Assembly (NCBI GenBank): GCA_016840285.1 | Contig: JAEOSR010000163.1 | Coordinates: 62,001 to 126,000, forward strand | From: Candidatus Hodarchaeota archaeon | GTDB taxonomy: Archaea > Asgardarchaeota > Heimdallarchaeia > Hodarchaeales > Hodarchaeaceae | Reading direction: 5' to 3' | Length of the DNA: 64,000 nucleotides | Shown: positions 1 through 64,000 of the stretch, one piece after another | Layout: each line of letters starts with the position of its first letter | How positions within the stretch are numbered: position 1 is the stretch's first letter | Notes under the pieces: generated by a model | Database searches by the model: none | What the model was told of the DNA's origin: nothing | What the model saw: the letters and a program-made list of their open reading frames with translations, nothing else | Made by a program: the position numbers and the translations under genes

Positions 1-215
1 TTAAGTTGAAAATACAATTTAAGTCGCTTATTGATAGCCATAGGAATTACGGGGAGACCAAGATAATCTTGATGTTCACCAAAGAGACAAATTCTGCCAG
101 GTGAACTAACAGATCCCTTCTTTTTCATACAGAGAAACAAGTTTATCTCACTTAAAATCTCTTCGCCACCCAAATCTGAATGAGATAAATACGAGCAATT
201 TAGTTTCGAAATCAT
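1..215 (-). CDS. GHMP-family sugar kinase, galactokinase-like (N-terminal part, runs off the window)
   Basis: Reading the minus strand from an ATG at 215 gives 71 codons open to the window edge. Residues about 36-57 contain SPGRICLFGEHQDYLG, which matches the galactokinase signature (GR-x-N-L-I-G-E-H-x-D-Y) that binds the sugar, followed by a 'PMAI' segment as in galactokinases. The family uses ATP to phosphorylate a sugar or small alcohol in the cytosol. Galactokinase, a mevalonate-type kinase or another GHMP sugar kinase are all possible; the H-x-D-Y pattern favours a sugar kinase. It is divergent from the small gene starting at 295. Only the N-terminus is visible, so the substrate cannot be settled. 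Confidence 0.75.
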   Translation of the reverse strand, partial: MISKLNCSYLSHSDLGGEEILSEINLFLCMKKKGSVSSPGRICLFGEHQDYLGLPVIPMAINKRLKLYFQL

Positions 216-294
216 CAATCCCTACACAAAATATTTTGAAATTAGCGCCTTCTGAGAGTTTAAAAAGAGATTAATATTTTTAATCTTAAGGAAA

Positions 295-630
295 ATGTTA
301 CAAGTAAAATACTTTCAGAATAAACAGACTATTAGTACGCATTCTCTTAAAAATATCGGATTTGAATTCGATTTATTGTTATTGGGGATGATGACTGCTT
401 TTAGACTTGAATTAACAGAAAAACAGATATGTCAGAACGTTAGAAATCTCCTCAAAGAGCTAGAATTGCCCATAACAAAAGGTTTGGTGTCAGTAGTACG
501 GTACAACCTCTCTTTTTTACAATCAAATGGGTTAATTTTGTGCCAAGAAGGTGGATATATAGTTTCAGAGAAAGGTGAACCATTAGGAATGCGTGCTTTA
601 ATACTTTTCAGACAAACCTTTGTGAATTAG
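295..630 (+). CDS. small winged-helix-like protein, function unknown
   Basis: A 111-residue protein with predicted helices and a C-terminal beta-hairpin-like end ('LIL...GGYIVSEKG') in the order expected of a winged helix-turn-helix DNA-binding domain (helices about 40-80, wing about 80-95). No other domain is present. It stands alone, divergent from the GHMP kinase gene, which would suit a local regulator. The ATG is preceded closely by AAGGA. I do not recognise a specific family, and the winged-helix reading is an inference from pattern only. Confidence 0.55.
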   Translation: MLQVKYFQNKQTISTHSLKNIGFEFDLLLLGMMTAFRLELTEKQICQNVRNLLKELELPITKGLVSVVRYNLSFLQSNGLILCQEGGYIVSEKGEPLGMRALILFRQTFVN

Positions 631-812
631 TTATTTCTCCTATTATTTTTTCCCCTTTAACTTAATGAAGAAGATTTCACTCCTTAGAAAGAACGTAATA
701 GCGAACTTAAAAATCACCGCTATGCTCATATAATCAAACGTAAGCTAAATAATAATAGTTGAATTGAATATTTTTGACTATTATATCCAATACACACCAA
801 GGAGTTAAAGTA

Positions 813-1667
813 ATGGCCCTTAAAATTAAAGTGGAGAATTTAGATTTATTTACTAAAGTTCTGAACGCTGCTGCTGCTGTTTTGGAGGATGATGGAACAT
901 TTTTAATTACTCCCCAAGATGGTATGACTCTCCGAAACATGGATAAGTCTCGATTTGCAATGGTAGACCTGAAAATTAATCCTACCTACTTTAGTGATGA
1001 TTTTATATGTGATAAAGAATATATGATTACTATTCAAATGCAGGATTTGAAGAGGATTTTACAACGCGCTAGAAAGGATGATATATTAACTTTAGAACTA
1101 GATGAAGCTAAGGGTACTCTTAATTTCCTATTCGAAAGTCATGTGAAGAGACAGTTTGTGTTACCTCTTACATTAGCAGAGGAAAATGCACTTCCTGATC
1201 CTACATCTCTCAAACATGATGCTCATGCCAAACTTCGCGGAGGCGCATTAACAGAATTCATCAAAGACGCTGCAATCATCGGTGGTAGTGTGAAGATAAG
1301 CGTTGATTCAGGAAAATTAAGCTTTAGTAGTATCCAAGATAAAAAAGAAGTCAAAATAGAACTCAATGTTAATTCAGACGAGTCTGAAGCACTTGAAATT
1401 ACTAGTGATGGTCATTGTGAGGCGCTATATTCGATTGATACCTTCAAGAATTTAATCTTGGTGGATCAAGCTTTTGCAGTTGTTAATCTTGCGTTTAGTA
1501 CAAATCATCCGTTGAAACTAGTCTATACAAATGAAACTGGGATAACTTTAGGATATCTTCTCGCACCGATGCAGCCTGAAGCTGAGATGGAGGAAGAAGA
1601 TAGCGAAGAAGTTTATGCGGATGAGGATTGGGACTCAGACGAGGAATATGACGAGGACGAAGAGTAG
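813..1667 (+). CDS. pcn: DNA polymerase sliding clamp (PCNA) with an acidic C-terminal tail
   Basis: PCNA homotrimer subunit that encircles DNA and tethers polymerases, ligase and nucleases. The start is the ATG at 813 (MALKIKVENLDLF), preceded by GGAG 9-12 bases upstream; an in-frame ATG at 774 would add a non-conserved leader. The two-lobed clamp fold is followed by the usual C-terminal strand ending 'GYLLAP' near residue 250. Archaeal clamps normally stop there (about 245-250 residues); this one adds about 30 residues that are mostly Glu/Asp. The gene is followed after 52 bp by rfcS and rfcL, the loader genes, so clamp and loader are probably co-expressed. It ends with TAG, which shows TAG is an ordinary stop here. 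Confidence 0.96.
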   Translation: MALKIKVENLDLFTKVLNAAAAVLEDDGTFLITPQDGMTLRNMDKSRFAMVDLKINPTYFSDDFICDKEYMITIQMQDLKRILQRARKDDILTLELDEAKGTLNFLFESHVKRQFVLPLTLAEENALPDPTSLKHDAHAKLRGGALTEFIKDAAIIGGSVKISVDSGKLSFSSIQDKKEVKIELNVNSDESEALEITSDGHCEALYSIDTFKNLILVDQAFAVVNLAFSTNHPLKLVYTNETGITLGYLLAPMQPEAEMEEEDSEEVYADEDWDSDEEYDEDEE

Positions 1668-1719
1668 AGTGCGACCATAGATCCCAATAATTCAAACCAG
1701 CTAAAATCAGGGAAGAAAA

Positions 1720-2706
1720 TTGGTCACTCTTGAACGAATGTGGACAGAATCATTCAGGCCGAGAACTTTAGACGAAGTTGTTGGTCAAACAGAGATTGTA
1801 GAGCGCTTAAAGCAATTCGTACGTCGTGTAGATTTTCCCCATATGCTTTTCTCTGGCCCCCCAGGTGTAGGAAAAACAACCTGTGCAGAAGCAATTGTCA
1901 ATGAGATCTATCCTCCTTCTGAACGTAGCAGTAATGTAAAACGTTTAAACGCTTCGGACGATCGTGGAATTAATGTGGTTCGTCAAGACATAAAGAATTT
2001 TGCCAGGATTCTTCCCTCGGGTTCTACAAGTTATAAGATAATTATTCTTGATGAAGCAGATCAAATGACAAGTGATGCTCAACATGCTTTACGGCAGACA
2101 ATGGAGCGCTATAATGAAATTACACGGTTTATTCTTATCTGTAATTATAGTTCCAAGATAATCAGTCCAATTCAGTCGCGATGCGCTATTTTTCGTTTCA
2201 CAGGGCTTGATATAGATGATATAACGTCACGACTCCAATATATTGCGAAGAAAAAGCAATTAAAAATAGATGAAGAGGCATTAGACGCACTCTACGAAAG
2301 TTCAGAGGGTGATCTCCGTCAAGCAATTAATGCTTTACAAGCTTCTGCCTCTCTTACCTCAGAAATCGATGTGGAAGTAATATACCAAGTTCAAGGTTAT
2401 GTTAAACCAGCTGAAGTGAGAGCTGCAATTATGGAGTGTTTAGAAACACAGCCGAATTTTTCAGCTGCCCGCAAACATATTCAAGTTTTGATGGAATCTT
2501 ATGGACTTTCAGGTCAGGATCTCGTGAAACAACTTAATAGGGAATTAGGTAGGATGCCTGATGATGAAATACCTGAATCAGTCAGGTTTGCGGCTATATC
2601 TATGCTTTCTGAAGTAGATTATCGAATTACCACCGGTTCAAATCCTCAAGTTCAATTAGATGCATTCTTAGCAAAAATGATTTCAGTTGCACAGAAACAG
2701 GGGTAA
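1720..2706 (+). CDS. rfcS: replication factor C small subunit (clamp loader)
   Basis: AAA+ ATPase subunit of the clamp loader that opens PCNA onto primed DNA. Walker A GPPGVGKT is at residues 46-53, Walker B is the LDEAD sequence near 110, and the arginine-finger 'SRC' motif lies near 153; the C-terminal collar follows. At 328 residues it is full length. The start taken is a TTG at 1720 with GGGA about 7 bases upstream; the alternative ATG at 1738 begins exactly at the conserved 'MWTESFRP'. The rfcL gene follows after 5 bp, which indicates one transcript. Confidence 0.96.
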   Translation: MVTLERMWTESFRPRTLDEVVGQTEIVERLKQFVRRVDFPHMLFSGPPGVGKTTCAEAIVNEIYPPSERSSNVKRLNASDDRGINVVRQDIKNFARILPSGSTSYKIIILDEADQMTSDAQHALRQTMERYNEITRFILICNYSSKIISPIQSRCAIFRFTGLDIDDITSRLQYIAKKKQLKIDEEALDALYESSEGDLRQAINALQASASLTSEIDVEVIYQVQGYVKPAEVRAAIMECLETQPNFSAARKHIQVLMESYGLSGQDLVKQLNRELGRMPDDEIPESVRFAAISMLSEVDYRITTGSNPQVQLDAFLAKMISVAQKQG

Positions 2707-2711
2707 ATTTT

Positions 2712-4316
2712 TTGGGTTCAGCTTGGGTGACAAAACATGCACCAATGCGGCGTTCAGAGGTAGTTGGTAATAAAGAAAGTGTAAACTCTATTATTGCTTA
2801 TTTAAACCGTTTTAGGAATCCTAAATTACGATCCAAATTAGTAAAGAAAGCAATTTTATTATATGGTCCACCAGGAATAGGGAAAACCAGCTCAGTTCTT
2901 GCGATAGCAAACGGGTTGAACTTTGACGTTGTAATTGTGAATGCTTCTGATAATAGAAATAAAAAATCTCTTCAGAGTGTTCGTAATGCTTCACTTTTTA
3001 GTTCTCTTAAGGAAAATTTAGACACGAAGGTTATTGGTCAAATTTTATTAATTGATGAAGTGGATGGTCTTAGTGGAACTGCAGATCGGGGGGGATTGAG
3101 AGAGATTGTGGATATTATCAATTTTACAAGGATTCCTTTGATTTTAACTGCAAATGATATTTCAGCACAGAAATTCAAAACACTCAGGAAATACTGTGAG
3201 CTACGCGAGTTTAAGCCTCCCACATCTGAAGATGTCATCAAAATTTTACATCGAATAGCTGAAACTGAATCTATCAAAGTTTCGGATCAAGTTTTGCTTA
3301 GATTAATAGAAATGAGTCAGAATGATATTCGTGGTTCAATTAATTCATTACAAATATTAGCTTCTGGAAAAAAGGAGATAGTTAAGGATGATCTCCAAGT
3401 AATTTCTTATAGAGATACTACTGCTGATTTTCGTGAATTTCTCCAAACCTTATTTGTAGAAGCAAATGGAAGGAAAGCATATGAACAAACACGGATGTTA
3501 AGTGAAGTCGATTATAGTAAACTTCTTCTTCTTCTTCGTGATCTATCGATTTATTTTTTACCAAAATACAATTACAATCAGATAGCTCAAGTTTATGATA
3601 TATTGGCCAAAGCAGATATTGCATTAACTCGTGCCCGAAGCCAAATGGTTTGGTCTCAACTGGCATATTTCTACAGTTATTGTACCAAAGAATTGGCAAA
3701 TGTTATTACGCCTGCTCCTATATTACCTTCTTTCCCAGATTGGCAGTTGCAAGTTCCCTCATATTGGATTATCTTGTCTCGTCAGAAGAAAGGGAAAAAA
3801 ATCGCTTCAAAAGTGGGACGAGTATGTAATGTTTCGTCACAAGCAGCAATCAATTATTACTTTCCTTACCTACGTTTTATTTTTCAGTACAATCCCCAAG
3901 TTGCAGCAGAACTGGCCTTAGAGTTTCAATTTTTCGATATTGAACCAGGAAAACGTAAAACTAAGATCATATGGAATGGTGAAATAGATTACTTCGTTAA
4001 AAGCAAGGATGAAAATCGGGCAATAAAAAAAAGGATACGTGAACTCTATCCTCAAGTAGAACGTGTCCGAAGCCAGAAGATTGATGCAAAAAAATTAGAA
4101 CAGATTAAAGAACAGCAAAGATCGATGAGGAAAAAAGCTCAGATACGAAAAGAAAAGCCACAGAATAAATCTGCTGAACCGAGTAAAAAATTGCAGACTG
4201 AAAGGAAAAAGGGAGTTAAGACGAAAAAATCAGTAAAAAGTAAAGAAACTCCTCAACAAAAACGAAGAAAGAAAAAAATCTCATCCAAAAAATCACTGAC
4301 GGACTTTTTCAATTAA
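2712..4316 (+). CDS. rfcL: replication factor C large subunit with C-terminal PIP box
   Basis: Large subunit of the clamp loader, a pentamer with RfcS. The AAA+ module carries Walker A YGPPGIGKTS (residues 51-60) and Walker B 'LLIDEVDGLSG' near 113. After the collar domain a Lys/Arg-rich tail (about 455-525) ends in KSLTDFFN, a PCNA-interacting peptide of the Q-x-x-h-x-x-F-F type at the extreme C-terminus, as in other archaeal RfcL. The start is a TTG at 2712, because the only nearby ATG (about 2744) would remove the conserved 'WVTKHAP' segment. It lies directly behind rfcS. The gene ends 10 bp from the convergent TPR gene. Confidence 0.96.
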   Translation: MGSAWVTKHAPMRRSEVVGNKESVNSIIAYLNRFRNPKLRSKLVKKAILLYGPPGIGKTSSVLAIANGLNFDVVIVNASDNRNKKSLQSVRNASLFSSLKENLDTKVIGQILLIDEVDGLSGTADRGGLREIVDIINFTRIPLILTANDISAQKFKTLRKYCELREFKPPTSEDVIKILHRIAETESIKVSDQVLLRLIEMSQNDIRGSINSLQILASGKKEIVKDDLQVISYRDTTADFREFLQTLFVEANGRKAYEQTRMLSEVDYSKLLLLLRDLSIYFLPKYNYNQIAQVYDILAKADIALTRARSQMVWSQLAYFYSYCTKELANVITPAPILPSFPDWQLQVPSYWIILSRQKKGKKIASKVGRVCNVSSQAAINYYFPYLRFIFQYNPQVAAELALEFQFFDIEPGKRKTKIIWNGEIDYFVKSKDENRAIKKRIRELYPQVERVRSQKIDAKKLEQIKEQQRSMRKKAQIRKEKPQNKSAEPSKKLQTERKKGVKTKKSVKSKETPQQKRRKKKISSKKSLTDFFN

Positions 4317-4325
4317 GTAGAATAA

Positions 4326-6245
4326 TTATAATTCGCTTAATCGAAAATTAGCCTTTTGTAGGATGAACCAAATTTCGAGTTCTTCTGCTTCTTTTGAGAT
4401 TCGTTTAAGTGAATTAATACCAGCAATATCATTCCTAGTATTAATCCAAAGATTTGCTCTTAAGAGATTAGAGTCAAGAATGAAGGATTTTGACCCTGAC
4501 ATCATCGCATACTCCTCAGCGAGTATACAATGGTTCTCTGCTAACTTATAATTACCTTTTTCCATTTCGATGTAAGCCAAATTTAGATTGGCAGTAATAG
4601 AAACATTCAAATCGGGTAGATCTGTTTTTATAATTTCTAATGCCTTTTTATACCAATCTTGAGCTTTAGAAAAGTCCTGCATTAAGAGATGAATGTATGC
4701 CATACTAATATAGATGCGGGAGAGACAGTGAATGGAGTTCCATTTGAGAAAAACTTTTTCAGCACGATTCAAGAGTTTAATGGCCTGTGATTCGTGTGCG
4801 TGTAAAGCAAGAAGTTCTGCTAAAAGAACAACATTAAGAGGATTTAATGAATCCTTACTTTGGAATAGTGGTTGAATGGTTCGGATGGCTTGAGAAAAAT
4901 CTCTCAGATTACGATACAGAGTTGCTTCTGCTCGTAGGAATCGGTTAAAAACAGGGGAATTAGGTATCATTTGACGTTGAAATTCTTGTCGTTTATCGAA
5001 GAAGGCTTTCGCATGATCGAAATGACCACGAAAGACCGAAATATGACCTTTTATTCTATTTATATCGAATATAAATCGTTGTTTATGCTCAACAGAGACA
5101 TCTAGATGATTAATCGTTCGTTCTGCAAAACTAACATGTTTTTCAGCTTTCATCCACTGATTTAGACCAATTAGTGTTTCAGCGTAATTTAAGTTTGCAT
5201 CAAGGAAAAATAATCCTTTCATCTTATCATCCGCTGCACGAATCGTAGAGTTAAGATGTCGAAGAGCCCACTCCTGCGATTCGTTAAATCGGCTTAAATT
5301 ACGAAAAAAATGGCTTAGTTTTTCTTCAGAAATCATTACGGCGTAATTATTCTTCTGTTTTGTTAGAAGATCGATTTCAAAAGCAAGATTGTTTAATGTT
5401 TCCTTATACATTCCCTGCCTCCAATTGGCAGAAGAAATTTCTGTGTAGCAATCAGCAAGATGAATATCATCTCCAAGTGTTTCGTATAGTGATTTAGCTT
5501 GATTGAGAAAACGGAGTCCCTCTGAAATTGTAGTGCTTCTCTGTCGCAAAAGGGAGCCTACCATATAAGCGAATCTTGCTCCTGCCTCTTGACCCTCAAA
5601 TTCATTTATCATTTCAAATGCGATATTAAAAGAGATTATCATATTTTCATACTTTTCTTCAAGAAATAAATCTAGTGCCTTGGAAACATGGTTTGAAACT
5701 ACTTCAAATGCGGATTGTTCATAAGATCGTCCAGGAGATATTACATTTCTTTGAACTAGTTTGACGAGATTATCAGTAACTTTGAATTTTTCTAAGAGTT
5801 CTAAATCTTTGGATGGAGTTAGGATTGAGAGACGATTCCTTACGAATATATTAAAAATATTTACAAGTTGGTTATTTTGAATGTAATTCCATAAAATCTT
5901 AGCAGTTCGTTGTTCAGCTTCCTGTTGATTATCACCGTCCTCTAGAGCTTTTCTGTATAGGCTAAAAAAGACAATTAAGAAGTCCTGTTGAAAATGATAA
6001 CTTGGTTTTAGAGTATCATCGTATTGGGCCATTTCCTCAGTAATTATTTGAGAGAAGAGTTTACTAGCCAATAAAAATTGATCATCGTGACCAGAAGTAT
6101 TTCTCAACTGTTTGATTAATCTTTGAATCGGTTCGTCTCTTGTTTGGGTTCTAAGGTAATCAAGATCCCCAAAATGTCTAGATGGTTCATTCTGAAGGTA
6201 AGTTCGGACAAGATTCGAATAATCATCCAGTGTAGGTTCATTCAT
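4326..6245 (-). CDS. TPR-repeat protein, role unknown
   Basis: About 639 residues, predicted almost wholly helical, with many tetratricopeptide units; the clearest are in the C-terminal half, such as 'AQDWYKKALEII' and 'AYIEMEKGNYKLAENHCILAEEYA'. Such superhelices usually hold partner proteins. No signal peptide, membrane segment or enzyme domain is seen, so it should be cytosolic. The start is placed at the ATG 6245 (MNEPTLDDY); a TTG nine bases upstream is possible. It is convergent with rfcL and divergent from the M24 peptidase, sharing a 60-70 bp promoter region. A second, shorter TPR protein is at 17430-18596. The partner cannot be deduced. Confidence 0.85.
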   Translation of the reverse strand: MNEPTLDDYSNLVRTYLQNEPSRHFGDLDYLRTQTRDEPIQRLIKQLRNTSGHDDQFLLASKLFSQIITEEMAQYDDTLKPSYHFQQDFLIVFFSLYRKALEDGDNQQEAEQRTAKILWNYIQNNQLVNIFNIFVRNRLSILTPSKDLELLEKFKVTDNLVKLVQRNVISPGRSYEQSAFEVVSNHVSKALDLFLEEKYENMIISFNIAFEMINEFEGQEAGARFAYMVGSLLRQRSTTISEGLRFLNQAKSLYETLGDDIHLADCYTEISSANWRQGMYKETLNNLAFEIDLLTKQKNNYAVMISEEKLSHFFRNLSRFNESQEWALRHLNSTIRAADDKMKGLFFLDANLNYAETLIGLNQWMKAEKHVSFAERTINHLDVSVEHKQRFIFDINRIKGHISVFRGHFDHAKAFFDKRQEFQRQMIPNSPVFNRFLRAEATLYRNLRDFSQAIRTIQPLFQSKDSLNPLNVVLLAELLALHAHESQAIKLLNRAEKVFLKWNSIHCLSRIYISMAYIHLLMQDFSKAQDWYKKALEIIKTDLPDLNVSITANLNLAYIEMEKGNYKLAENHCILAEEYAMMSGSKSFILDSNLLRANLWINTRNDIAGINSLKRISKEAEELEIWFILQKANFRLSEL

Positions 6246-6329
6246 CAGCAACAATATTAAAAGTAAATGAAGATTAAAAGACTGACGAATCGTTGCAATG
6301 CATAAAGAAAAAATTTAATGGGTGATAAG

Positions 6330-7427
6330 ATGGCAAAAAACAATAATTTCGCAAATAAATTAGCTAGGCTTAAATCTCATATGAGAAAATCACAGATAGA
6401 GAACTTAATTGTATCACTTGGCATAAATTTTAGGTATATCTTTGGCTTAATGGAAGAACCGAGTGAAAGGTTACTTATAGGAATAATTGAAGCCGAAGGT
6501 TCTCCCAAAATGCTTGTTCCTAGTTTTGAAGTTGATCGTATCAAGAAAATAACGGGAGTAAAAGATTGTAGAGGATGGGAGGAGACCTCAGATCCTTATA
6601 GCTTGTTATCGGAACTCATAACTTTAGAAAAAGGGAAAAGAATTGCTATAGAACCAAAAATGTGGTTTTCAACGTATAAAAAGCTAGCGAAAAATCTTCC
6701 TGGAATGGAGTTCGTTTCCGCAGAGTCTATTTTTGATCCACTACGCTCTGTTAAGGATGATTATGAGCAAAAATTCCTGCTTGAAGCTTCACAGAAGTCT
6801 GGAAACGCGATTGTTGAAACCCTTAATGAATTAGAAATTGGGATTTCTGAAATAGAGGTTCAATCTCTCCTTAAAGAAAAATTACTCTGGGGTTCAAAGG
6901 AAAAATCATTTGCCTTAGTTCAATTTGGTAATAATTCATCGCTTCCTCATTATCCTGGTGGAGATAGAAAACTAAAAAAGAACGACGTTGTGCTCATTGA
7001 TGCTGGAGGAACCATACAGAACTATTGCGGGGATATTACAATTACTACCGTATTTGGGAAAGCTTCCCAGCGATTTAAGGAGATCTATGATATAGTATTC
7101 ACAGCCAATAAACGAGGAAAGGAAGCAGTGATCGCGAATAAGCTCCCCTCTGAGGTTGACTCAGCAACACGTGAGTATATTTCAAGTAAAGCTTATGGGA
7201 AGTATTTCACCCATCGTACAGGTCATGGTATTGGTTTAGAGGTTCATGAGCATCCATATATCGTAGGAAATAATCAAATCCCACTAATCCCTGGCAATGT
7301 ATTTACAATTGAACCTGGAATATATCTCCCAGGGGAATTCGGGGTACGAATTGAGGATGATGTCATTAAAACAGAAAAAGGAATTCAAACAAGCCAAATT
7401 CCTAGGTATGAACTCATAGAGATTTAA
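6330..7427 (+). CDS. pepQ: M24-family metallopeptidase, Xaa-Pro dipeptidase type
   Basis: Cytosolic pita-bread-fold aminopeptidase/prolidase that releases residues before proline. The metal ligands are visible in order: Asp in 'DAGG', Asp in 'YCGDIT', His in '[10 protein letters not shown]', Glu in 'TIEPGIY' and Glu in 'RIEDDV'. The N-terminal creatinase-like domain occupies about residues 1-130. At about 365 residues it has the length of archaeal PepQ. The ATG at 6330 is chosen because GGTGATAAG lies just before it; an ATG at 6318 is also in frame. Aminopeptidase P is the main alternative. Confidence 0.88.
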
Positions 7428-7668
7428 ACCACCAAGAGAATTCAATTATATTTGTTCAATAATGGTAAAGATAACAATGAGTAATAATCCTCATAATTAT
7501 GGAAAAGAGATTAAATGGAAAACTGAAAAAACATGCAAAAGAACGTGCACAAAAAGCACTCTTATGCTGTTGCTTACGAAATTGATGGTGAACATCCCAG
7601 AATAAAATTGAGAAGCCAAATATTCCTAATAAAAAGGTTTTTTGCAATAAGAAGGATCTTGAGAAAGC

Positions 7669-8661
7669 ATGGAAATCCGCAAAATTCAAGTTACTGGTGC
7701 AGGAGATACCCGAATTATCTCTCTTCCAAAAGAATGGGCTGAACGTAACCGACTTAACAAGGGAGCAAATGTTATCATCAAAGAGCTCTCTACTGGTGAT
7801 TTAATTATTTTTCCGCAAAATTTAGCCCTTGAACCTCAAAAACGTGTGACTAGGATTATCGAATCTGATCATGTAAATCGAGACATCCTTGCTGCATACC
7901 TATTAGGGAGTGATATAATTACAGTTGTATCTAAGAAAAAGGAAGCTTTAGCTCAAAAAAGCAACATCAGAGACCTAAGTAGGCAATTAATTGGTTTAGA
8001 GATCCTTGGGGAGACTCAAGAGAGCATTGAACTTCACTTCTTAATAGGAGAAGAAAAAGAAAATCCAAAGAAGTATGTCAAAAGATGTTTCTCAATTGCA
8101 AACCAAATGCAAAATGATGCAATTACTGCGTTTCTGAAGGGCGATGCAGCACTAGCTAGAGAGGTAATTGATAGAGATACCGAAGTCAACCGTCTTTATT
8201 TTCTTATTGTAAGAATGTTAAAGATAATGGCGGATGATAAGCGCGAAGTGTCTTATTTAAAAGGACCTGCTTGCTTAGATTGGAGAATGGTTGCAACTTA
8301 TAGCGAAGATCTAGGGGATGCTTCTGTCGAATTTGCCAGAAATGTGAAAGAGTTACCAAACATGTACAAAATGCTTTCTTCAGGGACTCTAGACAAAATT
8401 AAAATGCTTAGTGATACAACTACTGAGTTTTTAACCCAAAGTTTAGATAATTTCTTTGAGCAGAATGTTATTGGTGCGGAAATTATCAAGAAGAAAATTG
8501 CAACACAACTCCGTAATGAACATAGTAAGATTCAAGCTGACATTTCTAAACTCGAGAAAGAAGAAGTTTGGCAATTATCCTCTCTTTTAAACTTGTTCAA
8601 AGAGCTTCATGAAACAGCTATTGATATAGGAGATCTAGTTATTGCGAAAGTCAATGGCTAA
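7669..8661 (+). CDS. AbrB/SpoVT domain plus PhoU-like regulator
   Basis: 330 residues. The first about 45 ('IRKIQVTGAGDTRIISLPKEW', spread over residues 2-24, then 'NRLNKGANVIIKEL') form a swapped-hairpin AbrB DNA-binding domain. The rest is a helical PhoU-like region with two three-helix bundles ('RDTEVNRLYFLIVRMLKIM' near 165-185). This architecture is widespread in archaea as a phosphate-uptake regulator. No Pst transporter or phosphate kinase/response-regulator genes are adjacent, so the link to phosphate rests on the family only. The roughly 240 bp upstream hold no convincing gene. Confidence 0.85.
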   Translation: MEIRKIQVTGAGDTRIISLPKEWAERNRLNKGANVIIKELSTGDLIIFPQNLALEPQKRVTRIIESDHVNRDILAAYLLGSDIITVVSKKKEALAQKSNIRDLSRQLIGLEILGETQESIELHFLIGEEKENPKKYVKRCFSIANQMQNDAITAFLKGDAALAREVIDRDTEVNRLYFLIVRMLKIMADDKREVSYLKGPACLDWRMVATYSEDLGDASVEFARNVKELPNMYKMLSSGTLDKIKMLSDTTTEFLTQSLDNFFEQNVIGAEIIKKKIATQLRNEHSKIQADISKLEKEEVWQLSSLLNLFKELHETAIDIGDLVIAKVNG

Positions 8662-8907
8662 TCTGAGGGATTGATCATAAAAAATCTGATAAAATCACAG
8701 TTGAATCAACATGAATTAGCCAATCCTTTTCCAAACTGGGAATTAATTAAGTATTAATCTTAAAGATTGAATATTATATCTTATAGACTGGATAAAATTG
8801 AATAATACAAGTTTTATCTATAACTAACGGAAATAGGATAGAAACTCTAATAAAGATTTTATAAGGTAGATAAATCAGAAATAAAATTTAGTATTGGAGA
8901 CAAAGAC

Positions 8908-9132
8908 ATGGCCATAAAAGAAGAAATTGCAAACTCTCTTGAAGAGATCCGCCCATACCTGCAAAAGGATGGAGGCGATGTGGAGTTCGTAGACTATGAA
9001 GACGGAATTCTCAAAGTCCGCTTAATGGGAGCTTGTAGGGGATGCCCATATTCTCAAATGACCCTCGCAAATGGCATCAAACGTACATTACAACAAAAAC
9101 ATCCTCAATTAAAGGAAGTAGAGGGCGTTTAA
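8908..9132 (+). CDS. NFU/NifU C-terminal-domain Fe-S scaffold protein
   Basis: A 74-residue protein that is essentially a complete NifU-like C-terminal domain. 'LQKDGGDVEFVDYEDG' and the Cys pair C43-x-x-C46 ('GACRGCPY') are the hallmarks; a homodimer would hold a 4Fe-4S cluster between its two Cys pairs for delivery to target enzymes. GGAGA lies about 10 bases before the ATG. The gene is monocistronic. Possible clients in the window include Taw1 and the CCG-type Fe-S protein, but nothing links them directly. Confidence 0.92.
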   Translation: MAIKEEIANSLEEIRPYLQKDGGDVEFVDYEDGILKVRLMGACRGCPYSQMTLANGIKRTLQQKHPQLKEVEGV

Positions 9133-9343
9133 ACTTTTCATATGAGAATCCTCTTCTATAATCACTTTAGTTTTTAAACTCTTTTAAGCTAGATATTAAT
9201 CAGGGGACGATCTTTCTCCTGATGAACTTTTTTCTACTAACAATTTCATGTCAGTAAAATTTGATATTGAATACTTTAAATATTGTATCTGATATTGAAT
9301 CTTTAGTCTAAGAAGATCTAAAGATTATTAATGATGAATTTCA

Positions 9344-10672
9344 ATGGAAAATGTCCATAAAAACGATGAAATTGAAGTAGAATGCATTTCTCCAGCTCAC
9401 AAGGAACAAGTACTTTTTAAATTCTCAAAAACATTAAATGAGTTTTTTTCTCCAAAGGAAAATCTTGAAATCTTATTTAAAACATTGGAGGACTCGTATC
9501 ATTTTGATTTGATGTTTTTAAGTGATATTTCTGATCCTCCTATAATTTCTGCTCGATCTTCTGAATATTCATTAAGCAGAGAAGATATCGATTCCCTAAT
9601 GACTCATGTTTTGGAACTAAAGTGGAAATCTGATTCAGATTTTCTCTATCTTACCGATAAAGAGGCTTCATGCAAAAAAAAATTTTCTAAATTTGGAATC
9701 AGATCTCTTTTCGCCATTAAAATTAGTACAATCATCTTTCCAGAGTATTTCTTAGGTTTTATCAACTTTAATAGCGTTTTCAAACCGTTAGAAGAGGACT
9801 TCGATTTTCTTTGTACAATAGCTAATATTCTTAACCAATCAATCTCATATTATGAGTTGAAATCACTATTTAAGACATCTTATGATAAATTACAGAACAA
9901 TGTTGAAAGAATTCAACGAGAAAATGATCAACGTCGGGAATTACTCAAAAAGGTAAGGGAACAAACTAAAGAATTACAGCGAAGACACATAGAAATGGAG
10001 GATTTTGTGTATACCATCAGCCATGATCTTAAGGCTCCCATAATATCAATACAAGGATTCGTTACAGCTCTCAATGAAGATTTTTCCGAAATACTCCCAG
10101 AGGAAGCACAATATTATTTAGAAAGAATTACGAAAAATACGGCTCAAATTGAAAGTATGATACGAGAGGTCTTAGAATATTCAAGAATTGGTAGAATAAC
10201 TCAAGAAAAAGAGAATTTAGACTTAAAAGAGATTATTGACGACATTATTGACCAAATTTCACCTCAAGCCCAAAAAAGGAATATCAAAATCGATTTTAAA
10301 GGAAATTCCCTAAAAATCTATGCTGAGAAGAATAGAATGTTTCAGCTTTTCAGTAATTTGATAGGAAATAGCGTAAAATACATGGGTGATCAACCAGAAC
10401 CTTGTATAGAAGTGGGTACTCAGAAAATTGGATCTAAATTTGCAACAATATTTGTGAAAGATAACGGGATGGGAATTCCCGAAAATTTCATGGATAAGGT
10501 GTTCAATATATTCGTAAGGGCTACTAATTTAAAAAACAAAGAGATTGAGGGAACTGGAATCGGTTTAGCTCATTGTAAAAAGATTGTTGAGACTCATGGG
10601 GGACAAATTTGGTTAGAAAGTGAGGAAGGAAAAGGTACAGCTATATTTCTTCAACTTCCTCTAGCTGTTTAA
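9344..10672 (+). CDS. soluble sensor histidine kinase with GAF-like sensor
   Basis: 442 residues with no membrane segment or signal peptide. The N-terminal about 180 residues look like a GAF-type sensor, followed by a coiled coil (about 185-215), the HisKA dimerisation helix with phospho-acceptor His in 'ISHDLKAP' (about residue 226), and an HATPase_c domain with N box 'NLIGNSVKY', G1 'DNGMGIP' and G2 'GTGIGL'. It should autophosphorylate in response to an intracellular signal. No response regulator is encoded within 10 kb, so it is an orphan. The GAF assignment is weak; the kinase assignment is firm. Confidence 0.9.
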   Translation: MENVHKNDEIEVECISPAHKEQVLFKFSKTLNEFFSPKENLEILFKTLEDSYHFDLMFLSDISDPPIISARSSEYSLSREDIDSLMTHVLELKWKSDSDFLYLTDKEASCKKKFSKFGIRSLFAIKISTIIFPEYFLGFINFNSVFKPLEEDFDFLCTIANILNQSISYYELKSLFKTSYDKLQNNVERIQRENDQRRELLKKVREQTKELQRRHIEMEDFVYTISHDLKAPIISIQGFVTALNEDFSEILPEEAQYYLERITKNTAQIESMIREVLEYSRIGRITQEKENLDLKEIIDDIIDQISPQAQKRNIKIDFKGNSLKIYAEKNRMFQLFSNLIGNSVKYMGDQPEPCIEVGTQKIGSKFATIFVKDNGMGIPENFMDKVFNIFVRATNLKNKEIEGTGIGLAHCKKIVETHGGQIWLESEEGKGTAIFLQLPLAV

Positions 10673-10701
10673 TTGTTGAGATAAACTACAATTAAAACTG
10701 A

Positions 10702-11475
10702 CTAGTATTTAAGAAATTTTTCAATTCTATGGAATAATTCCTCTGAATCAGGTTCAACAGTCAATATATGACCTGATTTAGGTAGTTCGAGTGTTGTGAC
10801 CCTTGCTTCAGCAGAGAACTTTTGTGTTTTTGCATCCAAAATTGCGGGAACGGAGATCATATCATCAAGCGCTCCATATGCAATTAAAGTTGGGATGCTT
10901 ATTCGGATTGTTTGTTTGTGTATATGCTTGAGAAAGCGAGTAAGCTGGACTACCGAAGCAGTTGGTCGATACATATAGCTGTAGAGGTTGTGGTCCTTGA
11001 AGTATTGTAAACTTTCTTCCCCCTTATATAGAAACTTCCGAAAGACTCCTAAAATTGATATTAACCCAATTAATCTAGATTTCAAAGCGAATGGAGGTGC
11101 TAATAGGCATAATTTCGAAATTTTCGCTTCAGAACGTTGATGAACTAAGTATAGACATAACAACGCTCCTAACGAGACTCCAATAGGAACGACAGTTTTA
11201 CAGCGATCTTTAAGATAAAGAAATCCATTTTCAACTGATTTATACCAATCTTGCCACGAAAATTTGGGTAATTCTTGATAGTCTGTCCCATGGCCAGCTA
11301 ATAAAACTCCATGAACACTATAACCTTTTTCGTGGAGATATTTTCCTAATGGGAGTGTTTCCGTTGGGGAGGCTGTAAATCCATGAACCAATAATACCCC
11401 TACTTCTCCTCCTTCAAAATAAAATGATTTAGCAAGTTTTTTTAACGTTTCTAGTCCATTTATGTCATTTTGCAT
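10702..11475 (-). CDS. alpha/beta-hydrolase, carboxylesterase/lysophospholipase type
   Basis: Serine hydrolase similar to bacterial Est30-like carboxylesterases and monoacylglycerol lipases. Oxyanion-hole region 'LLVHGFTASP', nucleophile elbow 'GVSLGA' (the Ser of G-x-S-x-G), catalytic Asp in 'GALDDMIS' and His in 'KSGHIL' are all present in order. There is no signal peptide, so it is cytosolic. The ATG at 11475 has GGTG about 9 bases upstream; an ATG at 11520 would add 15 residues without a ribosome-binding site. It is convergent with the histidine kinase and divergent from the exported protein at 11625. The substrate is not predictable. Confidence 0.88.
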   Translation of the reverse strand: MQNDINGLETLKKLAKSFYFEGGEVGVLLVHGFTASPTETLPLGKYLHEKGYSVHGVLLAGHGTDYQELPKFSWQDWYKSVENGFLYLKDRCKTVVPIGVSLGALLCLYLVHQRSEAKISKLCLLAPPFALKSRLIGLISILGVFRKFLYKGEESLQYFKDHNLYSYMYRPTASVVQLTRFLKHIHKQTIRISIPTLIAYGALDDMISVPAILDAKTQKFSAEARVTTLELPKSGHILTVEPDSEELFHRIEKFLKY

Positions 11476-11624
11476 AGTGTTTACACCATTAAATATAGTA
11501 TTTTGTGTTTTAGGAGCCATAAATATAAAAACTGAAAAAAATGTAAAATTTCAAGAACTTTCAAGAATCATTTAACAAATGCAATATAAACCTGTGTAAG
11601 AAATTTCAATCGAGATGTTTTAGT

Positions 11625-13001
11625 GTGAACTGCAAAGTTGCGATCATTAACAAGAAGAACTTTGGTATTCTCTTGATGATCATCCTTTGGTTTGGCAGTT
11701 TAATATCTTCAGGAGCTAGAGCTGAGAATCAAACAATATATGATCAATATAGTCCAATCAAGATTGAACAAGGTGAAATCCCCCTCTTTGGTGGGATTCA
11801 GTCGATTCGTGCAACCATTGGAGATAGTACAATTGGTGTGCTTTATGGTTCAACAAAAAATCCGCAACCCTTATATTTATTTACGGAATTCTCACAAAAG
11901 ATCGCCACAGTACAGATTTTCAATCTTAGAGGAACTTTGGAAAAAGAGATAGAATTGAAAGTCAAAAATCTATTCGTTTTTCGATTAGATGAAATTGTGG
12001 AATTTTCTGATAGAAATAATGATGGTTTGTACAGTTTTGTGCAAGACCGTTTACCTCCAAAGATGGTTAACCTCTCTGCTATTTCGTATCAGATTTCAAA
12101 AGGTAATAATGATCCAAGTTCTTCAGAGGATTATCTCAAATATAAGGTGAACTTCACTGCACGTAATATTTCTTATCAAGAGATTAGGGAATCTTCTAAT
12201 AATTCAACTCTAGATAGTCTTTGTTTCTCTTTTGAGCTTACAATCGAACAAGACCAAGTTAATATTTCTGATGTACCAATTGTTTCTATCCAACCACAAA
12301 GATCGGGTTTTGATGCTTCTATAAAAGATAGGAGCGGAAGTTTACTAGCAAATCGAGTAATTCCTCGATTGAAGTTTTCTTCTAACATCATAGGATGGGA
12401 TTATTCTTCATCGAAATCAAAATTATTGCTAAAAAGTACAATGATAACGCATGAGCAAATTTTAACGTCATTTGGAAAGATATCTGGAGAGCAAATAACT
12501 CGAGAGACTCTAAAATCAACAAATATATTTAGCAGACTAGCCTTTGACATTGAACAGGGTGGACAAGCAAAAAAATTATATTTAGATCACAATGAAAATC
12601 GTACTAATGAATATTCTGCTCAGAGATTAAAAAACTTTGAATTTTCTTTGGGGAATAAAATCCGAGATTTTCTCAATTTTTCTTGGCACCCAAATCTAAA
12701 TGTCGATGGAACTGATTATCCAGTAATCTTTCAGTTAATAGCGTCTGGAGAGGCTAATTTTCAAGTGCATCATTCTACATCATTGACAGGTCTTTATCTA
12801 ATTGGGGGATTTGTATTCCCTCAAGGAGAAGAAATATTCTATGACCCCGAAGTTCAATTTGAAGAAATAGATCCCATTTTTTCTCTACCAATGATACCAA
12901 ATCGGTCAATACTAGAAAAAAGTAGTTTTATTGTATTGATTTCTGGATTCTTTGTAGGAACCTTGATTTTATTCCGTCAAATTTCCAATAAACGAAAATA
13001 A
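11625..13001 (+). CDS. exported, C-terminally anchored surface protein, unknown
   Basis: 458 residues starting at GTG. An N-terminal signal peptide (Lys-rich, then 'FGILLMIILWFGSLISSGARA') and a C-terminal membrane helix ('SSFIVLISGFFVGTLILF') followed by Lys/Arg imply an outside-facing protein tethered to the membrane. The ectodomain is Ser/Asn-rich and beta-rich and carries a short Ca-loop-like 'DRNNDGLY' near residue 126. No family is recognised. The next gene (13053) encodes a winged-helix membrane regulator, and a second exported protein follows at 14240, suggesting a functional cluster. Confidence 0.8.
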   Translation: MNCKVAIINKKNFGILLMIILWFGSLISSGARAENQTIYDQYSPIKIEQGEIPLFGGIQSIRATIGDSTIGVLYGSTKNPQPLYLFTEFSQKIATVQIFNLRGTLEKEIELKVKNLFVFRLDEIVEFSDRNNDGLYSFVQDRLPPKMVNLSAISYQISKGNNDPSSSEDYLKYKVNFTARNISYQEIRESSNNSTLDSLCFSFELTIEQDQVNISDVPIVSIQPQRSGFDASIKDRSGSLLANRVIPRLKFSSNIIGWDYSSSKSKLLLKSTMITHEQILTSFGKISGEQITRETLKSTNIFSRLAFDIEQGGQAKKLYLDHNENRTNEYSAQRLKNFEFSLGNKIRDFLNFSWHPNLNVDGTDYPVIFQLIASGEANFQVHHSTSLTGLYLIGGFVFPQGEEIFYDPEVQFEEIDPIFSLPMIPNRSILEKSSFIVLISGFFVGTLILFRQISNKRK

Positions 13002-13052
13002 ACAGTCAGATATCCCATCTAAGTCGTGCATATCAATCGAGGATTAGCCCTA

Positions 13053-13940
13053 ATGACTCAGAATAAGGAGATTTCTGTAGATGAATCAAAATCACTTCAT
13101 ACCATTTATGCTGCTCTAGGTCATGCGATTCGTTATGACATTGTCAATTTTCTAGGAGCATTTCATAGACCTGTTCATTATACTGAATTGGTAGAATGGC
13201 TACAGATAAGACCTGGCTCGTTCTATTTTCATATAAAGAAGTTAAAAGGGATAATTGAACAGGATTCAGAAAAATGTTTCTATCTAACGACAAATGGGCA
13301 ATTAGCTTTAGAGCTAATAAAATCTGGAGAAACTTTACAATCAAAATCTGTGATTTCAGTCGATCAAACGGACAATGAAAAAATAACTCCTCCAACGCGT
13401 TTTTCTATTATTTTCTTCGGTGAATTTGTTCGTAGATCAGCATTTAATAATCGATTTAAGCTTGTTGTCTTATTAATAGTGTTGATTCAAATTTTCCTGC
13501 TTGATTTTTCGAAATTAGGGACCATTCCTTTTTATCTCGATGGAAATTTATATTTTGGTATTCTAGAATGTGCTATCGAACTGATAGTATCTTTCTTAAT
13601 AATTTGGGCTCTTTTAGAATGTATAATCCGTTTTTACAGTCCAATAAAAAACTTTTCAAGTGAACTCTTAACAGGAATTCCATTAGCAATGATGCCACTA
13701 TTTGTTTACCCATTGTTGGTAATTTTGGCAGATAGAATTCAAATTTTACAGCAGATTACATCAAATTCTGCATTATCCATAATTATACTCTTTATCCTAC
13801 AAATAATAACCGCTATTTTCTTGGTTCAATTATTACAAGTTATAAAATCTGTTAATTTTGAAAGAGCTTTGACTCCTGTGTTTATTACCCTTTATGGTTT
13901 CAGTATCTTGAGTTTTATTATATCTAGTCTTTCAATCTGA
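13053..13940 (+). CDS. winged-helix regulator fused to five membrane helices
   Basis: About 295 residues. The N-terminal domain ('IYAALGHAIRYDIVNFLG' then 'HYTELVEWLQIRPGSFYFHIKKL') is an ArsR-like winged helix-turn-helix. The second half has five hydrophobic stretches of 18-25 residues, so DNA binding is tied to the membrane. Proteins of this layout are common in archaea and are thought to be membrane-associated transcription factors. The ATG at 13053 is preferred because GAGG lies upstream; a GTG at 13026 is also in frame. It starts 50 bp after the exported protein gene and is followed directly by a perfect hairpin. Confidence 0.85.
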   Translation: MTQNKEISVDESKSLHTIYAALGHAIRYDIVNFLGAFHRPVHYTELVEWLQIRPGSFYFHIKKLKGIIEQDSEKCFYLTTNGQLALELIKSGETLQSKSVISVDQTDNEKITPPTRFSIIFFGEFVRRSAFNNRFKLVVLLIVLIQIFLLDFSKLGTIPFYLDGNLYFGILECAIELIVSFLIIWALLECIIRFYSPIKNFSSELLTGIPLAMMPLFVYPLLVILADRIQILQQITSNSALSIIILFILQIITAIFLVQLLQVIKSVNFERALTPVFITLYGFSILSFIISSLSI

Positions 13941-13960
13941 AGTTCAATGTTTATTGAACT
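13941..13960 (+). terminator. perfect 8-bp hairpin after the winged-helix membrane gene
   Basis: AGTTCAAT and ATTGAACT are perfect inverted repeats separated by GTTT, beginning on the base after the TGA of the winged-helix membrane gene. There is no strong T-run after it, so it may act as a transcript 3' end or stability element rather than a factor-independent terminator. The rest of the gap up to 14239 is AT-rich and shows no gene. Confidence 0.45.
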
Positions 13961-14239
13961 TATGTGAACAGACAAAGTGAGTTTATTCATGCAAGAAGAC
14001 CTTATTCATACAAATGTCAATTATTAGCTATTCATTTTTCTTTTAATATTGTTTTAAGACATAGAAAAGTTTTCAAACTAATTTAATGGCGATTTATGAT
14101 TCAAAATGATAAGATGTGGGATTTCAACATTCGTATAACAAATACTTCAAGATAATAGATTTCGTTAGGACAATCACAATCTAAGTTATTTGATTGATAC
14201 TATAAAGAAAATAATCAAATAAAAAGGTGAAAAACTCAG

Positions 14240-16105
14240 ATGATTAAAATTAATTTCAAAAAAACTCTGATTTGGCTTCTAGTTGTAGTATCACTTTTTG
14301 GTACATCTATCATACCAAGTATAAGCTCTTCTAGTGTTGGCCCTCCGCCTGTTGAACGTCCCCAAGGGATTATGTTGAATCAAATGCACAAGGGGTTCCT
14401 CTGGATGATTCGTAACATGCAGAGTGCTGAATTTACTCCTGATAATGTTTACTATGGTGTCTATGATAGCACAGGAAGTTATTCTTATCCAATCATTAGT
14501 GAAAGAGAACGAGAAGTAACAATCAATCTCGATAATCTAATTAGGTTATTAAATACAACTATTGATCGTCTTGAGGATACAGATTCAGATACATTGACTT
14601 ACTTTAAGAATTTATATGCTGAACTTCAATTTCATGACGAGGTGACAATCTATATTAAGGTTGATTCCGACTTAGAGATCACTAGCAGGCACGATCGTAA
14701 GGCCGTAACAATCTTTTACGACAATGACCGTAGCATGATAGATGCTTTTAGCAAAATAAAGAAGAATGAATCAATTACAGAGCAACCCTTCTCAGGAGAT
14801 GAGATTCTCACAAATGTTTTCATGTCGTTAATTCGTGATGAAATAAGAGGGTCTTATGAAGTCATCAACACATGGGATTATGATGATGGTTCTGATGCAA
14901 CTTTACTAAAAGATTTCATTCAACATATCACTAATAATCGATGCCTTTTTTCTGAAGCAAGGCAGTTATTTAGACTTCCAGAGACAAATATAATGCGAAC
15001 AATGTTTCAAGAGACCAACTCATGGTATGCATCGGAAGAGGATCCTAGGGTGTTTGAATACGGCCGTTTCGAAATCTCTCAACTAATAATTGATGATCTA
15101 GATTTACGGAAAGTTGGTCAAAATCTTGTTGTTAGTAAATATGATTACAAGTATATTGAACACCATCTCTTGGGCAGTCTAGTATATAATGATACTAATA
15201 GTAATGGAATGATGGATATTGGGGTAAAAACTATCCCAGCTGGCCAACATGATTTAACTTATCTCTCAATAGGTGATGAAGCTCAATATCGATTCGACAT
15301 AAAAGAAATTGAAAACCGAAATTACTACAGTCCCCAAACCACAGATAACGTTCTTGATTTTGGTTCAGAGTTTGAAAATGTCATTGGTTACTTACAACCA
15401 TTAGAAAAGAGTCAAGATAATACTCTCTTCGATACATCATCCAGTCAGACTTATAGTGTTGATGAAATCTCTACCCTATTTCACTTTTCTGTAAATAACA
15501 CAGATGCTAGCACAAATTTGAAGTTTGATTATGTTCTTGGAGAGTGGAATGACACTGAATCTCTACAAGGACTGGGATTCTGCCAATTAATGGCTTCAAC
15601 AGTTGTGGACGCTAATATGCAACGAAATTTCAGCTGGAAACATGATAATAATACTGAATTAGATGATGATTATGAAAATGCCTCACGGATTTCACGTTTT
15701 AGATTGACATATGCTCAGGGTTTATTTGGTGAAATTCGCATAGATGATATTCCATATATTTGGGATGGAACTGAAGAAGTAAATGCAGTTGGCCAATTAA
15801 TTCCAATGAATCTCATTGATGTTACCTATGGAGCAACATCCAGTGAAGCTGATAAAATTCGTAGCATAAAAGGAAATACTCAACGAAAAACTTTCCTCTA
15901 CTCGGTTTCATATCCCAAATGGGATGGTAAGAGCATTACTCATGATCCTGCGTATTCTGCAGTTGGGGGCTTAGCTGCTGAAGCTTCAGGAACTCAATCT
16001 GAGACAGGTGTAGAGAGTGGTATTCCAGGGTTTGAATTTGCCGTGGTTTTCATTACTATACCTATGATTGCTCTTATCGAAGTTTATAGTCGTAAGCGCC
16101 GTTGA
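14240..16105 (+). CDS. large exported surface protein with C-terminal anchor
   Basis: 621 residues with a signal peptide ('FKKTLIWLLVVVSLFGTSI') and a C-terminal 'IPGFEFAVVF...' helix followed by YSRKRR. The PGF-helix-basic arrangement resembles archaeal C-terminal sorting signals of the PGF-CTERM kind. The ectodomain is rich in Asp, Asn, Ser and Thr and contains 'DTNSNGMMDIG' near 320, a calcium-loop or dockerin-like pattern. No enzyme motif is recognised. GGTGA lies before the ATG. It shares the signal-ectodomain-anchor plan with the product of 11625-13001. Function unknown; a cell-surface or adhesion role is a guess. Confidence 0.82.
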   Translation: MIKINFKKTLIWLLVVVSLFGTSIIPSISSSSVGPPPVERPQGIMLNQMHKGFLWMIRNMQSAEFTPDNVYYGVYDSTGSYSYPIISEREREVTINLDNLIRLLNTTIDRLEDTDSDTLTYFKNLYAELQFHDEVTIYIKVDSDLEITSRHDRKAVTIFYDNDRSMIDAFSKIKKNESITEQPFSGDEILTNVFMSLIRDEIRGSYEVINTWDYDDGSDATLLKDFIQHITNNRCLFSEARQLFRLPETNIMRTMFQETNSWYASEEDPRVFEYGRFEISQLIIDDLDLRKVGQNLVVSKYDYKYIEHHLLGSLVYNDTNSNGMMDIGVKTIPAGQHDLTYLSIGDEAQYRFDIKEIENRNYYSPQTTDNVLDFGSEFENVIGYLQPLEKSQDNTLFDTSSSQTYSVDEISTLFHFSVNNTDASTNLKFDYVLGEWNDTESLQGLGFCQLMASTVVDANMQRNFSWKHDNNTELDDDYENASRISRFRLTYAQGLFGEIRIDDIPYIWDGTEEVNAVGQLIPMNLIDVTYGATSSEADKIRSIKGNTQRKTFLYSVSYPKWDGKSITHDPAYSAVGGLAAEASGTQSETGVESGIPGFEFAVVFITIPMIALIEVYSRKRR

Positions 16106-16114
16106 TTCCAAACA

Positions 16115-16149
16115 AAAATGGAAAGGTCTTCTGAAGATTTTTCCATTTT
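16115..16149. terminator. hairpin between convergent genes
   Basis: AAAATGGAAA (16115-16124) pairs perfectly with TTTCCATTTT (16140-16149); the interior TCTTCTGAAGA is itself self-complementary and two G-T pairs bridge the two stems, giving one long hairpin. Pyrimidine-rich sequence follows on the plus strand. It lies in the 70 bp between the convergent stop codons at 16105 and 16176, the expected place for a bidirectional terminator. Confidence 0.55.
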
Positions 16150-16175
16150 CCCTTCTCTTTTTCTTGTCAACCTTT

Positions 16176-17264
16176 TTAGAAGGATTGATATTTCCATCCT
16201 GGTTGAAAAACCTGAGGGCCAAATATCTCCAATCCCTTTTTAGTTTTCCAAATAGGCGCGCTAGGTTTCATAAAGACAGCTACTTCGCGATCTTTTGGAA
16301 AATCATCTTCCCAAGGAGTTAGTCCCTTTCCAGTATTGCGATCTACAACTAATAAACTGTCAGGGCAAGTAATATACTGTTTTTCATCCAACCAGGATAA
16401 TAAGAACTCATTTTGGTACCAAATTCTTAATGAGCGAGCTTTTGATTTCAAGACAATTGTACCTGAAGTGAAACCGCCATTCTCAGTTCTTGAGAAATCT
16501 TGAACCAAACCTGTGAAGATCAGAGGAGCATTTAAGATTTTTTCGATAATAGGTAGAGGATCACGGTTGTTATCGATTGCTTCATTAATTTCGCGTCCTA
16601 ACTGAATTGCTAATGAAATTGTCTTACTTACAACTCCTTTCTGACAATTTAATGCTGTCATAGGACATCTCGCTACCCCTATAGAACCATTAGCCAATCT
16701 CGAAATCATACGACAAATATCTTCAGCTCGTTTGTCTGAAATAGCTTCCTTTAAGATTAATCGATCTCCATAAGCACTAGCTATAGTAAGGGGAGTAATG
16801 GAGATCCCAACAACACTAGTGGTGCTAATCGATATCATTGGCTTAGAACGCCCCCCACACATATCTCCATCTACAGTAACGCGGTTTAGGAGTGATCCAA
16901 TCCATAAGGGAACCACAATGTTTCCTGGTCCCATCTCTGTGGATACAAAACCTGTGAAGTGTGTTCCTAGGTGGTTTTCTAATAATTTAACCGCCTCTAT
17001 CATAACATTATCAGATGAAATTGGCAATTTTTCAATATACTTCATATCCTGTGAAGAAACACCTCCCCCTACCATTCCAATGATGCATATCATGTCAGTT
17101 GGTGTGAATTCCGTGATCTCTTGAATTTGAAAGCATTTTCCTTGAGAATAAATCTCATTAACTCGCTTTAATGCAACAATTGGATCACCCCCTCCCCCTG
17201 TGCCAAGGATCTGTGCACCTTTAACAAGATATTGAGCTTCACTAAATGTTAATTCACGAGTCAA
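16176..17264 (-). CDS. DUF917 / S-methyl-thiohydantoin desulfurase-like protein
   Basis: 362 residues, full length for the DUF917 family. Diagnostic segments are 'LGTGGGGDP' near residue 20, 'GMVGGG' near 65, 'TGFVSTEMGPGN' near 100 and 'VDGDMCGGRSKP' near 130. Characterised relatives act on thiohydantoin or hydantoin-type compounds and are often paired with hydantoinases; no hydantoinase gene is near, so the substrate is open. The start is TTG at 17264, with AAGGA and AAGG upstream and no better candidate. Cytosolic. Confidence 0.82.
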   Translation of the reverse strand: MTRELTFSEAQYLVKGAQILGTGGGGDPIVALKRVNEIYSQGKCFQIQEITEFTPTDMICIIGMVGGGVSSQDMKYIEKLPISSDNVMIEAVKLLENHLGTHFTGFVSTEMGPGNIVVPLWIGSLLNRVTVDGDMCGGRSKPMISISTTSVVGISITPLTIASAYGDRLILKEAISDKRAEDICRMISRLANGSIGVARCPMTALNCQKGVVSKTISLAIQLGREINEAIDNNRDPLPIIEKILNAPLIFTGLVQDFSRTENGGFTSGTIVLKSKARSLRIWYQNEFLLSWLDEKQYITCPDSLLVVDRNTGKGLTPWEDDFPKDREVAVFMKPSAPIWKTKKGLEIFGPQVFQPGWKYQSF

Positions 17265-17429
17265 CCTTTATTCCTTCAATTTGATTTTTTCAGCTGCGTT
17301 ATTCATCGCTGATTTATTCTTATTCATTCAAATTTTTTCTAAAAATAATTTTTTATTCTTTGATTGGATTAATGATTACGAGATTAGATTAGATATCTTT
17401 TTCACCTAGAAATATCAATAGTAAGTAAC

Positions 17430-18596
17430 ATGAATTCATGGTTTGAAAGCGTTCCTGAACTCAACCTACATTTGAGGAGATTGTCTCCAAATCAGGTCAA
17501 GGACATTGTTGATTTTTCTAAGTCAAACTACTGGGAAACAAAGGATTTTCACCAGATATCACACGAATTTGAAGAATTTATTCAAAACAGACTGGTTGAT
17601 GAAGCCAAATATTCTGAATTATTGTATCTTCAGGCCAAACTACTTTTTTTTGCTGGTGATTTAGCGAAATTAAACAATCTTTTCACTTTTTCAGCGGCAA
17701 TACAAAATATTCCTGGAGTTCAATTATATTATGCGTTGGGGTTGGCTTTCCAGGGACATTCGAAGGAAGGATTAGAAATCCTTGAACGTATTGACTTGGA
17801 CCTTTATGAAAATGATTATTTCATAAAATTAGAGATTTTAAGTGCTTTTCTTTTCATTTACTCGATAAAACGTGATTATTTAGCTGTTTCAGAATATTTT
17901 TTTCAGATATACAATTTTATTGACTCAAATAAGGTCGCTGATGAGATAAAGGCCCATTTGCTTCCTTGGGCATATTTACGACAAGCTTATTCTATCCGTG
18001 CACAAGGGAAGATTTTCAAAGCCATGGAGTTAATAGACAGCTGTTATAGTGGTTTACGCTCTTTTCCTCATAGATTTTTCCAAGTTATGGCCTTGACTCT
18101 CATGGGCCATTGTCATCACAACTTGGGAAATATAAAAAGAGCTTTGGAATTCTATGATCAAGCCATTGATATAGGAGTGGAGATTCAAAGTTGGATTCTT
18201 CTCTCAATCCTGTATAACCGGGTGGCATTGGCAATGATCGCTCAAAAAAAACCTAAATTAGCTAAACGATATTTTAACCAAGCCATATCCCAGGCAAAGC
18301 AATCAAATGCAAATTGGCTTACAATTGGCCCTTTAGTAAATTTAGCTCAGTATAAACTTAGAGAGGGGAAGATAAATGAAGCAATAGATGATTATCATCA
18401 ATTTGTAGAAGTAGCTTTAGGAGCTGGAGATGAGCAGGAATTATGTTACGCACAATTAACACTAGCTGAGTTGTACAAGGGGATTGGCGATATTCCTAAA
18501 TCCAAATATTTTTTATCTGAAGGCTTTAAACTTGCATTAAAATTAGGGATATTCCGTACAATCTCTCGTCCTGAAGATGAGGCAAATTATAACTAA
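17430..18596 (+). CDS. TPR-repeat protein, role unknown
   Basis: 388 residues, all helical, with TPR units visible in the C-terminal half: 'ALTLMGHCHHNLGNIKRALEFYDQAI', split over about 215-240, then 'LYNRVALAMIAQKKPKLAKRYFNQAI' over about 255-280, and 'LAELYKGIGDIPKSKYFL' near 355. There is no export signal or catalytic domain. It is divergent from the DUF917 gene and followed 125 bp later by the archease gene. A scaffold role is expected from the fold; the partner is unknown. Confidence 0.83.
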   Translation: MNSWFESVPELNLHLRRLSPNQVKDIVDFSKSNYWETKDFHQISHEFEEFIQNRLVDEAKYSELLYLQAKLLFFAGDLAKLNNLFTFSAAIQNIPGVQLYYALGLAFQGHSKEGLEILERIDLDLYENDYFIKLEILSAFLFIYSIKRDYLAVSEYFFQIYNFIDSNKVADEIKAHLLPWAYLRQAYSIRAQGKIFKAMELIDSCYSGLRSFPHRFFQVMALTLMGHCHHNLGNIKRALEFYDQAIDIGVEIQSWILLSILYNRVALAMIAQKKPKLAKRYFNQAISQAKQSNANWLTIGPLVNLAQYKLREGKINEAIDDYHQFVEVALGAGDEQELCYAQLTLAELYKGIGDIPKSKYFLSEGFKLALKLGIFRTISRPEDEANYN

Positions 18597-18721
18597 TATC
18601 AAAATCATGGTTCTTGAGTAAAATAAGAAATCGCAACAAAAGTATCTTAATTAATTCAATAGAAAGCCTCATAACTAGCTACTGGAGCTAAATCATTCTG
18701 TTCGATAGCAGCGCGGCTTGA

Positions 18722-19150
18722 ATGGAGTCAAAAACTTTGTCATATGAATATTTTGAACATCAAGCTGATATCGGTATTCGAGGAAAAGGGACAACTTTAG
18801 CTGAAGCATTTGAGCAAGCTGCTTTAGCAATGTTTGAGATTATGGTTGAAACAAGAGAACTTCAGGTTAACAAACCACAATCAGTTGAAGTAGAAGGCAA
18901 TGACCTAAATGAATTGCTTATAGCATGGTTAAGCGAATTACTTTTCCTAAAGGATGTAGAAGGAAAAATGTTTTCACGATTTGAAATTGAGAGTATTAAT
19001 AAAAACAAACTTGTTGCTAATGTCTATGGTGAACCCATTGATCCTTCTCGGCATAAATTAAAACTTGAGGTAAAAGCTGCTACATATACACAGTTAATCA
19101 TAGAAAAAAAAGACAATAATTGGATTGCACAATGTTTGGTGGATGTTTAA
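18722..19150 (+). CDS. archease, RtcB activator
   Basis: 142 residues, the standard archease length. The N-terminal 'YFEHQADIGIRGKGTTLAEAFEQAA' (about 10-34) with its metal-binding Asp, and the C-terminal 'DPSRHKLKLEVKAATY' segment, are hallmarks. Archease speeds guanylylation of the RNA ligase RtcB and widens its NTP use. The stop codon abuts the ATG of rtcB with no spacer, so the two are translated together, as in many archaea. Confidence 0.95.
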   Translation: MESKTLSYEYFEHQADIGIRGKGTTLAEAFEQAALAMFEIMVETRELQVNKPQSVEVEGNDLNELLIAWLSELLFLKDVEGKMFSRFEIESINKNKLVANVYGEPIDPSRHKLKLEVKAATYTQLIIEKKDNNWIAQCLVDV

Positions 19151-20584
19151 ATGCCTGATCTCTTTAAAAAAATCCCTGATAGGATTAACCTTTGGACGAT
19201 AGAAAAACAAAGAAAGATGAACGTTCCTGCATTCATTTATGGCGATAATGAAATAATAAATGAACTCAGAGCTGATTATAAGCGCGAATGGAGTGCTACA
19301 CGACAAATAATGAATGTTGCGTCACTACCAGGCATCCAAAAAGGTATGTTGGCTATGAGCGATGTCCACCCAGGTTATGGTTTTCCGATCGGTGGAGTAG
19401 CTGCATTTGATGTTGAGGAAGGAGTTGTAAGTATGGCTGGTGTGGGTTATGACATCAATTGTGGTGTCAGAACTATGCTCACAGATTTAACTAAGAAAGA
19501 CTTAGAACCCAAGAAGAAAACCATACTTTCAGAACTCTTTAATACTATCCCTGCAGGCCTGGGAAAACCAGGAAAGATTAATTTAGAGATAAATAAAGTA
19601 GATGAGCTGTTAGTAAATGGTGCACCGTTCGTAGTGGAGATGGGATATGGAACTGAAGATGATCTCACCCATACTGAAGAGAATGGTGTTATTAAAGGAG
19701 CCAATCCTGCAAATGTAAGCTTCAAAGCAAAAAAAAGGCAATATAACCAAATAGGCACATTAGGGTCAGGAAATCACTATTTAGAGCTTCAAATTGTAGA
19801 TAAAATCTTTGATGAAGCAGCAGCAAAGGTTTTCGGATTGTTTCAGGATCAAGTAATCGTTTCTCTCCATTGTGGATCCCGAGGACTTGGCCATCAAATT
19901 GGTACGGATTATTCAACACAATTAGTTCGTGCATCTCAGAAGTATAATTTACCGCTTCCTGATAAGGAGCTAGGTTCTGCTCCAATTAAAAGTGCAGAAG
20001 GGGAACGTTACATCTCTGCGGTGAATTGTGGAATAAATGCCGCATTGGCGAATCGCCAAGTGATAGCTCATCTTGTACGTCAGGCTTTTAATAGAATATT
20101 TGACGTTGACATCCGACAGCTATATGATGTTGGACATAATACGTGTAAATTCGAAGTTCATAACGGTAAAGAAGTTTTAATCCATCGTAAAGGTTCTACT
20201 CGAGCATTCGGGCCTGATCATCCTCATGTTCCCAGTAAGTATCGCAGTGTCGGCCAACCAGTGCTAATAGGAGGAACAATGGGAACTTCCTCTTATATTT
20301 TATCTGGAACAGAGCTTGGAATGAAAGAAACTTTTGGTAGTGCGTGTCATGGAGCAGGGAGAAGTATGTCTCGAAAAGCAGCAAAGAAAAAGTATTGGGG
20401 CAAGTCTGTTGTCCAAGACCTAGCTCAAAAAGGGATTATAGTTCGTGCTCACAGTTTTGCAGGAGTTGCTGAAGAAGCACCAGGTGCATATAAGAATGTA
20501 GAGCATGTAGTCAGTACAATGCATGAGGCTGGAGTTGTGAAAAAGGTTGTTCAGGTTTTACCAGCTGGAGTAGTTAAAGGATAG
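19151..20584 (+). CDS. rtcB: tRNA-splicing RNA ligase RtcB
   Basis: 477-residue RNA ligase that joins 2',3'-cyclic phosphate and 5'-OH ends using GTP and Mn, needed for tRNA splicing and RNA repair. Motifs in order: 'SDVHPGYGFPIGG' (70-82), 'GYDINCGVR' with the Mn-binding Cys104, 'GTLGSGNHYLE' near 200, 'HCGSRGLGHQIG' near 240, and 'CHGAGRSMSR' near 400 with the guanylylated His. Length and motifs are complete, with no intein. It is the second gene of an archease-rtcB operon and ends in TAG. Confidence 0.97.
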   Translation: MPDLFKKIPDRINLWTIEKQRKMNVPAFIYGDNEIINELRADYKREWSATRQIMNVASLPGIQKGMLAMSDVHPGYGFPIGGVAAFDVEEGVVSMAGVGYDINCGVRTMLTDLTKKDLEPKKKTILSELFNTIPAGLGKPGKINLEINKVDELLVNGAPFVVEMGYGTEDDLTHTEENGVIKGANPANVSFKAKKRQYNQIGTLGSGNHYLELQIVDKIFDEAAAKVFGLFQDQVIVSLHCGSRGLGHQIGTDYSTQLVRASQKYNLPLPDKELGSAPIKSAEGERYISAVNCGINAALANRQVIAHLVRQAFNRIFDVDIRQLYDVGHNTCKFEVHNGKEVLIHRKGSTRAFGPDHPHVPSKYRSVGQPVLIGGTMGTSSYILSGTELGMKETFGSACHGAGRSMSRKAAKKKYWGKSVVQDLAQKGIIVRAHSFAGVAEEAPGAYKNVEHVVSTMHEAGVVKKVVQVLPAGVVKG

Positions 20585-20609
20585 ATAAGTATCCCGTGAC
20601 TATTTCTCC

Positions 20610-21272
20610 TCATTCTATTGAAAGAATTTCGACCTTACAGCTAACACCTTGTTTAAATTCCTCCGCCATCGATTTGTCTCCAACAATGGCTCCAAAGTGC
20701 ATAGGAATAGCCAGTTTTGGATTCAATATATTAGCTGCCTCAATGGCTTCTTTGGCTGTCATTACATAAGTACCACTCACAGGTATGAGAACAACATCAG
20801 GATGTATGTCAGCCATTTCTGGAATATTGTCAGAATCACCTGTATGGTAAATTCGATGTCCTTCCATTTCAAACACCACTCCGATTTTCATATCTTCCTT
20901 GGGGTGAAATGGTACTCCTGGCTCACGAAATTTATTAATATTATAAGCTGGTACGAATTCAAACTCAATGGATGCAATAGTTTGTTTATCCGTAGGGCTG
21001 ACATAGTGAACAGTCTTGCAATCAAGCTTATCTAATGTTTCCCGAGCCATGGGGATCCCAATAACCTCTGTCTTCGTTGAGGATACAAATTTCTTTAAGT
21101 CGTCGATATTGCAATGATCAAAATGCTCATGTGTACTCACAAGGACATCCACAGGATCAAAATTTCCTTTAACTTGGAAAGGATCGATACATACTGTTTT
21201 ACCAGAACTATCTGTAATAAGAAAACCATCATGACCTAACCAACGAAACGTTATTCCTTCAAATTCAATCAA
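20610..21272 (-). CDS. MBL-fold metal-dependent hydrolase (UPF0173/UlaG-like)
   Basis: About 220 residues. The zinc-binding H-x-H-x-D-H is seen as 'STHEHFDH', with further ligands His in 'IYHTGDSD' (His and Asp) and in 'AIPMHFGA'. The length and the compact 'FRWLGHDGF' beginning match the UPF0173/L-ascorbate-6-phosphate lactonase-like branch, whose substrates are mostly unknown. The start is taken as TTG at 21272, because GGTGGTGAT lies about 5 bases before it; an upstream TTG/ATG pair (21296/21293) would add a non-conserved hydrophobic leader. Convergent with rtcB. Confidence 0.85.
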   Translation of the reverse strand: MIEFEGITFRWLGHDGFLITDSSGKTVCIDPFQVKGNFDPVDVLVSTHEHFDHCNIDDLKKFVSSTKTEVIGIPMARETLDKLDCKTVHYVSPTDKQTIASIEFEFVPAYNINKFREPGVPFHPKEDMKIGVVFEMEGHRIYHTGDSDNIPEMADIHPDVVLIPVSGTYVMTAKEAIEAANILNPKLAIPMHFGAIVGDKSMAEEFKQGVSCKVEILSIE

Positions 21273-21376
21273 TAATATCACCACCAAATTCATCAATTAC
21301 CAATTTAAGAATTTTTCCAGGTACATAAATCCTCTACAAATCTAGACATGTTGTAAAGAGTTGATCAGGATTCATG

Positions 21377-22900
21377 CTAAACACCAGTTTTGAGAGCTAG
21401 CGCACCCTTACCTGGAGTAGGGGTGTGATTACGGGGGATTATCCCGCCTCCTGAGCCTTGGCGCCGAGTAATTAGTCGGGGTAAACCAACCGACACCTTA
21501 CTCGTTGAATTACCCAAGTGAGCCGTGAACTCATCTATCTCACGGGATAAACGGTGGACCTGTTTGTTTGTCCATCCTTCCATCGGTGGAACAACCAACA
21601 CCAGCCGTTTCCCATTGATGTGAGCATAAAGTTTTTCATTTAAACCCAGACCGCGGCGGGCAATGACTAAAGCGGCAGCCTGGTGAGCATTCAGACCATA
21701 GCAGCGCTGATACTTTATCTTGCCTAGAATCGAAGTATAAGCGGGATTAATCGATTTGATTGTCATTTTCTGTTTAATCGCTTGAGTTTGAATAGTCTGA
21801 ATAAATTTCTTGTGGACAAAGTTTGCATTGATTCGATTCAACTTTTTATTTGATCCAAACTGCTTATAAAATGTCAAATTTTCCAAAGTGAGAGTATTCA
21901 ACTGATACGACGCAATCCAATTGAGAGCTTTTTTCACGAAATTACCGATCAACCAGTTTCGCTTCTCTTTTCGGGCATATACTAGTTCAGGGCTGAAAAA
22001 CCATTTTGAACAGCGATAATTTTCATTAGGATAGACTAAAGTGATTGCTATCCCTGAAGGGTTGAGATCAATTCCAGCTATCCCGTTATTATTTGATATG
22101 ACATCGATTGTATGATCTATTGTAATCAATACTCGACAAGAAGTTCTTTTAGTTTTCTACAAAACGCGAACGGTATATTTCTCTTCACCTGCGGCTAAAT
22201 GTCGAAAAAGTGTTTTATACTTAGTCGGGATATATAAAAAAGCCCTCAGTTGCTCACTTCTTCGGCCACGATCTAATAACATCGAAAAAGTGAATGTATC
22301 AGTAAGAGGATCATAATGAAGTCGTAAGTTGGCGTTTCCTCTTCTATTTCTTTCACCCACACAATATATGCCATTGTTCCGTCTTTTAGTCCATTCCTCT
22401 TTAGATATTTTCCCTTGTCGGTATAGTTGAAGATTTTTTTTGCCTCCAAATACTATTGAGGGTATAGTCTTATTCTTTTGATGGGTTTGCCACTTCATCT
22501 GGATAGACTGGGCCTTTAAGAAACGAGTGTGTAGTCCTTTGAGTTTTTGATATTGTTTTATCGTGAAAGGTCTTTGTATTTGATTCAAGGTTTGTTGGTA
22601 GTCCTTCAAGCGTCGTCTAGTCTGTTGGATTTTCCAAGTACTTTCCTTGCAATAAAGAGAGACAAGCTTTTGTTGGGCTTGGATAATTGCCTTGGCTTCC
22701 TCAATTGCAGAGCGAATATATCGTGCATTAGAGAGGAGATTTAACTTGCGAATCCGAGTGACGATTGTTTGTCTAGCGTGTCCTTTGAGGAGACATTTGA
22801 ATGCGACACGTTTCACGATTTGAAAGCGCCTCATATGATCCTGAATGATTTGATGCTGAACAGTGGATGGATACCAAGCTGCTTCAAGGGTTATTTGCAT
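21377..22900 (-). pseudogene. tnpB: TnpB-family RNA-guided nuclease gene with one in-frame TAG
   Basis: One reading frame of 508 codons is broken only by TAG at 22157-22159 (codon 248). The upstream 247 codons form the WED/REC-like half ('IVFGGKKNLQLYRQGKIS', 'NRRGNANLRL'). The downstream part carries RuvC-I 'GIAGIDLNPSGIA', RuvC-II 'TLTLENLTF' and a RuvC-III region 'YGLNAHQAAALVIARRG'. No Cys4 zinc ribbon lies between RuvC-II and III, and the usual RuvC-III Asp is not obvious. The downstream piece could restart at TTG 22129. The 3' end is GC-rich with inverted repeats, where TnpB guide RNAs normally lie. No TnpA or clear element ends were found. Most likely a decaying insertion-sequence gene. 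Confidence 0.85.
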
Positions 22901-23721
22901 TAGATTCCTCTCTCCATGTGAATTTTTTTTGAAAGGGATTTAGAAACATTTTTGCTAGAATTACATTGTAAATGGTGTGAATAAGGTTGTTTAGCTTGTT
23001 TCCGTTTCAGTCTAGTAAAAGTACGTTCATAGATAGTCTGAGCTAAAACTTTGGGATCATACAACAATTGTGGAGATGGAAAAAAAAGTCTTGTTCGTTG
23101 AGGCATAAGATAAGTGAGTCATTCCTCTGGGGGAGTCAGTAAATGACTATTGGTTGACACCAAGATATCAATGTACTGGGCTGTACAGATTTCAATAATT
23201 TCATAATTTAAGAGATCAGCTGCATGGCGCCAGACAAGCTCGACTTCCAAGCCTAATTGAGTTAAAGCTTTGATAAGAGCAGGATCATCGCAACCAATAT
23301 CCAGTAGAACCCGACGGGGACGGAGTGTCTGTTTTGAAAAAATAAATTGGTTCTTTTCAAATGCTACTTGAAATTGTCCATTTTTTGGTTTATATTTTGG
23401 AATTCGTGGTTGTTGGAAATATTTCTTAGGATGTGATTTCCAATCGATTGAAGCAGCGAAAAATGACTTCCAAGCTTTGTCAACAAGCTGTAGTACTTTT
23501 CGAGCTGTAGGAATAGGCAATTGTTGGAAGTTAACAGAAGATAACAGCTCCTGGTGGAGCTGAGATAGTCGAATCCACTTCTTTTCATTAAAAAATGCGT
23601 GTCTAACTAGATAGTTTGCTTCATTAAACAGATTCTTTGATATATGGCATAGCTTTCGGAGTTGTTCAGTTTGTTTTAACCAGATACGCTCTGTCCTGAA
23701 TATTCTCGTCTGTTCGGTCAA
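22900..23721 (-). pseudogene. chimera of a TnpB N-terminus and a DUF5615/Mut7-C-like PIN domain, with one in-frame TGA
   Basis: Residues 1-135 match the N-terminus of a second kind of TnpB ('SKNLFNEANYLVRHAFF', 'LVDKAWKSFFAA', 'PRIPKYKPKNGQF'). They then switch to a PIN-like nuclease pattern: 'RRVLLDIGCDDPALIKAL' with an early Asp, and 'IDILVSTNSHLL' near 184-195. The frame is stopped by TGA at 23119-23121, but the same frame continues without shift through 'LTYLMPQRTRLFF' to a TAA at 22900-22902, about 273 residues in all. A Trp codon at the TGA would fit. The final TAA overlaps the tnpB ATG (TAATG). Looks like domain capture followed by decay; the PIN reading is inferred by pattern. Confidence 0.65.
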
Positions 23722-24164
23722 GTAATATCACATTTAATCTTTTTTTACATCAAAACATCCTTTTGTCTAAGAGTTTCTAGAAGAAACGAATTTAAGTTGG
23801 TCAAGAAGAAAATCATACATTCCTTTTTAATTACCTAAGAAGATTAATCTTTTAAAGTAAAATTTCACTAATTTCCATGTTAATTATTCCCAAATTCTGT
23901 TGGGTTCTGTTTTAGGAAATAATCTAAGGCTAGTGGGTGTTCCCAGAGCTTATAATCCCTTCTCGCTCTCATCTTCTGATAATGGTTATTGTTTTTCTTT
24001 GAGCTACTTCCCATGTGCTAAGATACTTTGGTTTGACTTCTGTATTAGAAATTTCTACCTATGTCTATTCTATATATGTATAATTTTTCAATCAACAGTT
24101 TTTTCCACCAATATATCCATTATTGCGAAATTACTTAAGTTGGTTAATAGTGAAATAATGCAGT
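23722..24164. other. 443-bp gap without a convincing gene
   Basis: AT-rich sequence between the TnpB/PIN locus and the nucleotidyltransferase gene. It must hold the promoters of two divergent genes and perhaps the end of a former insertion element, but I found no target-site repeat, no terminal hairpin and no tRNA. A 90-codon plus-strand frame across it has no ribosome-binding site or recognisable domain. Confidence 0.4.
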
Positions 24165-24968
24165 ATGGATAGGCGTTTATTCCTTGAATATCTGAGCTCT
24201 GTAACAACATTTCTAGAGAGGAATTATGGAGATAAGTTAGTTTCAATTATCTTGTTCGGATCATTAGTAAATAGAGATGAAAGGATTAAAATTTCTACTG
24301 ATGCGGATCTGCTAGTAATTATAAGTGATTTATGTTCTTTGAGAGATTTTCAAACGATAAAAAGAAATCTCATGCATTTAGAGAGCAGTATGCTCCCAAA
24401 TATGAGTACCCATGAATCTATTTTTATTAAGAGTTTACAAAGCGCTACTGGAATGTTTTGCAATTTTTTCATTTGTCGATTCTCTGATTTTAAGAAACGG
24501 AATTTTAACAAGGTTTTTAGCGTCAATTCAGTCATGGGGGCCTTCCTAGCTCCTCAAAATTCTGTTTGGTTGTCACTGTTAAGACAGCATAGAATAATTT
24601 GGGGAAAAAACGTATTCAGCAAATGGGAAACTTTTCCTATTGTAACGAAATATGATTTACTTCGTTCGTTCCTAATGAACTGGTTATTAGCAACAGGAGC
24701 CCTTTTTTTGTATCCTATTTACCCCCAAATAACAAAATTTTCAATGGAGGCAATGAAATGGTCTCTTTTCACTTGGAAAAACATTTTCCCACAATCCTTA
24801 TCGTCGCTTTCTCAAGTTGTAACTAGATATGCTGATTATGCTTCAGCAATGGAACTACGAGCACTTCACAACTTCATGGAGTATCGAAAGCATAAGAAAA
24901 CAGGAAAATTTTTTGCACTCTTGGCATGGATTTTCGTTATTCAGCTTCATCGGTCGATATTTCATTAG
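24165..24968 (+). CDS. nucleotidyltransferase-domain protein
   Basis: 267 residues. The N-terminal 'IILFGSLVNRDERIK' followed by 'STDADLLVII' gives the G-S-x(n)-D-x-D pattern of minimal nucleotidyltransferases (about 30-52). The rest is mostly helical, as in kanamycin-nucleotidyltransferase-like or HEPN-associated proteins. The Gly-Ser to Asp spacing is longer than in MNT antitoxins. No HEPN partner gene is adjacent. It is convergent with asnS, with the stops nearly touching. The target (protein, drug or RNA) is unknown. Confidence 0.75.
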   Translation: MDRRLFLEYLSSVTTFLERNYGDKLVSIILFGSLVNRDERIKISTDADLLVIISDLCSLRDFQTIKRNLMHLESSMLPNMSTHESIFIKSLQSATGMFCNFFICRFSDFKKRNFNKVFSVNSVMGAFLAPQNSVWLSLLRQHRIIWGKNVFSKWETFPIVTKYDLLRSFLMNWLLATGALFLYPIYPQITKFSMEAMKWSLFTWKNIFPQSLSSLSQVVTRYADYASAMELRALHNFMEYRKHKKTGKFFALLAWIFVIQLHRSIFH

Positions 24969-24969
24969 T

Positions 24970-26295
24970 CTATGGTTGAAAAATCTCTGGAGTTCTAGGA
25001 AACATACATGCTTCGCGAATATGAGCTAAATTTGCAATCCATCTAATCAATCGTTCAAAACCCAGTCCAAAGCCTGCATGGGGAGGCATACCAAATTTAA
25101 ACATACGAAGGTACCATTGGAAATCATCTAGGTTAAATCCTGAATGCAAAATTCGTGTTTTTAAAATTTCATAATCTGAGACTCGTTGTCCACCACTCGA
25201 AAGTTCTCCAAATCCCTCTGGAGCCATTAGATCTAATGAAAGAGTAATGTCTGGATTTTTAGGGTCAGATGTATAGTAAATCCCTCTAAGATGCGTGGGA
25301 AATTCAGTTAAAAAAAATGGTTCTATGAATGTTTTGGATATTGCTGTTTCTTCAGGGGCACCAAAATCTGCATGGGGATCTGTTTCAACTCCTAGCTCTT
25401 GTAGTATCCTTTTAGCCTCAGAGAAAGTTATTCGTTTGAATGGTTTGGAAGGCACTGTAATATTTCGATTCAATAATTCTAATTGGATTTCTCCCTCTTC
25501 CTGTATCTGAGTTAAGAGAAAAATAATAAGATCTTCTTGAACTTCAATAATTTCTTTTTCTGTAGCAAAGGCGATTTCATTTTCAACCTGCCAAAACTCA
25601 GTAATATGTTTAGGAGTATGTGATTTTTCCGCTCTCCAAGAGGGAATGATACCAAAGACCTTTTCATGACAAGCAAGAGCAGCTTGTTTATAGAATTGGC
25701 AGCTCTGAGCTAGAACAGCTGGTTGTCCAAAATAATCTAAATTAAATTGTTCAGCTCCGCCTTCAGTTGATGTAGTAAGAACAAAAGGAGTAAAAATTTC
25801 TGTAAATCCTTTATCTTGGAAAAAATTCCTGATGGCGTGAGCAACGATATTTTTAAGTTCTAAAACGGCAACAACTTCAGGATCTCTGATTGAAAGTTCT
25901 CGATATCGAAATATTGTTTCGATTTCCATTTGGGTTTTCTTTTTTGTTAAGTCAATTGGAAACTTCAAGGCTGCTTTAGAGTGAATGTGAATTATTGATG
26001 GAATCAGCTCAGCACCTAGTTTTGAACGCGGATCAGCTTTAACAATTCCCTTGATGGAGACAACTGACTCTAGAGACAGGGTTTTACAAGTTTGCCAAAC
26101 TTCAGGAGTGACTTTTATTTCATGAAGTGTTACCTGGCAAATTCCTTGAGAATCACGAATTGTTAAAAATATCAAGCGACCCTTATCCCGAATTTGTTGT
26201 ACCCATCCTCCTATCAGTACTTCTAATCCATCATTGTCGCTTGTAACATCACGACATCTATGTGTTCGCCATAAAGGATTAACAGCGTAGATCAT
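24970..26295 (-). CDS. asnS: asparaginyl-tRNA synthetase (archaeal AsnRS; AspRS is the alternative)
   Basis: 441-residue class IIb synthetase: an OB-fold anticodon-binding domain (about 20-105), then the catalytic core. Motif 2 is 'SWRAEKSHTPKHITEFWQVENE' in sequence (split here because of length: 'SWRAEKSHTPK', 'HITEFWQVENE'). Motif 3 is 'GFGLGFERL', followed by 'FPRTPE'. The 'EFW' after motif 2, 'LMAPEGFGEL' and the Arg-Thr-Pro after motif 3 favour AsnRS, while 'SSGGQRVSDYE' resembles archaeal AspRS, so substrate assignment is not final. GAGGA precedes the ATG. Having AsnRS would imply direct Asn-tRNA charging in addition to, or instead of, amidation. Confidence 0.8.
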   Translation of the reverse strand: MIYAVNPLWRTHRCRDVTSDNDGLEVLIGGWVQQIRDKGRLIFLTIRDSQGICQVTLHEIKVTPEVWQTCKTLSLESVVSIKGIVKADPRSKLGAELIPSIIHIHSKAALKFPIDLTKKKTQMEIETIFRYRELSIRDPEVVAVLELKNIVAHAIRNFFQDKGFTEIFTPFVLTTSTEGGAEQFNLDYFGQPAVLAQSCQFYKQAALACHEKVFGIIPSWRAEKSHTPKHITEFWQVENEIAFATEKEIIEVQEDLIIFLLTQIQEEGEIQLELLNRNITVPSKPFKRITFSEAKRILQELGVETDPHADFGAPEETAISKTFIEPFFLTEFPTHLRGIYYTSDPKNPDITLSLDLMAPEGFGELSSGGQRVSDYEILKTRILHSGFNLDDFQWYLRMFKFGMPPHAGFGLGFERLIRWIANLAHIREACMFPRTPEIFQP

Positions 26296-26452
26296 TATAG
26301 AATTCCTCTTCAGTTAAATTGAATAAAAAACTCCCTATTAATTCCATAGCCAAAGAAAAGTAGGAAAAAAAACCCGAAAAAAAGCCTCTGATAGATAAAA
26401 CAAGCAATTAATAGACAAAAAAAAGGGGGATAATGGTGGTTTGAATTAATCA

Positions 26453-28717
26453 TTAGCCACCAAAGATCTGTTCAAATCCAACATCGTCCATACCATCAAA
26501 CAATTCGTTAATTAGTTCAGCAGTTGCTTCTTGTGCCAGAAAAGCTGTAGCCACTTTTAGTGTGGTTATAGCATCTCTAGCGCCAGTTGCAAGTCCGGCT
26601 ATGGATTTTATGGGTGCTGTAAGCTCAGGATCAGGATCTTCAGGTGGCCACGGATGATGCAAAGTATTTTTCCATGAAATTGTAATATCAGCTGGAATGA
26701 CAGAAGTCAACTCAATTTCGTCGAATCCATCAGAAGCATTATCTATTGCATAATCCATATACGCTATTGATCTATCAATGTCAGGATGAACACTGAAGCT
26801 TTCGAAAAACAAAGTACCATTATCTCCTGCTGCAGTTCTAATCGTATTATATGTCGAATTGAATAAGTTCAATCCCTCAGTAAATGAATAGGCTGATAGG
26901 AGCGTATAATCCAAGGCTGTCAACAAATGGGTTATTTCCGTAACATTCGTCTGAAACTTAGTAAGCATGCTGTTGAAGTCAGTTAGCATCGGTTTAAGGG
27001 ATCCATCGATAATGTCCCCGTAGGTTTTGTCAACAAATGTGTCGCTTAATTCCGTGGCATTACCAATATTATTTTTAGCTGCATCAAATGCTACTCGTGC
27101 CTGAGTCACCTGGCTTGAGAGGTCGTCCAAATCTTCGCTAATTGAAGCGAGATCATCACCCTTAAAGTCGATGGCATTGATTTCCACTACAATATCTTCA
27201 ATCTCCATGTAACACTCTGTCCCATTGGTTGCTGCTCTTGCAAAGTATGTAAGGAGTTCTGTCATATCAGTAATGATTTCTACTGTACCCCAAAATGGCA
27301 AAATTCCCTCTTCTAGATCCTCGGTGTCAATGGCCTGAAGAGTTTCATTAGCGTCTGTTAAATCCTCAGAAGCTTCTGTCATCCAATCATGTGCACTCAC
27401 ATAATCAACATCACCTAAATCTTCAATAGCTAATGTTGTCTTGTACGTTGCATTTAAGAAAAAAATACCTCCTTCAGCGACATCAATTATAATCCCATAG
27501 CCTATCTGGGCTTCTTGGATAATTTTCGCTATATTCTCCATGTCTCCACTTTCACCAACATTTAATTCGCTTAGAATGTCTTCAGATTTGGAAAGTGCGT
27601 CCTTTACACCTTCTTCCGCGTTAGAAAAGTTGGCTAAAGCATTTGAGATCATATTTAGACCTTCACTGAATGTATCATTATAGGTTGCATCAATTTTATT
27701 GACAGAACCACCAAAACCTCCTCCAATATCGGTTCCTTGTAAAACGCTGAAAGTTAGATTAAATCCTTGAACCAAACCCTGATATCCAGCCATTAGATCA
27801 GGAACTTCTGTGGCAATAGATGCCAGTATTTCTGGAAAATCTAACACTATTAGAGCATTTTCCATACCATACTGTGATAATAAGGATTCAACTAATATAG
27901 TAGCAATGAAATTTCCTTGAACATGGTCAAAAGCGTTAGCTGATTCGCGGAACCATTCAGCTGCCCTTTGACTGGCATTAGTCAACTCTTCGATCATGGT
28001 CTCGTTATTAAAATCAATTGCAAATCCATTTTGAGCTCCAGAACCTCCTCCAAAACCTAGATCAATTCCAAAGACATCTCCAAATTCAGCAGCACCTGCA
28101 CCCAATGAAATTACACCATATAAAGAATTTGAAACAGCATGATAGGCAATTGGTACTGTGATAAGAATTATAATCGTGAAGATGGCTGCAATTGGTTTCA
28201 TAATGCAGGAAAAAATAGACAATTCACCTTTTTTTGTCCAGATACCAGTTGCTAATGTTGATAGAAAGAATCCCAAAAAGATTGCCAGTATCTCAATAAA
28301 GATTAAATCGAGAATGATAGCAAGTTGTGTTATTAAATCTAGATACGTATTCAACTGCGGAATAAGTCCACTTTGAGCAATCGATGAAACTGGCCCTGTA
28401 ATCCCTGAAAAAAGCCCATAAGGATTAAGAATAAAACCCCCTGTAAACATTTCTAGGAAAAATAGAATGACCCACGAGATGGGAGCTGCAACGATACTGA
28501 GAAATCCTAGTAATTTAGAGCGGGTAAGTATTCCAGTAAGACAAAAGGCAATTGCTACTAGCATCAATTCTAGTTGAAATAGAAGGGGATTTTCCTTCGA
28601 ATTCAATAATCCGAATACTATAGCAATCAAAACTGGCGCAATAACAGCAGCCAGAAATCCCATCCAGAAAGGCATTGCTTTAATGGTTCGTAAATCATCT
28701 GATTCGGCTTCAAACAT
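26453..28717 (-). CDS. large membrane protein with a helical extracellular domain, unknown
   Basis: About 754 residues. Five hydrophobic segments fill roughly the first 200 positions (for example 'FLAAVIAPVLIAIVFGLL' and 'IIILITVPIAYHAV'). A long, acidic, Ala/Asp/Asn-rich helical domain without Cys clusters follows to the C-terminus. A short Gly-rich patch ('LGFGGGSGAQNGF') links the two. No family is recognised. The overall shape recalls membrane-anchored coiled scaffolds. The start is the ATG at 28717 (MFEAESDDL), with GTGAT upstream. It stands alone between asnS and the DUF92 gene. Confidence 0.78.
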   Translation of the reverse strand: MFEAESDDLRTIKAMPFWMGFLAAVIAPVLIAIVFGLLNSKENPLLFQLELMLVAIAFCLTGILTRSKLLGFLSIVAAPISWVILFFLEMFTGGFILNPYGLFSGITGPVSSIAQSGLIPQLNTYLDLITQLAIILDLIFIEILAIFLGFFLSTLATGIWTKKGELSIFSCIMKPIAAIFTIIILITVPIAYHAVSNSLYGVISLGAGAAEFGDVFGIDLGFGGGSGAQNGFAIDFNNETMIEELTNASQRAAEWFRESANAFDHVQGNFIATILVESLLSQYGMENALIVLDFPEILASIATEVPDLMAGYQGLVQGFNLTFSVLQGTDIGGGFGGSVNKIDATYNDTFSEGLNMISNALANFSNAEEGVKDALSKSEDILSELNVGESGDMENIAKIIQEAQIGYGIIIDVAEGGIFFLNATYKTTLAIEDLGDVDYVSAHDWMTEASEDLTDANETLQAIDTEDLEEGILPFWGTVEIITDMTELLTYFARAATNGTECYMEIEDIVVEINAIDFKGDDLASISEDLDDLSSQVTQARVAFDAAKNNIGNATELSDTFVDKTYGDIIDGSLKPMLTDFNSMLTKFQTNVTEITHLLTALDYTLLSAYSFTEGLNLFNSTYNTIRTAAGDNGTLFFESFSVHPDIDRSIAYMDYAIDNASDGFDEIELTSVIPADITISWKNTLHHPWPPEDPDPELTAPIKSIAGLATGARDAITTLKVATAFLAQEATAELINELFDGMDDVGFEQIFGG

Positions 28718-28929
28718 AATTATCACTTAAATCAAATTATTTATCAATATAATTCCGTTGTTGTTATCCTACTTATTAAAATTAACTTTTTGAATAGAGT
28801 GAATCCCCAAAAATCTCTCGGGTAGTAAAAAAAAGTATAATTTGCTTTATAAATTCCTAAAATATTTAATCTTACCAAGTTTTTACTGAATTCTTAGAAT
28901 GTGATTTGTGTTCATGCTAATCAAATTGA

Positions 28930-29823
28930 CTATATAGATAGAACAATCAAGCTGGAGCAAAAAGCAACGATTAATGCTGAACTTAGATTCACAAAATCAT
29001 TATTAATTAACCTAATTCCACGGTATAACGTTGTTTCATTCCCACAACGTTTATGGGGATTTGTTTCAGTTTCTTTTTCACAATGATTGCAATAATAAAT
29101 TCCCTGGATAGCTGCACCCTCAATTGAATCGAGTATCGATCCCAAAAAACCCCCGATTATAATTAGTAAGAAAGAAAGTAATAAAGTCTCGTTAATTGTG
29201 GATGAGGAAATAATCAGAGCTGATACAAAGAAGACTGCCGCAATTAAGACCGCTCCTAAAAGAGATGCAGAGGAGCCGTATAAAGTAATCCCACCACTTG
29301 TTCCAGGATCAACCCTTTGTCGAAAATTTGTGACGAGTCTGGGAGAGCTTTTTGAAAGAATACCAATTTCAGTTGCCCATGTATCTGCAGTATGAACCGC
29401 AAAAGCAACAAACACACCGATAAATAGAGGGTCGAAAGGATTATGGGGATTTGCATGAGAAGCAGACAGATTTGGGAGAAGTTCAAATAGAAAATAACCA
29501 AGGGCAAATAGTAATGGTATAAAACCATTAGCAATTACTTGAAGAGCATCACGCTTTGTAGAGCCTTTTGCAAAATCGGAAGTTGTACTTGATTTTTCTT
29601 TGGCCTTCATTTTCGTTAGTACCGACGAGCTAAAGAAGAATACACAGAGTACAACCCAAAAAAAAGGTTGGATGACGAATAGCGAAATGCCTAGTGAAGC
29701 AGCTGCCAATATGCCAGAAGGAACTGTGAGGTATTGTTTTTTCAGGATTATGAATAATAGGGGGAGATTAAAAATGATGGAGAGGGGAACCATGACTATC
29801 AAATAAGATAATAGTGAAGACAA
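28930..29823 (-). CDS. DUF92/TMEM19-family membrane protein
   Basis: 297 residues with about seven membrane helices. 'AVHTADTWATEIGILSK' (about 140-156), 'PRLVTNFRQRVDPGTSGGIT' in the following 20 positions and the 'DSIEGA' sequence near 235 match DUF92, a family related in topology to CDP-archaeol/phytol kinase-like CTP-dependent enzymes of lipid or isoprenoid metabolism. A four-ligand Cys/His segment near 245-260 ('YYCNHCEKETETNPHKRCG') could bind metal. The start is TTG at 29823 with GGTGAT about 5 bases upstream. Function is not established for the family as a whole. Confidence 0.85.
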   Translation of the reverse strand: MSSLLSYLIVMVPLSIIFNLPLLFIILKKQYLTVPSGILAAASLGISLFVIQPFFWVVLCVFFFSSSVLTKMKAKEKSSTTSDFAKGSTKRDALQVIANGFIPLLFALGYFLFELLPNLSASHANPHNPFDPLFIGVFVAFAVHTADTWATEIGILSKSSPRLVTNFRQRVDPGTSGGITLYGSSASLLGAVLIAAVFFVSALIISSSTINETLLLSFLLIIIGGFLGSILDSIEGAAIQGIYYCNHCEKETETNPHKRCGNETTLYRGIRLINNDFVNLSSALIVAFCSSLIVLSI

Positions 29824-29908
29824 TAAGAATCACCGCATCTGATCTGAAGTTTAATCTGTTCCGATGTTTAGGGCATTATAACTTAGATTTTACATAAGTA
29901 AAAAAGCT

Positions 29909-31867
29909 TTAAGATAATTCTTTCCTGAATTCGTCCCAAGTTTTAATTGTAAGACCATATTTTCTTGCTTTTTCCAATTTTGCTGATCCTGGATTTTCAC
30001 CTAATACTAATAAGTCAAGTTTCTTTGAAAGTGATGCCCATTCATAACCATGTCGCTCAACTAATTTTTCTATTTCATTCTTAGTCATTCCTGAGATTTT
30101 TCCAGTAACATAAATAGTTTTAGTAGGCTCCTGATTTTCAGAAGAAGCGTATGTGACTTCACCAGAGGTGATGAATTGATCTAAACCACCTATTCTTCGT
30201 CTTTTTGTTATTAATTCTTTTTTCTGCTGATAGATGATTTTAACCCCTTTTGCTAAGATTTGATCACTCAAAGAAGGATCACGAAGACCAGAGTGGATAT
30301 AGTTTGCAGTGAGATCAGAAATTCCTTCCAGTAAGGTCAATTGTTTCAAAGTTGCTCTTTTTAAATCTTCAAATGTTCTAAAGTGTTTAGCTAGGGTCTT
30401 AGCCATGCCCATACCTATGGATTCAATACCTAATCCTGCGAGGAAGATATGAAAGGGAAGAATCTTCTTTGTTTGAATACTCTTAAGAATTTTTGATCCA
30501 TTCCTGCCTAAATGATTAACTAAAACTCCTTCAGTTAATTTTTTGTCATAAAGGTCAGCAAAATTTCTTATAAGCCCTAAATCATAGAGTTTAGCGACAT
30601 TCTTCGGTCCTAAACCTTCGATATCTGTTAATCTTATCCAATGTCGAATGGCCTGAATATCGCGATCACGACAGCGTGATCCAGTACAGACCAGATTTAC
30701 TCCATCTCGTTTTAATTCAGAACCACAGGAAGGACAATTAGATGGAAGTGAAGTTTCATTCACCCCCTTTTCAACTAGTTCAGTAATTTTTGGGATAACA
30801 TCACCAGAACGGATGACCATGACACTATCCCCCTCTGCTACATCCAAAGATCCCAGGAACTCTGCGTTATGTAAAGTGGCTCGTTTGATGACCGCACCCA
30901 TAACTTCTACTGGCTCTAATTCGGCTACAGGGGTAAGTACACCAGTTCTCCCAACCTGCCAAGTAATATCTTGGATAACAGAAATGTCTCCCTGACTAGC
31001 AAATTTCAACGCAATCATCCATTTAGGATGGTGTTCAGTTCTTCCTGCAGATATTCGTTGTGCTGCATCATTATACTTGAAAATTAGTCCATCAATTTCA
31101 AAATCAAGTGAACCTCGCTCATCCTGTATCTGCTGAAACAATGAATCGATTTCCTGTCTCGTAGGGGACATTAATACTTTAAAATCAGCAGTATTAAATC
31201 CCCAAGAGTGTAACAACTCGCCATGTTTTACAAGAGGGGCGTCCTCTTCCACCCCTAATAGTTCAAACGCATGGAATTCTAATGTTCGTTTTTCGAGGAG
31301 ACTTAAATCCTTTTGTTTCACAGTTCCTACCGCTAGATTTCGAGGGCTACTATATTCGATTCCTTCTGTTTTTCTTATGCGGTTGAACTCTGAAATTCGC
31401 ATGAAGAGTTCTCCCCTAATATTGACTCTGTCTGTCCGCTTTATGACCTTGGGGATTGAAGCAATTTTCATGACAGGTAAGGTTGCGTCATCACCCATCA
31501 TGCCATTTCCTCTAGTTGCTGCTTGCATAAGTCGTCCATTCTCATAAATCAAAGATAAGGAGAACCCATCAATCTTGTATCCTACATACACATCCAATCC
31601 CTTATTCCACTTCATAACCTCATTGGTTGTGGTTGCTTTCTGACACGACAGCATAGGTGTAATATGGGTAACCTTTCCTCCCTCTGGGGTTCCTACAATA
31701 TGAAGTACAGGGTTGTCAGGATCAAGGTGGCGGAGTCTATCTTCCAAGGCATCATAAGCCTCATCTGAAATCTCTGGTTCACCATCATAATATTTTTTCT
31801 TATGATATAATATTTGATCAGTTAAATTCTTGATTTCACTTATTTTCGACTTAGAATTAGTAACCAT
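29909..31867 (-). CDS. ligA: NAD-dependent DNA ligase (LigA)
   Basis: 652 residues, full LigA architecture. The N-terminal Ia NAD-binding domain has 'YYDGEPEISDEAYDAL' near 26-41. The adenylation domain carries the nucleophile Lys98 in 'YKIDGFSLS'. Then come the OB fold, a Cys4 zinc finger ('CPSCGSEL' ... 'CTGSRCRDRD') near 395-415, helix-hairpin-helix repeats and a C-terminal BRCT domain (about 575-652, 'KTIYVTGKISGMTKNEIE'). It seals nicks using NAD. Most archaea use an ATP-dependent ligase, so this bacterial-type gene probably came by transfer. The gene is monocistronic, and its neighbours do not point to repair or replication. Confidence 0.96.
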   Translation of the reverse strand: MVTNSKSKISEIKNLTDQILYHKKKYYDGEPEISDEAYDALEDRLRHLDPDNPVLHIVGTPEGGKVTHITPMLSCQKATTTNEVMKWNKGLDVYVGYKIDGFSLSLIYENGRLMQAATRGNGMMGDDATLPVMKIASIPKVIKRTDRVNIRGELFMRISEFNRIRKTEGIEYSSPRNLAVGTVKQKDLSLLEKRTLEFHAFELLGVEEDAPLVKHGELLHSWGFNTADFKVLMSPTRQEIDSLFQQIQDERGSLDFEIDGLIFKYNDAAQRISAGRTEHHPKWMIALKFASQGDISVIQDITWQVGRTGVLTPVAELEPVEVMGAVIKRATLHNAEFLGSLDVAEGDSVMVIRSGDVIPKITELVEKGVNETSLPSNCPSCGSELKRDGVNLVCTGSRCRDRDIQAIRHWIRLTDIEGLGPKNVAKLYDLGLIRNFADLYDKKLTEGVLVNHLGRNGSKILKSIQTKKILPFHIFLAGLGIESIGMGMAKTLAKHFRTFEDLKRATLKQLTLLEGISDLTANYIHSGLRDPSLSDQILAKGVKIIYQQKKELITKRRRIGGLDQFITSGEVTYASSENQEPTKTIYVTGKISGMTKNEIEKLVERHGYEWASLSKKLDLLVLGENPGSAKLEKARKYGLTIKTWDEFRKELS

Positions 31868-32068
31868 AAGTACTAACCTGATTTTTTTTTATTTGGTTGA
31901 AAGTTTTCTGATTTCAATGCAATTATTGAAGCGTGAGTTTTGTTGGTTTAGACAACACCTTCCTTCGTATTGGATTAAACCAATAATATATACATTAAGT
32001 TATGATAATATATTAAAAAGTGATTATGACTGAGATGAAAAAAAGTTTTTCATGTGTGTTGAGTACTT

Positions 32069-32905
32069 ATGGAACTTGATTTAATCTTGAAAGTGGGAGG
32101 ATCTTGCATTTCCGATAAGACATTATTATATAAGGCATTAAAATCACAATCTCCTGAAAATATTAAAGCAGCATTAGATATTAATCTAAAAAGGATTGAT
32201 GCAATTGCAGCTGAAATAGGGGATGCATACTCCTTTATGAAGAAACTGATAATATTAACTGGGGTTGGAAGTCCTGGTCATTTCACCGTATTAAAACATA
32301 AATTGCACAAAGGAAATAATGGGGAACTTGAGCAACACCTAGGTCTCTTAGAGGCACAAATTGCAGTAAACCGACTTAGGCAATCTATCTTAGAATCCTT
32401 TTTAAGGCATAAGGTTCCTGTGTTTCAAGCTTATGCTTCCAGTATTTATGAATCTGACAAGATGCGAGTTATCAAAGGGGATACGGGGAATATAAAAAAG
32501 TTTTTAGCTTCAGGATTAGTTCCAGTGATTTCAGGAGATATGGTTCCTGATGTAACAATGGGTTATAGTGTCCTTTCTGGAGACCAGATATTAGCTGATC
32601 TAGCTAAAACCTTTAAACCTAAAATAATAGTATATGGATCAGATGTGGACGGTATATTTGATTCAGACCCAAAATTGAATCCAAACTCTAGATTAATACC
32701 CCAAATTTCACGAAAGGAAATTGATTCTCTGATTGAGCAAATTTCAGGAGAAGATGCGTCAGGACAGATGAGGGGAAAACTTATGGAGATTAGAAACCTA
32801 TTAGATGCTGGTTTTAAGGATATTCTTCTTTTAAACTTAACAAAAAAGGGAGTTCTCTCACAAGCCTTGAATAATGAAGATGTATCTTATACTAGATTTT
32901 ACTGA
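32069..32905 (+). CDS. isopentenyl phosphate kinase
   Basis: 278-residue amino-acid-kinase-fold enzyme. It has 'LILKVGGSCISDK' at the N-terminus, 'GVGSPGHF' near 70 with the His typical of isopentenyl phosphate kinases, 'VISGDMVPD' near 155, 'SGDQILADLA' near 170, 'GSDVDGIFDSDP' near 190 and 'SGQMRGKL' near 230. It would phosphorylate isopentenyl phosphate to isopentenyl diphosphate, the last step of the modified archaeal mevalonate route that feeds membrane lipids. A different acid kinase is possible but less likely. The gene is divergent from ligA across 200 bp and followed by a convergent MobB-like gene. Confidence 0.82.
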   Translation: MELDLILKVGGSCISDKTLLYKALKSQSPENIKAALDINLKRIDAIAAEIGDAYSFMKKLIILTGVGSPGHFTVLKHKLHKGNNGELEQHLGLLEAQIAVNRLRQSILESFLRHKVPVFQAYASSIYESDKMRVIKGDTGNIKKFLASGLVPVISGDMVPDVTMGYSVLSGDQILADLAKTFKPKIIVYGSDVDGIFDSDPKLNPNSRLIPQISRKEIDSLIEQISGEDASGQMRGKLMEIRNLLDAGFKDILLLNLTKKGVLSQALNNEDVSYTRFY

Positions 32906-32923
32906 TCTATTGTAAGAATTTCT

Positions 32924-33454
32924 TTATCTAGGTTGAATCTTCAATATTAATTCAAAAGCTTGTTTTAAATGTCCTGAATCGATATTAGATAACACAGGGA
33001 TCCCTTTAAGGCTTTCAATCCCTTCACTGGTGATGATACCAGTTATGAAAAGAGGATTTTGGGAATTATATCGATTAAGTGTTCCATAAAAGTCTTTTTC
33101 ATCCCTGCAAGCAAATACGAGGGGGATATTTGGGAATCTTGAAGGATAACTTTCACAAAAAACTATATCAATAGCTGGCGGAAGATATCCTAAGAGTGTT
33201 TGGAAGTCATCTCGTTGATCAGTATGCTGGAATAATACTGTTTCATAAGGACTAGTTGATATGATAGTAGTTGCCTTAGTTTTTCTTAGTGTTACTGAAT
33301 CCTTATGAGTAGGATCAAAGTCGAATTTATGTTGCATAAATTTAATTATTGCTACTTTGAATCCTCGGGTAACAAAGAAATCTGTTAAATTAGTAGTTGT
33401 AGTCGTCTTACCTGTGTTTCTGCTACCGACTATTCCAACAATAATATTTACCAT
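32924..33454 (-). CDS. mobB: MobB-like P-loop GTPase
   Basis: About 176 residues. A P loop 'GSRNTGKTTTTTNL' stands at the N-terminus, followed by 'VAIIKFMQHKFDFDP' and 'KDSVTLRKTKAT', the pattern of molybdopterin-guanine-dinucleotide biosynthesis protein B (usually 'GKDS' and 'AGA'). In that pathway MobB assists MobA, but no other molybdenum-cofactor gene is nearby, so a related small GTPase role remains open. The ATG at 33454 is preferred; a TTG 15 bases upstream (33469) is in frame. It lies 32 bp downstream of the small membrane-protein gene on the same strand. Confidence 0.78.
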   Translation of the reverse strand: MVNIIVGIVGSRNTGKTTTTTNLTDFFVTRGFKVAIIKFMQHKFDFDPTHKDSVTLRKTKATTIISTSPYETVLFQHTDQRDDFQTLLGYLPPAIDIVFCESYPSRFPNIPLVFACRDEKDFYGTLNRYNSQNPLFITGIITSEGIESLKGIPVLSNIDSGHLKQAFELILKIQPR

Positions 33455-33485
33455 TTTTTTAAGTTCCAAACTGTTGGAAATTATA

Positions 33486-33854
33486 TTAGATCATGTAGAC
33501 CAGCAAATAGATTAGTACTCCTCCAAACGTAATTAAACCCCCTAATGTACCTCCCAGAACCGCTAAAACTGCCGATAAGATCATCCACACAACAGTATCC
33601 TTTTCATGAGGTTTTTGATGAGCAGTGACAATTAAAACAGCAATACCAGACACAATCGTCAAAACACTCCATAAAATGTTAAATTCTGGAGGGATGGAAA
33701 TAAAATTAGGTATTATTGTGTTAATAGGTGTTGTTTGGCCAGCTAAAGCTATTACTCCCAAAAGGATCATAATTACACCACCGATGCCTGCTAAAAGCAC
33801 TCCCGTTAATGTGCCATATCGGTGCCATTTTGATTTATATCTACGTTTTGGCAA
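33486..33854 (-). CDS. small membrane protein, three to four helices
   Basis: 122 residues: a basic N-terminus (MPKRRYKSKWHR) followed by hydrophobic segments at about 15-40, 58-80 and 88-120, with Gly-rich helices. No family recognised. The start is TTG at 33854, with AGAGGA about 8 bases upstream. It probably shares a transcript with the MobB-like gene 32 bp downstream. Confidence 0.7.
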   Translation of the reverse strand: MPKRRYKSKWHRYGTLTGVLLAGIGGVIMILLGVIALAGQTTPINTIIPNFISIPPEFNILWSVLTIVSGIAVLIVTAHQKPHEKDTVVWMILSAVLAVLGGTLGGLITFGGVLIYLLVYMI

Positions 33855-33976
33855 TTGGTATTTCCTCTTTTTTCTTATAGAAATTAGGTCAATTAAAGTT
33901 TGATTATACTAGTTTGTAGAATTTAGATTGCTTGTAGATAATTTCAAAAAACCTCTAAGATTCTTTCTTTCTTGCG

Positions 33977-34435
33977 ATGAATCCTAATACACGAACTTCT
34001 TGGGAACAATATTTCATGAAAATTGCTCAACAAGTCGCCACAAGGTCTACTTGTGATCGAAAACACATTGGTGCGGTGATCGTACGTGATAAAACGATCC
34101 TTTCAACAGGATATAACGGGTCTATTCGAACACTGGCTCATTGTGATGAAGTGGGACATATGATGGATACTAAGGGAGAACATTGTATTAGAACTGTTCA
34201 TGCAGAAGCTAATGCAATTGCGCAAGCAGCAAAAAATGGTGTAAATGTAAATCAGTCTGAAATTTATATCACTGCATCCCCTTGTTGGACTTGTTTTAAA
34301 TTACTTGCTAATTCAGGGATTGTTAAAGTGGTTTTTGGGGAATTCTATAGAGATGAAAGGATATTTAAGGCTGCAAAACTTGCTAACATCCAATTAAAAC
34401 ATCTTGAACTGGAAAATGAGGACATAAAAAAATAG
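33977..34435 (+). CDS. dCMP deaminase (ComEB-like cytidine/deoxycytidylate deaminase)
   Basis: 152-residue zinc deaminase. The catalytic 'HAEANA' gives His75 and Glu77, and 'SPCWTCFK' gives Cys103 and Cys106. 'DRKHIGAVIVRDKTIL' and 'GYNGSIR' near the N-terminus are typical of the dCMP deaminase branch. It converts dCMP to dUMP for thymidylate synthesis in the cytosol. Monocistronic. Confidence 0.93.
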   Translation: MNPNTRTSWEQYFMKIAQQVATRSTCDRKHIGAVIVRDKTILSTGYNGSIRTLAHCDEVGHMMDTKGEHCIRTVHAEANAIAQAAKNGVNVNQSEIYITASPCWTCFKLLANSGIVKVVFGEFYRDERIFKAAKLANIQLKHLELENEDIKK

Positions 34436-34523
34436 TATCTAGCTATACTCCCTACATAATAAAAAAAAAGAGAAGAAAGAATAATCGCAGACTAAAGCTC
34501 TTCTAAATATACTTGATTAAGAA

Positions 34524-34880
34524 TTATTGAACATTATATCTCTGGAAATATTGAGTTCTTACACGCTTTAGTCGTTTTTTTCGTTCTCTACTTTTTTTAA
34601 CGATAGTTCTCCTTTTCTGTTTGTTTGCTATATTTTTTTTAGGTAAATTGGTTGAATGTGATTGTTTACGATTAGGATATTTTCCTTTTCTTTTCTTCTC
34701 AACTTGGGTTTTTTTCGAGGTTTTTGAGATAAGGGAGGTTTTTCGGGGTGAATGAGTGGCACTTTGCCGCTTTTTCTTCTCCATGAGCACCTTCGTTTTT
34801 TCTTTTTCTTCCTCGAAATATTTTGTCGCGATATCTATTTCTGTGCGACCCCGTCTGTTTCTTCTTGAATGGGCTGTCAT
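34524..34880 (-). CDS. very basic small protein, unknown
   Basis: About 118 residues in which Lys and Arg make up roughly 40% and are spread along the chain, with few hydrophobics except near 'IDIATKYF'. The ATG at 34880 has GGTGA 5 bases upstream, the signal used by many genes in this window, which supports translation. Low complexity means the frame could still be accidental. If real, it should bind nucleic acid; a DNA-compacting or ribosome-associated role is a guess. No family recognised. Confidence 0.5.
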   Translation of the reverse strand: MTAHSRRNRRGRTEIDIATKYFEEEKEKTKVLMEKKKRQSATHSPRKTSLISKTSKKTQVEKKRKGKYPNRKQSHSTNLPKKNIANKQKRRTIVKKSRERKKRLKRVRTQYFQRYNVQ

Positions 34881-34889
34881 TGCAGTCAC

Positions 34890-35329
34890 CTGTATTCAAT
34901 ATCGAGACTATTAATAGGTTATTTGTCTCGATAGTACTTCCTTGTACGTCCCTAACCAGCTCAGAAACGTTTCAGAGTCTTTCTGCTTTTCTCCCATGCA
35001 TACAACTATACGAAATCTTGTTGTTAAATAACATGGTGAGGTATAAGCTATTGCTCTATCAACGATTTACGGGTCTGAATTAGTTCATATGGATTAAATT
35101 CTTTTTTCAAAGTACATATGTTTTATGCTGGTAGACCTAAACTAGCGGCGTCTTATAAGTTTAGTTACTCTACTCTCGTATCACACATCGTTCCCATTTT
35201 GTACATTATGGACATGCTGTGATACTTCTGGTAAGGTATGATCCTTAGATTTTTAAGCCTATCCTTATGAGATTATTGTCAGAGAATTTTTGTGGCAGAA
35301 ACGCCAATTCATTGTTTAATGGGTTGTGA
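34890..35329. other. 440-bp gap, content unexplained
   Basis: No convincing frame on either strand. It is less A/T-skewed than other gaps in the window, and it holds an imperfect hairpin at 34960-34977 (CTC-A-GAAAC / GTTTC-A-GAG, one A-A mismatch). No tRNA, CRISPR repeat or known RNA motif was recognised. It must contain the promoter of the HAD-like gene at 35330 and that of the basic protein. A structured non-coding RNA is possible but unproven. Confidence 0.35.
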
Positions 35330-36064
35330 ATGGTTAATTTTAAAGTTATTTTCTTCAATGCTGGAGGTACACTAATTCAACTGAGAGATACAACCCTACC
35401 GATCCTTTATTCTAAACTTATCTCTCGAATTCTAGAAAAACCAATTTCATCAGAGGAAATATATGGGGCTCTCAGAAAAGCCGATACCTGGGCATTTTCC
35501 AGAAAAAAACCTGGAGCATTATTTACCGATCTAGATCAACGAAAATATCAAAATGTCTTTTACGGTCAACTGGGGATTTTTAATCGAAAAGAGATTAACC
35601 GAATTGAAAATAAGGTCGCTAATCTGGTAGAATACGATTTTGTTCTAGAAAACGGAGTAACAGAATTACTTCGTAATATGAAACCTAAATACGAGATTGG
35701 GTTAATATCAAACTGGGATGAATCAATAGTTGATATTTTCCAAAATCTTGGAATATATACGTATTTTGATTCGATCACAATTTCTGAGGATATTGGTGTA
35801 AGTAAACCCGATACTGAAATCTTCAGATCTGCTCTTGAAGACTTTCCAGAGGTGAAACCGAAAGAAACAGTATATATTGGTGATGATTATTTCGCAGATA
35901 TTCTTCCAGCACAAAAAATGAATATGTTCACTATTCTTTTTGACAAAGGGCCTGATGGGATGCACGGCCGTCCTTTTCAAACTGATATAAAATGTATTAA
36001 AATCAATGAACTAAGAAAATTGCCCAAAATTCTAAATAAATACTCAAATAATCCTAAGTATTAA
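35330..36064 (+). CDS. HAD-superfamily protein with Asn in place of the nucleophilic Asp
   Basis: 244 residues with the fold of HAD phosphatases (cap at about 20-95). Motif II is 'LISNWDES', motif III is the Lys of 'GVSKPD', and motif IV is 'YIGDDYFADI'. Motif I, normally D-x-x-G-T-L, reads 'FFNAGGTLI': the nucleophile position (residue 10) is AAT, Asn. Known HAD phosphatases need that Asp, so the protein may be inactive, use other chemistry, or act as a binding protein. The other HAD gene in the window (59533) keeps the Asp. The gene is followed after 64 bp by the WD40 gene on the same strand. Confidence 0.85.
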   Translation: MVNFKVIFFNAGGTLIQLRDTTLPILYSKLISRILEKPISSEEIYGALRKADTWAFSRKKPGALFTDLDQRKYQNVFYGQLGIFNRKEINRIENKVANLVEYDFVLENGVTELLRNMKPKYEIGLISNWDESIVDIFQNLGIYTYFDSITISEDIGVSKPDTEIFRSALEDFPEVKPKETVYIGDDYFADILPAQKMNMFTILFDKGPDGMHGRPFQTDIKCIKINELRKLPKILNKYSNNPKY

Positions 36065-36128
36065 GTTTTAATTTGAGTTAAATCACATTTTTTAAGGATA
36101 TTCAAACCTATTATTAGAGGGAATAAAA

Positions 36129-38303
36129 ATGTACAGAGACCAATCGCCTCAGACACAATCAATTTTTCCTGGAAAAGCTGGACACCTTTTTTCTGTTATG
36201 CGAGTAGCATCGTTTCATCACTCCCCACGTTTTGCTTCTAGTTCCTTTGATGGAACTGTGAGAATATGGGATGGGGAAAAGCAGGAAAAGGTCTTATTCT
36301 ATTTCTCAGAGGCTATTGAAGGGCTTTCAATAACTCCTGATGATCATAATATTATTGTGGTTCTCGCAGATTCATCAAAAGCTTTTCTTTATAATCTACA
36401 GGATGAACAAATGTATGAAATCGGCAGTGGTAAAGTCTTTCGGAACTTGCTAGGCACAAATCCAAGTAGTACAAAAGCTGCTTTAGTTACCTTTGATGAT
36501 GACGCTTACATCTATAATTTCGCCTCCAAAAAAATTGGATCCCGCATATTTGTAGAAAATGTTTCAGGAGATTCTTTAATCTGGATCGATGATAATGTAG
36601 TATGCATTCCTAAGAGAAATGGGAGTGTCGCGGTAATCAACAGCGAGAAACGAAAGATTGAACAAGAAATCCCTATACATGATGGCCTTATTACTTCCAT
36701 TTGTAGAGATGGGGAGAGAATTGTAACTGTATCCGAGGATGGAACTGGAAAAATCTTGGATTTGGAATTTAATCCGCAATTTGGTTTTAAGATTGATTTC
36801 ACTCCCATTTCAGTTGACTACAGTGCACAGGCTGGTGTTGTGGTAATAACTGGGGAAAGAAACATGCTTATTGTCAATACAAGCTCAGGAGAACTCTTAA
36901 ATTATGATCAAAGTCTTTCGGGCTGTAATGCTGTTATTACTTTGGAATCTAAAATTGTTAAAGGAACTGGCGAACGTGATATAGCTATTTTCTTATCATC
37001 TGGTGAAAAAATTTCTCAAATAGATGGTCACTCTCATACTGCAGAATTTGTTTCATTCATTGGAGAAGGGTCAGTAATCTATGCGTCAGGTGATAACCAT
37101 GTACATCAATTAACTTTGTCAACAGGCCACGATCAAACATTAGCAGAGCATGCAGAAACAATTTCATCTGTTTTATACATTCCTTCAAAGAATACAATTA
37201 TTTCAGGAGCATACGACGATTCAATAAGTATTTGGGATCTAACAAGCCATTCGGAAGTAAAAAGGATTCAAAATACACCCCTAGTCACAGCACTCGCTAA
37301 ATCCCCCTCTGAGGATATTTTTGTAGCAGCTTGTAGTGGAGACAATACCTTGCACGTTTTTTCAACTGAGGGTGATGAGCAGACGAAATGGACAGCTCAT
37401 GATGATTTTATAAGTGCAGTCTTTTTCATGAACGATGAAGTCATCATTTCTGGAGGTGATGATGGTTTCATAAAATTTTGGAAACGGGATGGGAAATTAA
37501 TTAGCTTAGTTGAGGCCAAATCACCAATAAAATCCATAGATACAACTTTGGAATTTGATTATAATGTTACGGGTCATTTAAACGGTGAATTAATCTTTTG
37601 GGAGAAGATTTCAAATCGGAGAATTACTCATCACAATGTAAATGCCCCAATCCAACGAATAAAGGTCGTTGACAATTCTCTTGTTCTTTTTGCTGCTCAA
37701 AATAAATTATATCTCATGGAAATGGATGGACATCATATTACCAACGTCCAAGAGATATGTCAACATACTGAACCTATTCGAGGAATTTATTGGCAAGAGA
37801 AGCCAGAAAAGATTATTACAGTCGCTCATAGTGTTGAGATTTTTAAAACAATCTTTGTTGCGGAAAGTGAGCTGAAACCACCTCTAATTAGTGAAGAAGC
37901 AGAGTCTACTGTGGTTTTTGCCCCAGGATCTATGGTAGAGGAGACACTACCAGAAACAAGTGAAGTTATGTCTTCTGAAGTTATTTCAGAACCGGTTAAA
38001 ACCAAAATTCCTGAAGAACAAGATGTAAAATCTGTTGATATTGAGCATCTCCAAAAAATTTCAGAGTATCTGACTACTATTTCTCAGCAAATCAAAGAAC
38101 TTGTGATACCAGAGTTAAAATCTTTCAGAGTCGACACTAATGCATTAGAAAAGTCACTTGAGGATGTACGAGATATTTTAGAAGAGCGATTAACAGAATA
38201 TAGTGAGGAGAAGAAAGAGGTTGTAGAAAAAGTTGAAGATACATCCTCTCTGGAGAAAAAACCCGATTGGACAAGCATTGATTGGGGAAAACGAAAACGT
38301 TAA
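36129..38303 (+). CDS. WD40 beta-propeller protein with C-terminal coiled coil
   Basis: 724 residues. Repeated WD40 blades run from about 25 to 580, with closing motifs such as 'GTVRIWDGE', 'SISIWDLTSHSE', 'FIKFWKRDGK' and 'ELIFWEKISN'; there is room for two propellers. A Glu/Pro-rich linker (about 580-640) leads to a predicted coiled coil (about 640-705). Such proteins are platforms for complexes. No signal or membrane segment is present. GAGGGA lies before the ATG. The next gene encodes a membrane protein with an acidic tail, which could be a partner. WD40 proteins of this size are uncommon outside Asgard archaea and a few other lineages. Confidence 0.87.
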   Translation: MYRDQSPQTQSIFPGKAGHLFSVMRVASFHHSPRFASSSFDGTVRIWDGEKQEKVLFYFSEAIEGLSITPDDHNIIVVLADSSKAFLYNLQDEQMYEIGSGKVFRNLLGTNPSSTKAALVTFDDDAYIYNFASKKIGSRIFVENVSGDSLIWIDDNVVCIPKRNGSVAVINSEKRKIEQEIPIHDGLITSICRDGERIVTVSEDGTGKILDLEFNPQFGFKIDFTPISVDYSAQAGVVVITGERNMLIVNTSSGELLNYDQSLSGCNAVITLESKIVKGTGERDIAIFLSSGEKISQIDGHSHTAEFVSFIGEGSVIYASGDNHVHQLTLSTGHDQTLAEHAETISSVLYIPSKNTIISGAYDDSISIWDLTSHSEVKRIQNTPLVTALAKSPSEDIFVAACSGDNTLHVFSTEGDEQTKWTAHDDFISAVFFMNDEVIISGGDDGFIKFWKRDGKLISLVEAKSPIKSIDTTLEFDYNVTGHLNGELIFWEKISNRRITHHNVNAPIQRIKVVDNSLVLFAAQNKLYLMEMDGHHITNVQEICQHTEPIRGIYWQEKPEKIITVAHSVEIFKTIFVAESELKPPLISEEAESTVVFAPGSMVEETLPETSEVMSSEVISEPVKTKIPEEQDVKSVDIEHLQKISEYLTTISQQIKELVIPELKSFRVDTNALEKSLEDVRDILEERLTEYSEEKKEVVEKVEDTSSLEKKPDWTSIDWGKRKR

Positions 38304-38427
38304 TAGTTCTCAAAGAACGATAGGATATCCAAGTATTCTCTTGAATATTTATATTAAAATTGAGTATCATCATTAATTAAATGAATTTAGTCTTTATAAT
38401 GAAAAAAAAACAACTGGAAGTTTTAAT

Positions 38428-39507
38428 ATGGAAGAGAGTTCAACTATGTCTGAAGATATAAATGAAACTGCTGGTAATTCGATGAATCAGCCTCCTGAAA
38501 GCAAAATGAAACGATTGGGAGGATATATGAAAGAAACATTGAAAGAAATGTTCCGCACCCTTAGACATCCTGAATTCACGTTTGCTATTTCAGGGATAAT
38601 TATCACAATTGTATTGATCCTCGTTTCTATGTTCTTCTTCATTGGACCAGCCTTATTTGAAAATCAAGTTATAACACTTATCAGCTTTAATATCCCTTTC
38701 AATTGGTTTGGTATTATAGTATGTTTTGTTATAGCTTTCTTAGTCATCTTTCTGTGGTTTCTTCTAGGATTGAAAGTTACTCCAAAAGCAGCTCATTTGC
38801 TTGTTGATAACAAACTTCTTAAACTGTTTTTCACAAGAGGAGATGTTCATTATCTCGAATATGTCCCTCCTGAAAAAAGAAAAATCGCTATGCCTGATAT
38901 ATTAAACAAATATATCGCACTTTTGCTTGCATGGGTGTCTGTGTCAGCATTCTTAATAAATATCATCTCTGGTGGTGACCCTCTTCAGGTAATCAAACCT
39001 GAAACATCATCAAATGAATTGTTCTATTTTATACTCCGAGGACTTATTTTATTTGTTTTTGTACCAATAATTTTCACATTAATTTATCCATTAGCGTGGA
39101 TGCTAATTGACGCAAAATTAAAAGCCTATAATTCAGCTACCAAACTGAACTGGTTAGTTGGTAAGAAAGTTGCAAATTTAACTAGTGGGATCATTACTTT
39201 AGGTTCTTTAGCTGCTCTAGGAGCAGATGCTATTAGTGATTTTAATACTAGAGCTCAACTGATGATTGATCTTGTTTTATTTTGCTTAATCAACGTTTCA
39301 CTAATCGTTGTTCTCATTTCATTCTTTTATAACATATTTTTCAAAGGTAAATTTTACCAAATGATTATAGAAGAAGTTAAAGTGGGATTTGGTGTTACAT
39401 CTGTAACATTAACCGATGAAGGCGGAGAACCTCTACCCGAGCCTGAACCTGAACCTGAGCCTGAAACCGAACCCGAGCTTAGACCTTATATATCAGAAGA
39501 GGAATGA
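38428..39507 (+). CDS. membrane protein with a Pro-Glu-repeat tail, unknown
   Basis: 359 residues. A short acidic start is followed by hydrophobic segments near 50-72, 85-110, 165-185, 200-225 and 285-310. The C-terminal tail (about 330-350) is a run of Pro-Glu dipeptides encoded by imperfect CCTGAA/CCCGAG hexamers. No family is recognised. It is co-directional with the WD40 gene 124 bp upstream and convergent with pyrG, 10 bp away. Confidence 0.75.
   Translation: MEESSTMSEDINETAGNSMNQPPESKMKRLGGYMKETLKEMFRTLRHPEFTFAISGIIITIVLILVSMFFFIGPALFENQVITLISFNIPFNWFGIIVCFVIAFLVIFLWFLLGLKVTPKAAHLLVDNKLLKLFFTRGDVHYLEYVPPEKRKIAMPDILNKYIALLLAWVSVSAFLINIISGGDPLQVIKPETSSNELFYFILRGLILFVFVPIIFTLIYPLAWMLIDAKLKAYNSATKLNWLVGKKVANLTSGIITLGSLAALGADAISDFNTRAQLMIDLVLFCLINVSLIVVLISFFYNIFFKGKFYQMIIEEVKVGFGVTSVTLTDEGGEPLPEPEPEPEPETEPELRPYISEEE
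39436..39478 (+). repeat. hexanucleotide (CCTGAA-type) microsatellite coding for Pro-Glu
   Basis: About seven imperfect six-base units encode alternating Pro-Glu near the C-terminus of the membrane protein. The same unit is expanded at 59275-59328 in an unrelated gene. Confidence 0.8.
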
Positions 39508-39517
39508 AATCCTCTCT

Positions 39518-41140
39518 TTACTTTTTCTTTCCACTTTGGTGCTTCCAACAGCTCTTCACAAAAGCTTTGAATAGAGGAGCAGGTTGCTCGAAACGGGAAA
39601 AAAACTCAGGGTGAAACTGTGTCCCTATAAAGAATGGATGATCAGTCAGTTCTCCAATATGAACAACAGAGCTGTCAGAAGACATTCCAGAGAATGTGAA
39701 TCCTTTTGCAGCTAATTGAGAGGCATATTTGGGATTGATTTCATAACGGTGCCGGAAACGTTCCTTAATTTCTTTTTCACCATATATTGTATGAACTTTG
39801 GTACCATCTGAGATAACCACGGGATATAGTCCAAGTCGCATTGTTCCTCCCTTACGATAAACCGTACGTTGTGAAGGTAACAAATCGATCACAGGATGGG
39901 GAGTATCATGAGCGAATTCTGTAGAGTTGGCGTTTTCAAGTCCACACACATTTCTAGCATATTCAATAATGGCACATTGAAGACCTAAGCAAATTCCTAA
40001 GAAGGGTAGGTTGTCTTCCCGTAGTTTTTTAATTAAGGCGACCTTTCCCTCGATCCCCCGATATCCAAAACCTCCAGGAATAATAATACCAGCACAAGAT
40101 TGAATATGGTGATTAATGTCCTTATCAGTTATATTTGTGGTTTCGATAAAAACTGGATTCACTTCTATACCTAAATGAGCTCCCGCGTGAGTCAATGCTT
40201 TAACAATGGAGACATAGGCGTCTCCAAGTGCTGTGTATTTGCCTCCTATACCAATCTCTACTTCTCCTATTGGATTATTTATTTTATCTAAGATGTTTCT
40301 CCAAGTAGAGAGAGTAGGTAACTTTTTAGGGCCTATCTGTAGTTTATTGAAGAGACTAGTAAGGATTTCCTCTTCCAATAACTGAAAAGGATACTCATAG
40401 ATAATTGGGACATCATGTCCAGAGATAACGTCAGAGACGGAAATATTACAAAAAAGAGCTACTTTCTGGCGTACGTCGAATTTTAACGGTTTTTCTGAAC
40501 GACACAGCAAGATATCAGGCTGTACTCCCATCCCCTGCAATGTTTTAACACTAGCTTGCGTTGGTTTTGTTTTTTGCTCTCCAACGACTTTTAAAACGGG
40601 AATTAGAGTTACGTGTACCCAACAAACGTCAGATCGGTCACAAGATAAAGCTAATTGCCGCAATGCTTCTATAAAATAGGCGTTCTCAATGTCCCCAACT
40701 GTTCCCCCCACTTCAACAAGTGTTACATCTACGATATCATCTTTTTGACGTATCCAAGATATGATTTCGTTTGTCACATGAGGAATGAATTGGATATCTT
40801 GACCGAGAAATTCTCCTTGTCTTTCTTTATCAATAATGTTCTGAAAAATCTGGCCCCCCGTTAAAGAAGACCATGAGTCAAGTGAGACATTAAGAAATCT
40901 TTCATAGGTTCCAAGATCCATATCTGTTTCAGTTCCATCATCAAGGACAAAAACCTCTCCATGCTTAAACGGATTGATCGTACCTGCATCAACATTCAAA
41001 TATCCGTCAAACTTTATGGGGGCAACAGAGTAACCAGAAGCACTAAGGAGTTTTGCAAGAGATGCGGCTAATAAACCTTTTCCCAAGCCGCTCATAACTC
41101 CTCCAGTCACGATAATATACTTGTGGGATATTCTAATCAC
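39518..41140 (-). CDS. pyrG: CTP synthase
   Basis: 540 residues, full length. The N-terminal synthetase domain begins 'KYIIVTGGVMSGLGKG' and contains 'DGYLNVDAGTINPFKHGEVFVLDDG' (split: 'DGYLNVDAGTINPF' then 'KHGEVFVLDDG'). The C-terminal class-I glutaminase has the nucleophile Cys in 'GICLGLQ' and His/Glu in 'QFHPEF'. It makes CTP from UTP, ATP and glutamine. The only plausible start is GTG at 41140; the preceding GGTGAT-like bases overlap it, so the exact start is a little uncertain. It is divergent from the flavin reductase gene. Confidence 0.96.
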   Translation of the reverse strand: MIRISHKYIIVTGGVMSGLGKGLLAASLAKLLSASGYSVAPIKFDGYLNVDAGTINPFKHGEVFVLDDGTETDMDLGTYERFLNVSLDSWSSLTGGQIFQNIIDKERQGEFLGQDIQFIPHVTNEIISWIRQKDDIVDVTLVEVGGTVGDIENAYFIEALRQLALSCDRSDVCWVHVTLIPVLKVVGEQKTKPTQASVKTLQGMGVQPDILLCRSEKPLKFDVRQKVALFCNISVSDVISGHDVPIIYEYPFQLLEEEILTSLFNKLQIGPKKLPTLSTWRNILDKINNPIGEVEIGIGGKYTALGDAYVSIVKALTHAGAHLGIEVNPVFIETTNITDKDINHHIQSCAGIIIPGGFGYRGIEGKVALIKKLREDNLPFLGICLGLQCAIIEYARNVCGLENANSTEFAHDTPHPVIDLLPSQRTVYRKGGTMRLGLYPVVISDGTKVHTIYGEKEIKERFRHRYEINPKYASQLAAKGFTFSGMSSDSSVVHIGELTDHPFFIGTQFHPEFFSRFEQPAPLFKAFVKSCWKHQSGKKK

Positions 41141-41263
41141 CTACGAGCCTATTGAAATAACATATTAAAAAGTAATAAGAACCTGAAATATTTAGTGGTT
41201 ATACTATCACATGTAGATGTAAACATTATAGTAATCATCTTTACCATTTTTCTAAGGAATGAA

Positions 41264-41812
41264 ATGAAAATGAATCCAAAAAAAGAACTATATGGGCCGA
41301 CTGTATCATGGTTTCCAGCCCCAGTCGTTCTAGTCTCCTGTGGGAACAAAAAAAAGGCTAATATTATTACTATTGCGTGGGCTGGTGTTGTTTGTTCAAA
41401 ACCTCCATTAATATCAATTTCTATTCGTCCATCAAGATTTAGCTATGAGATAATTTCTAACAGTGGAGAATTCGTCGTAAATATCCCAACGTCAGGTCAA
41501 TTAGAGGAAGCTGAATTATGTGGGAAAAAAACAGGAAAAGACACAGATAAATGGACAGCTTGTGGTTTCACTCCCGAAAAAGGAACAAAAGGATCAGCTC
41601 CTCTGATCAAAGAGTGTCCTGTCAACATTGAATGCAAAGTAGTGAAAACTCTTACTGATATTGGAACACATACGATTTTTATTGGAGAAGTGCAAGAGGT
41701 ACATGTTGATTCTCAAATAGCTCCAAAAACAGTCTTAGATATTGCGCCACTTTGTTATTCACCTAAATCAGGAATTTTTGGGAAGTCTCAAGCTCTCAGC
41801 GAAGAGATATAA
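41264..41812 (+). CDS. flavin reductase-like FMN-binding split-barrel protein
   Basis: About 182 residues. 'PVVLVSCGNKKKANIITIAWAGVVCSKPP' (about 18-46, given in two parts: 'PVVLVSCGNKKKAN' and 'IITIAWAGVVCSKPP'), 'ISIRPSRFS' and 'EFVVNIPT' match the flavin reductase family, which binds FMN as a dimer. The substrate is unknown; many archaeal members are electron carriers or oxygen-stress proteins. AAGGA precedes the ATG at 41264; a TTG/ATG further upstream (41195) would add a non-conserved hydrophobic leader. Confidence 0.88.
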   Translation: MKMNPKKELYGPTVSWFPAPVVLVSCGNKKKANIITIAWAGVVCSKPPLISISIRPSRFSYEIISNSGEFVVNIPTSGQLEEAELCGKKTGKDTDKWTACGFTPEKGTKGSAPLIKECPVNIECKVVKTLTDIGTHTIFIGEVQEVHVDSQIAPKTVLDIAPLCYSPKSGIFGKSQALSEEI

Positions 41813-41858
41813 ATAAATAAGAGAAAATTCTCTAAATCATTTGTAGGAAATAGTGAAT

Positions 41859-43355
41859 ATGGATCTTGCCTCCTCTATAAACCTCTACTGTCGAAAACTC
41901 GGTATCTGGTTCCTAGGTCTTATTCCCGTTCTTCTCGCTATTATACTAATTGGGCTCGCTCTCTTGCCTTCAAAAGCAATTGATGAATTCAGATTCTTTT
42001 ATCTTATCGCGTCAATTGTCTATATTGGACTGATTATTACAGCAATTCCCTTCTCTCTCAATGGTTTCTTCATGGAAAGAGCATTCAATGAGGAGATTCG
42101 GAAAATCACCAGTTCTGGATTATTAATCCGAGGTGTTGAAGGATTCAATGAAATCGAGTCATCAATTAAATTACTCTATCGCGGTTCTTATAGCATTACT
42201 GGAAGTATTATTGTTTCATTTTTAGTTTTTATTGCCGCTCTTTTATTGGATCCCTCAGCTGAAGTAGATCCGACTACTGCATTATTAGCTCGATTTTTTA
42301 TTTTTTTTGCGAGTATTGGATTACTTGCTATATCAAGTGGGGCATCACTCCTCTTACGACTTCCTGATAAATCTGCTCTACAACCAGGAGGACTAATGAG
42401 ATTTTATTCACCCAAGAGTATAAGCTTAAAATTAGATAATATTCTAGCAGATTCCATTTTTACTCATCTTGATCCCATTACAAGAATTCGTATGGATGAA
42501 TGGTCAAAATCAATCCAGGAGCACTTGAATACGAATTATCTAACTAACTTAGAAGATCAAACGAGATTGGAACGTGCACGAGAAAAGATATTCCTAATGA
42601 TTTATCTTAAAGAATATATTCCAGAATTGATGACTGAGGCAATTTTCCTTAGAGAATTATCAGAGATTATTAATCCAAACTACTTAGATGAGTTTAAAAC
42701 AGGGTATGATTCTGGAATTTCATCAAGAACTTTGACGACTGTAATTCGTGACATTGAAGATGAAATTCCGCAGATTTTCGAATTAATTCAGCGAATATTT
42801 GTGTTAGTTACCGATAACTTGCGATATTTGCAAACTAGGGAAGAGTTTGTGACAATTTGTCACCCTACAGAACATATAGGTAATATTGATCCATTTAGGA
42901 TTACGATTTTCATCTTAAATCTGAAAAAAATTCAACAAAAAGTTCACATTCAAGCACAAACCTCTATGAGCTCCTTGGATCCAGATGATGCGTCACAAAT
43001 GCTATTACTGGATACAGGGGAATTAGAGCTTCCTACCCAAGATATTCCTCTAGAATTTTCCTCATCAACCGAACCAATTGATGTATTACGATTAGTAAGC
43101 AGTATTCTCCAAGTAGGTGATGTTCTGAATCTACAATTTCGTCCCAATAGATCTGGAACCCATGTATTAAATATATCCATTGATGACCCTGATCGTGGGA
43201 TCATAACAGGCAGATCAGTGGTGATCGAAGTTCGTCGTGATTTACGTTACTTCGCAAAAACCGTTGGAGCAAAAATTCTAGGTTATGCTGGAGCCGCAAT
43301 CTCATTCATTGGCATCGGTATGGGGTCTCTTGTCGGTCTTTTTGGCTTTGGCTAA
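41859..43355 (+). CDS. polytopic membrane protein with a large internal domain, unknown
   Basis: About 498 residues with hydrophobic helices at about 15-38, 47-70, 115-135 and 145-165, a long soluble region (about 180-455) and a C-terminal Gly-rich helix ('AGAAISFIGIGMGSLVGLFGFG'). Within the soluble part, 'VGDVLNLQFRPNRSGTHVLNISIDD', split at the glycine, looks beta-rich, like an Ig-type fold. No family is recognised. The ATG at 41859 is chosen; a GTG at 41853 is in frame. Confidence 0.75.
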   Translation: MDLASSINLYCRKLGIWFLGLIPVLLAIILIGLALLPSKAIDEFRFFYLIASIVYIGLIITAIPFSLNGFFMERAFNEEIRKITSSGLLIRGVEGFNEIESSIKLLYRGSYSITGSIIVSFLVFIAALLLDPSAEVDPTTALLARFFIFFASIGLLAISSGASLLLRLPDKSALQPGGLMRFYSPKSISLKLDNILADSIFTHLDPITRIRMDEWSKSIQEHLNTNYLTNLEDQTRLERAREKIFLMIYLKEYIPELMTEAIFLRELSEIINPNYLDEFKTGYDSGISSRTLTTVIRDIEDEIPQIFELIQRIFVLVTDNLRYLQTREEFVTICHPTEHIGNIDPFRITIFILNLKKIQQKVHIQAQTSMSSLDPDDASQMLLLDTGELELPTQDIPLEFSSSTEPIDVLRLVSSILQVGDVLNLQFRPNRSGTHVLNISIDDPDRGIITGRSVVIEVRRDLRYFAKTVGAKILGYAGAAISFIGIGMGSLVGLFGFG

Positions 43356-43418
43356 AATTCATCGTCAAAACGTAATTCTTTTTTCGATGTTAGAATTTGA
43401 TATAAATAATCAAGTTGA

Positions 43419-44624
43419 TTAAATATGCTTTAATGCTTGCTCTAAATCAAACAGGAGATCTTCAACATCCTCAATTCCAACACTAAGACGTAATAATGTT
43501 TCCGTTATTCCTGTGGTTGCTTTCAATTCAGATTCAAGGTCATAATGGGTCATGATATACGGCCATTCGATAAGTGATTGGATATCACCAAGATCCATGG
43601 CCAAACGGATGATTTTCACCCTATTAGCTAGAAAATCTCGAACTTTATCCTCATTCTCCAGCTCAAAAGATAGCATTCCCCCAAATGGATTCATTTGCTT
43701 TTTTACAACTTCAAATTGAGGATGGCTTGCTAAACCAGGATAATAGACTTGGGTCACTTTTTGATGCTCTTCAAGATATCTAGCAATTTCTAAAGCATTT
43801 CTTGATTGTTGATTAACTCTTAAACCAATTGTCTTTAATCCTCGTAAAATTAAATATGAGTTCAATGATGATGGGGTCTGACCAAGTGTTTCACAGAATT
43901 GTCGGCGATATTCAGAAAGAATCTCCATATCATTGCTAGCAATTACTCCTCCTAGAGCATCCCCATGTCCATTAATAAATTTAGAACTAGAATGAACCTC
44001 AAAATCTACCCCTAATTTCAATGGATGTTGACAGATGGGAGAGGCAAAAGTATTATCGAAAGTCACACTTGTCTCTAAATTATATTCATGAACAAGGTCA
44101 CAAATAGCCTTGATGTCGTAACAGCGCATTGTAGGATTAGCTGGAGATTCAAAATGGACAACAGAATAAGTATTGCTACCAAGTTGTTTTTCTAGTTCTC
44201 CAAGATCCCGGAAATCTAAATAATCACAAGTGATACCCATTTTTGGTAATGTCTCAGTCGTAAATTGATTTGTACTTCTATATACGGAATCAGACGCTAA
44301 TATCTTTGTACCAGTTTTGTAATTTGCCAAAATAATGAAAGAAATGGCAGCCATCCCTGAAGATGTTGCTATTGTACCCTTACAACCAATAATGGATGCT
44401 AATTTAAGTTCGAGAGCGTTTGTAGTAGGATTAGCTGTCCGTGAATAAAAGTATGTAAATTCCTCTGGATTTATTCCATAAGCATTGGCGGCAGCTTCAA
44501 AAAATTTCCCCATGTTAGGATAGGAAAAAGTATTGCTTGTATATATTGGAGTTTTTAACGCTCTTGTTGTTGGATCTGGCCGTTCACCCCCGTGAACTGC
44601 GCGTGTATTTAATCCTCTTTGCAT
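43419..44624 (-). CDS. Cys/Met-metabolism PLP enzyme (trans-sulfuration family)
   Basis: 401 residues, full length for cystathionine gamma-synthase / gamma-lyase / O-acyl-homoserine sulfhydrylase enzymes. It shows 'TRAVHGGERPD' at the N-terminus, 'YSRTANPT' near 65, 'SSGMAAI' near 90, 'FDNTFASP' with the PLP-binding Asp near 188, and the Schiff-base Lys in 'HSSSKFINGHGD' near 210. Which reaction it catalyses (homoserine ester plus sulfide or Cys, or methionine gamma-elimination) cannot be told by eye. No met gene is adjacent. Cytosolic. Confidence 0.92.
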   Translation of the reverse strand: MQRGLNTRAVHGGERPDPTTRALKTPIYTSNTFSYPNMGKFFEAAANAYGINPEEFTYFYSRTANPTTNALELKLASIIGCKGTIATSSGMAAISFIILANYKTGTKILASDSVYRSTNQFTTETLPKMGITCDYLDFRDLGELEKQLGSNTYSVVHFESPANPTMRCYDIKAICDLVHEYNLETSVTFDNTFASPICQHPLKLGVDFEVHSSSKFINGHGDALGGVIASNDMEILSEYRRQFCETLGQTPSSLNSYLILRGLKTIGLRVNQQSRNALEIARYLEEHQKVTQVYYPGLASHPQFEVVKKQMNPFGGMLSFELENEDKVRDFLANRVKIIRLAMDLGDIQSLIEWPYIMTHYDLESELKATTGITETLLRLSVGIEDVEDLLFDLEQALKHI

Positions 44625-44686
44625 ATGAAAACCTCAAATAAATCAATTAATACAGTTCTTAAGTAGATAGTAGTACTCAACTCACC

Positions 44687-45358
44687 TTATAATTCATTTT
44701 TATTCCTTCTGAAGGTTCTTTTCAATCGGTGGTTAATAGTGTGAAGATGGAGTGATAAAGGAGATCGTTTTCCCTCTACAGTTGTTTCACCTCTCTGGAG
44801 CGATTGATGGAATGCATCTGTAGTAGAACCATCAAAAGAAATCCATGCTTTACCTATCTCAGGAGCAAAATGTGCGTCTGATCCTGCAGTTTGTATAAAA
44901 GAGTAATTTTCAGCAAGCCTTAAAGCTTTTTTGTTTGCTCCTGGTAAAATACAACGTGAATTAAAAACCTCAATTGCATCAATGAAAGGGAAATCTTCGT
45001 CAGTAACTCTAAATCTCTTGCCACGGATTACATCGAAAGGATGAGGAATCACCACTATTCCCCCTCTTTCCCTTATTTCTTCAGTAATATCAGGAAATTG
45101 GGTGGTTGAAAGACACTCTTCAATCCATGCTCCAATGATTTCACCTCGGTTTGTTAAAACTTCAATCCCTGGAACAAAAATGAAATCTTCATTAGGAGAA
45201 AGAACTTCTTTAAATGCTAAGGCTCCTTTAACTGTGTTATGATCGCAAATCATGATTCCTTGGAGTCCTTGTTTTCTGCAAAGCTTTAGAATATCCTTTG
45301 GTTCAAGGTTGGAGCATTTTGAGTATTTTGTGTGACAGTGAAAGTCCACGCGTGCCAT
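44687..45358 (-). CDS. PHP-family metal-dependent phosphoesterase
   Basis: 223 residues. The metal site of the PHP fold is seen as 'DFHCHTKYS' (His-x-His), 'CDHNTV', the Glu of 'GIEVLT', 'IPHPFD' and 'GSDAHF'. Stand-alone PHP proteins of this size hydrolyse nucleotide or histidinol-like phosphates; the substrate here is open. The C-terminus is Lys/Arg-rich. It lies 62 bp upstream of the PLP-enzyme gene on the same strand, so co-transcription is possible. Confidence 0.88.
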   Translation of the reverse strand: MARVDFHCHTKYSKCSNLEPKDILKLCRKQGLQGIMICDHNTVKGALAFKEVLSPNEDFIFVPGIEVLTNRGEIIGAWIEECLSTTQFPDITEEIRERGGIVVIPHPFDVIRGKRFRVTDEDFPFIDAIEVFNSRCILPGANKKALRLAENYSFIQTAGSDAHFAPEIGKAWISFDGSTTDAFHQSLQRGETTVEGKRSPLSLHLHTINHRLKRTFRRNKNEL

Positions 45359-45503
45359 AGTGATTCACAAATTAACCTTATTGAAAGATTGGTTGTTAGT
45401 TTCAAGACTGCATTGGTTTTGAGTAAAAGGCTTCATTTAATTATTGCGTTTAATATTTAAAATGTGAAGAATTTGTTTGCGAAATTTATAGAGTTGATAT
45501 AAA

Positions 45504-46895
45504 ATGGATGATAGTTCGCATAGCCAGTCTTCTTTGAACAATCTGCAGAAATGGTCATTTGGTTTAGGCAGTTTTGCTCAGTGGTTCATTAATAGTGCTT
45601 TTAATACTTGGGTTCTAACATTCTATTTTGCCGCAGTTCGACTTCCAATAAACTATATTATGACAGCTTTTATATTATGGACCGTATGGAATGCAATTAA
45701 TGATCCCTTAATAGGATATTTGTCTGATAGGACTAATACGCGTTTTGGGAGAAGAAAACCTTATATCATGATTGGATTAGTCCCAATTTTGATAATCGAG
45801 ATCATTTTATGGATTCCTCCTGTTCCTATTGGAGATGATTATTTTATTACCTTTCTATATCTTTTAGTAATGTTATTTTGTTATGATACGTTCTACACGA
45901 TGGTTTCTCTCCCTTATGATAGCTTATTTCCAGAATTATATACATCTGTCGAAGAGAGGGCAGATGTCAACTCAATCAGACAAGTTCTCTCAACAATAGG
46001 ATTAATTGCAGCTTTTTTAATTCCTGGGATTTTTATTGGAAATCAAGATGTTATGGATGGGTATCTAATCAATGGAATTGTCACCACGATTATTATATTA
46101 ATTTCAATTTTAATTTCATTAAAGTGGGGTGTGTTAGAACGCCCTGAATTCACCCAGGATTATCATCAAGAATTTAATTTCTTTCAAGGTTTGAAACATA
46201 GTTTTCGTCTCAGGAGTTTTGTACTTTATACAATAATGTTCTTTCTGTATGAATATACTTTACTTGTTCTCTCATCTACAGTTCCTTTATATGCGGAATG
46301 GGTATTAGGAATAGAAGATACTCTGTTGACTTCAATTTTACTGGGAACCATGTTTATCGTAGGTATTGCAACTGTGCTCTTTTGGAGAAGATTAGATGTA
46401 AAATATGGCAGTCGAAAGATGTATGCAGTATCAATAGTAGTTTACATAATTACTTCAATCCCATTATTAATTATAAACTCCTTTGAAACAGCAATAATGA
46501 CAGTTGTCTTCATGGGTTTTGGTTTCGGAGGTATGCTATATTTTATCTATCTAATCATAGCTGATGTAATTGATGATGATGAATTAAGAACAGGAGTTCG
46601 TCGTGAGGGTACCTTCTTTGGAATTACTAATTTCTTCATGCGTCTTTCAATGATTTTTTCGATAATCACCGTTTCCTTGGTTTTTTCCAAGACTGGCTGG
46701 GAAACATATAAACCAAATCCAGGTGTCGATGTAATACTAGGATTAAGACTCCTTGTATTCTTATTTCCAGCCATAGCATTGGTAATTACCCTCATCTGCC
46801 TATATTTCTATCCTTATACTAGAGATTATATCATAAATATGAAATCACATGTTCAAGAGTTACACAGGAAAAAACTAGATCAGATCAGTTCTTAA
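45504..46895 (+). CDS. MFS transporter, GPH (glycoside-pentoside-hexuronide) cation symporter type
   Basis: 463 residues with about twelve membrane helices. The loop after helix 2 ('NDPLIGYLSDRTNTRFGRRKPYI', given here in two parts: 'NDPLIGYLSDRT' and 'NTRFGRRKPYI') carries the Asp and the R-x-G-R-R-K-P sequence typical of GPH/MFS_2 symporters that import sugars with a cation. No sugar-catabolic gene is adjacent, so the substrate is unknown. Its 3' end overlaps that of the convergent MttB-family gene by about 11 bases. Confidence 0.88.
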   Translation: MDDSSHSQSSLNNLQKWSFGLGSFAQWFINSAFNTWVLTFYFAAVRLPINYIMTAFILWTVWNAINDPLIGYLSDRTNTRFGRRKPYIMIGLVPILIIEIILWIPPVPIGDDYFITFLYLLVMLFCYDTFYTMVSLPYDSLFPELYTSVEERADVNSIRQVLSTIGLIAAFLIPGIFIGNQDVMDGYLINGIVTTIIILISILISLKWGVLERPEFTQDYHQEFNFFQGLKHSFRLRSFVLYTIMFFLYEYTLLVLSSTVPLYAEWVLGIEDTLLTSILLGTMFIVGIATVLFWRRLDVKYGSRKMYAVSIVVYIITSIPLLIINSFETAIMTVVFMGFGFGGMLYFIYLIIADVIDDDELRTGVRREGTFFGITNFFMRLSMIFSIITVSLVFSKTGWETYKPNPGVDVILGLRLLVFLFPAIALVITLICLYFYPYTRDYIINMKSHVQELHRKKLDQISS

Positions 46896-48378
46896 CATAT
46901 TTTTTATGGATATTCTTCATAATTTCATCTAATTGCTTTACAATATCTTTATCAAGCTCTGGTGGTTGATGTGATTTCATAATTTCGTATGCTATCTCAT
47001 TTGCACGTGTCACAATATCTTGTTTATCTGATTTTTCAAAGACAATGAAATCCGTCCGGTCAAATAATTTCGGCAAAAAGAATTCTGTTCGGAAATGTTT
47101 CAACGTGTGTGAATGACTCAAGAATTCTCCTCCAGGACCTACATCATGAATAACATCAACTGCTAGTGCCTCCTCAGAGATTTCAATGCCTCTTAATACA
47201 CGATTTATTGCTTTCAAGCTCTCGTTGTTGAAAACCATTGCAGCAAAAGAAGCAGCTTGGATTCCAGGCCCAAGACCTCCGAGGGCATTTACTATCAAGT
47301 TTACCCCAGCCATCGAAGCAAGTAACACATTCATTGTTGATTCCTGACCCGCTTGGGCGTCTAAAGCCTTAGAATCAGTGCAACCAGCTGTACCCCTCGT
47401 TGGTAAGTTATAATGCCTAGCCATTTGGGCTGTTAAGATATTCATTAATCCCACTTCTGGAGCGCCAAGTGTAATTTGAGCTGTTCTAGGATCCAGTATT
47501 GAGGAAGCTGTTCCATATACAATAGGTGGAGGGGGTGCAATTCCATAATATTCATTTGCTAATTGACACATTACAATACCTGATAGGATCTCTGCATTAT
47601 GTTGAACTAATGTTCCCCCTAATGTGGCTGGCCCAGTAGCATGAGCCATAACTTCTGGGCAAAAAAGAACTGGTAAACCAAACATGGCAAATCCAAGTGC
47701 ATAATCAGTCATCGTTTCATTATGCACAAGAGGAGAAACAGTGTTAACCCAAGCCCAAGAACAGGGTCGCTTTTGCAAATCGCTTAGGTCTTCCCGAAAA
47801 AGGTTGAAAAATTCTAAACCATCTTCAGGTGTTGCACCGCTTGGTGGTACAAACAATGGTTTGTCGGTATTTTTAACTTCATAAATAAAACGATAAGCAG
47901 CGGCCGTCATGAGATCCAAGCCCTGGTCAATCTCCTCTACAGTTCCTGAAAGTCCTGAACCTCCCAGGTGCATCATTTCAAGGGCGTTTCCAAGACGTGT
48001 CATATTTGCGATATCTTTGTAGGTCGACCTTTGTCGTTTTCCCTTAAAATCAATTATATGGGTTGGGGAATGGCTTATAGTGTAATTAACACGTCCTGGT
48101 TCGAGCTTAATGTGTTTTTTAGAATCAGGATGAACACTATACCACGTAAATGAAGAGGGACATTTATTTAGTACATCTTCAATAAGTTCTGAGTGTAAGA
48201 GTACCCTATTCGACTCAATCTTACATTTATTCTCTTTAAGAATGTCTAATGCTTGTTGGGATAGTACCCGTACGCCTGTATTCTTCAGGACTCTAAGTGA
48301 TGCTTGGTGAATTTCTTCAACTTGTTCCTTTGAAAGGATTGTTAATGGAGGAAGATTGTTTTTAATACCAAGAAGCAT
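46885..48378 (-). CDS. MttB-family methyltransferase (non-pyrrolysine type)
   Basis: 497 residues, full length for the trimethylamine methyltransferase (MttB) superfamily, with 'HLGGSGLSGTVEEIDQGLD' near 135-153 and 'TRGTAGCTDSKALDAQAG' near 330-347. True trimethylamine enzymes contain pyrrolysine (in-frame TAG) in this region; this frame runs without any stop, so it belongs with the non-Pyl members that demethylate quaternary amines such as glycine betaine, carnitine or proline betaine. These pass the methyl to a corrinoid protein; no corrinoid-protein or activator gene is in the window. GGTGAT precedes the ATG. Confidence 0.88.
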   Translation of the reverse strand: MLLGIKNNLPPLTILSKEQVEEIHQASLRVLKNTGVRVLSQQALDILKENKCKIESNRVLLHSELIEDVLNKCPSSFTWYSVHPDSKKHIKLEPGRVNYTISHSPTHIIDFKGKRQRSTYKDIANMTRLGNALEMMHLGGSGLSGTVEEIDQGLDLMTAAAYRFIYEVKNTDKPLFVPPSGATPEDGLEFFNLFREDLSDLQKRPCSWAWVNTVSPLVHNETMTDYALGFAMFGLPVLFCPEVMAHATGPATLGGTLVQHNAEILSGIVMCQLANEYYGIAPPPPIVYGTASSILDPRTAQITLGAPEVGLMNILTAQMARHYNLPTRGTAGCTDSKALDAQAGQESTMNVLLASMAGVNLIVNALGGLGPGIQAASFAAMVFNNESLKAINRVLRGIEISEEALAVDVIHDVGPGGEFLSHSHTLKHFRTEFFLPKLFDRTDFIVFEKSDKQDIVTRANEIAYEIMKSHQPPELDKDIVKQLDEIMKNIHKKYVKN

Positions 48379-48472
48379 GTTATCACCTAATAATAATTAA
48401 AATTTAGCAACAAGTGTTAATTAAATGAGTTCTGCTAACTAAAAGTATTTGAGCTTGACTTCCACCCAAAAT

Positions 48473-48492
48473 GCTAAATATATGAAATATTC
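48473..48492 (+). promoter_or_regulatory. possible TATA box upstream of the M48 gene
   Basis: An AT-only stretch (CTAAATATATGAAATATT) lies about 45-55 bases before the ATG, the distance expected for an archaeal TATA element serving a transcript with a short leader. It is weakly supported because the whole region is AT-rich. Confidence 0.3.
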
Positions 48493-48529
48493 TAAACAAA
48501 CATATCATTAGAAATTAGGTGTAAAAAGC

Positions 48530-50320
48530 ATGGCTGCACGACTCTATCTTAGATCGTTTTGGATTTTGACGTTCCTTTGGGGGATTGTCTTCGTACTTGC
48601 TATGGTCTTAGCTTATTTAATCTCGGTAGCTGGAGTTATCCCTGAAGGTTCTGAATATTTGATCATTCTCCTACCAGTTATCTTCGCATTTATCATTGTA
48701 GGATTTCAGTTCTTGATTTCCCCTTGGATCATGGATATCACCATCTCTTGGGTATATCAAGCTACTAAGTACCAGGTTGATGAATTACCCGCGCATATCC
48801 GTAATTTTCTCCATCAACAAATGGAACTTCATAATTTTTCTCTGAAATGGGTTGCTATCATCCACGATAATAATCCCAATGCCTTTACTTACGGTCATAC
48901 TAAAAAAAGAGCCCGAATGGCTATTACTGAAGGAATATTAAACTATTTAGATGAATCAGAACAAATAGCTGTTGTAGCTCACGAATGTGGTCATATTATT
49001 CATCGAGACTTCATTTGGATGACTATGGCCGCCGCTATCCCGTTGATTTGTTACTCTTTTTATCAGGGCCTTTGGACTTTCGCACGAATTTCAGCTCGTG
49101 GTAGTAGAGACGATGATGCAGCCAAAGTGAGCGCTGTTGCACTTGTTGTTGCAATAGGAGCTTTTATTGCATATTATGTTTCTCATTTTCTAGTCCTTTT
49201 TCTTTCACGTGTTCGAGAATACTATGCAGATAGTTTCTCTGCGGAAGCGACAGGCGATCCAGGGGCATTATCAAGAGCTCTAGTAAAAATTGCTTATGGT
49301 ATGGTTAAAGAGGACTCAGCAACTCAAGAAAGGATGCGTGACGAAAGTGCATCTCCAGCTGCGAGGAAACAGGCATCCAAACAAAGCGCATTTAATACTG
49401 GAATGCGTTCTTTAGGAATTTTTGATGTTAGTGGAGCACGGAACTTGGCAATGTCTGCTTATGGGCGCGGTGTCAGTGACTTGAATGAAGAGACAGTCGC
49501 AATAGCTGCCCAGTGGGATCTTTCAAATCCGTGGGGTGGCTTTCTGGAACTCTTTTCTACCCATCCTCTCCCAGCCAAAAGGATTAGATCACTAAATAAA
49601 ATGCAAGAAGAACGAGGTCTTAGACCAGAATTTCCAGGAATCGGTAAAGTGAAAATGCCTGAAAGTTTGTGGGATGAATTTCTAGTTGATCTCTTTTTAT
49701 CTTATGTTTCACCTCTGTTAATCTTTATCTTGCCTCTTGTTGGTGCTTTTATAGTGTATCTTGTTGGAGATTCAACTGGTACTCTATATGATCCAGCTAT
49801 TGGTGTAGGTGTTGGCCTCCTTCTATTTGCATTGATTTGGAAATGGAGACGTCATGAAAAATACCCAAAGATAAGAGATAGTGATGAAACTGTTACAGTG
49901 GTTCACTGTTTAACTGATCATACAAAGAATTCGTATTATGAAGCTTCCCCCCTCCGTGGTAAGAAAGCAGTTTTCGAAGGCCGTGTTGTTGGTCGGGGAA
50001 CACCAGGTTATTGGTTGAGCGAAGATCTCGTGATTCAAGATAAGACTGGTATAATCACATTGGATTACAGTCCTATTTTAGGGTTCATGTCATGGATATT
50101 TGCACTTTTCAGGGTTCCTGGTTTGCAGGGAAGGATGGTTAAAGCTTATGGATGGTATCATCGTGTTCCCACCCCAATGATGTCAGTATGGAAGATTGTC
50201 ACTGAAGATGGAAAGACATATAAAAATCGCTGGTCAGGCCTTAACTGGTTATTCATGTGGATAGTTATTCTAATAGGACTTTTCTTCCTCATTTCTGGGT
50301 TGACAATTTCTATTGTCTAA
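48530..50320 (+). CDS. M48 membrane zinc protease with an added C-terminal domain
   Basis: 596 residues. The M48 catalytic motif 'HECGHIIHRD' (His151, Glu152) follows two N-terminal membrane helices; the third zinc ligand Glu is in 'REYYADSFSAEATG', and 'STHPLPAKRI' closes the protease domain. Beyond about residue 380 there are two more helices, then a soluble domain of about 120 residues with an OB/barrel look ('FEGRVVGRG', 'LVIQDKTGIITLDY'), and a final helix. Typical HtpX is about 280-300 residues, so this is a fusion. The protease degrades or processes membrane proteins at the cytosolic face. Confidence 0.88.
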   Translation: MAARLYLRSFWILTFLWGIVFVLAMVLAYLISVAGVIPEGSEYLIILLPVIFAFIIVGFQFLISPWIMDITISWVYQATKYQVDELPAHIRNFLHQQMELHNFSLKWVAIIHDNNPNAFTYGHTKKRARMAITEGILNYLDESEQIAVVAHECGHIIHRDFIWMTMAAAIPLICYSFYQGLWTFARISARGSRDDDAAKVSAVALVVAIGAFIAYYVSHFLVLFLSRVREYYADSFSAEATGDPGALSRALVKIAYGMVKEDSATQERMRDESASPAARKQASKQSAFNTGMRSLGIFDVSGARNLAMSAYGRGVSDLNEETVAIAAQWDLSNPWGGFLELFSTHPLPAKRIRSLNKMQEERGLRPEFPGIGKVKMPESLWDEFLVDLFLSYVSPLLIFILPLVGAFIVYLVGDSTGTLYDPAIGVGVGLLLFALIWKWRRHEKYPKIRDSDETVTVVHCLTDHTKNSYYEASPLRGKKAVFEGRVVGRGTPGYWLSEDLVIQDKTGIITLDYSPILGFMSWIFALFRVPGLQGRMVKAYGWYHRVPTPMMSVWKIVTEDGKTYKNRWSGLNWLFMWIVILIGLFFLISGLTISIV

Positions 50321-50543
50321 AAATCCCCTTTTTTTTCATCATTTCATGAATGAGTACCTCTTTTATATCGATCTTCTTCATACATACAATCAAAAACCCC
50401 AGAAAACGAATCTCTATATTTTCGAGGAGTATCCAACCAATTAACAAGAACTGTGAAAAGGGGAGCGATAGGTTTCGAAGTAAGCCCTCTTACCAGAAGA
50501 AGTCAACTTTTCAGGAGGTTTTCTTTTTTTTTCATATTCTCTA

Positions 50544-51377
50544 CTAGGTCAAGAGTAATCCTATATCTTTTCGATATTGTCTCTGTTGACGAATTTTATC
50601 TAGATCTAAAGTAACTGTTACTATACCCCTGCTACCATTGGGTATTGATGATAGTATATTCGTTCCAGGCGGTTCATCGTTAGAAAAGCGCCATGAGGGA
50701 TCAACAATACAGCTAGCCCCAGCACACCAATAAGGTTCGCGAATAGGTTGTATTGCACTGTCACTTACAATGACAGCAGTAGCAGCTTCTTTTGCACGAA
50801 TTACTGCGAGATTGTGCCACATAAAACGGCCGTAGTTTGTATAAGACTGATCAGGGATTGTGGTTAGAATTGGACAAAAAATAAGATCTATATCTTCTGT
50901 TACCAATAAGGAATATTCATTAGTGTTCCACAGATCACTGCAAATCTGGATTGTTGCTTTCCAGTCATTTATTTGCCAAAATAGGTTCTTATTTCCAGGA
51001 GATATTTCTTGAACCTGTTCATATCCAAAAGGATGACGTTTATCATACATTCCAATTAAGTGGCCTGATGGATCAAAAATATGTGCCCGGTTAAAATAGG
51101 AATCTTTATCGTTTACTAAATGACTTCCACCAATTATCCATACTTTATAACGAATGGCTGTGTTTTTTAAAAAATTCATTGATGAATCATGTATAGTTTC
51201 GGTATAACTCCCTTTTCTCATCCCATTCCAGTACTCAGGGAAGCAAATAACCTTGGAAGACTTAATGGTAGTTGAATATTCACTGAAAAGATTCTGATAT
51301 TCATCTAAGTTGTATCTGAATTCATCAACAGTTAAATCTGGTTGGAGAGCGGTAATTTTTAACTGAGACGATATCAA
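50544..51377 (-). CDS. carbon-nitrogen hydrolase (nitrilase superfamily amidase)
   Basis: 277 residues with the three catalytic residues of the nitrilase fold: Glu48 in 'CFPEYW', Lys113 in 'MYDKRHPF' and Cys146 in 'IQICSDLW'. Superfamily members cleave amides or omega-amides; the sequence around Cys is not that of true nitrilases. The start is TTG at 51377 with GGAG upstream. It follows the CCG-type Fe-S protein gene by 20 bp, suggesting an operon, though the shared pathway is unclear. Compare the true nitrilase at 62822. Confidence 0.87.
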   Translation of the reverse strand: MISSQLKITALQPDLTVDEFRYNLDEYQNLFSEYSTTIKSSKVICFPEYWNGMRKGSYTETIHDSSMNFLKNTAIRYKVWIIGGSHLVNDKDSYFNRAHIFDPSGHLIGMYDKRHPFGYEQVQEISPGNKNLFWQINDWKATIQICSDLWNTNEYSLLVTEDIDLIFCPILTTIPDQSYTNYGRFMWHNLAVIRAKEAATAVIVSDSAIQPIREPYWCAGASCIVDPSWRFSNDEPPGTNILSSIPNGSRGIVTVTLDLDKIRQQRQYRKDIGLLLT

Positions 51378-51397
51378 ATAAAGAATACTCCTACCAC

Positions 51398-52624
51398 TTA
51401 ATGATTCATTGTTAGAGAATTGATATAGTTTTGTGATAGTCTGTGAACTAACTGGGATATATCAATGGAGAGGATAGATGATTGTTGTTCTCGAAGAAAT
51501 TGATCAATATTTAATTGACATGAGGGGCAAGCATTTAGACATAATTCTGTTCCGCTTTTTTCCATCTGTTGAATGAGCTTTAAAACAACATCTTTTGCTA
51601 TCTCAGGGTAATTTGCTTTGACTAATCCTCCTGCTCCACAACAAAGAGCATTCTCACGATTGTTGGGTAATTCTAAATTTTCTACTCCAGGTAGATGGTC
51701 AATTAATTCTCGTGGAATATCATATTCACCACAATGCCGACCTAACTCACAGGGGTCTTTGAAAGAGACGTTAATTTGGGTAAGGCTCAATAATTTCAGT
51801 TTTCCTTTCTTAATTAGGTTTAAAAGGTATTCCATATGAGTTATCACTTTGAAGGGCAACTCTTTTCCTAATAACTTAGGATATTCTTGTTTGATTACAC
51901 GGTAACATCCAGCACACGAAACAAATAGTGTTTTTATTCCTAGCTTTTCAATTTCTGCCACATTATGTTCAGCTAGCTTTTTAGCTTTCTCCTGACATCC
52001 TCCTAATAAAAAGGGGTTTCCACAACAGTTTTCTGTTGGAGAAAAAACCGAAATTCTTTCATTTGCATGATTCACTAGTTTTAGAATTGTCACTGGCGCT
52101 CCTGCCGCTCTTCCCATATAAGATGCCACGCAACCAATAAAATAACCTACTTCTGCAGGCTTGTTGACCATCTCATCATAAATATCTTCAACGTCAAAAT
52201 TCCAAAAATTTCGATCAGCTTGGTCCATCCCGTAAATATTGAATTTTGTTTCCAAATTTGAAAAAAGTTTCTTCGTATCCGATGGTAAACGATCTTGAAC
52301 TAACCCCTTTAATTCAGTATAAACCTCTGTCAGTGGAATATCTACAATACATTCTTGTTCACACGCGCCGCAGAATGTACACTGAAATAAACCCTCTGTA
52401 AGGGCATCCAAGCCCTCATCTTTTTTTAATAACCCCTGTGCAAGGTTTCTCGCTGTGATCATCTTTCCTCTCCCTGTCACAATTTCATGACGCACTGAAA
52501 GAAAAGTAGGGCATGCTGCGTTATTATTAACGCAATATGCACAGTAAGCACAAGTAAAAAACTCATCGTAGTATTTTAAATGTTTCAAATTCAAACAATT
52601 AATCCCCGAGAGGGTCACGATCAA
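51398..52624 (-). CDS. CCG-domain 4Fe-4S oxidoreductase (HdrD/GlpC/LutA-like)
   Basis: 408 residues. The N-terminus has two 4Fe-4S ferredoxin clusters ('CAYCAYCVNNNAACP' and 'CTFCGACEQEC'). Two Cys-rich CCG domains follow ('CCGNPFLLGG' near 200, 'CCGAGG' near 340), as in heterodisulfide reductase subunit D and the iron-sulfur subunits of glycolate or lactate oxidases. It should carry electrons, usually with a flavoprotein dehydrogenase; none is adjacent. The TTG start at 52624 is uncertain, since nearby GTG/TTG codons would also serve. Confidence 0.87.
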   Translation of the reverse strand: MIVTLSGINCLNLKHLKYYDEFFTCAYCAYCVNNNAACPTFLSVRHEIVTGRGKMITARNLAQGLLKKDEGLDALTEGLFQCTFCGACEQECIVDIPLTEVYTELKGLVQDRLPSDTKKLFSNLETKFNIYGMDQADRNFWNFDVEDIYDEMVNKPAEVGYFIGCVASYMGRAAGAPVTILKLVNHANERISVFSPTENCCGNPFLLGGCQEKAKKLAEHNVAEIEKLGIKTLFVSCAGCYRVIKQEYPKLLGKELPFKVITHMEYLLNLIKKGKLKLLSLTQINVSFKDPCELGRHCGEYDIPRELIDHLPGVENLELPNNRENALCCGAGGLVKANYPEIAKDVVLKLIQQMEKSGTELCLNACPSCQLNIDQFLREQQSSILSIDISQLVHRLSQNYINSLTMNH

Positions 52625-52702
52625 TCTATTATACTCATTATTTTTCCTTTTTTTTAACCATTATTATTCGAAAGGTAGAGTAGTATTGAGAATAATCTAA
52701 TT

Positions 52703-53674
52703 TTAGAAGGGTGCATAACCATAACTCATCAGATATTCCTGTTCTTCAGGTGTGAGTTCTCCTTTGTCCCTTTTTTTAAGAAGAGCTTCGATTTTTTCTT
52801 CGATTTTTCCATAAACCTGTTTATGAGTCTCTTCTGAGATTAATTTCTTTACTTTGGAAATCTTTCCCTTTAAAGCGTCAAGTTCTTCCTGTTTTGCCTC
52901 GATTATAACTTTTAATTCCTCAATCTGCTGAAGATGTTTCACAAATTCTTCATGAGCTTTATCCTCTTCCTCCTTCAATGGTTTAATGCGACTGTACATC
53001 TGCTGAACTTTATTACCAATCTCTTTTTTATCTGCTTCTTCCTGAGAGATTTTTTTATCGATTTCAGCGATCTCTTGCTCTATTTTTTCTTTTGTTTTAG
53101 GAATATTTCCCAAATAGTCAGCAACTATTGCTTCATTTCTTTTTTCTAAGAGGGCAATTCTCTCTTCGATTCGCTGGATTTCTTCAATGAGAATCTCTTC
53201 ATCATCACGAGAAAGAGATTTAGTTTGTTGCATGAATTCTAGTTCATAAAGGTGAAATTTTAACTCTACCAAGGTGAGTTGTTCTAATTGTGGTTGTGTC
53301 AATATTTTAAATACAGGCCCATCCGCCCGTTTAGCTTGTCTGCGGAGAAAATCTCTCCGTTTCTTTAACATCTCGAGTAAATCTTTTTGTGAATCGCGTG
53401 TTTCGATTTCGGGGACTGCTTTCGCGAGAAGCGCCTGTCGTTCAGCTTTAAATTTATCCCGTTGTTTTCTAAAGCGTGTTGTGAGTTTTTGTTCATTTTG
53501 AAGATTTTTACGCATGATTTTAATATCTTCAATCAAGTATTTTTGCTGTTCATAATGCAACTTTAATTGCTCTTTATTCGTTGACAAAAGAATCAGCTCT
53601 TTTTGGGTTTTGAAGCTCTGTATTTCCCAAGCCGCTAAGGATAGATGAAATAGAGCGGAGTATGAATAGTACAT
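52703..53674 (-). CDS. coiled-coil protein, unknown
   Basis: 323 residues. Almost the entire chain from about 30 to 300 is predicted coiled coil, rich in Glu, Lys and Gln with heptad leucines ('ELKVIIEAKQEELDALKGKI'). A short non-coil segment near 115-145 ('GPVFKILTQPQLEQLTLVELKF') may form a small domain, and the C-terminus ends in 'LTPEEQEYLMSYGYAPF'. Archaeal proteins of this layout are common but mostly uncharacterised. No clear ribosome-binding site precedes the ATG, so the transcript may be leaderless. Confidence 0.78.
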   Translation of the reverse strand: MYYSYSALFHLSLAAWEIQSFKTQKELILLSTNKEQLKLHYEQQKYLIEDIKIMRKNLQNEQKLTTRFRKQRDKFKAERQALLAKAVPEIETRDSQKDLLEMLKKRRDFLRRQAKRADGPVFKILTQPQLEQLTLVELKFHLYELEFMQQTKSLSRDDEEILIEEIQRIEERIALLEKRNEAIVADYLGNIPKTKEKIEQEIAEIDKKISQEEADKKEIGNKVQQMYSRIKPLKEEEDKAHEEFVKHLQQIEELKVIIEAKQEELDALKGKISKVKKLISEETHKQVYGKIEEKIEALLKKRDKGELTPEEQEYLMSYGYAPF

Positions 53675-53797
53675 AGTATAAATTAAATGATGCTTTCATA
53701 TAATGAAGATACAGACTATTTTTAAGAGGTTGTCCCTCAAATTTCATCAAGTCATAATTAGCTATCAAAACCTCAATTATAGTAAAGAGGAGATTCT

Positions 53798-54319
53798 ATG
53801 GATTTTTTTGAGGTTGTTATCAGAAATAAACGCTTTAAAGAATTTGAACCTGACCAAACGTTAGATTCTGGTCAAATTAAACAATTATTAGCTTGTGCCC
53901 AATTAGCTCCCTCATTATCAGACATTCAGAATTTTACTTTCATCATAATTACTGATTTCGACTTGAAACAGCAAATAGCGAAAAAAACAGCGGATTTTGA
54001 GTGGATAAAGGATGCTGCAGCAATTTTTGCAGTTGTTGTTGTTACTGAAGAGGAAGATGATGTTAATATCATCGATGCTATTGTCTCAAGTTCTCAAATG
54101 ATGATGGCTGCTACAGCAACACATCTGGGAAGTAGTTTCATTGTAGACTTTGATCAAGAAGCCATTGCAGATCTAGTAGGTGTTACGGATGCCCGCTTGT
54201 CTGTGATGGGTTTAATACCTATTGGAACACCCTTAGATGAGGGTTTACAGGGCTATAAGAGAACCTTGACGGAATTAAGTAATCATAATAGGCTAGGGGA
54301 ACCCTATAAATTCGATTAA
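53798..54319 (+). CDS. nitroreductase-family protein
   Basis: 173 residues. It begins 'VVIRNKRFKEFEPD', as in nitroreductases ('RRSxRxF'), continues 'LLACAQLAPSLSDIQNFTFIIITD' in two parts ('LLACAQLAPS', 'LSDIQNFTFIIITD') and has 'VMGLIPIGTP' near 140, the usual 'G.P...' segment. Such FMN enzymes reduce nitro-compounds, quinones or ene groups. The length is slightly shorter than the family norm. GAGGAGA lies upstream of the ATG. Substrate unknown. Confidence 0.85.
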   Translation: MDFFEVVIRNKRFKEFEPDQTLDSGQIKQLLACAQLAPSLSDIQNFTFIIITDFDLKQQIAKKTADFEWIKDAAAIFAVVVVTEEEDDVNIIDAIVSSSQMMMAATATHLGSSFIVDFDQEAIADLVGVTDARLSVMGLIPIGTPLDEGLQGYKRTLTELSNHNRLGEPYKFD

Positions 54320-54399
54320 TTTATTTATATCCGAACTCAATGATTTACTCCTCTTATATTGTTTAATATCCTAAATTGAGAGAAAAAAGGGAACCATTG

Positions 54400-54930
54400 A
54401 TGGTTTCACTTGATATAGAGCCACATGACAATAATAAGGCTTACTTAATTGTAAAAATCGATTTAAATGAATTTGCAATTTCAATTGTCCAGATAGATGG
54501 AGTTGGGGAATTCGATAACGAGTTTCATAATAATGCTGATTTTGAATACTGTTTAGGCAATTATCATAATCAGAATCGAATTATCCCGATTTTAAATTTG
54601 AAAAAATATCTTCGTTGTCCCTTTGATAATTTTGATCAAACATCACAATCAAGAATCCTTTTTCTAAGGTATTCAGAAAAAATAATCCGTAAATTAGGTA
54701 CTATCAACGTTGGATTCGGTGTTGATGCCATTATTGGATTGTATCATGCTGTAACATCGGAAAGGATAAGAAATATTAAAGATGACATCTCAGAAGAACT
54801 AAACTGCTTTCAAATAAATTCATATGTCGAGATTAACTCAAAATTATATCCCATTTTGGACTTGAGAATGCTTCTTGATTTTACTTCATTGAAAAATACA
54901 TTAGAACAGCTTTTACCAGAAAAAATTTAA
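54400..54930 (+). CDS. CheW-like domain protein
   Basis: About 176 residues that follow the CheW pattern end to end: 'YLIVKIDLNEFAISI' (first strands), 'RIIPILNLKKYL' (the 'V-I-P-V-L-D-L' element), 'INVGFGVDAIIGL' (the 'G-L-x-V-D-x-V' element) and 'LYPILDLRMLL' near the end. CheW couples receptors to the kinase CheA. No CheA, CheY or MCP gene is in the window, but a soluble histidine kinase begins 61 bp downstream on the same strand. The ATG at 54400 has GGGA 7-10 bases upstream; a TTG at 54376 is also in frame. The assignment is by pattern. Confidence 0.72.
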   Translation: MVSLDIEPHDNNKAYLIVKIDLNEFAISIVQIDGVGEFDNEFHNNADFEYCLGNYHNQNRIIPILNLKKYLRCPFDNFDQTSQSRILFLRYSEKIIRKLGTINVGFGVDAIIGLYHAVTSERIRNIKDDISEELNCFQINSYVEINSKLYPILDLRMLLDFTSLKNTLEQLLPEKI

Positions 54931-54991
54931 TAATGACGTTTATCAGTTACTGTTAACTGGAAAAAGATATGTGTTTTAGTGGGGTAATTTA

Positions 54992-56455
54992 GTGGAAAAT
55001 ATAGGGAACAATATTAGAGTTTTCTGTCTTTATGAGAACCAACATGAACTTGAGTCCTTTCTAAATACAGCCCTATCACAAACACAAATTCAGCGGTATT
55101 TAATCAGTTTTTCTAATTCGAAAAAATCTCCTTCAAAACTCCATTCTTCTATAGAAAATGGCTTTCAAACCATTACGATCAAGGTTCCAACGAAGGTGAC
55201 TGCGAAATGGAAGAGAAGTGAGTTTTTAACCAATTTGGATGACTTGTTAACTGATTTTCCAAAAACATCAACACGTCAAAGCTTTTTCCTCGATTTTACT
55301 GCCATGAGAATCACCCAAAGCTTTGTAAAGTTCGTTGAGTCGTCATTAGAGGACAAAATTTCCAATTATGACATTTCCTGTTCCATTTTTTCTCTCTTTC
55401 TTGAGAAAAATCTAGGAAAAAAACTAATAGCTAATCTAGCTTTTACGTATCCATTTTTGTGCTTAACAGATTCTCAAATTCACCCAAATTTCTATTATGA
55501 GGCCGAAAAAGGTGGGAAATTCCCAGCTACTCTCCGAGATCTTTATCAACCCATTCAGCTGTTACTGGAGGAATTAGAAAAAGACTCACTTGAACACAAT
55601 CGCTTAAATAAAGAACTATTTATGTTATCAACACACAGCAATATTCTTGAAACATCTTTAGCGACTTTCCTGGAAATTGAGAGAAGTCAGATGGGATCAG
55701 GCCGTAAGAGCACTCCTGCTGATTTAATTTCTTTATCAGATTACAGAAATCTAAAACAACGATATGATGAAAAGACTCAGATGCTTTCTGCAGTTAGTCA
55801 TGACCTAAAATCACCCATAGCTGCAATTCAAGGTTTTGCTGAAATATTGAGAGATGGTTTAGTTGGAGAAGTCACTCAAGAGATGAAAAAACACCTTGAA
55901 ATGATTGTGTCTAATTCAAAGAGACTTTCTCGGATGGTTGGGAGCATCATGGAAATGGAATCGCTTGATCGTTCTGATTATATTGATGAAAAACAGACAT
56001 TCGACCTTGTCGAGATGATAGATGATGCTAAGATGTCGGTTCTTCCCCAAATGATCCAAAAGGATCTAGAGATTCAAATATACACTCCTGATTCGTTAGA
56101 AATGGTTGGTAATCGCGAGCTATTACTACGAGCCTTACAAAACATTTTGGATAACGCGGTTAAATACTCTCCTCCAAAAAAAGGACAGATAGATCTATAT
56201 GCTGAAGAACAAGACATTAAAGGCCAAAAAGTTATTAAAATAACGGTGAAAGACAACGGATTTGGATTTAATAAAAAGAATCTAAGACGAGTTTTTGAAC
56301 CATTCACCAAATTTGAGCCTGGTTCGACGTCTACCGGTTTAGGATTATCCATCGTAAAAAAAATCGTTAACTCGATTCACGGTGGAACAATTGAAATCAC
56401 TTCACTTGGGAGAAAAAAAGGAACTACAGTCACTATTTTTCTTCCTAAGACATAA
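54992..56455 (+). CDS. soluble sensor histidine kinase
   Basis: 487 residues without membrane helices. The N-terminal about 200 residues form an unrecognised sensor domain whose start ('IRVFCLYENQHELESFL') loosely resembles MEDS/DUF835-type domains. Then come a coiled coil (about 195-260), HisKA with the phospho-acceptor His near 270 ('VSHDLKSP') and HATPase_c with N box 'NILDNAVKYSPP', G1 'DNGFGF' and G2 'STGLGLSIVKK'. The GTG start is preceded by GGGGT. No response regulator is near. The preceding CheW-like gene is probably co-transcribed. Confidence 0.9.
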   Translation: MENIGNNIRVFCLYENQHELESFLNTALSQTQIQRYLISFSNSKKSPSKLHSSIENGFQTITIKVPTKVTAKWKRSEFLTNLDDLLTDFPKTSTRQSFFLDFTAMRITQSFVKFVESSLEDKISNYDISCSIFSLFLEKNLGKKLIANLAFTYPFLCLTDSQIHPNFYYEAEKGGKFPATLRDLYQPIQLLLEELEKDSLEHNRLNKELFMLSTHSNILETSLATFLEIERSQMGSGRKSTPADLISLSDYRNLKQRYDEKTQMLSAVSHDLKSPIAAIQGFAEILRDGLVGEVTQEMKKHLEMIVSNSKRLSRMVGSIMEMESLDRSDYIDEKQTFDLVEMIDDAKMSVLPQMIQKDLEIQIYTPDSLEMVGNRELLLRALQNILDNAVKYSPPKKGQIDLYAEEQDIKGQKVIKITVKDNGFGFNKKNLRRVFEPFTKFEPGSTSTGLGLSIVKKIVNSIHGGTIEITSLGRKKGTTVTIFLPKT

Positions 56456-56580
56456 ACAATTTTTTATATCAAAATACTTGATGGAATTGTTGAACACATC
56501 TTGATATAGATACTTTCAATAAACCTAAATGTTAATAAAAAGGATCATACTCTCTAATAAACCCCCTTGAGTTTTTAACA

Positions 56581-56913
56581 TTGGAAATCAATCCCCTTAA
56601 ACACTTTGAAAAGGAATATGCTCTCTTAATACTCCAGTACCTCCATTTGAATCCCAATGGACGAACCTTGGAGCAAATATTTTCCTCCATTGAACATCAT
56701 GCCTCTCCCTCAACTGTTAAGTCTAGATTAGATGTCCTTCTTGACCTTGATTTAATTTACAAAATCCATGGAAAAGAAGAGTTCGAGGTTCTTTATGCAC
56801 TAACAGAGCGAGGAAGGTGTGCGAGTGAAGTGGTCTGGGATCTATTCAGAATTATTTTAAATCCACACGACAGCAAAAGAGACGATGGGGATATCATCGA
56901 TTTCTATCGTTAA
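56581..56913 (+). CDS. small winged-helix regulator (PadR/ArsR-like)
   Basis: 110 residues of one winged-helix DNA-binding domain: 'YALLILQYLHLNPNGRTLEQIFSSI', recognition segment 'SPSTVKSRLDVLLDLDLI' near 42-60 and wing 'EEFEVLYALTERG' near 67-79. Its targets are not known. The TTG start has no strong ribosome-binding site. It lies about 95 bp upstream of the taw1 gene on the same strand. Confidence 0.72.
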   Translation: MEINPLKHFEKEYALLILQYLHLNPNGRTLEQIFSSIEHHASPSTVKSRLDVLLDLDLIYKIHGKEEFEVLYALTERGRCASEVVWDLFRIILNPHDSKRDDGDIIDFYR

Positions 56914-57006
56914 GAGTCGAACCCCCTTCTTATGGCTTTTACCAACTATTTTCATCCTTCCAATTATCAAAACGATTAATTCAGTGCTTTCCAAAGAGGA
57001 TTATCC

Positions 57007-58008
57007 ATGTCAGCAGCTCCTGAAAAAATGCAAGCCCTACTTAAAAAGCAAAAATATCAACTCTCTGGGAAAAATACCGCTGTCAAAAAGTGTAATTGGA
57101 CTCATAATGCGTTGAGAGAGAATCGCCTCTGTTATAAACGTTTTTACGGAATTCAATCTCACCGATGTGTTCAGTTTTCCCCCACGTTAATCTGCAATTT
57201 TTCTTGCCAGTTTTGTTGGCGAGTTCATGAGTCCGATCTTGGTTTAGGAAATATGTTTAATGATTATGATCCCTCTGACCCTGAAAAGCTCGTAAATATG
57301 TTTGATAGCCCAAAAACGGTTGTTAGTGGTATACTAGAAGGCCAACGTAAAATAATATGTGGATATAAACCATACATTGACCCTATCAAATATAATGAGG
57401 CCATGAATCCTAAACATGCCACCATGAGTTTAACTGGAGAGCCTTTTCTCTATCCGTGGATTCCAGATCTAATTCACGAATTAAAAAAACATAGGATGAC
57501 TGTTTTCATCGTTTCAAATGGCAGTGTCCCTAGAACACTTCAAGCTATTTTAGAAGCTAAACATTATCCCACTCAACTTTATATAACTCTACCTGCTCCT
57601 GGGAAAAAGAATTTTATTCGAACACATCGTCCTTTAGAGAAAGACATTGCATTAAACAAAATTTGGGAAACATTGCACATAATTGGAAAAGGGACTCCAT
57701 TTCGAACTGTTGCACGTTTAACTCTTGCTGAGGGATTTAATCTCATAGATCCCCCAGGATATGCTGAAATGATCGGAACTATGAATCCCTCATTTATTGA
57801 AGTGAAAGGCGTTGTTCACGTGGGTGCCACCGAAAAAAGAATTCCAAGATCAGCCATGCCTACTCATGATCGAATCTGTTCTTTTGCTAAAAAGCTTGAG
57901 GATTTAACTGAATATAAAATCGTTAGAGAATCAGAGGTAAGCCGTTTGGTGATATTATCAAATGGTAAGACTCCGCTAATGATCCCCGAACTAAAAAATT
58001 CAGCATGA
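57007..58008 (+). CDS. taw1: tRNA 4-demethylwyosine synthase (Taw1/TYW1)
   Basis: 333-residue radical-SAM enzyme that builds the imidazoline ring of wyosine at G37 of tRNA-Phe, using pyruvate. The SAM cluster is C63-x3-C67-x2-C70 ('CNFSCQFCWR'). 'CYKRFYGIQSHRCVQFSP' upstream, with further Cys for the second cluster, and 'SLTGEPFLYPWIP' are characteristic. The length matches archaeal Taw1, which lacks the flavodoxin domain of eukaryotic TYW1. GAGGAT precedes the ATG. Its presence supports an archaeal genome. Confidence 0.95.
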   Translation: MSAAPEKMQALLKKQKYQLSGKNTAVKKCNWTHNALRENRLCYKRFYGIQSHRCVQFSPTLICNFSCQFCWRVHESDLGLGNMFNDYDPSDPEKLVNMFDSPKTVVSGILEGQRKIICGYKPYIDPIKYNEAMNPKHATMSLTGEPFLYPWIPDLIHELKKHRMTVFIVSNGSVPRTLQAILEAKHYPTQLYITLPAPGKKNFIRTHRPLEKDIALNKIWETLHIIGKGTPFRTVARLTLAEGFNLIDPPGYAEMIGTMNPSFIEVKGVVHVGATEKRIPRSAMPTHDRICSFAKKLEDLTEYKIVRESEVSRLVILSNGKTPLMIPELKNSA

Positions 58009-58129
58009 AATCAACCTCCAATTGAAAAAATATATAACATCCTTTTTTAAAGAATAAGTTACATAATCAAATAAGAGTGTGTCATTTTATTCAGGTAATC
58101 CAAGTATTCTGTGTACTCGAAACCCAAGA

Positions 58130-58187
58130 AAGAGTCGTTTTTAATAAGGACTCTTCATGGTTTCAGGGGATTCATGAATATTTCATG
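58130..58187. promoter_or_regulatory. two inverted repeats upstream of the small-domain gene
   Basis: AAGAGTC (58130-58136) pairs with GACTCTT (58149-58155), and CATGAA-TAT-TTCATG at 58173-58187 is a perfect short palindrome. Both lie 50-110 bases before the ATG at 58242. The first could be a terminator-like hairpin; the second has the symmetry of a dimeric repressor site. No experimental or family evidence identifies the binder. Confidence 0.35.
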
Positions 58188-58241
58188 TTGAAATTAAGGC
58201 CTGATAAGATAAAATGAATAAGTGACACAGGTGTTAACAAG

Positions 58242-58442
58242 ATGAAAGTTGCTGAAAAATCAATTGATTCAATAACTCGGATAAAATTAAAATCTGGAAC
58301 AGCAATTGAAATTCACAAGATTATTCAAGATGAAGGGATCAATCGAATAATTATCGAAAAAGGTGATGAGAGTCTCTCTCTCACCCAGGAAGAGATTTCT
58401 GATTTTATATCCTTGTTCAATGACTTCTTAGAAAGTATGTAG
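58242..58442 (+). CDS. small single-domain protein, perhaps PC4-like
   Basis: 66 residues: beta strands around 'RIKLKSGTAIEIHKII' and 'RIIIEKGDESLSLT', then a C-terminal helix ('QEEISDFISLFNDFLESM'). The order strands, 'K-G-x-x-S-L-(T)', helix recalls the PC4 single-stranded-DNA/RNA-binding fold, which archaea rarely encode. The first domain of the next gene (58465) has a similar layout, so the two look paralogous. The gap to it is 22 bp. The PC4 reading is an inference from pattern alone. Confidence 0.6.
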   Translation: MKVAEKSIDSITRIKLKSGTAIEIHKIIQDEGINRIIIEKGDESLSLTQEEISDFISLFNDFLESM

Positions 58443-58464
58443 GTTTTAGAGGAGCTGAAGTTCC

Positions 58465-59472
58465 TTGGAAATTGAATACCAAAATAAATATGTAGTCAAA
58501 TGGTGTTTGGATAGGAAAGGTCCTCGTATTTGTTTGCGAGCAATTACTGCAGAAAACCGACTGCGAACAATTGGAATATTTAGTGAGGATTTCAATTTGG
58601 AATTGGAAGATGCAGAAGCTCGAGATTTTCTAAATGTCTTAAATCAAATTGCCGCATCAACTCAATTTGCTCCAAAAACGGTTGTTCCAATTGAACAGGA
58701 AAGTCTTCCTGAAGTTAAAGAATCTGTCCCAGATGTTATACCTCGGGATGAGAAACCGATGATTGCAGAGGTTACTGCCCAAGTGGAAGGACCTGTGGCT
58801 CCTGAGGTTCCTGATTCCTCTGAAATTATACAAATTCTGAAAGAGTCAGAGCGTACTTATGCTGAAATCACACCTAGTTCACCAGATGACGTTTCCAAAG
58901 ATGTTTCTCCACGAGTGGAAGAACAGATAGTTCCAATCGTTCATGAAGGTAAAAAAGAGATAATTGCAGAAGAAAAAATCGAAGAATCACTTCCAAAACA
59001 ACAGAAACCAGAAGTTATGACACCAGAGATTGAGACTGCATCATTTTTCCAACAATCAGTGATGAAAAGTCCCCTTGAGATGTTACTCGAAGAAGGTGAG
59101 GGAGAGAAAGAGGTGGAGGATGCTTCGGCCGTTTCATCTGTATTAGAACCTGAAGATAAGGAGCCTTACATACCTTCCCTTGAACCTAAGACCGTATATT
59201 CTCCTGATGATCTATTAACTGAATCTTTTTTTAGTAAATTTGATACGAAGCGCACAACAGATCTTTTACAAAGACCTGAACCTGAACCTGAACCTGAACC
59301 CGAACCTGAAATCGAACCCAAACCTGAATTTAAAAGAGTAGTGCAATTAGAACCTACCCCAAAGTTCGATAAAAAAGAACCCGTCAAGACTGAAGCTGAA
59401 AGACGAGCTGAAATTGAAAAAGAGAGAGCGGAAAGAAGAAGGCGATTATGGGAACTAACACGAGGGTTCTAA
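58465..59472 (+). CDS. protein with a small N-terminal domain and a long disordered Pro/Glu-rich region
   Basis: 335 residues starting at TTG. Residues 1-65 ('KYVVKWCLDRKGPRICL', 'GIFSEDFNLELEDAEARDFLNVLNQI' in two parts: 'GIFSEDFNLELED', 'AEARDFLNVLNQI') resemble the preceding 66-residue protein. From about 70 on it is low-complexity, acidic and Pro/Val-rich, with a Pro-Glu repeat near 271-289 encoded by CCTGAA hexamers, and ends in a basic helix ('EAERRAEIEKERAERRRRLW'). It looks like a hub with a folded head, a long flexible linker and a C-terminal helix. No function is known. Confidence 0.7.
   Translation: MEIEYQNKYVVKWCLDRKGPRICLRAITAENRLRTIGIFSEDFNLELEDAEARDFLNVLNQIAASTQFAPKTVVPIEQESLPEVKESVPDVIPRDEKPMIAEVTAQVEGPVAPEVPDSSEIIQILKESERTYAEITPSSPDDVSKDVSPRVEEQIVPIVHEGKKEIIAEEKIEESLPKQQKPEVMTPEIETASFFQQSVMKSPLEMLLEEGEGEKEVEDASAVSSVLEPEDKEPYIPSLEPKTVYSPDDLLTESFFSKFDTKRTTDLLQRPEPEPEPEPEPEIEPKPEFKRVVQLEPTPKFDKKEPVKTEAERRAEIEKERAERRRRLWELTRGF
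59275..59328 (+). repeat. hexanucleotide (CCTGAA) tandem repeat coding for Pro-Glu
   Basis: Nine imperfect six-base units (CCTGAA, CCCGAA and variants) inside the Pro/Glu-rich protein gene. Slippage-prone; the same unit occurs at 39436-39478 in another gene. Confidence 0.85.
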
Positions 59473-59532
59473 TTCTAATTTAAATCTTACATGTTTTACT
59501 ATTCCTCTAAACTGACAAGAGTTCTTTTAAAG

Positions 59533-60174
59533 ATGGAATCCTCAAGAATACCCATTTCTGCAATAATTTTTGATGCAGGGGATGTCCTTGTGCATAAGAT
59601 TCCAGATGATCAAGTAAAAGTTTGGAATGAGTTCTTAACTCGCTTTAATAACTCAAGAATAGATCCTCAGGAGTACTTTGTTCAACTGTATGAAAAAGTT
59701 CGAACCTTAGGTACCGATTTCGATTCTAAACATGTTTCATCCAATTTATCAGCTGAAACAGCAGTCAAGACTTCTTTAATTGAAGAATATGAAATTCTAA
59801 AATGGTGGAAAAATCCTGATCCTCTTCTTGTTAGAACGATATCGAAATTATGGCAAATTGGGTATAAAATTGGCATCTTAACAGATAGTGCCCTTTCTTC
59901 TACAACAATACGTGAAGTTTTATTTCAAATATCTCCTTATGTTCATCAAATTGTTTCTTCACGTGATGTAGGAGTAATGAAACCTCAAAAGCAAATGTAC
60001 TCCAAAATATTGTTAACCCTAGAAACACCACCCAATAAAGCCCTATTCATCGCTCACGATCCTGATGAAATTGAAGGAGCCTTGGAATCAGGACTCTTTT
60101 GTGAGAATTTTAAGTTAATTGGTGATTTGAATAAATTACTCGAAGTGATTCAGAGAAAATATATTTTGGTATAA
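59533..60174 (+). CDS. HAD-superfamily hydrolase
   Basis: About 213 residues. Motif I 'IIFDAGDVLVHK' keeps the nucleophilic Asp (residue 14), motif II 'GILTDSALS', motif III Lys in 'GVMKPQKQMY', and motif IV 'FIAHDPDEIEGALESG'. Substrate unknown. The ATG at 59533 is preferred over 59491, as the extra 14 residues are not conserved-looking; neither has a clear ribosome-binding site. It is followed after 14 bp by the GH57 gene, probably as one operon. Confidence 0.8.
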   Translation: MESSRIPISAIIFDAGDVLVHKIPDDQVKVWNEFLTRFNNSRIDPQEYFVQLYEKVRTLGTDFDSKHVSSNLSAETAVKTSLIEEYEILKWWKNPDPLLVRTISKLWQIGYKIGILTDSALSSTTIREVLFQISPYVHQIVSSRDVGVMKPQKQMYSKILLTLETPPNKALFIAHDPDEIEGALESGLFCENFKLIGDLNKLLEVIQRKYILV

Positions 60175-60188
60175 TTGGTGCGAAAACA

Positions 60189-61385
60189 TTGTCTATCAAG
60201 CAAACTATAGTCCCTTTTGCAGCAGTATTGCATGCATATCAGCCCCCTACACAAAAAGCGAATATTCTCGATCGTATTGTAAAGAAATGCTATTTACCAG
60301 TAGCGCAAGGCTTGGAGAATAATCCAGAGCTTAAAATCACCTTAAATATGAATGCTAGCCTTACAGAGATGCTTGCAGACGATTACTTAATAGTGATTGA
60401 AAAATATGCAGAGCTAGCACGAAACGGCCAGATTGAATTTTTAGATTCTGGAGCATATCATCCTATCCTGCCACTTATTTCTCAAAGAGAAGCAAGAAAG
60501 CAAATTACAATGAATAGAAAAATAAATTCTCGAATTTTTGGCTCTATTTGGAAACCTAGTGGTTTGTGGCCCCCTGAACTTGCTGTTTCAGAAACCCTTG
60601 CGACTTTGGTTGATTCCCTGGGTTACAGGTATATGATCGTTCCAGAAATAGCTATTAGCTCAAATTCTCCTTTTCCAACACCATTACTAACAAGATTACC
60701 TATCCATCCGAGTGCACCCAATCTTTTCCTCATTAACCGAAATCGTGAGGTTTCTAATAATATATCATTCCGAAGATATGCTACAGTGGAGAATGCCTTA
60801 GAACATTTAATCCAATTAAATACACTTCAACCTGAAGGAGTATTAATCTATGCAGCTGATTTAGAAACATTTGGAGAACACCATCGAAAATATGAGAAAT
60901 TTCTGATTCAACTTCTTCAATCAACTAAATCCACATCTATCTCTGATCTTACAAATTTACCAAATCAACCTATTATAGAGTTTCGTAGTAGTAGCTGGAG
61001 CACCTCCGAGGAAGATCTATATCGAGATATTCCTTTTCCTCTTTGGGCATACCCAGGCAATAGTATTCATGAGTTATTGAACTTTCATTCAGACCTACTT
61101 TCAGAAACTCTTGAATTTTTGTTATTCAAAAAGGATGAGACTGAATATGAGGTTAAAATGGCATTACAAGCTGTTGCTAAAGCCCAACATTCATGTCAAA
61201 CATGGTGGGCCTCAACAAAAGACCATTTTAGTAAAGAATTAATCCAAAAAGGCTTTGATGCCCAAAGATCCGCGCTAGATCTAACATTGATGGCAATTGG
61301 GTTAAAAAATGCAAACTCGATTCCGAAGGGAGTATCTGATCGCATTAGTAAGCGATTGGAGCGGTACCTATCTCGCATTCGATAA
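60189..61385 (+). CDS. glycoside hydrolase family 57 protein
   Basis: 398 residues from a TTG start. The GH57 conserved regions are visible: 'LHAYQPP' (region 1), 'SGAYHPILPL' (region 2), 'GLWPPELAV' with the nucleophile Glu130 (region 3) and 'AADLETFGEHH' with the acid/base Asp224 (region 4). GH57 enzymes act on alpha-glucans (amylase, pullulanase, glucanotransferase, branching). It is shorter than most and lacks a signal peptide, so an intracellular glycogen-like substrate is likely. Which activity it has is not clear. Confidence 0.88.
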   Translation: MSIKQTIVPFAAVLHAYQPPTQKANILDRIVKKCYLPVAQGLENNPELKITLNMNASLTEMLADDYLIVIEKYAELARNGQIEFLDSGAYHPILPLISQREARKQITMNRKINSRIFGSIWKPSGLWPPELAVSETLATLVDSLGYRYMIVPEIAISSNSPFPTPLLTRLPIHPSAPNLFLINRNREVSNNISFRRYATVENALEHLIQLNTLQPEGVLIYAADLETFGEHHRKYEKFLIQLLQSTKSTSISDLTNLPNQPIIEFRSSSWSTSEEDLYRDIPFPLWAYPGNSIHELLNFHSDLLSETLEFLLFKKDETEYEVKMALQAVAKAQHSCQTWWASTKDHFSKELIQKGFDAQRSALDLTLMAIGLKNANSIPKGVSDRISKRLERYLSRIR

Positions 61386-61414
61386 AACTGTTAACGTTCA
61401 AGGAGGTAAAATAT

Positions 61415-62755
61415 ATGAAAGCAGAAATTCTTCTCCAAAAGTTGATACAATTCAAAACAATTAATGATCCAGCAAAGGACATTCGCCCTGAACCTGATAT
61501 TTTAGAATATATTCAAGAAGTTGCTCAAACCTGGAATCCTGATCTTAAAGCTCAAATATTAGAAAGTCAAGGATATGCTTCAATATATTTGGCATTTGAT
61601 CCAAAAAATGTTGATATCCTGTTCATGGGGCATCTTGATGTAGTTCCCGTTAGCGAAGGATGGACATCAGATCCTTTTAGTCTAAAAATTGAGTCAGGTT
61701 TAGGATATGGTCGTGGTTCTAAAGATTGCAAAGGTTCAGTGGTTTCTTCATTACTCATGCTAAAAAAACTGTGTAAAGGAAACATTCCAATATTGAAACA
61801 TCTTGGATTCTTTTTTTCTACTGATGAAGAAATTGGTGGCCAAAATGGTGCCCAATATTTCTTCAATTATCTTACAAAAAATAAAATTCTACCTAAATAT
61901 GTAATTAACGTCGATGGGGGCCCTCGAGTAGTTCATAAACGGCGCGCTGGATTTGGGGTAAAAATTAATCTCGCGTCTAAGATTGTAAATTCTTTTGGAC
62001 TGATGCAAAGTCAGAAGTGTTATACACGAATATTAGGAGATGATAATCGTCATAGTGCTTATTTTGTGCGAGGTTCTGATACCCATTCTGTCATAGCACT
62101 TTCTAAACTACTTCATCTTCATAGGGATTGGATGGTGAAAGAAATAGATGGAGCTTGGATAAAGGGAAATGTCATACCTGATTATGTTGAAGCGTCTATT
62201 ATTAGGGTTACAGAGGGATCAAAATCTAAAAAAATTACTTATGATGAAAATCTTACAAATATTTTACGCAAAATCCGTAGTTTAATATTGATCGATCTAC
62301 CAACTGAAATTTTAAGCGAATTTGGGATTTCTGTGAATCCCAATATCATTTCATATTCTTCTACCGAAGGAACTGAAATTTATTTTGATGTTAGAGCATT
62401 TCTTTCATCTGAAAAGACTGAGGAACTAGTTAACGCCTTCAGACAACGATTGGGTAAGCTAGCAACAGATGCTGAAATCTCATGTCCGGGATCATCTGGA
62501 TATTTTCATACTTCAAGAAATGATCCCCTTGTAAAAACCGCTTCAAAGGTATTAGAAAAGTATTTTCTGCCATCCGAAGCTTGTGAACAGGAGGGAGCAT
62601 CTGATGCCCGCTATACTTCTGGTATCCCAGTTATTGATTTAGGACCAAAAGGAGGCAACATCCATGGAAGTAATGAATTCATTGATTTAGCTTCTATGAG
62701 ACTATTTGCCTCCATTTATGAGGAGATTGTTTTGCGTCTTCTCAAGTTCTTGTGA
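61415..62755 (+). CDS. M20-family metallopeptidase/deacylase
   Basis: 446 residues. Metal ligands His and Asp in 'MGHLDVVP', Asp in 'GRGSKDCKG' and Glu-Glu in 'STDEEIGG', with a later Glu/Asp in 'QEGASDARY' and a His near 'GGNIHGSNEF', show the M20 fold (ArgE/DapE/carboxypeptidase-like). It has the best Shine-Dalgarno of the window (AGGAGGT 7-8 bases before the ATG). Likely cuts N-acyl amino acids or small peptides; the substrate is open. Part of a co-directional run 59.5-63.7 kb. Confidence 0.9.
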   Translation: MKAEILLQKLIQFKTINDPAKDIRPEPDILEYIQEVAQTWNPDLKAQILESQGYASIYLAFDPKNVDILFMGHLDVVPVSEGWTSDPFSLKIESGLGYGRGSKDCKGSVVSSLLMLKKLCKGNIPILKHLGFFFSTDEEIGGQNGAQYFFNYLTKNKILPKYVINVDGGPRVVHKRRAGFGVKINLASKIVNSFGLMQSQKCYTRILGDDNRHSAYFVRGSDTHSVIALSKLLHLHRDWMVKEIDGAWIKGNVIPDYVEASIIRVTEGSKSKKITYDENLTNILRKIRSLILIDLPTEILSEFGISVNPNIISYSSTEGTEIYFDVRAFLSSEKTEELVNAFRQRLGKLATDAEISCPGSSGYFHTSRNDPLVKTASKVLEKYFLPSEACEQEGASDARYTSGIPVIDLGPKGGNIHGSNEFIDLASMRLFASIYEEIVLRLLKFL

Positions 62756-62821
62756 ACGGGTAAATTTACCACTAAAGAATTGGGAAAATCTTTTTTATCT
62801 TCTATTTACTCTTTCATAATC

Positions 62822-63736
62822 ATGATTCGAGTTGCAGGGATTCAAATAGCTCCAGTTTTTCTTGATGCCCAGAAGACTTGGGAAAAATTAGAACAGCACA
62901 TTCGGGAAGCCAAGTCTAATGGTGCGGAGTTAGTAACTTTTGGAGAGGCTTTAATTCCAGGATATCCGATTTGGCTTTCCCCTTCATGTGGATCTAGATT
63001 CAACGATCCACACCAAAAAATGGTTTACGGAAAATATTGGCAAGAATCGATTGATTTAGAAAATAGTGATATTCTCCTCGAAATGAAGGGACTGGCCAAA
63101 GAATTGGAAATGATGTTCATTGGAGGAGTTGCAGAAAAATCTGGGGGAACTTTATATTGTACCCTTCTTTTTATTGGTCAAAATGGGGAGTTTTTAGGTC
63201 GACATAGAAAGATAAAACCCACTTTTGAGGAACGTTTAGTTTGGGCTGATGGTGATGGTTTTGGGCTAAGAACATACCCCCTTAGTGGTGTTAGAGTAGG
63301 TGGTTTGAATTGTTGGGAGAATTGGTTACCATTAGCTAGAGCTGCCCTCCATTTACAAGAGGAGATAATTCATGTTGCAGTATGGCCTGGAAGCCTAGGT
63401 CTAACACAAGATATTTCCCGTTTCATTGCTCTTGAAGGACGTTCTTGGGTCGTATCAACATCTGGTTTGTTACGACCAACAGATTTTTCCCATTTGAAAG
63501 AATCTGAATTCCCAATGAAAAATATTATGGAATCACATTCTAAGAGTTGGCAAAATGGGGGATCTATGATCGTCGACCCGACAGGAACGATAATCGCAGG
63601 CCCTTTAGTCGACAAAGAAGGAATAATATATGCTGATGTTGATCCCCTGATGGCTATTCAAGAAAGACAAAACTTTGATATAAGTGGGCATTATTCACGA
63701 TTTGATATCTTCAAGAAACCGTTCCGTGATACCTAG
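62822..63736 (+). CDS. nitrilase (aliphatic nitrilase / cyanide hydratase type)
   Basis: 305 residues. Catalytic Glu42 in 'TFGEALIPGYP', Lys130 in 'HRKIKPTFEER' and Cys164 in 'LNCWENWLPLAR' match true nitrilases (branch 1), which hydrolyse nitriles to acids plus ammonia; 'WADGDGFG' is also typical. The ATG at 62822 begins exactly at the conserved first strand (MIRVAGIQIAP); a TTG at 62780 is in frame but adds a hydrophobic leader. Nitrilases are scattered in archaea, so transfer is plausible. It follows the M20 gene by 66 bp. Confidence 0.9.
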   Translation: MIRVAGIQIAPVFLDAQKTWEKLEQHIREAKSNGAELVTFGEALIPGYPIWLSPSCGSRFNDPHQKMVYGKYWQESIDLENSDILLEMKGLAKELEMMFIGGVAEKSGGTLYCTLLFIGQNGEFLGRHRKIKPTFEERLVWADGDGFGLRTYPLSGVRVGGLNCWENWLPLARAALHLQEEIIHVAVWPGSLGLTQDISRFIALEGRSWVVSTSGLLRPTDFSHLKESEFPMKNIMESHSKSWQNGGSMIVDPTGTIIAGPLVDKEGIIYADVDPLMAIQERQNFDISGHYSRFDIFKKPFRDT

Positions 63737-63841
63737 GTTTTTATCGCGAACGAAAGTGATTGAACCAATATGCAAAGTTTATACATTTCAGAAGTTTGAT
63801 TGGGCTGCTTGGGAAGACTCCTTAAAAGATTAGAATAAGAC

Positions 63842-64000
63842 TCATATCTCTTTGAATTTTCCAAGAATTTCCTTTGGTAAGGCATAAAATCCTGTCAATA
63901 GAAAAGCTAACGAGACTAGATAGACATTAAACCAAACAAACCACATGTACTCAAGTTCTTTAAAATGCCACGGCGCCCAAGCAAGGTAGGTGATTCCAAA
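63842..64000 (-). CDS. membrane protein, C-terminal part (runs off the window)
   Basis: On the minus strand a frame enters from the right edge and ends at TGA 63842-63844, giving 52 codons with one membrane helix ('YMWFVWFNVYLVSLAFLL') and a Lys-rich end. Preceding residues include 'TYLAWAPWHFKEL'. The rest lies beyond the window, so the family cannot be named. Confidence 0.6.
   Translation of the reverse strand, partial: FGITYLAWAPWHFKELEYMWFVWFNVYLVSLAFLLTGFYALPKEILGKFKEI

Follow-up and report, generated by a model that had tools for sequence, protein, structure and literature searches.

Elements of the IS200/IS605 type generate no target duplication and carry terminal hairpins. TnpB nucleases have, in the portion of PMC12669027 drawn on here, formed about 50 independent associations with arrays or adaptation modules, and the same portion describes HRAMP and ARAMP as array-less systems derived from type III. 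ARAMP (Asgard RAMP; Makarova et al. 2020, CRISPR J 3:156) systems are characterised in excerpts of PMC8730458 as diverged relatives of HRAMP, most of them with a distinct Cas1.

The DNA analysed here, referred to as the window, is a stretch of 64,000 nucleotides from a Candidatus Hodarchaeota archaeon. The initial annotation had placed at 22900..23721 a TnpB N-terminus fused to a PIN-like nuclease. The frame and the motifs quoted for it ('RRVLLDIGCDD' and 'DILVSTNSHLL') are present, on the minus strand; as to its extent, the frame is real but forms part of a larger unit of about 21318-24099 on that strand, with the following features:

21318..24099, minus strand: whole inserted unit, about 2.78 kb, with an empty site in L143 and ends uncertain by about 6 bp
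23722..24099, minus strand: left terminus of the TnpB-A element with its non-coding leader, 82-83% identical to L018 up to 24100
23333..23721, minus strand: the 5' ~130 codons of a TnpB gene (TnpB-A) that starts with TTG, matching NF040570 and G001:C240
22903..23335, minus strand: 3' part of the 244-aa 'PIN-like' gene, with 55 relatives and DNA matches to L001 and L002, joined at about 23333-23335
23119..23121, minus strand: in-frame TGA, codon 201, in a Trp column of alignment A7
21377..22900, minus strand: ORF-B, a diverged TnpB-like gene by its sequence, whose ATG overlaps the preceding stop by one base
22157..22159, minus strand: in-frame TAG splitting ORF-B, where L001 and L002 are open
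21318..21376, minus strand: right end after ORF-B, alike in the window, L001 and L002, followed by divergence

The stretch 21318-24099 is an insertion: two related genomes lack it at the corresponding site. A gene at 1720-2703, replication-factor-C-like by eye, was compared with 58 genomes of the class; its identity is 93% in G047, 89% in G046 and 82% in G001, so the host of the window is close to these three. At the empty site of G047 (L143), the left flank aligns to 21317-21319 and the right flank from 24100, with about 6 bp (TTTTTC) in common, and the flanking genes lie 892 bp apart by their matches compared to about 3.67 kb in the window. These genes were named by eye as hydrolase-like and aspartyl-tRNA-synthetase-like, with a nucleotidyltransferase-like gene between them. 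The corresponding locus of G001 (L144) is also without the insertion, its right flank aligning only from 24154. The right end of the unit agrees in three copies (window, L001 and L002) at three sites, all of which diverge at the same point, and the left end is common to the window and L018, a fourth site with another neighbour beyond 24100. The approximately 100 bp of leader closest to the TnpB-A gene also resemble L009 and L032. Judged from these alignments, the unit is a hybrid with the left end of a TnpB-A element and the right end of ORF-B.

In several respects the unit is like IS200/IS605 TnpB elements: it is a discrete insertion with an empty site (L143), and it shows a TnpB gene, a sharp right end just past the gene and a conserved left leader. 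Unlike these elements, it has ends from two different TnpB genes with a piece of a foreign gene between them, a possible 6-bp repeat at the junctions, and no recognised transposase, the genes recognised in 21318-24099 being the two broken ones only. The approximately 6 bp shared by both junctions fit a target duplication as well as microhomology. Weak hairpins were predicted in four leaders, without a shuffled control. Part of the non-coding leader, about 270 nt (23830-24099, minus strand), is kept at 82% between the distant copies in the window and in L018 (1119-1390); it had no match in Rfam and, L045 aside (the place of L018 again), was missing from every other fetched locus.

The hybrid frame runs from 23721 to 22903 and comprises 273 codons, including the in-frame TGA, with its stop at 22900-22902. 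Its TnpB N-terminus was confirmed by the profile NF040570 (guided_TnpB), which matched residues 16-125 with E 8.3e-11 and 41.8 bits (profile positions 10-126 of 389); the whole-protein cut-off of this profile is 100 bits, and the TnpB part of the hybrid, being a fragment, lies below it. The RuvC nuclease is incomplete in this frame, since the match stops at profile position 126 and the remainder is replaced, and as far as its sequence tells the hybrid protein is not classed as TnpB. For residues 130-273 we obtained 55 relatives (E <= 1, the weakest at 1.4e-19), the best of which is 86% identical over nearly the whole query. The profile match on one side and the relatives on the other show that both halves are real protein sequence and not chance. 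The join was also seen in the DNA, where 23333-24100 is 83% identical to the TnpB locus L018, and, on the other side, 21317-23323 is 88% identical to L001 and 21318-23335 is 86% identical to L002; no long repeat was found at the join (~23333-23335). G001:C240 has an intact frame of 415 codons to which the TnpB-A part is 80% identical, and the column of the TGA is Trp in all 44 rows of alignment A7, which holds 42 of the 55 relatives and two loci. The in-frame stops, TGA in the hybrid and TAG in ORF-B, are absent from intact relatives. We rejected a recoding of these two codons, since long frames of the window terminate at either of them; the stops of the 42 ATG frames of at least 200 codons (overlapping false frames included) are TAA in 25, TAG in 9 and TGA in 8.

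None of the 55 relatives carries the same join. Only one of them (P0013) has a TnpB start, joined in frame at a different point, and three (P0022, P0032 and P0040) have no match to either the TnpB piece or the N-terminus of the family. With 0/55 relatives sharing the join and P0013 joined elsewhere, the novel TnpB-nuclease architecture proposed initially is not upheld, and the deletion chimera, named at that time as the alternative, gains support. Two related genomes have this TnpB-A start in front of other remnants: TnpB-A 1-93 is followed by 196-244 of the 244-aa gene and then TnpB405 in L046, TnpB-A 1-77 is followed by TnpB405 in L047, and TnpB-A 1-133 with a TAG is followed by TnpB405 up to the contig end in L048. 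Joins of the same partners thus recur, each at its own place, which is a pattern of decay and not of a conserved fusion.

The second half of the hybrid belongs to a family of Asgard proteins of about 244 aa with an N-terminal domain of their own of about 105 residues, which is matched, at least in part, by 52 of the 55 relatives. The named relatives are from MAGs of Hodarchaeales/Hodarchaeota, Heimdallarchaeota, Thorarchaeota and Promethearchaeota. Asp118, Glu151, Asp162 and Asn168 (P0001 numbering) are invariant in the 44 rows of A7. In the predicted model, a strand-helix-strand-strand-helix-strand order is followed by a Rossmann-type domain. The fold search returned a generic Rossmann-type fold and hardly covered the N-terminal domain, whose ferredoxin-like order is that of the model only; there was no PIN chain among the 50 matches listed, which does not exclude PIN. 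Up to E 10, the window pieces matched no Pfam family (including DUF5615, PF18480). A profile of 27 Asgard DUF5615 proteins, compared profile to profile, aligned over 38 columns at the expected motif with a probability of 15% and P 0.0017, a hhalign value for a single pair without control against unrelated families. The family is thus like DUF5615/PIN-like proteins in the motif order seen by eye, in the weak profile match at this place and in the Rossmann-type order of strands and helices, and unlike them in the lack of a Pfam match and in the added N-terminal domain. The motif position which we take to be acidic in those proteins is Asn168 in all 44 rows. Of the PIN-like nuclease in the initial annotation, motif order and a weak DUF5615 match remain, against the empty Pfam search and a fold search with only Rossmann-type results; 'PIN' is used here as a label only, for a weak identity that is plausible but unproven. 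In intact loci, the 244-aa protein is possibly a two-domain, nuclease-like partner. One relative, P0040 (157 aa, on a 649-bp contig), combines a PF00300 phosphatase-like start with the C-terminus of the 244-aa family and may be a further chimera.

ORF-B (22900 to 21377) is 86% identical to an intact 515-aa frame of L001. Its first half matched TIGR01765 (E 2.1e-6) and its second half NF040570 (E 1.4e-7), both below cut-off, and the intact ORF-B of L001 reached 41 of 100 bits with the TnpB profile (E 1.4e-10); we regard ORF-B as TnpB-like but, with its profile score below cut-off, do not class it as a member of TnpB. Full-length ORF-B was found in two of the 58 genomes, both times adjoining the 244-aa gene, the other two matches being a 57-residue fragment and a weak match of 62 residues. 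In its last 60 or so codons (~21380-21556, minus strand), synonymous divergence is 0.10-0.15 compared to mostly 0.15-0.47 upstream, this block being the lowest in two of three pairs and the second lowest in the third, as is expected of an RNA overlapping the end of the gene.

The survey of loci with the 244-aa gene covered seven loci from named genomes and 12 places in five of the 58 genomes. Intact loci have a PD-(D/E)XK-like gene (a label assigned by eye), then the 244-aa gene and then an effector gene. At the 12 places, the 244-aa gene is followed by a Cas7-like gene in five (with a second RAMP-like gene in four, the fifth being cut by the contig end), by canonical TnpB (TnpB405) in two, by TnpB405 after a remnant in one and by ORF-B in two; at one place the contig end hides the next gene, and at one it is of none of these types. 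A giant protein of 1000-1450 aa is encoded on the opposite strand at eight places, namely five of Cas7 type, the two with intact TnpB405 and the cut locus. No such neighbour of ORF-B was seen at its two places; the contig of L001 starts at the 244-aa gene, and the approximately 850 bp beyond the XK-like gene of L002/L049, of which the first 30 residues are missing, gave no match. P0001 and P0076 both have a longest contig of 6410 bp, and the locus tags of P0014 and P0083 lie two steps of five apart; these are hints only. In the tree of the family, rooted arbitrarily on L021, without support values and without P0013 and relatives shorter than 225 aa, the TnpB405- and ORF-B-type members fall in one part, adjoining the Cas7-type ones.

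The giant protein has a predicted Cas1-like fold (Foldseek E 8e-9). Sequence profiles did not match it as Cas1, and its profile did not align significantly with that of 31 Asgard Cas1 proteins (P 0.065); we call it Cas1-like by virtue of the predicted fold. In L003 (695-5008, minus strand), its frame is split (202 + 1224 aa) by a frameshift or a sequencing error, and in L004 it is continuous (1050 aa up to the contig end). The Cas7-like protein of L006 narrowly passed Pfam RAMPs (23.0 bits, cut-off 22.1) and matched PADLOC Csm3 (E 1.2e-5). The second RAMP-like gene had no profile match as a Cas5-like partner; a RAMP-type glycine-rich loop was seen by eye. Overall, sequence profiles gave little or nothing for the giant, XK-like, RAMP-partner and 244-aa families, the Cas7-like one alone being matched. 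Relatives of the Cas7-like protein were found in 12 of the 58 genomes, eight of them without the 244-aa gene. In L133-L136, from genomes without this gene, a Cas7-like gene is followed by a second RAMP-like gene, and there are up to seven matches in G054 and G056. As to CRISPR arrays, no exact 18-mer recurred at a spacing of 40-110 bp in the window or in L001-L053, a result which leaves room for imperfect repeats and arrays elsewhere. Twenty-five stretches fitted a pattern for viral contigs, and none was confirmed.

The Cas7-type parent loci, with their Cas7-like protein and distinct Cas1, fit ARAMP, known since 2020: as far as the excerpts of PMC8730458 describe it, they share with it the Asgard host, the Cas7-like and second RAMP-like genes, the nuclease-like genes, the distinct Cas1 and the lack of an array. 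Unlike ARAMP in those excerpts, the TnpB-type loci have no RAMP genes, TnpB405 standing in their place; as neither the TnpB- nor the ORF-B-type loci have a Cas7-like or a Cas5-like component, we name them ARAMP-related and not ARAMP. With type V CRISPR–Cas derived from TnpB, as outlined in the portion of PMC12669027 drawn on, L003 and L004 have in common a TnpB nuclease adjoining a Cas1-bearing module; they differ from it in showing no array, in having the Cas1-like protein as a large fusion and in a module that otherwise goes with a class 1-type effector. The TnpB-type loci look like a new variant, and no description of such an operon was found in the literature searched, including the accessible portions of PMC8730458 (through which the 2020 description of ARAMP was compared), PMC12669027, PMC10910872, PMC11291487, PMC12988326 and PMC9939771.

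Taken together, we infer that what looks like a TnpB–nuclease fusion is a hybrid that once was mobile and is now broken, the product of ordinary decay, with a join that has no function of its own. A non-autonomous hybrid would have arisen by internal deletion where a TnpB-A gene was followed by a pair of 244-aa gene and ORF-B; it would have moved by its ends using transposase from elsewhere and decayed after moving. In order, the unit consists of the left end of TnpB together with its first ~130 codons, the final ~140 codons of the 244-aa gene, ORF-B and the right end. In the parent loci, the 244-aa protein would belong as a partner to an operon of the ARAMP kind that has no array and includes the giant Cas1-like protein; in part of the family, one TnpB or ORF-B would have taken the place of the Cas7-like pair and would be guided by an RNA made from the 3' end of its gene. 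We consider this account, from deletion to replacement, probable as a whole. Counting against it are the low dN/dS of every piece, the absence of a recognised transposase, the ~6 bp at the junctions as a possible target duplication, a giant protein that no sequence profile matched as Cas1, the lack of a Cas1-like neighbour seen for ORF-B, and the further in-frame TnpB join in P0013. The same protein, together with the join being in frame and low dN/dS on both sides of it, speaks for a working fusion, in which the TnpB part would bind a guide RNA, the PIN-like part would cut, and the TGA would be read through or be an error. Since dN/dS is 0.12-0.26 in every piece of the window compared to its relatives, constraint must have acted until recently, and decay, resting on the two stops, would be recent. 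As the join is shared by no relative, P0013 is joined elsewhere, the remnants L046, L047 and L048 form no such fusion, and both TGA and TAG terminate long frames in the window, we find a working fusion very improbable. Little more credit is due to a chimera of the assembly, by which two repeats of one organism would have been joined and the stops would be sequencing errors: related TnpB copies are abundant in such genomes and favour misassembly, but both ends of the insertion meet the empty site cleanly, so that at least the outer ends are right, and remnants of the same partners occur in other assemblies.

Within the preferred account of a decayed hybrid from ARAMP-kind parents, the replacement step carries a claim of its own. 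We tentatively propose, with considerable reserve, that hodarchaeal ARAMP-related operons swapped their RAMP effector for a single TnpB, with a sister branch carrying the more diverged ORF-B, which would amount to a switch from class 1 to class 2 in an array-less, Cas1-bearing setting; the basis is that in two loci TnpB still stands next to the 244-aa partner, the PD-(D/E)XK-like gene and the giant Cas1-like protein. It is likewise conceivable, to a degree that has to be taken seriously, that TnpB or ORF-B is incidental to the operon, having landed beside the 244-aa gene and removed the RAMP genes, as TnpB405-like genes also stand alone in the same genomes and the right end of ORF-B is sharp and of mobile type. 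Against this, L003 and L004, which are from different genomes, have TnpB405 at an identical distance of 10 bp from the 244-aa gene, and full-length ORF-B occurs only beside the 244-aa gene (2/58 genomes). The operon with the giant Cas1-like protein could also be a casposon-like mobile element in its own right and not a defence system, in keeping with the lack of CRISPR-like repeats, the loci at different sites and a casposase (6opm) among the best fold matches of the giant protein, at rank 3; yet ordinary Cas1 structures match equally well or better, and of seven pairs of inverted repeats around L041, the one locus searched, none flanks the operon. We think this reading less likely than not. 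If the proposed switch is true, both effector states are alive in the same genomes, and a TnpB that replaced Cas7 and its partner beside a Cas1-like protein would permit a direct test of how transposon nucleases are recruited into CRISPR-like systems. The parent loci, which matter more than the fusion as its decayed by-product, also provide a gene set for asking what role an array-less Cas1 system has in Asgard archaea.

Elsewhere in the window, an MttB-like gene (ORF 46885-48378), which has a 497-aa frame without in-frame TAG and may not use pyrrolysine, contains at 47283-47382 (minus strand) a match to Rfam PYLIS_3 (pyrrolysine insertion, mttB) exactly at the gathering score of 38 bits.
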